25,274 bases of DNA, from positions 1 to 25,274 of IMG/VR virus record IMGVR_UViG_3300037069_001212, one strand, 5' to 3'. Numbering within the stretch: the first letter of the stretch is position 1; the number at the start of each line of letters is the position of its first letter. Under the pieces are notes generated by a model. It had not been told where the DNA came from and made no database searches. It saw only the letters and a program-made list of their open reading frames with translations. Shown here one piece after another: positions 1 to 25,274 of this stretch. The position numbers and the translations under genes are program-made. The stretch is from a virus.

Positions 1-676
1 GCCAGTCGTCAAGCTTTTGAATGGCTTCCTGCTCCTGTTGATGCGCCTCAATTGCTTGCGTCATCAACGGGTCTTTCATTTGCTGCAATTGATTCTCGGC
101 CTCGATCCGATGCTGCTCGCCCGCTACCTGCTGCGTAGCACCCATCGCCTGAGTTTCAATGTCCTGCTTTGCATTTCCTTCCGAGTGCCTGTTAAGCCCT
201 TGGATCTGCTGGCGGTCGTGATCAAGCTGCGCAGCAATTGCTTCGTCTTGCTTCTTCTGTGTTTCCGACTCTGACGCCGACATCGAAAAGCTACTAGGAG
301 CACTCGTAGGATATGCAGCCGACGGCATCCCGTTAATATTTATCGCGGGCGCAGCAGGTGGATACTGGACAGACGGGGGGTCAGCAGCCATTGGTGCGGC
401 GGGCGCGGGCGCGGGCGCAGGTGCAGGTGCAGCAGATGCGGTCATAGAGTCAGGGAGAGGATCGGCAGTGCCGGGAACACCTGGCATGTTGGATGCCAGC
501 TGGGCATTGCCGCCTGTTGCCAACGATGTTCTAGCAACCTGTTGCGCTGTCGCTGTCGGCAGCGAAGCGAGCGAGTGTGCTACGTCCGCCGTGGCGTTAA
601 CGTCGTGATGTGCCGGCGCGCTGCCCTGTTGGGCAGCCAATACCTGCATGGCAAATTGCCGCAAGGTATCGTCCAT
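1..676 (-). CDS. Ala/Pro/Gln-rich protein, probable virion component (C-terminus cut off)
   Basis: Only the first 225 residues lie in the window. The start ATG has a G-rich ribosome site (AGGGGGG) about 7 nt upstream and lies 4 nt after the stop of the preceding gene, so it is coupled to the virion operon. Residues 1-80 are polar and Ala-rich. Residues 82-93 are an Ala-Pro repeat encoded by a GGGCGC-type DNA microsatellite. From about residue 137 to the edge the protein is rich in Gln, Glu, Lys and Ala and looks helical or coiled-coil. Its place after the nozzle-like gene and its low-complexity helical composition fit an internal or ejected virion protein of a podovirus. That role is inferred from position only; no domain was recognised. 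Confidence 0.7.
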   Translation of the reverse strand, partial: MDDTLRQFAMQVLAAQQGSAPAHHDVNATADVAHSLASLPTATAQQVARTSLATGGNAQLASNMPGVPGTADPLPDSMTASAAPAPAPAPAPAAPMAADPPSVQYPPAAPAININGMPSAAYPTSAPSSFSMSASESETQKKQDEAIAAQLDHDRQQIQGLNRHSEGNAKQDIETQAMGATQQVAGEQHRIEAENQLQQMKDPLMTQAIEAHQQEQEAIQKLDDW

Positions 677-680
677 GGCA

Positions 681-893
681 TCACCCCCCTAGCTTTTTGA
701 GCCGTTCCGAAATGTGTTGGCTGATCTTAGCATATACTCGGGGGTGGTAGAATCGTTTTTTAACTCCCACTGAGACGGGCGCGCTTCCCTGGGCCGCTTG
801 CGGCGGTGGCGGCGCCCCGTTCCGATTTTGCTTTGGTTTGCCCGCGAGGAGTTGCTTTGCGAAGTCACCAAGGGGCATGTCTCCTTTAGGCAT
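681..893 (-). CDS. 70-aa basic conserved-looking hypothetical protein in the virion operon
   Basis: A small basic protein with a proline-rich linker (residues about 27-32, APPPP) and a C-terminal segment with many Lys, Arg and His that ends in LKKLGG. The chosen ATG overlaps the end of the preceding gene by 8 nt, which is typical of translational coupling in phage operons. The reading frame stays open further upstream, but that part lies wholly inside the preceding gene. A second ATG five codons in has an AAAGGAG too close to it (2 nt) to decide the start. The function is unknown. Its position among late structural genes suggests a minor virion or assembly protein. Confidence 0.55.
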   Translation of the reverse strand: MPKGDMPLGDFAKQLLAGKPKQNRNGAPPPPQAAQGSAPVSVGVKKRFYHPRVYAKISQHISERLKKLGG

Positions 894-2280
894 TGGTGGA
901 CACTTTCTTCTTTTTGCCGAGCGCATCAACCTTGTCATTAAGGTAGGCAAGGCTCGCAAGTGTCGCACCTAATGCCTTCGGGACGTTGATGGATTTAATA
1001 CCGCCCGCGTCCTGCACCATATCGTTGCCAACTTTGGAATTGTCAACGTCCTGTGCCATGACGCCAAGGTGCTGCCCAGGTGAATAACTCTGGTCTTTAT
1101 ACTCAAATGTGGATGGCTTCATTGAATCCATAAATCCGCCGAGCTGCCGATCTGTCGGCTGCCCCATTGCCTGCTTGCATCGCTCATCGGAGGCAACACT
1201 GCCTAAACCACTGAGCAACGATGAGACACCGCCCGCGCTGCCCCCGGCTGCATTTGCGGCTGCGCCAGCATTCTGAGCGCCGCCAAACTTCCCGAGCATT
1301 GACGCCACGTCTAGCCCGCCATAATCGTGATGTGCTGCGCCACCCATGGGCATAATTCCACCGCCCGCATGTAACATGCCGTCTTGTCCCGCAGCGGCGG
1401 GAGCGGCGGGAGCGGCTGCTGAGTTTTGTGCAAACACGTTCTGCAACATGCTTGAAATCTGATTACTTGAGGCTGCCTCTTTCTGTGTTTTGCACGCCTC
1501 GTCGGAAAGCATAGCGGCGCCCGCCACGACATTGCCAGCAGTCTTACCGATAGCGCCGAGCTGCGACGCGTCAGCGCCGGTTCCCTGCAAGCCGATGTTG
1601 GCAGCCTGCACCCCGGTGGCTTGATTCGCGGCGTCATACCCCATGTTTGCTTGCGTCTGCTGCCAGTTAGCGTTCTGCCCGGCAGTCGCATTCTGCGCGG
1701 CAATCTGCGCGGCCTGGAGGCCCTGCTGATTCTGCGCGAGGCCGGCCTGCGAGGCATTCTGAGTGTTGGCCATCTGGCCCTGTGCCTGCGCATTCGCAGC
1801 CGAGGCATAGTTGGCTTGTGCGCCAAGCTGCTCCGCGACCGAGGATACCCCCGCTTGATTCACGTAGTTGTTGTTGGCGTTTGCCTGCGCATTCAGGAGG
1901 TTGCGCTGTGACAGACCGCCCGCGGTGTTGCCCTGATTAGTCATTGCCTGCGACGCAATGGCGTTGTTCTGCTGCGCAAGGCCCGCGAGCATATTTGCTT
2001 TTGCGAGGGACGGGCCGTTGCCCGCTGCGGTCTGGGCAATGAGGCCCGTGGCTGCGGCCTGCTGCCCGAGGCCCGCACCGGCTGCGTTGGGGTCGTAGCC
2101 GCCCCGTCCGTTGACGGATGCATCATGGGCGGCTGCCGTAGCTCGCGAGAGGGCACTTTGATACTCAGGTATACCCTTGACCCTGTAGTTGCCCTGGTTC
2201 GGGTTCCTGAGATAGTCGATATTGCTGCGCACGTCGTCGCCGCTAGGACCACCGCCAAGTAAGCTGCCAACAGCACTCAT
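886..2280 (-). CDS. Ala/Gln-rich structural protein with C-terminal S74-like (intramolecular chaperone) segment
   Basis: The protein has 464 residues. Residues about 45-250 are a long Ala/Gln/Asn-rich helical-looking region with many AQ and NA pairs. Residues 259-264 read SDEACK and residues 364-369 read SDERCK. The second is followed by FEYKDQ, then HLGVMAQDV, then a helical tail with KALGATLASLAYLNDKV. This order (SDxxxK, F-x-YKD, GVMAQDV, terminal helix) is that of the Peptidase_S74 intramolecular chaperone domain, known from tail fibres and tailspikes, where it trimerises and cleaves itself off. I use the ATG rather than a GTG two codons upstream, because the GTG overlaps the previous stop; the ATG lies 2 nt past that stop. 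The N-terminal part does not look like a classical fibre, so an internal virion or ejection protein is also possible. Confidence 0.75.
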   Translation of the reverse strand: MSAVGSLLGGGPSGDDVRSNIDYLRNPNQGNYRVKGIPEYQSALSRATAAAHDASVNGRGGYDPNAAGAGLGQQAAATGLIAQTAAGNGPSLAKANMLAGLAQQNNAIASQAMTNQGNTAGGLSQRNLLNAQANANNNYVNQAGVSSVAEQLGAQANYASAANAQAQGQMANTQNASQAGLAQNQQGLQAAQIAAQNATAGQNANWQQTQANMGYDAANQATGVQAANIGLQGTGADASQLGAIGKTAGNVVAGAAMLSDEACKTQKEAASSNQISSMLQNVFAQNSAAAPAAPAAAGQDGMLHAGGGIMPMGGAAHHDYGGLDVASMLGKFGGAQNAGAAANAAGGSAGGVSSLLSGLGSVASDERCKQAMGQPTDRQLGGFMDSMKPSTFEYKDQSYSPGQHLGVMAQDVDNSKVGNDMVQDAGGIKSINVPKALGATLASLAYLNDKVDALGKKKKVSTNA

Positions 2281-2282
2281 GG

Positions 2283-5200
2283 TCACACGCTCTTTGAATC
2301 CGGCACACGAGTAGCGCCCGATTTCTGTGAGGTTTCGAGTTCGAGGCCAGTAATGACAATGGCTTCACCCGTACCATTATCTACTAGCTTAAATCTGACA
2401 GCTTGACCAACTTGGCGTGGAGCACGCACACGCCAGTTTTGCGCATTGCCGGTTGTCAGGCCCGAGGGTGTATAGGCAATGCTGTAAGTGTATTCCTCGT
2501 CGTAATCCCACCCAAAATACAGCGTGAGAGAGTGATTGTCGCGGAAGTCTCCGAGTACATTCACGCGGCGCAAGCGGCCCCATCCCTGCGGCCCTGCCAG
2601 CGGTATCCACCCAGTTTCGATGGTCATTGGGACGGGCGCGGTGCCGTCAGTGTAGCGCACGACCCCATCTGTGTTGTACGGGCCGGCGTCCTGAAAGACG
2701 GTGTTGCCAGCAAGGGCAAAGTAATTGCTTTGGTACATCGCCTGCCCTGCCACCCGAGCCGAACCAGCAGCAAGGGGATTAAAGCGGTACTGACTCCACT
2801 TTGTCTGCAGGTAATCCAGCACAAGGACCACGTTATCCGCCGCAGTGCCGGCAATGGTCGGATCGTTGCTGCGCAAGGCGAAACGTATTTGGTTCTGCGC
2901 GGGCACAATCACTGCGCCTGTAATCGAGGAAGCGTTGACGATGCGTTCGACTTGGGCGCCGGGATAGCTCACCTGCAGGGAGCGGTCGATCATCTGTATG
3001 CCGCGCACAGAGCGGAAATACACGCCGACCTCCGTAGATACAATCGAGGCACTTTCAAGGCAGCCAGTGTCCGTTGCTACGGCGTAAGTGTTATTGAATG
3101 CGCCGGCGCCAGTGGGGTCAGGACCGTCACCTGCCAGGATAAAGATACGCTCCGCCTTGAAAATGATCACGTTCTGGTCGAGGACAGCAAGGCCCGTAAT
3201 GTCACCCGACGGGGGGTCAATGTCGAGGAAGGACAGCGCGTTAAACTCTGGTGGCCGACCGGGGAAATACGGCTTGCCAAAATACAGCCAGCTGCGATTT
3301 TCAGCCGACGCCACGAAAGGTCGCTTGATCGTCGTCACCGCAAAGCTGCTGGCAGGTGGCGGATCGTTCGGCAGCTCGCCACCACCTGGCTGCGAATACA
3401 GCTGCGGGTTCGCCGAATTGTCGTCGGGTGAAAGGTCGTAGTATCCTGGCTGCCCAGCCGGATATTGCGGAATTTGATCTTGCGCGAGGGAAACCGTCTC
3501 CACCATGGGGAAGTAGGTCAGCGACGGAATGCGCCGATACGTCAGGGGATCTTTGCTGTTGTTGCGGTACCAGATTATTTCCCCTCTGGTGGGAGTTAAT
3601 ATATCACCCACGATAAGAGGCAGTCGTGGATGTGCGTAAAACACCTTGCCGGTGTTGTCTGTGAAATCAGCAGCGAGGCCCGTATTGGCCACATAACCGC
3701 TGAAACTTTTCGCCAGATAAAGCACAGGCGAGGGGCTACTGTAAATCACGTTGCCGTATGCATCGTAATCTGCCCACACGGCAACATAACTGTAGGCAAA
3801 ACCGCGCACGAGAAGCTGCGATCCGCTGCGATATGCTTGGTCCATACCTGGGGATTCCGGGTACTTTACCCACCCTAACGACCGACACTCCTGCCCGTCG
3901 TAATACCGTGTATGCCCGCCAGTGATAAGCGCGCCCTGGTTCAGCTTGCAAATGGAGGGATACGGCTGCGCGTCGATGCGTACACGTTTAATGGCAGCAA
4001 TACGGTTGGGAATGTCCGTCAACTGAAACGCCAAAATAGCGGAATCGACCACGTTGCAAGGCTGTCGCGCAAGTAGGGATGCGCCTGCCCGCAGATAAAA
4101 GCATGAGGCATAGATACTTTTCCTGGGAACTACCGCGTCACCCACTGGAATCAACACTAACGCATTTATCGTATCGGGATTGATTAATTGCACCATCACC
4201 CAAACGACAGGCTGCCCATCCGGTGCAAGGAATATCCGCGACTGCAGATAGCTGCCGACACTGCCCGTTTTCGAGCCGATGTAATTCGCAAATGGCATAG
4301 CGTAGTCTACGATGAGACTATCCGAATAAACCGTCGTGGCTACACCTGTGTTCGGATTAACGCTGAGCTTTTGATACACGAGGCCGTCAGTGACATATGC
4401 AACGTAATTAGACCCGTCCTGAAAGACCCCCACAGAGATAGGCTGATTTGGTGAGGGTGTGGCGCCATCATACGTCTTGACTGTCAGCAAACCGGGAGAC
4501 GGGCAAGACGGGGGGCGCATGAAGTCGATTGTATTTGTGCGGGCAATTGCGTACACAGCCGTTGCCGGCAATGCGCCGTTTACTCGTGGCGATGCCGCTA
4601 CCGCAATTGGTCCGGCGGTGCCTTCAGCAGTCCGCGCATACGTCGTTAAACTGTCGCCGCTGACGAGGCCATACTGTACGCGCTCCGGCGTCGGGATAAA
4701 CGAGATTGGCTTGTTCGCTGTTGACGCGATCGTGTTTTGCTTACTGACAGCAACTACTAAATCGGAGCCATTTGTTTGCATGTCGAAATACAACGGACAA
4801 GTGACACTCGAACTAACGCCCCCCGGCGTACTGTAAAAGGCAGCCGGAATTGTCTCGCCGGATGTACCGTTGGTTACTCGCGTACAATTCGTGTAGGCAA
4901 CCGACGTGATGGTCGGGATGTTAAGCGCCAGCGCGGCGGGCGTGCCCAAACGAAATGTCTGCAGATAATACATATATCCGCCGAACACATACGACTCGAC
5001 TCGATAATCGGTAGTAAATAGCGCGCCAACGAAACTCAGATAGAATTGACCGTTGAATGCGCGGACGATGGGATACCCGACACCGTAAGTCTGTGCTTGA
5101 GTTAACCCATTTGCGAGTAACTGTGTATCGAAACTGAAATTCATCGACGTTGAATAAAACGGGCTTGAGATCGTCTGCTTCCACAGCGTCTTGCCTGTGC

Positions 5201-5687
5201 CGAGGTCGAACAATACGAGAATGATTTTGTTCAGCCTACTGTTGCCGTAGGTGGGATCGTAGAGGTCGCCTGTGTCCCACGCAGCAAGCCCGATGCCGCC
5301 GATTACGTCATACGTGAGCGACCGCACCGTGCCTGAGCTGCCGCTAAACGACGTCGGCAACTGGTAATTGCCAACGGTTGTGGTGCCGATGGCACACTGC
5401 GGGCATATACCGCGCTTGGACCACACGCCCGACTTAGGCGAGTATGCGTAGAAGAAAGACGCATCTGTTGACAGCAATTCGTTGCTGGTGCTGGCAAGGG
5501 TCTGTACGTTCTGCCCTGGTGGCTGCGGCAAAAACGATATGCCATACCTTTTGCGCACGCTGCCCGCGGTGGAATACTGCACGTTGTCGGCACGCAGGGT
5601 CGCTGGCGACCGTACAATCTTGCGGTCACTCTTGGCGTCAATACCGCCAGCAATGCTTATGTCAACGTAGACGGGATCTAATGGCAT
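2283..5687 (-). CDS. Large tail nozzle / DNA-stabilisation-like structural protein
   Basis: This 1134-residue protein is the largest in the window. Its N-terminus reads IAGGIDAKSDRKIV, then ATLRADNV and SVRKRYG. That pattern (a GxD start, then a residue-naming 'normalised variables' block and a KRYG turn) is shared with P22 gp10-type packaged-DNA stabilisation proteins and T7 gp12-type nozzles, which plug the tail tube. The rest is rich in beta-prone residues, aromatics, Gly and Pro, which fits a multi-blade beta-propeller. The chosen ATG is 1 nt after the adaptor stop (TAAGATG); earlier in-frame Met codons lie inside the adaptor gene. It sits right after the adaptor, as nozzle genes do in podoviruses. 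It is longer than T7 gp12 (about 790 aa) or P22 gp10 (about 470 aa), so extra domains are likely. Family membership is inferred. Confidence 0.7.
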   Translation of the reverse strand: MPLDPVYVDISIAGGIDAKSDRKIVRSPATLRADNVQYSTAGSVRKRYGISFLPQPPGQNVQTLASTSNELLSTDASFFYAYSPKSGVWSKRGICPQCAIGTTTVGNYQLPTSFSGSSGTVRSLTYDVIGGIGLAAWDTGDLYDPTYGNSRLNKIILVLFDLGTGKTLWKQTISSPFYSTSMNFSFDTQLLANGLTQAQTYGVGYPIVRAFNGQFYLSFVGALFTTDYRVESYVFGGYMYYLQTFRLGTPAALALNIPTITSVAYTNCTRVTNGTSGETIPAAFYSTPGGVSSSVTCPLYFDMQTNGSDLVVAVSKQNTIASTANKPISFIPTPERVQYGLVSGDSLTTYARTAEGTAGPIAVAASPRVNGALPATAVYAIARTNTIDFMRPPSCPSPGLLTVKTYDGATPSPNQPISVGVFQDGSNYVAYVTDGLVYQKLSVNPNTGVATTVYSDSLIVDYAMPFANYIGSKTGSVGSYLQSRIFLAPDGQPVVWVMVQLINPDTINALVLIPVGDAVVPRKSIYASCFYLRAGASLLARQPCNVVDSAILAFQLTDIPNRIAAIKRVRIDAQPYPSICKLNQGALITGGHTRYYDGQECRSLGWVKYPESPGMDQAYRSGSQLLVRGFAYSYVAVWADYDAYGNVIYSSPSPVLYLAKSFSGYVANTGLAADFTDNTGKVFYAHPRLPLIVGDILTPTRGEIIWYRNNSKDPLTYRRIPSLTYFPMVETVSLAQDQIPQYPAGQPGYYDLSPDDNSANPQLYSQPGGGELPNDPPPASSFAVTTIKRPFVASAENRSWLYFGKPYFPGRPPEFNALSFLDIDPPSGDITGLAVLDQNVIIFKAERIFILAGDGPDPTGAGAFNNTYAVATDTGCLESASIVSTEVGVYFRSVRGIQMIDRSLQVSYPGAQVERIVNASSITGAVIVPAQNQIRFALRSNDPTIAGTAADNVVLVLDYLQTKWSQYRFNPLAAGSARVAGQAMYQSNYFALAGNTVFQDAGPYNTDGVVRYTDGTAPVPMTIETGWIPLAGPQGWGRLRRVNVLGDFRDNHSLTLYFGWDYDEEYTYSIAYTPSGLTTGNAQNWRVRAPRQVGQAVRFKLVDNGTGEAIVITGLELETSQKSGATRVPDSKSV

Positions 5688-5688
5688 C

Positions 5689-6357
5689 TTAGTGGTACCA
5701 CGCTTCGAGCATCTCATCGTCATCAAGGATGCGATTGCCCGAGTTGGCATCACGTCGTAATAGCGATTTCTCGATCTGTCCCATGATCTGCTGGTTGATC
5801 ATCTGGAGGTCGGCGCTGTTAACCTCCTCCTTCGTCTTGGCGTAAATCACGGCACTGTTGATGATCCACTGCTCCTGCCCGCTGAGCTGGTAGTAAGGCA
5901 GCGAATCTGTGTCTGCCACCAGCGGAATATACTGCGGGACGTACCACATCACCAGCATCGAGCCATCCGCTACCGTGGGCGCCGGATCAATGCGAATGGC
6001 ATTGCGCATCAAGTGGTACCGAAATGGCGCAAGACCACACGTCCGCGACCTCGTACCGTGACGGTACTGCGACGGGTTGTAGCTCTTGATGGGGAGATAT
6101 TTCCCGTTCGTCCCTACGTAGAACAAGCGCAGCATGTTGCGCATATCGGTAGGGACGAGGTAGACGTGCTGACCTGCAAGCAGACCTTGGAAGGCTTCCT
6201 CTTTTACGCGCCAGGGATCGCCGTCTGCGATGGTGTTATGGAGTAGAGCGGCAGCGTTGTTGATGTAGTTGTTCATCTCGGGGATGCCGAGATACTGGGA
6301 CTGGCCCTCATCCATTAACTGATAGGCGCGATTGCGCAGTTCCAGGAGCGTCAACAT
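5689..6357 (-). CDS. Head-tail adaptor (tail tubular protein A-like)
   Basis: The 222-residue protein starts MLTLLELRNRAYQLMDE, followed by YLGIPEMNNYINNAAALLHN. The pattern 'TLxELRxRxxxLxDE...I...E...YINxA...L' is characteristic of podoviral and siphoviral adaptor proteins that form a ring under the portal. Its size matches T7 gp11 (about 196 aa) and related adaptors. A central stretch contains RTCGLAPFRYHLM and an aromatic-rich stretch MLVMWYVPQYIPLV. The C-terminus is helical (QQIMGQIEKSLLRRD). It lies between the capsid genes and the nozzle-like gene, where an adaptor is expected. A ribosome site (AAGGTGG) precedes the ATG. Confidence 0.75.
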   Translation of the reverse strand: MLTLLELRNRAYQLMDEGQSQYLGIPEMNNYINNAAALLHNTIADGDPWRVKEEAFQGLLAGQHVYLVPTDMRNMLRLFYVGTNGKYLPIKSYNPSQYRHGTRSRTCGLAPFRYHLMRNAIRIDPAPTVADGSMLVMWYVPQYIPLVADTDSLPYYQLSGQEQWIINSAVIYAKTKEEVNSADLQMINQQIMGQIEKSLLRRDANSGNRILDDDEMLEAWYH

Positions 6358-6366
6358 GGAGCCACC

Positions 6367-6606
6367 TTACGCCATAGTAATGAACGCCCGCAATGCATCG
6401 GCAAACCGGGATGCATCCCTTTCTTTAAGTGCTGCCATGATGTCCTGAGCCACAAGCACATCGTCATCACGTTGTGGTTCGTCGCCGTCGCCATCGCCCA
6501 TTGGCGAGGCTTTGCCGGCAGTGGGGGCCTTTACGCCTGACGACGTAGGGGCCCCACTGCCGGCAACCTTGGGCGCCAGCATAGCGAGCATAGCACCCTT
6601 TGCCAT
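6367..6606 (-). CDS. 79-aa small protein following the major capsid gene
   Basis: The start overlaps the capsid stop as TAATG, so translation is probably re-initiated by the same ribosomes. The first half is a Gly/Ala/Ser/Pro linker. An acidic stretch (DGDGDEPQRDDD) follows. The last 30 residues form a helix pair, AALKERDASRFADALRAF. Small proteins with an acidic middle and this kind of 'xALKxxDxxxFAxALxxF' ending are common just after capsid genes in phages; that is from memory and was not searched. The function is unknown. A head-completion or minor capsid role is a reasonable guess from its place. Confidence 0.7.
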   Translation of the reverse strand: MAKGAMLAMLAPKVAGSGAPTSSGVKAPTAGKASPMGDGDGDEPQRDDDVLVAQDIMAALKERDASRFADALRAFITMA

Positions 6607-7964
6607 TAGCTTGACCGTCCAACCAGGTTGCGCCCTGGCTCATCAAAAATGAGCTGGTACCACCCGCGCCACCGGATTTCCTGGGCATCCGCATCGCTCA
6701 CGCGCAGCGACGAGTTACCATCTGCGGTGTCCATGTGCGGCAGCGCATCTAAGGTCTTCATGTAGTAGGTGCTGCGATCCAGGATGTAGAACAGACCTGG
6801 CTCAATCTGCGGATCAGCCGTCAGAGCCAAGGTGCCAGCCTGGGTATGCACCGCAAGGCGCTTGAATCCGGTAGCTCCCTCGTCGAGGTCCATGTAACGG
6901 ATGTTCGGGCCTAGCTCCAGCGAGTAGCCGGTGAAGTCCGAGGGCGACACGTAGAGGATCATGTTGCCGTCCTCACCGCCACCGCCGTGGACCGCCAGCT
7001 CCTCGCCAGCCTGCTGGTAAGTCTTGGTATACTTGTCACCCGGCTGAGCCTGGTAGACACACCCCGCCAAACGCTGCACGTCAGCGTTGCGGTTGGTGCC
7101 CCAGAAGTTGTCGGCAGGGTCAAGCCGGTTGGTGATGGTGGTTCCGGGCACTGGCGGCGCCGGCAGCCAGGCTTTAAGGCCGCTCACGCCTCCGTCAAGC
7201 ACGTTCTGGCCGAAACCGACACCATCACCTGCCCGCAGGAGGAAGTACTGTGTGGTGGCCGCCACAGACGGCGCCCAGGTATTCAGAGCTTGGTCAATGG
7301 TGATGATGCTTGGCAGCGAGCCTGAGCTGCGCTGCACCGCGACCACCTTGGCAGTCGCACCGGGCGTGTTGCCGATGAGGGCTGCGGGCGTGCCGTCGAG
7401 AAAGTTGCTGGTGCTGAGCTGCAGGACCATGCCCACCGAAAAGCGCACGATCTGACCGGGCTGATCGAGGATAAGGCTAGTCTGGCCAAGTGAGCCAGCT
7501 GCGCCCGTCGTGAAGGAGCCAATGACGCCGTTGCCGGCACCGTGGGCCGCAATGTCAATGCGGCGGCCCATCTCCTCCAGGACACGCTTCGTCTCGTAGG
7601 ACTTCTTTTTGAGAAGCGCGCCTACATTGCTGCGGCTGGCGCGGTCCTCTTCGTTGTTGATCTGGATGGTCTGGTACTCGCGACCACGCCAGATCATCAT
7701 GCGGGCGCCACGGCTGCTTGCCCGCTGATTCGCCAGCGCCACCTTCTGCGAGGTCGAACCACCCTGTGGGTCCTCGTACATGATGGTGTGGGCATAGCAG
7801 GAGCCCTCGAAATCATCGCGTTTGGTGCAGTCCTGCAGGAAGGGGCGGCGCTTGTAAACAAGCGCCTCCACATTCGCGGGACCGAATACCTGCTTGTACG
7901 CTGCGAAGAACGGTCCACCGAAACCTGGATCGCCGTTGTAACCAATAGGATTGCTTTGCGCCAC
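6606..7964 (-). CDS. Major capsid protein (HK97-fold expected)
   Basis: The 452-residue protein lies directly downstream of the scaffold gene, as major capsid genes do. The start is a GTG preceded by AAAGGGG at about 6 nt. It opens with IGYNGDPGFGGPFFAAYKQVF. Residues about 95-145 hold a long charged helix region (QINNEEDRASRSNVGALLKK... and RRIDIAAHGAG) that fits the spine helix of HK97-type capsid proteins. Beta-rich segments follow (IVRFSVGMVLQLS, VVAVQRSSG), and the C-terminal half contains KTYQQAGEELAVHGGGG and LGPNIRYMDLDEG. No single diagnostic motif exists for this fold, so the call rests on size, gene order and composition. It should be the most abundant virion protein. Confidence 0.85.
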   Translation of the reverse strand: MAQSNPIGYNGDPGFGGPFFAAYKQVFGPANVEALVYKRRPFLQDCTKRDDFEGSCYAHTIMYEDPQGGSTSQKVALANQRASSRGARMMIWRGREYQTIQINNEEDRASRSNVGALLKKKSYETKRVLEEMGRRIDIAAHGAGNGVIGSFTTGAAGSLGQTSLILDQPGQIVRFSVGMVLQLSTSNFLDGTPAALIGNTPGATAKVVAVQRSSGSLPSIITIDQALNTWAPSVAATTQYFLLRAGDGVGFGQNVLDGGVSGLKAWLPAPPVPGTTITNRLDPADNFWGTNRNADVQRLAGCVYQAQPGDKYTKTYQQAGEELAVHGGGGEDGNMILYVSPSDFTGYSLELGPNIRYMDLDEGATGFKRLAVHTQAGTLALTADPQIEPGLFYILDRSTYYMKTLDALPHMDTADGNSSLRVSDADAQEIRWRGWYQLIFDEPGRNLVGRSS

Positions 7965-7969
7965 GACTA

Positions 7970-7988
7970 GCCCCTTTGCTCCAGGGGC
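7970..7988 (-). promoter_or_regulatory. Hairpin covering the ribosome site of the capsid gene
   Basis: On the minus-strand mRNA, GCCCCT and AGGGGC form a perfect 6-bp stem with a 7-nt loop. The 3' arm contains the AAGGGG Shine-Dalgarno of the capsid GTG start. The hairpin sits in the 26-nt scaffold-capsid gap, so ribosomes finishing the scaffold could open it. Regulation by this hairpin is inferred. Confidence 0.4.
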
Positions 7989-7990
7989 GG

Positions 7991-8977
7991 CTATTTCATC
8001 TGGCTGTTAAGCCAAGATGCCGCGCCATCAAGAGCTTCTTCAAAGCGCGGCGAACGTGTCCGCTTGGCGCTTGTTGAGTTGGAAATGCTTTGAGTAATAC
8101 CTTGGGGCGCTTTTTTACTTGCCGGCGCGGGCTTGTTTATCTTCGCAGCGATGGCATTAAATACCTCACGGCCTCGCTTGTTGGCCACTATGTCGTTTAA
8201 CATAGCGTTAACTTTCTCTTCAAGTTGTTTCTCAACTATTTTCGCCGCATCTTTAAACGGCATCTGCTCTTCAGTCTCCGCGTAGTGTGCTTGCATGACT
8301 TGGAATATAGCTGGCTCAACTCCAGGCACATTGGCCAGGCCGTCCTTCAGCTCATCGTCGCTGCGAACGAATTTGCCAATCTCAGTGTGCCAGTGTTTCG
8401 TCTGCTCCTCGGCGCGCTGCTGCTGGGCCTGCTCCTCGGCCTCTTGCTGTAGCCGCTCACGCTCTGCGCGGTCTGCGTGTACCGTTGCCTCCAACTCGGC
8501 AATGCGTTTCTGTTCGGGGGTCATGCGACCGCCCGTCTCCGCAATGTGCTCTAGGAATTTGCGGGCATCCTCGTAGCCAAGGCTCTTGAGCGCCTCGAAG
8601 GGGTCCTCCTTGGCGCGGGCGCGTAGGCGCTCAACCTCGGCCACCTTCTGCTGTAGCTCCTCGCGCTCTTTACTCCAGGTGTTCTGCTTCTCTATTAGGT
8701 CCTGCTCGCGCTTGCGCAGGGATGCCCAGGCAGACGGTTTCGGAGCATTCGCAGGAGGGGCTTTGTCTGCGTCGTCTTTCGGCTCCTCTGGCTGCTCTGG
8801 CTTCTTCTCCTCGGCGGGTTCCTCGCTAGGGGCGTCGTCAGGCTCTTTTGCAGGGGACGCCTGTAGGGCTTTTGCGTGATGCTCAACCGCCTGTTCAAAC
8901 GATTCCGGCTGGGGGGCCTGCGCCTGCTCCGGCGTTGGGGTCGATTCCTGGGCTTGGGGCTGGTCCGCCTGGTCCAT
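7991..8977 (-). CDS. Capsid scaffold protein
   Basis: This 328-residue protein lies between portal and capsid genes, where scaffolds are encoded. It is highly charged. Residues 1-80 are Gln/Pro/Glu-rich and acidic. Residues about 85-200 form a long Glu/Lys/Arg/Gln coiled coil (ERLRARAKED, AELEATVHADRAERERLQQ). A short basic C-terminus contains SAKRTRSPRFEEAL, which resembles the capsid-binding helix of other scaffolds. The start has an AGGAG six nt upstream and lies inside the portal gene, giving an 83-nt out-of-phase overlap. No internal Met would give a better start. In the family, scaffolds guide procapsid assembly and leave or are cleaved before DNA packaging. No protease was seen here. 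Confidence 0.85.
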   Translation of the reverse strand: MDQADQPQAQESTPTPEQAQAPQPESFEQAVEHHAKALQASPAKEPDDAPSEEPAEEKKPEQPEEPKDDADKAPPANAPKPSAWASLRKREQDLIEKQNTWSKEREELQQKVAEVERLRARAKEDPFEALKSLGYEDARKFLEHIAETGGRMTPEQKRIAELEATVHADRAERERLQQEAEEQAQQQRAEEQTKHWHTEIGKFVRSDDELKDGLANVPGVEPAIFQVMQAHYAETEEQMPFKDAAKIVEKQLEEKVNAMLNDIVANKRGREVFNAIAAKINKPAPASKKAPQGITQSISNSTSAKRTRSPRFEEALDGAASWLNSQMK

Positions 8978-10802
8978 TCATTGCTCCTGGTTGGGCGGGC
9001 TGTGCCGCCATCATCTGGGCCTGTTGCTCTGCTATCGCAGCCTGCAATATATCATCGCAGTCCTGAGAGTACCGGTCTAGCAGGTTGTATATTTCTACCA
9101 CTTTCTTGTCAGGCTTGCCAGATTTATCGTTGAGCCCATTCGTCTGCAGCAACAAACGCTGCATCGCATTGTTGACGAATTTGCGCGCATACGCCGCATC
9201 TTGGGTCTTATCCGGGCCGAAATACTTTTGTTTCTCCATCATCACGTAGACCTGCTTTTTAACTAGCTGCTGCCCCGCTGTCTTGTCGCCGATTACGGCG
9301 TCAATGTCGGGAGCGCCGGCAAGGACAGTCCACAGCGCTTGCTTGTCGTCGTCAAATGCGCCGGCGTCGGCAAGGTCCTTGATGCCAAGGCGCTTACCGG
9401 CAGGTGTAGTCGGCAACAGGTTGGTGTTCTGCAGCTTGATGCGGAACCGCTCATCCTCCAGGTCGCAATCCTTGAAGTCGAGTGTATTAATGAAATCCTT
9501 TGCGGCGCCCATCGCCTCGTAGTTGCCGTGCTCCGCTACAATCTCGCGGGCAATTGCGATGATGTGACGATTGCCGTCAAGTATACCTCGGTCCCACGCC
9601 TTAGACGGCATGGCGTGTTTTTCATCGCTAAGCGCGGCGTATTCGCGCAGACCGGGGCGGCTGTCCATGCGGCTAGGCATGTCGGTGCCTGCCTGCAGTG
9701 GCGATACGCCGGCAAGCTGCCACATCTGATTGACTAACGCCTCCTCCTCGGCGACTAGCTCAGGGGCGACGCAGGGAGATAGGTCAGTCTGTGGCGGCTG
9801 CCCGGTGTAGCGCCATATCTGCACAGGGGAATTGGTCAGCTCCTCGGGATCTAGCTCACTACCAGCTGCCATAAACACACGGGGCAGACCATGGATGTGT
9901 AGGCCCTTTAGGTGCCGCGCCTTGAGCTTGTTTAGCTCGCTCTGTAGCGGCACGAGTTCTTCAGCAAGCCCGATGCCGTAGCCGCCCATGGGATTCTGGT
10001 TCCAGGTGAAGCGAACGAACGGGAAGTCTTTTCGAGTGTATTTGTCGGCACGTAACAGCACGTCGCCACATGCCAGCATGTAACGGCCACCCTCGCCGTC
10101 GTCGCTGTCTGGCAGATGCCACGCTTCCACCAGACGTACAATGTCGCGGGGAGTGCCGGGATACGGGTAGGGCGGCTGCTCGCGGGGAAGCTTCTCTATC
10201 TGGTCGGCGAAGTCGTTGTAATACGCCATTGCCTGGTGGCGTGCGATGTAGCGTATCTGCCAGAGGTCGCGCGGCGGCCCCGATACGCATTGCGCGGGGT
10301 CAAGGCGCATCTCGACGGGAAACACGCGCTCCGCAAATACCTTTTTGTCACGAGCGTAGAATTTTACCCAGCCGTCGCCGCAGCGGGCAGCATCCAGTAA
10401 GGCAATCTCGTTCTTTTCGTACAGCTTGAGACGGTAGACCTCCCCGAAACAGAAGCGATCGAGGTTCTGTGCCTTCATGCTGTCGTTGAAGTCGCCGTCG
10501 TCTACATCAAAGGTCGCCTTGCTCTCATTGGTGACGAATTTAGCGACGAGGGTGTCAACAATGCTCTTGAGCACGTTGCGGATTGCTAGCGGCATCGAAT
10601 TGAGTAGGGAACCACCGTAGGCGCTCATCGCTCGCAGGTCGCGGTTGATGTAAATAGACATAAGCTTAATCATGTCGTGGGTGCGACCAGCTTGCTCATT
10701 CTCAAGTGTAGTGACGGTGCCGTTTAGCGCCTTGACGGCAATCTGCGTCTCTTCTTCGCTGTCGGGATCAAACTCGAACCAGCATTTCTCGTCGGTTCTC
10801 AT
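8895..10802 (-). CDS. Portal protein
   Basis: The 635-residue protein lies between the terminase and scaffold genes. Portal-like signatures include LLNSMPLAIRNVLKSIVDTLVAKF near residues 65-90, DAARCGDGWVKFY, and the stretch GGYGIGLAEELVPLQSELNKL around residue 280, which corresponds to the helix that lines the portal crown or wing in large portals. The protein forms the dodecameric ring at one vertex through which DNA enters and leaves. Its C-terminus is a low-complexity Gln/Ala then Pro/Gly tail. Start: ATGA overlaps the stop of the preceding small gene, with GAGGA upstream. The length is similar to the 600-750 aa portals of podoviruses. The C-terminal tail is also read in another frame by the scaffold start. 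Confidence 0.88.
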   Translation of the reverse strand: MRTDEKCWFEFDPDSEEETQIAVKALNGTVTTLENEQAGRTHDMIKLMSIYINRDLRAMSAYGGSLLNSMPLAIRNVLKSIVDTLVAKFVTNESKATFDVDDGDFNDSMKAQNLDRFCFGEVYRLKLYEKNEIALLDAARCGDGWVKFYARDKKVFAERVFPVEMRLDPAQCVSGPPRDLWQIRYIARHQAMAYYNDFADQIEKLPREQPPYPYPGTPRDIVRLVEAWHLPDSDDGEGGRYMLACGDVLLRADKYTRKDFPFVRFTWNQNPMGGYGIGLAEELVPLQSELNKLKARHLKGLHIHGLPRVFMAAGSELDPEELTNSPVQIWRYTGQPPQTDLSPCVAPELVAEEEALVNQMWQLAGVSPLQAGTDMPSRMDSRPGLREYAALSDEKHAMPSKAWDRGILDGNRHIIAIAREIVAEHGNYEAMGAAKDFINTLDFKDCDLEDERFRIKLQNTNLLPTTPAGKRLGIKDLADAGAFDDDKQALWTVLAGAPDIDAVIGDKTAGQQLVKKQVYVMMEKQKYFGPDKTQDAAYARKFVNNAMQRLLLQTNGLNDKSGKPDKKVVEIYNLLDRYSQDCDDILQAAIAEQQAQMMAAQPAQPGAMNGPGGPAPSPGIDPNAGAGAGPPAGIV

Positions 10803-11152
10803 GATTCCTCATCGAGCATTAGTTGAGGGGGCGGCTGCTGCTGGAACCAATCGTTGAGGTCGAGCTGTTTCGGCTGCTGCTTACGTAAGGCCCAATCGGC
10901 CACGACTGGCTCGATGGGGATGCCGTCGATTACCTCGTCGGTTTCCTCGACGTCGGCATCCTCGCGCTTGACGCCGTTGAATTCTACCTGGATGCCGTCA
11001 AATACAATCCGTGTGGCACCCATATCACGCATGGTCGAGATAAAATGTCGAATGCGTGTCAGAGAGCGCCTGCCCTCCCCATTCCCCTCGCTGTCGCCGG
11101 GAAGCGAGTGCACGCTCGACCGCTTCTTGCTCTTGCTGTCGGTACCATTCAT
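10799..11152 (-). CDS. 117-aa small protein between terminase and portal
   Basis: The first 40 residues are basic and Ser-rich (SKSKKRSS), then SLTRIRHFISTMRDMG, then a compact ATRIVFDGIQVEFNG that looks like a beta hairpin, then an acidic segment (REDADVEETDEVIDG) and a Gln-rich tail. Small phage proteins with a 'helix + xRVxxDGVxVEF' core are common next to terminases; the family is not named here. The chosen ATG has AGAGGGA upstream and overlaps the terminase end by 128 nt. A later start (MRDMG, near 11032) would nearly remove that overlap, so the start is uncertain. The end overlaps the portal start (ATGA). The function is unknown; it may help packaging. Confidence 0.65.
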   Translation of the reverse strand: MNGTDSKSKKRSSVHSLPGDSEGNGEGRRSLTRIRHFISTMRDMGATRIVFDGIQVEFNGVKREDADVEETDEVIDGIPIEPVVADWALRKQQPKQLDLNDWFQQQPPPQLMLDEES

Positions 11153-12548
11153 CGCTTCCCTCTTTCGGTTTCTCCGCCATCCGCTTGGCAGCGTAGTGCT
11201 TGCTGGCACGCCAGGCATACAGCGCGGCGTCGCCTAAGTCACTGTGCGATAATAACACCCTTTTGTCAGAAACTCGAAACCTTCGGGTCATTTTCCGCCA
11301 TTCCATGGCAGTATCCGACGCTCTGTTGGCACGAATGCGCCCCAGCATGAAATCACTGTTCATCTGGGCGATGTTGCCTAGCTTGTTGCCCGATTTGTCT
11401 GCCGGCTGGAATGGCAGGTTGTGGCGTGTCTGCAGGTCGGTCACGATGCCGCGCCCGTAACCGCCCGTATCCGCCACCATCTGCGTAAATGCGCCGTAGG
11501 TCTTGATGAGGTCTTTCGTGTGGTTGGCGATGTCATCAATGCTCATGCGTGCTTTGTGATGTTCATGCACGAGGTATATTTCTAGGCATGTCATGGCAAA
11601 GGCAAACACAATGAAGGCATTCTCGTCGCGCTCGCCGAGGTCAAGGCCCAACACAAAGTGCCACTTGTGGGCAGATGACAGGTCGTGTATCGAATTGCCG
11701 TGCCAGCCGTTGCGGTTGTCATCGTAGAAATATACGCGCTCTGTCTCGTCCGTACACCATTCCGCCAGCTGCTCGCGGCGGAATTTGGGAGAATCGCGGT
11801 TCAGACCGAACGGGAAATATTCCCGCCGCTCGATCATGTCGAGGTCGCGTGCCTCTGGAGGCAGGAAACTGTTATCGCTTTTAATCCAACAGTGGACGCT
11901 CCACCCCTCGGGCTTTTTGACCGTCACGGTGTAGAACATGCCGTCAAGTACACTGCCAGGCGTCCCGCCGAGGATGAGCACGCCATCGTAATCCTCAAGA
12001 CCAGGCATTGCGGCCTCAATCATCAATTCTTCAAAGTGAGGGCCGAAATCCTTGCACTCGTCGAGGAACACGGCACTCCAGGCATTTCCACGTAGGCGAG
12101 CGGCGGAATCCTTGTTCTTGGCGCCGAACACGTAAATATGCGTGCCGTTGGGCGCCACGACGCAGTTATCGGCAATCTTGAATTCAAGGCCCAGCTGCAA
12201 TGCTTCATTCATTTTGCGCAAGGGGCGCCAGAAAAGGCGCTGTGCGTGCTCTTTAGAGCTGGGCACTACGTAGGCAATGTCGGAGCCTGGGTGCTGGCGC
12301 GACACAATGAGTGCCACGAACATCAACGTGGTCGTCTTGCCTGTACGGCGTGGGCAGAGCAGAGCTTTACGTTTGCAGGGATCGAGTAGGAATGCCTGCT
12401 GTTTTTTGTGGCACTTGTCTAGAAAGAATTTCCATTCAGCGCCCGTTAAGGGATCGGGGCGCTTATCAAATAAGACCGTATCGCGCTGGGTCTTGCGCTT
12501 GGCCAACTCCGCAAGGGCTGCCTTGCGGGCTATCGCATTCGGCGTCAT
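11025..12548 (-). CDS. terL: Terminase large subunit
   Basis: This is the ATP-driven motor and nuclease that packages DNA into the procapsid through the portal. Of 507 residues, the ATPase is N-terminal: Walker A CPRRTGKTT at 65-73, Walker B SAVFLDECKDF at 158-168 and the coupling motif GGTPGS at 194-199. The C-terminal RNase H-like nuclease shows its three acidic positions: D303 in VLGLDLGERDENAF, D360 in MVADTGGYG, and D437/D440 in SHSDLGDAALYAWR. The C-terminal tail is Gln/Glu/Arg-rich. The start overlaps the upstream stop as ATGA. All key catalytic residues are present and the length is normal for the family. Confidence 0.95.
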   Translation of the reverse strand: MTPNAIARKAALAELAKRKTQRDTVLFDKRPDPLTGAEWKFFLDKCHKKQQAFLLDPCKRKALLCPRRTGKTTTLMFVALIVSRQHPGSDIAYVVPSSKEHAQRLFWRPLRKMNEALQLGLEFKIADNCVVAPNGTHIYVFGAKNKDSAARLRGNAWSAVFLDECKDFGPHFEELMIEAAMPGLEDYDGVLILGGTPGSVLDGMFYTVTVKKPEGWSVHCWIKSDNSFLPPEARDLDMIERREYFPFGLNRDSPKFRREQLAEWCTDETERVYFYDDNRNGWHGNSIHDLSSAHKWHFVLGLDLGERDENAFIVFAFAMTCLEIYLVHEHHKARMSIDDIANHTKDLIKTYGAFTQMVADTGGYGRGIVTDLQTRHNLPFQPADKSGNKLGNIAQMNSDFMLGRIRANRASDTAMEWRKMTRRFRVSDKRVLLSHSDLGDAALYAWRASKHYAAKRMAEKPKEGSDEWYRQQEQEAVERALASRRQRGEWGGQALSDTHSTFYLDHA

Positions 12549-13036
12549 TTGGCGTCAAGCAGCCAGGGATTGAAACGCAAACGCACCACCTTGCGAATGT
12601 CCTTGAGGTAGTAGTTCCAGTGGGTCGCAACAATGATGCGGTCGCGGTACCACCCGTGCGCTTTGAGCATCTCGGTTGCTATACCCTGTCGGCGGAATGG
12701 ATTCTTCACAAACGTGTAATGCACCACAAGCGGTACATGGTCGTCTGAGGGCGTCTCTGCCACGCAATAACCGTAAATGTACCACGGTTTTTCGCGGTCA
12801 CAAGCAATTACCACGCGGGCAGTCTGGCTCACCTTCATAATCCGCCGCTGCACGCCCTCGAAGTAATCGTCGTTGGTGGCATCACGAAATACACCGCGCA
12901 TCGACACGAGCCACGAGTTTAAAATAAACTTGGCGTCGTCTAGCTCATAAGGGCGCAGCGTGACGTGAGCCACGCCCGGCGCCTCGGTCGGCAACGGGCC
13001 GGTCGGCGACGGCAGGTGGTCGCGAATGTCGGTCAT
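12545..13036 (-). CDS. GNAT-fold acetyltransferase-like protein in the terminase operon
   Basis: The 163-residue protein has the acetyl-CoA pyrophosphate loop of GNAT proteins, NPFRRQGIATEML (residues about 112-124), after a strand VPLVVHYTFV. The end, ATHWNYYLKDIRKV then FNPWLLDAK, is a phage-type ending rather than that of a metabolic GNAT. It occupies the place where a small terminase subunit would usually sit, coupled to the large terminase by an ATGA overlap. Its substrate is unknown. Mu Mom, a DNA modifier, also has a GNAT-like fold, so DNA or protein modification during packaging is one possibility. The start is uncertain: in-frame ATGs lie 13 and 15 codons upstream, none with a strong ribosome site; I chose the one with GAGG about 10 nt before it. 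Confidence 0.75.
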   Translation of the reverse strand: MTDIRDHLPSPTGPLPTEAPGVAHVTLRPYELDDAKFILNSWLVSMRGVFRDATNDDYFEGVQRRIMKVSQTARVVIACDREKPWYIYGYCVAETPSDDHVPLVVHYTFVKNPFRRQGIATEMLKAHGWYRDRIIVATHWNYYLKDIRKVVRLRFNPWLLDAK

Positions 13037-13106
13037 TTGCAGGGAGCCTCTCTGACTGGCAAATATATTTGCCATGGCCACGCCAGTCAGGCATAGTTTA
13101 CGCTTA

Positions 13107-13140
13107 AACGGGTGTATTTTCCAACACAGGAGCGGCGAAT
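13107..13140 (+). promoter_or_regulatory. Promoter-like box and ribosome site resembling the island leaders
   Basis: The segment holds AACGGGTGTATTTT followed by CCAACACAGGAG, which resembles the ACGGGTATATT box and ACACAGGAG ribosome site found before the plus-strand genes at 15972-17651. There is no hairpin between them here. It ends at a GTG codon. Promoter activity is inferred from resemblance only. Confidence 0.35.
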
Positions 13141-13536
13141 GTGGGTCACAGGTCTATTAGGGTTGCACGAGCGTATTTGGTTGAGTTACAAATTTGCAAT
13201 GCAGTGGCGCAGGGTGCGCATCAACTGCAACAGACGGAGAAAGGGCGACGCATGTTATGGGGTGTGACGGAAAGAAACATCAATTCGGGATGTACGCGCG
13301 AACCTGCAACTGCCAGCAGGTCACAGTGCCAGAAGCCCGCTGGAATGACCCACGCAAACAGATCGCCTACACGCGGTGCAAAACTAGGCCGGATTTACAT
13401 GATCCTGAGCGTCGATCCAATTTCGGGTTCGGAGACGCCAACGGGAATCATAACGCGGACACAACTCGAAGCGCGGAAGAAATTGAGTGAAGGGCAGCGT
13501 ATCGTGGTATTTGAGCGCCACAATACGCTGCCATAA
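13141..13536 (+). CDS. Possible small plus-strand gene, start uncertain (131 aa or shorter)
   Basis: A GTG start is preceded by ACACAGGAG at 9 nt. Two later Met codons are alternatives: one at 13252 with AAGGG at 6 nt, and one at 13399 giving MILSVDPISGSETPTG... of 45 residues. Only the last 45-50 codons have the GC-rich third positions seen in sure genes here; the first half looks less coding-like than an overlapping frame. The C-terminal part (TPTGIITRTQLEARKKLSEGQRIVVF) looks like a genuine folded small protein. It ends 3 nt from the convergent neighbour. It could be two overlapping genes or one gene with a frameshift. The function is unknown. Confidence 0.4.
   Translation: MGHRSIRVARAYLVELQICNAVAQGAHQLQQTEKGRRMLWGVTERNINSGCTREPATASRSQCQKPAGMTHANRSPTRGAKLGRIYMILSVDPISGSETPTGIITRTQLEARKKLSEGQRIVVFERHNTLP
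13257..13490 (+). CDS. Possible overlapping 77-aa Cys-containing ORF
   Basis: This frame begins MGCDGKKHQFGMYARTCNC and continues QQVTVPEARWNDPRKQIAYTRC. Over its first 40 codons third positions are mostly G or C, unlike the other frame over the same bases. After about residue 45 its composition degrades where the other frame becomes coding-like. The four cysteines (C3, C17, C19, C41) could bind metal, but this is speculative. A GGAGAAAGGG lies upstream of its ATG at 11 nt or more. It is either a real overlapping gene or the 5' part of a single frame-shifted gene. Confidence 0.35.
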   Translation: MGCDGKKHQFGMYARTCNCQQVTVPEARWNDPRKQIAYTRCKTRPDLHDPERRSNFGFGDANGNHNADTTRSAEEIE

Positions 13537-13539
13537 ACT

Positions 13540-13929
13540 CTAGACTGCCGGAGGTACGTCCGCGGGTGCAGGGGTCGCAGGCGCAGGGTCCACGGGAGCA
13601 GGGGTCGCAGGAGGCACGTCTGCTGGCGGTGCGTCAACGGGAGCTGGGTCAGCCGGGGGCGAACCACCCTCGTCAGGGAACAGGTCAGTGACCTTCTTCT
13701 TGAGGGCGTCCATCGCCACCTTCAAGCCGTCAAGACCGCCGCCGAGGTCCGTAACCTGCTTCTTCAGCGCGGAGAAATCGGAGCCATCGCCCACGTTAAT
13801 ATCCTTCAGCTTCTTCTCGGCTGCGAGGAAGCGGTTGGCAACTGCCTGGTGTGCACGAACCAACTCGTACACGTTGGTCTGAAATACACCTTTGTCTTGA
13901 AACAGGATCGGGTCCATGGGCTCTGCCAT
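13540..13929 (-). CDS. 129-aa coiled-coil protein with Pro/Ala-rich tail
   Basis: Residues about 15-85 are predicted helical with heptad-like Leu/Val spacing (VANRFLAAEKKLKDI, LDGLKVAMDALKKKV), so an oligomer is likely. From about residue 88 a Pro/Ala/Asp tail repeats PAPVD/APADV-type units (DAPPADVPPATPAP), like the linkers of phage virion or surface-exposed proteins. The ATG follows the stop of the upstream gene directly (TAAATG), and GGAG lies 9 nt before. It is the last gene of a three-gene unit and stops 3 nt from the convergent plus-strand locus. The function is unknown; a small virion decoration or structural protein fits the composition. Confidence 0.75.
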   Translation of the reverse strand: MAEPMDPILFQDKGVFQTNVYELVRAHQAVANRFLAAEKKLKDINVGDGSDFSALKKQVTDLGGGLDGLKVAMDALKKKVTDLFPDEGGSPPADPAPVDAPPADVPPATPAPVDPAPATPAPADVPPAV

Positions 13930-14253
13930 TTAATCATCTCCGGGGTAAGGCAGCGGTTCGCTGCTTTTAACGTAGGTTTCGGGATTCACGATAATACGCA
14001 CCATGCGAGCGCCCGCAATAGTCGAAATGTGCGGAATGTAAATCGCTGCCTTGTCGCGGGCAAATACACGCGGCACATCGTGCAAGTGTTCGCCGTTGGA
14101 GAAGCGATACTCAAGCAACGGGTCTGAATCGTTGATATAGCGCGTGTTTTGCCCTGGTGTGCTCTGGCGCCCCTGGCCATCCTCGGCGACGATAACGCCA
14201 TTCTTCCAGTCGAATCCCAGCTTGTTTAACTCGATGCGAACGGTACTCGGCAT
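13930..14253 (-). CDS. 107-aa hypothetical protein, tandem paralogue B
   Basis: It begins MPSTVRIELNKLGF and contains INDSDPLLEYRFSNGEHL. The upstream gene has MPTTLRTELTKAGF and ITSTDPILDRKFQNGAEW at matching positions, so the two are diverged copies. After that block a beta-rich part follows (AAIYIPHISTIAGARMVRIIV). The copy is 13 residues shorter, with a shorter insert between the two motifs. It starts one base after the stop of the other copy (TGAGATG), so they are co-translated. The function is unknown; virion or host-takeover roles are both possible. Confidence 0.75.
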   Translation of the reverse strand: MPSTVRIELNKLGFDWKNGVIVAEDGQGRQSTPGQNTRYINDSDPLLEYRFSNGEHLHDVPRVFARDKAAIYIPHISTIAGARMVRIIVNPETYVKSSEPLPYPGDD

Positions 14254-14254
14254 C

Positions 14255-14617
14255 TCAAGTCACGCGCTTGGGATTGAAGCGATTTTCCTCAACTGCAGGG
14301 ACGTTTGTCGTCGATGTGATCTGCGCGGCAGTCAGAGGCACTTTTATGAAACGACCGCCACTCGTGGGAATGTTCACGAGCAAATAGACGTAATTGGCGT
14401 CATACGCGGTCATGCGGCGAAAGCCGGACCACTCCGCGCCGTTCTGGAATTTGCGATCGAGGATCGGATCGGTACTCGTGATCGCGTGGCTGCCGTTGTG
14501 CTGATTGTGGTCGCGAGTCTGAGCGCGTGGCGTGTAGTCCTGAACGATCATCGTCGTCCCGGTACCGCCTGGCACAAAGCCCGCTTTGGTCAACTCGGTT
14601 CTGAGGGTTGTTGGCAT
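14255..14617 (-). CDS. 120-aa hypothetical protein, tandem paralogue A
   Basis: This is the first gene of the three-gene minus-strand unit. The N-terminal helix MPTTLRTELTKAGF is followed by a Gly/Thr loop, an Arg/His/Asn-rich stretch (RAQTRDHNQHNGSH), the shared STDPILDRKFQNG motif and a beta-rich half (NYVYLLVNIPTSGGRFIKVPL). It shares roughly 9 of the first 14 residues with the next gene. No strong ribosome site precedes the ATG. Its promoter should lie in the 120-bp divergent gap, which contains an inverted repeat. No known family was recognised. Confidence 0.7.
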   Translation of the reverse strand: MPTTLRTELTKAGFVPGGTGTTMIVQDYTPRAQTRDHNQHNGSHAITSTDPILDRKFQNGAEWSGFRRMTAYDANYVYLLVNIPTSGGRFIKVPLTAAQITSTTNVPAVEENRFNPKRVT

Positions 14618-14673
14618 AGAGCTAGCTTAGGGCGATGCGTGGGCTCTGTGCAAGGAAAAAGACGAAAAATCGC

Positions 14674-14716
14674 TTGCATCTCGGGGAGGCTTGAAATACA
14701 GCCGAACAAGATGCAA
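14674..14716. promoter_or_regulatory. Inverted repeat in divergent promoter gap (possible operator)
   Basis: TTGCATCT and AGATGCAA form 8-bp perfect inverted arms whose starts are 35 bp apart. They lie between the divergent genes starting at 14617 (minus) and 14737 (plus). A dimeric repressor or activator could bind here. No cognate regulator was identified. Confidence 0.35.
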
Positions 14717-14736
14717 TACACCCAAGGGAGGGCAAC

Positions 14737-14970
14737 ATGAGCAAGAAAAAACTGGGAGCCGAGGATTTTTCGCCAGCCAAGGTCGATGTGCCGGCACCGC
14801 CACGCAAACAGCCAACGTGGACGCTCGCCGAGAACGCCGCGTTAAACGATCTGTTGGTAGCCGGACTGCAGCTTGTGTCTGACATGCTGGCAGATCCCGA
14901 CGCCCCCCGCGAAAGAATCCTCACCGTCTGTGACATGTGCCTCAAATACGCCAAGGTGCGCCTCAAATGA
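14737..14970 (+). CDS. 77-aa hypothetical protein
   Basis: A strong ribosome site (AAGGGAGGG) lies 4 nt before the ATG. The first 30 residues are basic and Pro-rich (SKKKLGAEDFSPAK, PAPPRKQPTW). The rest is helical: NAALNDLLVAGLQLVSDMLADPDAPRER and LTVCDMCLKYAKVRLK. A CxxC occurs within DMCLKYAK's neighbourhood only as a single pair (VCDMC). The stop overlaps the next start as ATGA, making a two-gene plus-strand unit. The function is unknown. Confidence 0.75.
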   Translation: MSKKKLGAEDFSPAKVDVPAPPRKQPTWTLAENAALNDLLVAGLQLVSDMLADPDAPRERILTVCDMCLKYAKVRLK

Positions 14971-15221
14971 ACCTCAACGGCACCATGGTACAAGCTGTAT
15001 TTCGAGCCATCGGAGAGGCAGCAGAGCGCGCCACAAAACACGAAGCAAACACGCGGGCAGCTACACACATCCGATACGCCCTCGTGCGCTACGCAGCCCA
15101 ACACATCTACCTCATCAACGACACCGCAGAGGCACGTAGCAGGGACGTAGCGAAGTTTTGCCAGGAAATGCGCAATCTGCTGCGCAAACTGCCTGACGGG
15201 CTGCCACCAGAGGAGCCTTAG
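14967..15221 (+). CDS. 84-aa helical hypothetical protein
   Basis: The start MNLNGTMVQ is fixed by the ATGA overlap with the previous stop. The protein is almost wholly helical and rich in Ala, Arg and Glu (FRAIGEAAERATKHEANTR, YALVRYAAQHIYLIN, KFCQEMRNLLRKLP). It ends in a short Pro-rich tail (DGLPPEEP). The transcript runs into the hairpin-rich gap that follows. No family was recognised. Confidence 0.7.
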   Translation: MNLNGTMVQAVFRAIGEAAERATKHEANTRAATHIRYALVRYAAQHIYLINDTAEARSRDVAKFCQEMRNLLRKLPDGLPPEEP

Positions 15222-15540
15222 CGGGCTCGACAATGGAAAAATGTGGACTGTAGATTTGAAGGGTACCCGAACGTTGTTCGGGGGCCCCCGCCTCGCGCAG
15301 GGGGAAACCGGTCGAATTAATAAGTATTCAAGGTAAACAAGGATGTCATGTGTTGATAAGTATGGAAGGATTACAGAGTATCCACGTATTAAATAATGTT
15401 ATGAGAATCCATGACTAGGACCCCCCTCGGTTGAGGCTGTCTGACTAGTGGTCAGACGGCTACCTGCAACAGACTGCACACTAGAGCCTGTACGGCACAG
15501 TCTGGCCCCCCTCAATGATCCCCCCTTACTGCTGTGCCTG
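15222..15540. other. Gene-free region with several hairpins and C6 tracts
   Basis: No credible reading frame was found. It holds CCCGAAC/GTTCGGG with a 3-nt loop (15266-15282), a GGGGGCCCCC palindrome (15280-15289) whose C5 can also pair with G5 at 15300-15304, CCTC/GAGG (15425-15436), a 10-bp stem with one G-T pair, GCTGTCTGAC/GTCAGACGGC (15436-15460), and CAGACTG/CAGTCTG arms (15470-15504). Three C6 tracts start at 15421, 15506 and 15520. No T run follows any hairpin, so simple intrinsic terminators are unlikely. It may encode a structured RNA, a bidirectional transcription end or a packaging site. Confidence 0.5.
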
Positions 15541-15855
15541 CTAGCAGAGTGCCTTTAACTCGTCTTCAGAAAGCCTGGTAAGATCGTATTTCGCGTGTTC
15601 CCTGTCTGTCACAGTATCTACCATTTGGAAGGTCTTCACGATCTTTAGTAGGACATCCGCATCTTCCCTGCTAAGCACACTAACCGCAGATCTTTCCTTC
15701 AAAAGTGCCACCTGATTACTCACTATTCCACGTAAATCGTCTATTGTGCGGGCAGTCGTTTTACTCGTCACTCCCTGCAAATACACTTTAGCTGGCGAAG
15801 GCCGCGATACCCCGGATTCCATCAAAAATCGCCTCGGTTGCTCTTTTTCCGCCAT
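15541..15855 (-). CDS. 104-aa helical protein, weak candidate small terminase subunit
   Basis: A lone minus-strand gene with a basic, proline-containing N-terminus (EKEQPRRFLMESGVSRPSPAK) and then three helical blocks: ARTIDDLRGIVSNQVALLKE, LSREDADVLLKIVKTFQMV and a C-terminal DLTRLSEDELKAL. Endings of the type 'DLxxLSxEEL' after a 'SREExxxLxxxxxTL' helix occur in several small terminase subunits, from memory and not searched. No small terminase is visible beside the large subunit, which makes this candidate worth testing. An antirepressor or regulator is equally possible. The ribosome site is weak (AGG at 9 nt). It is read away from the plus-strand island. Confidence 0.65.
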   Translation of the reverse strand: MAEKEQPRRFLMESGVSRPSPAKVYLQGVTSKTTARTIDDLRGIVSNQVALLKERSAVSVLSREDADVLLKIVKTFQMVDTVTDREHAKYDLTRLSEDELKALC

Positions 15856-15896
15856 ACATCGAGCCTACAAAAAAAGTGACCATCGACGCAAATATA

Positions 15897-15971
15897 TTAA
15901 CCCGTCGAGGCACGTCACGGGTATATCTAAGGGCGAGGCACACAGCCCGTCAAGTTACCAAGGAGTTTGCA
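15897..15971 (+). promoter_or_regulatory. Promoter-like box and hairpin leader A
   Basis: TTAACC and TATATC are separated by 19 bp, and the spacer ends in ACGTCACGGG. A small hairpin follows, GGC-ACACA-GCC (15937-15947), then AGTTACC and AAGGAG just before the ATG. Start of transcription is expected just before the hairpin. The layout matches leaders B and D closely. Function is inferred from repetition. Confidence 0.65.
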
Positions 15972-16217
15972 ATGAAGACCGCACTGAAGATCAAGACCAT
16001 CCAAATGGAACTATACTCGGCGTGGGCACCGTACCTCATCAACAGCGACGAGTCAGGCTACAGCGAGGACGAAATCGCCGAGATTGAATCAATCCTCGAG
16101 ATTGAGGAACTAGGCAATTGCCTCGATGTCAGCCTCGAGACTTTTTACGGCGCGCCCGATACCGGCAAGAGGATGCCTCAAGGCGAGTTAGCAACCTACA
16201 CTTTTACCTTGCGCTAG
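15972..16217 (+). CDS. 81-aa acidic hypothetical protein (island gene 1)
   Basis: The start is fixed by AAGGAGTTTGCA directly before the ATG. The protein opens with a basic strand (MKTALKIKTIQMEL), then YLINSDESGYSEDEIAEIESIL, and ends with a beta-like ATYTFTLR. It is acidic overall. The pattern 'LINxDxSGxSxxE...DVSxExF...G...YTF' recalls small proteins carried by other phages and plasmids, but I cannot name the family. It is the first gene after leader A. The function is unknown; early host-directed activity is a guess from its setting. Confidence 0.8.
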   Translation: MKTALKIKTIQMELYSAWAPYLINSDESGYSEDEIAEIESILEIEELGNCLDVSLETFYGAPDTGKRMPQGELATYTFTLR

Positions 16218-16253
16218 CAGACACAGGACACAAACAAAAAACGCATAAAATAA

Positions 16254-16328
16254 ATAACCCGCCCGTACACGGTACGGGTATATTTACCAGAGGACACAAC
16301 GTCCTTTCAGTTACACAGGAGTTTGACC
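16254..16328 (+). promoter_or_regulatory. Promoter-like box and hairpin leader B
   Basis: ATAACC and TATATT are 19 bp apart, with ACGGG before TATATT. The hairpin has arms AGAGGAC and GTCCTTT (7 bp, one G-T pair) and loop ACAAC (16289-16307). AGTTACACAGGAGTTTG follows, then the ATG. This is the strongest hairpin of the series. Confidence 0.65.
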
Positions 16329-16733
16329 ATGAAGATCGAGAAAATCACGCGCACCACCTACACCTTGCATATCCCTATCGGCGACGGCATCACCCAAGAA
16401 TTCAACACGGAAGCGGACGCGATTGCAGCAGCCAAACTTGCCGAGAAGCCGCTGTACCGGTTTGCTGTAGGGCATGACGATGAGCCAAGCACGCTATGGG
16501 ACACTGATTCTGACGCCGAGGAGATCAAAAAGGACTACGAGTCAGGCGCTCTAGGCTGCTATTTCTACACGTTCGAAGTGAGTGTCGATGGCGGCAAGAA
16601 CTACGAAATCCTTGATAGCCTTTGCGGCATCGGAATGTACCACAACCGTCGCAACGAATGGCACGAGTACATCAAAAACATGGCGGACGTGCACGGTATC
16701 AACGTAAAAGACATTGAAGTAATCGATCTGTAG
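16329..16733 (+). CDS. 134-aa acidic hypothetical protein (island gene 2)
   Basis: The start ATG follows ACAGGAGTTTGACC; a TTG two codons earlier lies inside the leader and was rejected. The N-terminus is a beta hairpin (IEKITRTTYTLHIPIGDG), followed by an Ala-rich helix (EADAIAAAKLAEK). The middle is acidic (DTDSDAEEIKKDYESG), and YFYTFEVSVDGGKNYEIL looks like a beta strand pair. The last part holds RRNEWHEYIKNMADVHG and VKDIEVIDL. Overall acidic. No family was recognised. A direct repeat with a hairpin follows 12 nt after the stop. Confidence 0.8.
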   Translation: MKIEKITRTTYTLHIPIGDGITQEFNTEADAIAAAKLAEKPLYRFAVGHDDEPSTLWDTDSDAEEIKKDYESGALGCYFYTFEVSVDGGKNYEILDSLCGIGMYHNRRNEWHEYIKNMADVHGINVKDIEVIDL

Positions 16734-16745
16734 GTCAACGATCAC

Positions 16746-16787
16746 ATATCATCACCTTAGCCCGCTTTACGCGGGTTAAGGCATTGC
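16746..16787 (+). repeat. 42-bp direct repeat with hairpin, copy 1
   Basis: It differs from copy 2 at 6 of 42 positions. It starts ATATCATC, contains the stem CCCGC/GCGGG with loop TTTAC (extendable to 9 bp with one G-T pair) and ends GGCATTGC. It lies between island genes 2 and 3 where a TATATT box is absent, so it may serve as an attenuator, a processing site or an alternative promoter region. Confidence 0.6.
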
Positions 16788-16823
16788 AGGGATACACCCT
16801 GTTAAGTTACAGCGGAGTTTTCT
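16787..16823 (+). promoter_or_regulatory. Hairpin leader C
   Basis: CAGGG and CCCTG form a perfect 5-bp stem with loop ATACA (16787-16801). AGTTACAGCGGAGTTTT leads to the ATG. The same pentaloop ATACA occurs in leader D. Confidence 0.65.
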
Positions 16824-17318
16824 ATGCGTTATTTCCCACGACTCAAAGTGTTTAAGAATAGTTCCGGCACCAACGTATTCGACGGCCACGAGGCACGCTC
16901 CTACGGCTGGTACACCTATGCCGTCAAATTGCTTGACGGACGCGTCGTCGTCAACGGCTGCAAGTATAGCGCGGCTACAGCCAAGCACATTTTAAGCGGA
17001 TGCCACATCATTGACGCGCCAGAAATCTACGTGGACGCTCCACGCGGCCTAAACGATCAAGATGCAGCGCGCCGCCATATCGAGCACAAGATTGCGGAAT
17101 TAGAAGCAGAGTTAGCTAACCCACGCAATCGTGATCGCCAGCGCCGCATTGACGCCATAGCGCGCTACAAGACGCAGCTGACCAACCTAGACATTCTAGC
17201 GGCTGATTATAGCGCCCGCGCTGCTGACTGCACGGAATGCGGCGAGGCTGCAGACAATGGCGAGGGATACGACGGCTTGTGCGGCACTTGTGCAGATCGT
17301 CTAGACAAGCACCGTTAA
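16824..17318 (+). CDS. 164-aa protein with C-terminal zinc-ribbon-like motif (island gene 3)
   Basis: The N-terminal part reads YFPRLKVFKNSSGTNVFDGHEARSYGWYTY; the SYGWY pattern followed by VVVNGCKYSAATAKH and APRGL recurs in uncharacterised phage proteins, from memory. A charged helical stretch lies at about 80-125 (HIEHKIAELEAELANPRNRDR). The C-terminus has C136-x2-C139 and C153-x2-C156, spaced for a zinc ribbon. It probably binds nucleic acid or a protein partner through the ribbon; this is inferred. The start is fixed by leader C. Length and motifs look intact. Confidence 0.85.
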   Translation: MRYFPRLKVFKNSSGTNVFDGHEARSYGWYTYAVKLLDGRVVVNGCKYSAATAKHILSGCHIIDAPEIYVDAPRGLNDQDAARRHIEHKIAELEAELANPRNRDRQRRIDAIARYKTQLTNLDILAADYSARAADCTECGEAADNGEGYDGLCGTCADRLDKHR

Positions 17319-17320
17319 AT

Positions 17321-17393
17321 TTAACCGCTCGCGATACGTCACGGGTATATTAGACACGAGGCATACAGCCTTTGAGTTACACAGGAGTTTGTT
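17321..17393 (+). promoter_or_regulatory. Promoter-like box and hairpin leader D
   Basis: TTAACC and TATATT are 19 bp apart. ACGTCACGGGTATAT is identical over 15 bp to the box of leader A. The hairpin is AGGC-ATACA-GCCT (17359-17371), followed by AGTTACACAGGAGTTTG and the ATG. Confidence 0.7.
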
Positions 17394-17558
17394 ATGGACG
17401 ACTTAACTTGGGACCATATCAAGGAATTTCAAGCACGGCTTGACGCCACGCTCTTGACAATGCCGGCTGACGCTGATGACCGTGCGGCGCTTGACTCCCT
17501 ACGTGTGGCGCTGTCAGCGTACAAGGCTGCCCGTAGTAAGGCGCAACGTAAGAAATAG
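17394..17558 (+). CDS. 54-aa hypothetical protein (island gene 4)
   Basis: The small gene is defined by the leader: ACAGGAGTTTGTT immediately precedes the ATG. The product starts MDDLTWDHIKEFQARLDATLL, has an acidic middle (PADADDRAAL) and a basic C-terminus (KAARSKAQRKK). It looks like two helices with an acidic head and a basic tail. No family was recognised. The second copy of the 42-bp repeat follows its stop. Confidence 0.7.
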   Translation: MDDLTWDHIKEFQARLDATLLTMPADADDRAALDSLRVALSAYKAARSKAQRKK

Positions 17559-17570
17559 GCCACGCATACC

Positions 17571-17612
17571 ATATCATCGCCCTAGCCCGCTCTACGCGGG
17601 CATAGGCATTGC
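17571..17612 (+). repeat. 42-bp direct repeat with hairpin, copy 2
   Basis: Partner of the copy at 16746. The stem GCCCGC/GCGGGC has loop TCTAC (17585-17601). As in copy 1, it is followed closely by a hairpin leader and lacks a TATATT box nearby. Confidence 0.6.
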
Positions 17613-17614
17613 CA

Positions 17615-17650
17615 GCGCACGACGCGCAGGTTGAGTTACAGGAGTCTACG
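17615..17650 (+). promoter_or_regulatory. Hairpin leader E
   Basis: GCGC-ACGAC-GCGC forms a 4-bp stem with a 5-nt loop (17615-17627). AGTTACAGGAGTCTACG follows to the ATG, so the AC of the usual ACACAGGAG is lost and the ribosome site moves closer. Confidence 0.55.
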
Positions 17651-17989
17651 ATGATGCAGGTTTATCAGCAGCTAGGGAACTACGTTTGGAGTGATAAAGA
17701 GGATGCCGCGAGGGATCTAGTTAAACGCTACATGCCGAACGGGTCTGGCATTGACGCCGGCACTGAGATTGTGTGGGAAAAATGCACACGCGACCGCTTA
17801 GTGTTTTCGTTCGGCTTCCATCACATGAATGAGCACGGTTACTATACCGGGTGGACGCAGCACACTGCGGTCGTCACGGTAGACTTAACCGGGCTTAACG
17901 TGAAGATCACCGGACGCGACCGTAACAGCGTTAAGGAACTATTACACGACGTTTTTGTTGTGCATTTACAAGCGGTGGTGCAGAAATGA
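17651..17989 (+). CDS. 112-aa hypothetical protein (island gene 5)
   Basis: Two adjacent ATGs follow AGGAG; the first is 7 nt away and is used. The product has an N-terminal acidic helix (SDKEDAARDLVKRYMP), followed by a beta-rich middle (TEIVWEKCTRDRLVFSFGFHHM) and TAVVTVDLTGLNVKITG, then a C-terminal helix (SVKELLHDVFVVHLQAVVQ). The fold could be alpha+beta. No family was recognised. It overlaps the next gene as ATGA. Confidence 0.78.
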   Translation: MMQVYQQLGNYVWSDKEDAARDLVKRYMPNGSGIDAGTEIVWEKCTRDRLVFSFGFHHMNEHGYYTGWTQHTAVVTVDLTGLNVKITGRDRNSVKELLHDVFVVHLQAVVQK

Positions 17990-18207
17990 ATGGCTGGAAA
18001 AACTACGAGACGTGGAATGTGAGCCTGTGGATAAGCAACGATGAGCGGTGGTATCGCATGGCTTGCGCCTGTGAGGACAGCTACGCGGAATTTTGCGCCC
18101 GCATGGCGTATCACGGCATCACGCGAACGCCAGACGGCGTTGACCTACAGCATCCCGATCTAGATATACCTGCACTCAATCAGGTGATTGAAGAAATAGA
18201 CCGCTAG
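17986..18207 (+). CDS. 73-aa conserved small phage protein (NYETWNV type)
   Basis: It opens MNGWKNYETWNVSLWISNDE and continues with an Ala/Cys-containing helix, ending HPDLDIPALNQVIEEI. The 'NxETWNVxLWIxND ... GITxTPDGVxxxxPxLDIxxLN' pattern is widespread in short uncharacterised phage and plasmid proteins, from memory, so it is likely a conserved family, though its function is not known. Translation is coupled to the previous gene through ATGA, with no separate leader. Confidence 0.8.
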   Translation: MNGWKNYETWNVSLWISNDERWYRMACACEDSYAEFCARMAYHGITRTPDGVDLQHPDLDIPALNQVIEEIDR

Positions 18208-18267
18208 CGGTCAACGTCGCATATATTTCTTGCGTCAATATACCGTGTGGGTCTAAGCTATACCTGT

Positions 18268-18304
18268 CGGGCAATACCGCCCGCAAAATACACTTGGAGT
18301 TACC
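18268..18304 (+). promoter_or_regulatory. Hairpin leader F (divergent form)
   Basis: CGGGC and GCCCG form a 5-bp stem with a 6-nt loop AATACC (18268-18283), then AAAATACACTTGGAG before TTACCATG. The AGTTAC here overlaps the GGAG rather than preceding it. A similar hairpin plus AAATACA block recurs near 19897. A TATACC box (AAGCTATACC) lies just upstream. Confidence 0.45.
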
Positions 18305-18775
18305 ATGCCCCGCGAATGGCTGCGCCCGATTCATACCGACAATGTGCCTACTTATGGCGACGAGCCATGTACGTGGACCTATGAGGGGATCAAAGGCGAA
18401 CTATACTACCAAATACACCTAGCGCCCCTAGGTTCCCTGCTAGGCAAGCCGAGCAAGGAGACGCCACGCTACAGCATCGTTACCAGCGAGTTAGACTTGA
18501 GGGGGCGCAAGGATATGGTGCCGCGCAACATCGACGCCATGGTACGTATATTTGACAACAAGGGCGCTACCTCAACCGTGGACACCGTGGAGACACGCAA
18601 TGCAAGGGATGCCGTGATTCAGGCACGCAAGAAGCTACTGAGCGTTGTCAAGGCGAAGCGAGCCGAGCGGTCATCCCCGCGACAGGAGCCCACGCACGCA
18701 CCGTCACAAGAGCAAGAGCCCACGCTGGAGCCCACGCACGCATTCAAGGATGATTTCGATACACTACCCGGTTGA
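18305..18775 (+). CDS. 156-aa hypothetical protein with Pro/Glu/Thr repeat tail (island gene)
   Basis: The N-terminus is Trp/Pro-rich (MPREWLRPIHTDNVPTYGDE) with CTWTYEGIKGELYYQIHL, then a beta-rich part (RYSIVTSELDLRGRKDM) and a long helix (ARDAVIQARKKLLSVVKAKRAER). The tail repeats EPTHAPSQEQ/EPTLEPTHAF, an imperfect EPTHA tandem. GGAG precedes the ATG at 7 nt. Its end overlaps the end of the convergent acetyltransferase gene by 32 nt. No family was recognised. Confidence 0.75.
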   Translation: MPREWLRPIHTDNVPTYGDEPCTWTYEGIKGELYYQIHLAPLGSLLGKPSKETPRYSIVTSELDLRGRKDMVPRNIDAMVRIFDNKGATSTVDTVETRNARDAVIQARKKLLSVVKAKRAERSSPRQEPTHAPSQEQEPTLEPTHAFKDDFDTLPG

Positions 18776-19151
18776 CACTCCATATTCCCGCTCGCGTCGC
18801 GCCATGGGCGGCCCACATTGCCTCTAGGCGCGGCGTTAGAGGGTGACCCGTCACTTGACCTACCCCTGCCGCCCAAAACGTCGTCATGAGCGTTTGTACA
18901 AGCCTCTGAGGGATGCCTTTGCCGCGGTGCATCGGTGCTACGTATAGCTCATCCGCGTATCCCACGTCCGGGCGCTCTAATATGCGCGTATGAGGCATCG
19001 GCCCCACGTTGAAGCCTCGCGTAAAACCTGCAATCTCGCCGTCTAACTCCGCAAGGAAAATATACTCGCGCCATGGTGACGGCTGCAGGGACCGCTCCAC
19101 TATCGTGGCGACCTGCGCGGTGGAGTGCGCGGGAAGCATTTCGACCACCAT
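18744..19151 (-). CDS. GNAT-family N-acetyltransferase
   Basis: The acetyl-CoA binding signature is clear: DELYVAPMHRGKGIPQRLV, with the R/Q-x-x-G-x-G/A loop RGKGIP at residues 76-81. It is preceded by FLAELDGEIAGF (motif D/strand 4) and followed by MWAAHGATRAGI (motif B). The first ATG inside the domain gives 135 residues; the frame is open 65 codons further, but that part would lie antisense to the next gene and its leader, so the extra N-terminus is doubtful. No good ribosome site is visible at any start, and an N-terminal strand (ILTVHPYGLEYIS) may be real. The target is unknown; it could modify a small molecule, toxin or host protein. Confidence 0.75.
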   Translation of the reverse strand: MVVEMLPAHSTAQVATIVERSLQPSPWREYIFLAELDGEIAGFTRGFNVGPMPHTRILERPDVGYADELYVAPMHRGKGIPQRLVQTLMTTFWAAGVGQVTGHPLTPRLEAMWAAHGATRAGIWSVNRVVYRNHP

Positions 19152-19224
19152 GTCGTGCCATAGCTTGCTATATAATGAAATATATTCTAGCCCGTAGGGG
19201 TGTACTGTGAGTATATTACCTGCT

Positions 19225-19272
19225 GGCAATCGGTATTGCCACGTCCATTGCGAGTTACAGGGAGATTCTGAA
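19225..19272 (+). promoter_or_regulatory. Hairpin leader G
   Basis: GGCAAT and ATTGCC form a 6-bp stem with loop CGGT (19225-19240), followed by AGTTACAGGGAG and the ATG. A TATATT box (GAGTATATTACC) lies just upstream. The loop is shorter than in leaders A-E. Confidence 0.55.
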
Positions 19273-19461
19273 ATGTTTTGGTTACTCACGCTGCTTGTCA
19301 TTGCCACCGCCCTTGCCGGCACGATTGCCGGCGCCCATGGATTCATATTCGGGAGCCTAAGCCCGCTTGTGTCCGTTTACCTACTGTATGTGGCGGGTGG
19401 TGTCCTATGGCACACGACGCACCTTTTCATTGGCGCTTTTAAAGCCAATCAGGAGCCCTGA
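19273..19461 (+). CDS. 62-aa membrane protein, two predicted TM helices (island gene)
   Basis: Residues about 3-23 (LLTLLVIATALAGTIAG) and 29-50 (LSPLVSVYLLYVAGGVLW) are hydrophobic enough for two transmembrane helices with a short loop between. The C-terminus (HTTHLFIGAFKANQEP) would be cytoplasmic or periplasmic. The start is fixed by leader G. Small early membrane proteins may alter host envelope functions or act as superinfection exclusion; a holin is less likely because no lysis genes are nearby. The class is unproven. Confidence 0.7.
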   Translation: MFWLLTLLVIATALAGTIAGAHGFIFGSLSPLVSVYLLYVAGGVLWHTTHLFIGAFKANQEP

Positions 19462-19463
19462 GA

Positions 19464-19595
19464 ATGGACGAGGACGACTGGCTGGAGCTACCGCCTCCAA
19501 GTGACGTCAGCGACGCCGACAGCGAGGCACACGGCGAGGATGGCGACGATGCCTACGACGTGTATCCACCGCCCGGTACCCACGGGTATACTTGA
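19464..19595 (+). CDS. 43-aa extremely acidic protein
   Basis: AGGAG lies 8 nt before the ATG, and the gene starts 2 nt after the preceding stop. The product (MDEDDWLELPPPSDVSDADS, then EAHGEDGDDAYDVYPPP) has 14 Asp/Glu in 43 residues and no Lys or Arg. Such acidity resembles DNA-mimic or inhibitor proteins, but disorder alone would give the same look. Its last codons overlap a promoter-like ACGGGTATAC sequence. The short length lowers confidence. Confidence 0.6.
   Translation: MDEDDWLELPPPSDVSDADSEAHGEDGDDAYDVYPPPGTHGYT
19582..19591 (+). promoter_or_regulatory. Promoter-like box ACGGGTATAC pointing into the iteron region
   Basis: ACGGGTATAC resembles the ACGGGTATAT of leaders A, B and D, and CGCCCG lies upstream as in B. 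It could start an RNA across the iteron region. No gene follows on this strand. Confidence 0.35.
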
Positions 19596-19623
19596 CGCCA
19601 TGGTCACCACCAGGTGGGGGTGG

Positions 19624-19863
19624 GTGTTAGGATCATCCTAACACGTTAAACGCGTTTTACGCGGTCCATTCGCCGATTGGGGCATGTGTTAGGATGGTGG
19701 GGATGTTTTCGAAGTTTTTTACCTGCGCGCGTGCGCGTGCGCTCATTTAACCTATCATTTTATCCTAACATCCTAACACATCCCTCTAAGAAGCTCTCAC
19801 ATGCAATATACGGCACTAAAACGTGTTAGGATGACCCTAACATCATCCTAACACATCCTAACA
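19624..19863. repeat. Iteron cluster GTGTTAGGAT (9 copies), candidate replication origin
   Basis: The 10-bp unit GTGTTAGGAT or its complement occurs at 19624, 19686 and 19823 (forward) and at 19635, 19762, 19770, 19845 and 19855 (reverse), with a one-base variant at 19834. The first forward and reverse copies form a palindrome around a single C. Other copies are adjacent and tandem. The region is gene-free and precedes (in replication order) the gene cluster encoding the SF3-like ATPase, so an origin bound by an initiator is the favoured reading; an operator array is the alternative. Confidence 0.7.
19724..19742. other. 19-nt alternating pyrimidine-purine tract
   Basis: The run TGCGCGCGTGCGCGTGCGC alternates pyrimidine and purine throughout and could adopt Z-DNA under negative supercoiling. 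It lies inside the iteron region. Confidence 0.4.
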
Positions 19864-19910
19864 TCCAGTATACTCCGCGGGCTGCAGGTCTACTACGCGG
19901 GCAAAATCCG

Positions 19911-19969
19911 CCCACGAAATACATCCCCAATGACCCACGAAATACACTTAATGTGGCCCACGAAATACA
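19911..19969. repeat. Second iteron family CCCACGAAATACA (3 direct copies, 23-bp period)
   Basis: CCCACGAAATACA is repeated exactly at 19911, 19934 and 19957; starts are 23 bp apart each time. The third copy ends 2 nt from the stop of the neighbouring minus-strand gene. Period and orientation match plasmid-type iterons. The unit is unrelated to the GTGTTAGGAT iteron. Confidence 0.65.
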
Positions 19970-19970
19970 C

Positions 19971-20303
19971 CTACCGCAGCCCCTCAACTACATCCCCGCT
20001 GTTGAGGTCGAGCACGCTTATCACGTACTGCGTCCCTGCGCGCCCAAAATCCCTGCGCAGGTTGTCATGCAAGATGTATGCCTCATCCCTGGGGCGTGGT
20101 CCGGAATTGAGCCGATACCACGACCCGTCGTACCTCAAGCGTATTTCCACTATGTAACGATTCTCAACTACATTCCCTGTTGACGGCAACTCGGCACGCT
20201 GCCGGTCTTTTGCCCACGAATCTCCCTGCAGTCCCCACGCAATCGCCCACACTGCCAGCCCCATCAAAACAGTACGCGCTCTCGCTGCCCACGATCCCAT
20301 CAT
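19971..20303 (-). CDS. 110-aa exported protein
   Basis: The N-terminus has the three parts of a signal peptide: basic (GSWAARARTV), hydrophobic (LMGLAVWAIAWGL) and a cleavage site after GDSWA. A mature part of about 80 residues follows (KDRQRAELPSTGNVVENRYIV), with a beta-rich, Arg/Tyr/Asp-rich region ending VLDLNSGDVVEGLR. No Cys for a lipobox and no second membrane helix were seen. GGGAG lies 6 nt before the first of two ATGs. It is the last gene of the replication unit. A periplasmic role such as superinfection exclusion or host-envelope alteration is guessed, not shown. Confidence 0.75.
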   Translation of the reverse strand: MMGSWAARARTVLMGLAVWAIAWGLQGDSWAKDRQRAELPSTGNVVENRYIVEIRLRYDGSWYRLNSGPRPRDEAYILHDNLRRDFGRAGTQYVISVLDLNSGDVVEGLR

Positions 20304-20326
20304 TGCCTGCTCCCTTGGTTTGAGTG

Positions 20327-20545
20327 TTAATTCACCACAACATAATCATCGCCATCTGCAAGTATTTCGTTTGCATTATCTATCGAGTGCATCTTAAATC
20401 CATACGTCTCCTCCATAAACATTACGTATTTCTTTAATATAACGTAAATCTCGACGGGTGAATAATTGTGGTCGCGTCCGTACTGCTCCACCGCATCCAC
20501 AAAATCGTTGGCTCGCTCCTTACTTACGTAACTTACTTGCGCCAT
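20327..20545 (-). CDS. 72-aa hypothetical protein in the replication operon
   Basis: AAGGAG lies 6 nt before the ATG and overlaps the preceding stop. The product is helical and acidic: KERANDFVDAVEQYGRDH then SPVEIYVILKKYVMFMEETY. It ends in DDYVVVN. No family was recognised. It follows the ATPase gene with a 3-nt gap, so it could be an accessory replication factor. Confidence 0.75.
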   Translation of the reverse strand: MAQVSYVSKERANDFVDAVEQYGRDHNYSPVEIYVILKKYVMFMEETYGFKMHSIDNANEILADGDDYVVVN

Positions 20546-20548
20546 GCC

Positions 20549-21790
20549 CTACTCCTTAATTGGTGAGAGTTTAACTCCAATGACAAACCAGTATCCCCGG
20601 TGTTGCTTCATTGTGAAAGCTTCCTTCATTTCCCGCGCAAATGCCTGAATAGGGATAGGATGCCGTGACTGCATGTCGCAAAAATCCTTGTACGCTGAAT
20701 ATACCTCCATGTGTTTTAAGCGGTCGTGCTCTGCATCCGTGCGTTCAAGATGCGTGGTAGCGAAATACTCAAAGTCAGACATAGTACACAACTCTGCCTG
20801 GTACTTCGCAAAAAGGTCGCGTACCTTAAATGCCGGTGGCTCACTGGCTGCATCGCCAGATTCCACCCCCCACATTAAATTGAAGTCAAGCGCATTGACA
20901 CGCGCGCCGAATTCCTCAGTGTACGAATCATCCCTGCACCGTAACTCCACAAAGCGGCGCATCCCTGAATTGTCTACTAAAACTGACGTAACAGGTCGAT
21001 TCGTCGTGGCAATGAAATTCGCATTGCGTGTCAGCTGCCGTTCCGTCTCAGTATGCATTGCTCTATTTTGCACCGTGGGCGCGGTGATTACTTGCTTAAC
21101 TGTGTTGATGTCAGTTTTTGATGCCTTGCCCATTTCGTCAAGACATATCATGTAATAGGCATTTAATTGACGCAGACGGAATTTGTCACTAAACAGGGAG
21201 AAATCCGCCACAGGTAAAAACAGTATCCCTAAAGGCGCGCCAAACTTTGCCACTGCTGTTGACTTGCCTGTGCCTTGCCTGCTATAAAGGCACAGCATAA
21301 TTTCCCACGCCGTTGCATTCCCGCGCAGCCTACGCTTGACTTGCCATATCAGTTGCCGGAATGCCTCGACGTAATATGCCAGACGTTCTGGCTCTGTGTC
21401 GGGATGCGCCAGTAATTCCACAAACCGCGTTAGCTCACGCACGGCACGCATCTGATAGGCGTCAACATCCCCGCGATACGCCGCGGGCACTTCGAGGATT
21501 TTATCCCGCGCCTTGGCAACCTCTGCCGCTCGCATTTGCCTACACATGCGCCGCATTACGATGCGAAATCCCTTCAGCGGTAGGTCCATATACTCTGCCC
21601 ACGCTTGGTCGGCAATGTCGTCGGGCGTGAGCGACTCCCCGCTCGCCTCGAAGCTGCCCGCGCCCACAAGGAATCGCGCCCCCATTTCCATCACCTTGCG
21701 GGCAATTAGGCGCTCGATGGTCTTGTGCGCGGGGACGTCCCCGATCGGCCCATCTGCCTCGCCATCCACGACTGCTAATTTCTTGCCCAC
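20549..21790 (-). CDS. SF3-like / primase-helicase-type replication ATPase
   Basis: The 413-residue protein has Walker A GTGKST (173-178), Walker B ICLDEM (215-220), NFIATTNRP (258-266) and a candidate arginine finger in SGMRRFVEL (275-283). This is the layout of the VirE/D5-like 'primase-helicase' ATPases found in phages and mobile elements. The first ~160 residues show no recognisable primase motif. The start is taken as a GTG with GGGAGG at 5 nt; a TTG further upstream lacks such a site. It is the first gene of a three-gene minus-strand unit next to the iterons. It probably loads or acts as the replicative helicase at that origin. Confidence 0.88.
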   Translation of the reverse strand: MGKKLAVVDGEADGPIGDVPAHKTIERLIARKVMEMGARFLVGAGSFEASGESLTPDDIADQAWAEYMDLPLKGFRIVMRRMCRQMRAAEVAKARDKILEVPAAYRGDVDAYQMRAVRELTRFVELLAHPDTEPERLAYYVEAFRQLIWQVKRRLRGNATAWEIMLCLYSRQGTGKSTAVAKFGAPLGILFLPVADFSLFSDKFRLRQLNAYYMICLDEMGKASKTDINTVKQVITAPTVQNRAMHTETERQLTRNANFIATTNRPVTSVLVDNSGMRRFVELRCRDDSYTEEFGARVNALDFNLMWGVESGDAASEPPAFKVRDLFAKYQAELCTMSDFEYFATTHLERTDAEHDRLKHMEVYSAYKDFCDMQSRHPIPIQAFAREMKEAFTMKQHRGYWFVIGVKLSPIKE

Positions 21791-21855
21791 GCATCCCTCC
21801 CTGTTGGAAGCTTCAGGGTAACACAATGCCGACAGTCGCCGGCAAGGAAACCCTC

Positions 21856-22023
21856 ATGCAGCTTAGCTACACCGTAATCTACCGTGATGGAGAATGGCAC
21901 GCATCCTGCAGCATGTTCCCCGACCTCCACCACTGCCACGATTGCCCACGCAAAGCGCTCGACGGTCTGTTTGCGCTGTTCGACGCAATGGTCGAGGATG
22001 CCCACGCAAGCGGCCCGAATTAA
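21856..22023 (+). CDS. 55-aa HicB-antitoxin-like protein
   Basis: The product reads MQLSYTVIYRDGEWHASC, then MFPDLHHCHDCPRKALDGLF. The pattern 'Y-x-V-I-x-xDGxWxAxxxxFPDLxxCxDxxxxA' is that of HicB N-terminal domains, which have a partial RNase H fold. No HicA toxin partner is seen beside it and no DNA-binding C-terminus is present, so a complete toxin-antitoxin pair is not supported. AAGGA lies upstream at about 8 nt. A hairpin CCGG-type stem is just before. It diverges from the ATPase gene. Confidence 0.55.
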   Translation: MQLSYTVIYRDGEWHASCSMFPDLHHCHDCPRKALDGLFALFDAMVEDAHASGPN

Positions 22024-22197
22024 GTGGCTCTGGCTCGCTGGTAGAAGACACCACAGCGCGGGCAAAGTGCCAGTGGAGGCTAACTCTAGCGCCTCACCCG
22101 CACAGGTAACCAACCGCCACAATCGGCGCGCTCCCCAGAAGTAAAAAAGAGCGTCACCAGAGCCGCCGCGCAACGTATGCCGGGCTGCCGCAGCGTG

Positions 22198-24291
22198 TCA
22201 AGTGGAAAAGCTCACCCATAGCGCAGTGTTTATGTAAGTGGTGCCAAGGAGGTACGTACTCCAGTTTGTGCCTTTGATTGCGACGCCGAGCAGGTCACCG
22301 GCGTTGATGGTGATGGTGCCTGTTGGGATGAGCACCTTGCCACTCGTAGTGGTCGCCGACACCGTGACACCGTAAGAGGTCATCACTGTTCCTTTGACCA
22401 TCGGATACGCTGTCAGTGTGCCATTAAATCCTCCTGGCACATACGCCACGATTCCAATCACGCTGCCGGCAAGCGGAAACACGGTCGTCTCGTCGTTGGC
22501 CGCGCCTGCATTTACCGTGCCATTGCTCGACAGCCGCGCATTGCTAGTTTGCGTGGCACACATCGGCACGACGTAGCGGTCTACGCATGTTACTTTGCCG
22601 CTGAAAACTCCTGTAACACCTGTTACACTGCTTAAACTCGTGACACTCTGCCCCGAGATTGCGCCCGATGCCGTCAGTGCAGCCGTATTGAGCGTTGTGG
22701 TGGCGGTCAGCGTCGGCGCGGTCACCGCCACTCCTGCCGTGATGTTATTAGTGGCGGTAACATTTGTACCGGAAATCGTTGGCGCATTTACGCTGTTGCC
22801 TGTCACTGCGCCAGTCGCAGATACGTTAGTCGCTGCCACGCTTGCGGCATTGACGGTCTGTGATGCAGTGAGCGTCCGCACCGTGACCGCATCTGCTGTT
22901 ACACCGCCGGTGATAGCAGCCGTTGCACCGCTAAGCGTGCCTGACGCCGTAATTGACGCCGCGTTGACCGAGGCCGTGGCGGTCAGCGTGCCTGCGTTGA
23001 CCGAGGATGCCGTTAACGCGTTGGTGACGGTTGCGGCGTTGACCGTAAACGTGCCAGTCGCCGAGAAATTGCCTGTCGTGACGGTCGCTGCATTTACGGC
23101 GCCGGAAAGCGTGATCGAAGCAGCCGTAATCGCACCAGCGACAGCAGCCGTATTCGCCACCACAGCATCGCCTTTCAGCGTGCCTGCTGCCGTGATGTTG
23201 GTGCCTCCAATTGTGGGCGCTTGTACGGATGTGCTGCCGATGATGTTGACGCCACGCACGTCGCCACTGGCGGTGATGTTAACGCCAGACAGGTTGCCGG
23301 TCGTAGACAGTGACGGCACGGTAATTGCATGTGACACAGTGAGGTCAGTCACCGTTGCCGTAGGTGTCGTCACACTCCCTGCAGAGAGCGCATTCGTGAC
23401 AGTCGCCGAGCCACCTACAGTGAGGTCGCTGCGGACATTTGCGTTGGCTGCCGACAGGTCGCCTTGCGACACCACACTGCCGAGCGTGCCCACGCCCGCC
23501 ACAGTGAGCGACGCGCCCTTTAACTCCCCGACACTCTCGACGGTCGCTGCCTTCAGAGCGCCGCTTGCAGTGATGGCCGCCACAGTGGCATTGCCGCCGA
23601 TGGTGACACTGCCAGAAGTCTGTAGGGATGTGCCCGCTACCGCGCCGAGGTTCGCGGCCCCTGCCGTCAGTGCCCCGCTAAACGACGCATCCACGCCCGT
23701 AAACGTCTTGCCTGTGATGGCATTGCCAGCAGTGACGTTACGCGAAGCGGTCACATCCGTTGTGGAAATTGTAGTCGCGGTGGCAACGGTCTGATTGGCT
23801 GTCAGCGTGTTGACGGTGATGGCGTCTGCGGTGAGGTTGTGCGCCACAAACTCGGCGATGTTGGCTGCCGGAGAGTTAATCGTGCCTGACGCGTTAATCG
23901 TCGCGCCGTTTACGTTCGTTGCAGCAATCGTGCCAACATTCGCGGTCGTGCTGTTGAGCGTGGTAATCGTGCCTACATCGGCGTTTACCTGCGCTGCCTG
24001 CAGTGTCGTAATCGTGGCACTTGTAAGCGTCGCCGAGTTTGCGGTAATCTGCGCGAGTTTAATCGGCGCTCTCCACCACAGAGTGCCGTCACTCTCGATG
24101 GTGCCCGCGAGGTTACCGGATGCGTCAGTGTAGGTGACACGGGAGCCATCGCAGCCGACCACGAATCCCACGCCGTCCCAAGTGTATCCAGGCGCAAGTG
24201 TGGTACTTTGCGGTGCGGAAAAGCCTGACGCTGAGGTCGCCAGGTTGCTTGTGCCGGCGTCTGTAGAGCGTCCGTAAATGTCTGTGGCCAT
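22198..24291 (-). CDS. Tail fibre-like repeat protein
   Basis: The 697-residue protein has a short N-terminal part (YTWDGVGFVVGCDGSRVTYT, then LWWRAPIKLAQI). From about residue 80 to 560 it is a long repeat of Ala, Thr, Val, Asn and Gly with regularly spaced beta-strand-like blocks such as TASGTLSG, AATVTTGNFSATG and VNAPTISGTNVTA. That suits a beta-helical or triple-stranded shaft. The last ~130 residues are different and globular (CVDRYVVPMCATQ, FPLAGSVIGIVAYVP) and may bind the receptor. GGAGGG precedes the ATG. It is separated from the other virion genes by replication and island genes. No chaperone domain is at its C-terminus. Confidence 0.85.
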   Translation of the reverse strand: MATDIYGRSTDAGTSNLATSASGFSAPQSTTLAPGYTWDGVGFVVGCDGSRVTYTDASGNLAGTIESDGTLWWRAPIKLAQITANSATLTSATITTLQAAQVNADVGTITTLNSTTANVGTIAATNVNGATINASGTINSPAANIAEFVAHNLTADAITVNTLTANQTVATATTISTTDVTASRNVTAGNAITGKTFTGVDASFSGALTAGAANLGAVAGTSLQTSGSVTIGGNATVAAITASGALKAATVESVGELKGASLTVAGVGTLGSVVSQGDLSAANANVRSDLTVGGSATVTNALSAGSVTTPTATVTDLTVSHAITVPSLSTTGNLSGVNITASGDVRGVNIIGSTSVQAPTIGGTNITAAGTLKGDAVVANTAAVAGAITAASITLSGAVNAATVTTGNFSATGTFTVNAATVTNALTASSVNAGTLTATASVNAASITASGTLSGATAAITGGVTADAVTVRTLTASQTVNAASVAATNVSATGAVTGNSVNAPTISGTNVTATNNITAGVAVTAPTLTATTTLNTAALTASGAISGQSVTSLSSVTGVTGVFSGKVTCVDRYVVPMCATQTSNARLSSNGTVNAGAANDETTVFPLAGSVIGIVAYVPGGFNGTLTAYPMVKGTVMTSYGVTVSATTTSGKVLIPTGTITINAGDLLGVAIKGTNWSTYLLGTTYINTALWVSFST

Positions 24292-24309
24292 AGGTGTTCC
24301 CTCCGAGGC

Positions 24310-24498
24310 TTACTTGCTCGCGCCGAGTACATCGTTAAGGTATTTCAGGATGCTGTCGAGCGTGTCGGCATAGCGCGTCAGAGCGAGTTGCACTGACTGG
24401 TCAACGTCCTTGCCTACCGTGAACCTTGGCGCTCTATCCGGCAAGGAATTTTTATCTTTCCGCGTTCTCACGTTTGGGATTTGCGACGGTCCTGCCAT
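24310..24498 (-). CDS. 62-aa protein upstream of the fibre
   Basis: AAGGGGGGA lies 6 nt before the ATG; an earlier Met lies within this ribosome site and was rejected. The product has a basic N-terminus (IPNVRTRKDKNSLPDRAPRF) and a helical C-terminus (VQLALTRYADTLDSILKYLNDV). It is in one unit with the fibre, 18 nt upstream. It may help attach or fold the fibre; that is inferred from position only. Confidence 0.7.
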   Translation of the reverse strand: MAGPSQIPNVRTRKDKNSLPDRAPRFTVGKDVDQSVQLALTRYADTLDSILKYLNDVLGASK

Positions 24499-24525
24499 GG
24501 GTGATCCCCCCTTTTTTATAGCCAA

Positions 24526-24547
24526 GTGTATCCCCTGGGGGGTACAC
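24526..24547. promoter_or_regulatory. 22-bp palindrome between the fibre unit and the integrase
   Basis: GTGTATCCCC and GGGGGTACAC are 10-bp inverted arms with one mismatch around TG. It lies in the 86-bp divergent gap between the fibre unit and the integrase. A dimeric repressor could bind here; none was identified in the window. Confidence 0.45.
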
Positions 24548-24550
24548 CTA

Positions 24551-24584
24551 CAGGCCGACTGAATTACACACGCAGGAAACTAGC
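24551..24584 (+). promoter_or_regulatory. Weak hairpin leader before the integrase
   Basis: CAG-GCCGA-CTG, then AATTACACACGCAGG, recalls leaders A-E (5-nt loop, then A-TTACACAGG), but the stem is only 3 bp and the spacing is changed. It is a degraded or independent version. Confidence 0.35.
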
Positions 24585-25274
24585 ATGGCATTAAAACGAC
24601 GCAAGAACGGTATCTATTACTCTGTTTTCCGACCAACCGGCGCAAAAGAGGTACGCCTGTCCACAGGCGAACGCAACAAAGCCAAGGCACGCAAAATACA
24701 CAAAGCCCGCCTCGAGCAGCGCCGCGGCGTGGCTCCCGATGCTGCCTACAGTCCCATAGGACTAAGCGAGCTGTGCACTTGGGACGTGGCGCGGGCGCTG
24801 AAACGCTCCGACCTTGCGACCATCAAGGGCGGCATCGAGCAGCACTGGAAACAGCTCATGCGCTTTTTCGAGGCTGCCGGGCCGCGCCACCCTAGCTCCC
24901 TGACACTGAGCGAGGTTGACGCCTACGTGGCGCACCGCGCCACGACGTGCCGGCAGCAGAGCATCAAGCGGGAGGTCGGCACCCTCAAACGTGGCGTCAT
25001 CGAGGGCAGCAAGCGCCACGGCTACGCCATGCCTTTTCCCGTGGAGTACTGGCCAAAGTTTGAGAAGGGCCCTGAGAAGGAGTCGCAAAAAGGGAAGCGC
25101 ATTCCCCGCGCCATCCTCGACGCGTGGCTGGCGAAGCTGACCGGCGCATGTCGGCGGCGGTGTGTGTTTTTGTTGTACACCGGAATGCGCCTGGAGGAAT
25201 GCCAGCGCCTCACTGAAAGCATGTTCAGTGTAGGCGATGGCGGCACGTTTCCGGGTCGCCTCAAGATCCCCGCG
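24585..25274 (+). CDS. int: Tyrosine recombinase / phage integrase (C-terminus cut off)
   Basis: Only the first 230 residues are in the window. The N-terminus is basic (MALKRRKNGIYYSVF) and fits an arm-binding domain. Residues about 105-145 (LTLSEVDAYVAHRA, SIKREVGTLKRG) fit the SAM-like core-binding domain. The catalytic domain begins near 170; its first catalytic arginine is R202 in LLYTGMRLEE, the box I pattern TGxRxxE. The later catalytic residues lie beyond the edge. The ATG follows CGCAGGAAACTAGC. It suggests a temperate phage. No attP site could be named. Confidence 0.92.
   Translation, partial: MALKRRKNGIYYSVFRPTGAKEVRLSTGERNKAKARKIHKARLEQRRGVAPDAAYSPIGLSELCTWDVARALKRSDLATIKGGIEQHWKQLMRFFEAAGPRHPSSLTLSEVDAYVAHRATTCRQQSIKREVGTLKRGVIEGSKRHGYAMPFPVEYWPKFEKGPEKESQKGKRIPRAILDAWLAKLTGACRRRCVFLLYTGMRLEECQRLTESMFSVGDGGTFPGRLKIPA

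Follow-up and report, generated by a model that had tools for sequence, protein, structure and literature searches.

Genomic context of the repeat array

The window analysed in this work is the whole 25,274-base IMG/VR phage record, itself a phage fragment and not a complete genome. It encodes an SU10-like portal and adaptor, a terminase and an integrase-like gene that is cut by the contig end (24585-25274; phrog_1, E=9e-10). Neither a primase nor a polymerase was recognised in the 25-kb fragment, and no tRNA was found in the window. A GNAT acetyltransferase gene (18744-19346, minus strand; PF00583, 8.9e-10) is inserted among rightward small genes, and a second, weak GNAT match occurs at 12545-13081. 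Similar intergenic hairpin-like sequences follow small rightward genes, namely TAGCCCGCTTTACGCGGGTTAAGGC (16757-16783) and TAGCCCGCTCTACGCGGGCATAGGC (17584-17610), both on the plus strand. Besides, a 697-aa repetitive tail-fibre-like ORF (22198-24291, minus strand), which matched no PHROG family and nothing above cut-off in Pfam, lies between the integrase-like gene and the candidate initiator helicase.

The candidate helicase is a VapE-like (SF3-type) ATPase encoded on the minus strand from a GTG start at 21790 to a stop at 20549, and if this start is used the protein has the 413 residues attributed to it in the first-pass annotation. The assignment to the SF3/VapE/D5-type initiator helicases, the family found in SaPI/P4-type replication modules, relies on matches to PF05272 (VapE-like domain, E=3e-18) and PF19263 (8.5e-11), on matches to PHROG DNA helicase/primase families and on the nearest PDB sequence, the staphylococcal VapE entry 7pds ('Similar to D. 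nodosus vapE', E=1.4e-5). The C-terminal 106 residues gave weak winged-helix-like matches (RFX, 0.0022; Pox_D5, 0.035), both below the curated cut-offs, and the predicted structure was too poor for use (mean pLDDT 36).

Downstream of the ATPase gene, about 0.7 kb past its stop, lies an array of nine 10-bp GTGTTAGGAT units (19624-19864, 241 bp). Although the annotation had described the array as lying beside the replication ATPase unit, two small minus-strand ORFs of 72 aa (20327-20545) and 110 aa (19971-20303) separate it from the ATPase gene, the 110-aa ORF being the last gene before the array. The stretch is free of genes, as had been proposed, since the plus-strand genes stop by 19595 and the minus-strand genes by 19971, leaving the array between convergent flanks.

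Composition and confinement of the array

Six of the nine units are exact copies of GTGTTAGGAT, two carry an A for G at position 1 and the remaining one has two mismatches. Three units are on the plus strand (19624, 19686 and 19823) and six on the minus strand (19635, 19762, 19770, 19834, 19845 and 19855), which agrees with the number and mixed orientation first noticed; the start of the array was also placed correctly, while the last unit extends one base beyond the proposed end at 19863. The density is far above chance, as had been claimed, given that no 10-mer reached more than three copies per 250 bp in 100 dinucleotide-shuffled contigs, compared with six exact copies in the array. Exact copies were absent from the rest of the 25,274-base record, where the only other copy with one mismatch is at 4348, and the dispersal of units along the genome that the first-pass annotation regarded as contrary to its origin proposal was therefore not observed. 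When the nine units were used to derive a weight matrix, the weakest copy in the array scored 15.4 bits, compared with 12.8 for the best copy outside it and 7.3 for the next. Short repeats clustered at a single site are also a feature of SaPI/P4-type origins. The array is nonetheless not a classical plasmid iteron array, for which regularly phased direct repeats of about 20-22 bp are expected; it is iteron-like, with 10-bp units, irregular spacing and mixed orientation. No DnaA box was found beside it, the sole TTWTNCACA match in the window being at 18026, which is about the level expected by chance.

Internal layout of the array and its surroundings

The first two units (19624 and 19635) flank a single central base and together make up a perfect 21-bp palindrome, GTGTTAGGATCATCCTAACAC (19624-19644), and the units at 19823 and 19834 form a second, imperfect palindrome (19823-19843). 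These two palindromes pair with each other as a 23-nt inverted repeat with 96% complementarity, and nested inverted repeats occur between them. The centre of these inverted repeats is a CG-rich alternating pyrimidine-purine tract of the Z-DNA type, TGCGCGCGTGCGCGTGCGC (19724-19742, 19 nt), the longest in the record. It is followed, still inside the array, by an easily melted stretch (19743-19793) that lies at the 99.8th percentile of the contig for 50-bp melting ease according to nearest-neighbour energies and may represent an unwinding element. Dyad symmetry was also considered as evidence and was dropped as not significant, since the same blocks placed at random do as well in about 10% of cases. 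A second repeat set, composed of three exact plus-strand copies of CCCACGAAATACA with 23-bp spacing (19911-19969) and a degenerate fourth copy near 19980, is located beside the array.

The cumulative GC skew reaches a maximum at 19700, where the sharpest switch of the contig (from about +0.01 to -0.19) was observed. A switch at the array is thus present, as the origin proposal anticipated, but by the usual leading-strand rule a switch of this sign would mark a terminus. The direction of the genes also changes at this point, and the skew was counted neither for nor against an origin.

Search for relatives and comparison with VapE-helicase phages

Protein queries with the ATPase, portal, capsid, terminase and integrase recovered no close relatives in IMG/VR, and the ATPase core recovered none in GTDB. 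Comparison of the array DNA with plasmids (PLSDB) and named phages yielded nothing useful, and neither the exact palindrome nor the inverted-pair pattern was found in IMG/VR or GTDB. In the absence of a close relative, the proposal was tested on distant phages, namely 13 named phages with a VapE-type helicase matching the ATPase, in which the richness of short repeats directly 3' of the helicase gene was evaluated. The repeat scan was performed with 7-mers for all phages, as exact 9-mers miss the 6-7-bp unit of the Lacticaseibacillus phage JB1P3.

In Adelaide, Dina and StAB (seven copies of a 7-mer each) and in JB1P3 (10 copies), repeats were most densely packed immediately 3' of the VapE gene, and no other segment of the sequence examined was as dense, while a degenerate cluster in the same place in Stiles was seen only by eye and with a mismatch-tolerant scan. 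The remaining eight of the 13 phages (BT19, BU730P1, P2559Y, TCUEAP1, 1-A4, Faecalimonas and others) had no dense cluster 3' of the VapE gene. The Bacteroides phage BT19 has 19 copies of CCGGAAACA in 300 bp (from about 9326) and P2559Y has eight copies of ATTGTTTAC (from about 31976), in both cases away from the helicase. In JB1P3, 14 TGTCCC copies in both orientations (5971-6192) come directly after the PF05272 helicase gene, a layout similar to that of the window except for the shorter unit and the immediate adjacency.

Three of the four clear positives (Adelaide, Dina and StAB) belong to a single genus, Samwavirus. As in the window, the Corynebacterium phages of this genus (Adelaide, Dina, StAB and Stiles) have a PF05272 helicase gene followed by a gene-free stretch with about seven short units in mixed orientation (20978-21283 of the locus), the positions of which are nearly kept between phages. 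They differ from the window in that the helicase has 805 aa, the array comes directly after its gene and the unit is GGTTGTCCC or a variant of it; the function of the array is putative in these phages too. The unit changes from GGTTGTCCC in Adelaide to GTTGTTCC in StAB and GTTGTGCCAC in Stiles, and Adelaide and Dina are alike in both the unit and the helicase C-terminus. Across Adelaide, StAB and Stiles the helicases share 96-100% identity at residues ~200 to 750 and 84-94% at 750-800, with KSGDRER (Adelaide and Dina), MAGQGAR (StAB) or MAGQGVR (Stiles) at residues ~780-790, while variation is greater still over the first 200 residues than at the C-terminus. The joint change of unit and C-terminus is consistent with recognition of the array by this part of the helicase, although it amounts to only two or three events, as all four phages are from one genus.

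A scan of IMG/VR for two neighbouring TGTTAGGAT copies returned 41 contigs, of which only one (L030) resembled the window array in number and mixed orientation of units; most of the others are just two- to four-copy places and were rejected as similar arrays. Tandem decamers, among them TATGTTAGGA, grade in some phage contigs into other repeats (for example CGCAACGATC, AAGGGTTACG and TGTGGAGCAA), as if the units drift along one stretch (L024, 11305-11540; L021, 5209-5290; L025, 4352-4430). At the 3' end of a helicase gene, the environmental phage G001 (IMGVR_UViG_3300047160_018279), found by pattern scan of IMG/VR, has eight exact TTGTTAGGAT copies in mixed orientation, a number that rises to 11 if one mismatch is tolerated, and no exact TGTTAGGAT occurs outside this array in its 41.5 kb. 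Its helicase is an AAA_25 protein with a C-terminal HTH and bears no detectable similarity to the ATPase of the window, the two phages being unrelated by the tests run. As the scan was based on the unit, the place of the array counts as independent evidence but the shared TTGTTAGGAT sequence does not. In both the window and G001, the sole alternating tract of at least 18 bases lies in or beside the array. It is very doubtful, however, that TGTTAGGAT arrays with an alternating-CG tract constitute an origin element common to phages with different initiators (VapE-like and AAA_25), which a common factor would read or which would be recognised convergently, with the CG tract as a topological opening aid.

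Interpretation of the array

The array is probably a replication origin, or the initiator-binding part of one, of a SaPI/P4-like kind in which the VapE-like SF3-type helicase would act as initiator. The origin proposed in the first-pass annotation is still the best-supported interpretation, even though the skew does not sustain it and its support now comes from the comparison with other VapE phages. The density and confinement of the array, its low duplex stability and the family of the helicase also count in its favour, while the 0.7-kb offset from the helicase gene, the terminus-like skew, the lack of a recognised primase or polymerase in the fragment and the fact that most VapE phages examined have no cluster count against it.

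The strongest competing explanation is that the array is an attP, in which the 10-bp units would be arm-type sites of a tyrosine integrase flanking a strand-exchange core. The record does contain an integrase-like gene, and arm-type sites, for example those of cluster K mycobacteriophages, are about 10-11 bp long, are grouped in twos or threes and may have opposite orientations on the two sides of the core (PMC3203893). However, an attP is expected beside its integrase gene, whereas the array is 4.7 kb away, with the tail-fibre-like gene and the helicase in between; the first 72 residues of the integrase contain no recognisable arm-binding Pfam domain, and in Adelaide about 12.6 kb separate the integrase gene from the comparable array, which is located at the helicase. 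Moreover, the integrase gene is cut by the contig end and an attP may lie beyond it. Taken together, these observations make an attP at this position unlikely.

A role of the array as operator for a repressor or activator of the phage is likewise improbable, even though dense palindromic half-sites would suit a dimeric regulator. The sequence ACGGGTATA has four copies in the window (15917, 16274, 17341 and 19582), all on the plus strand, compared with 0.05 expected. The first three are located ahead of small plus-strand genes with a common leader (AGTTACACAGGAGTTTG or close before the start), and the fourth (19582-19590), 34 bp before the first unit, points into the array and would link it to these upstream gene starts. 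This copy has no gene after it, and its presence there may be a coincidence, since it overlaps the end of a 42-aa ORF, while the three other copies have no units alongside. In addition, the convergent location offers no gene start to control and no repressor gene was recognised.

The location between convergent genes could also be explained by a bidirectional transcription terminator or another structural element. A terminator-like hairpin is called at 19842-19824 (minus strand), and the single strand of the array folds better than shuffled sequences (z -6.8) and better than controls with intact units but shuffled spacers (0 of 200 as good). Nevertheless, its absolute folding energy is ordinary for the contig, such hairpin calls are common in the region (19 found, 9.2 expected) and one hairpin would suffice for termination, whereas the array has nine near-identical units, several of them in direct orientation, making this function highly unlikely. 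Least probable of all is a centromere-like partition site of a plasmid-like prophage, since, although partition sites also contain short boxes in mixed orientation, the proteins scanned included no recognisable ParA or ParB and the integrase-like gene argues for chromosomal integration. The operator, the terminator and the partition site were rated low because the place of the array or the gene content of the record fits them less well.

Proposed mechanism and relation to known replication modules

If the array is a replication origin, the putative winged-helix-like C-terminal domain of the helicase would bind the GTGTTAGGAT units, and the palindromes and inverted units could allow rings of the helicase to form in opposite orientations about the alternating-CG, easily melted centre. 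Unwinding driven by ATP would then expose the template, and replication could start with priming by a primase encoded outside the fragment. This sequence of binding, ring assembly, unwinding and replication start is suggested by analogy with related systems. The alpha protein of phage P4 is an initiator helicase of a comparable kind. In SaPIs, Rep is described as using its C-terminal domain to recognise a short-iteron origin located directly downstream of the rep gene, to which it appears to bind as two hexamers, and Cch2 of SCCmec acts like SaPI Rep on a putative origin (PMC7581432). The window resembles the SaPI module in its VapE/SF3-type helicase, in the short repeats 3' of the helicase gene (PMC7581432) and in the VapE entry as nearest PDB match, but it belongs to a tailed phage with its own structural genes, has two ORFs between the helicase gene and the array and uses another unit, and the DNA binding by its helicase is only predicted. 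The stem-loop origins of plasmid pRN1 and phage BIP-1 also have a large inverted repeat, located 3' of the gene for a winged-helix SF3 helicase (PMC4234260), but no iterons, whereas the stem arms in the window are largely the units themselves. Origins of this kind are already known, and the particulars of the proposed new one are the offset from the helicase gene, the second repeat set and the central CG tract.

If confirmed, this interpretation would provide a replication origin for a phage that has no close relative in the collections searched. Besides, the joint change of the unit and the helicase C-terminus in the Corynebacterium phages would make a recognition code directly testable. Overall, the results would support a rule for uncultured phages, according to which the origin would be found at the densest short repeats in mixed orientation located just 3' of a VapE-type gene.
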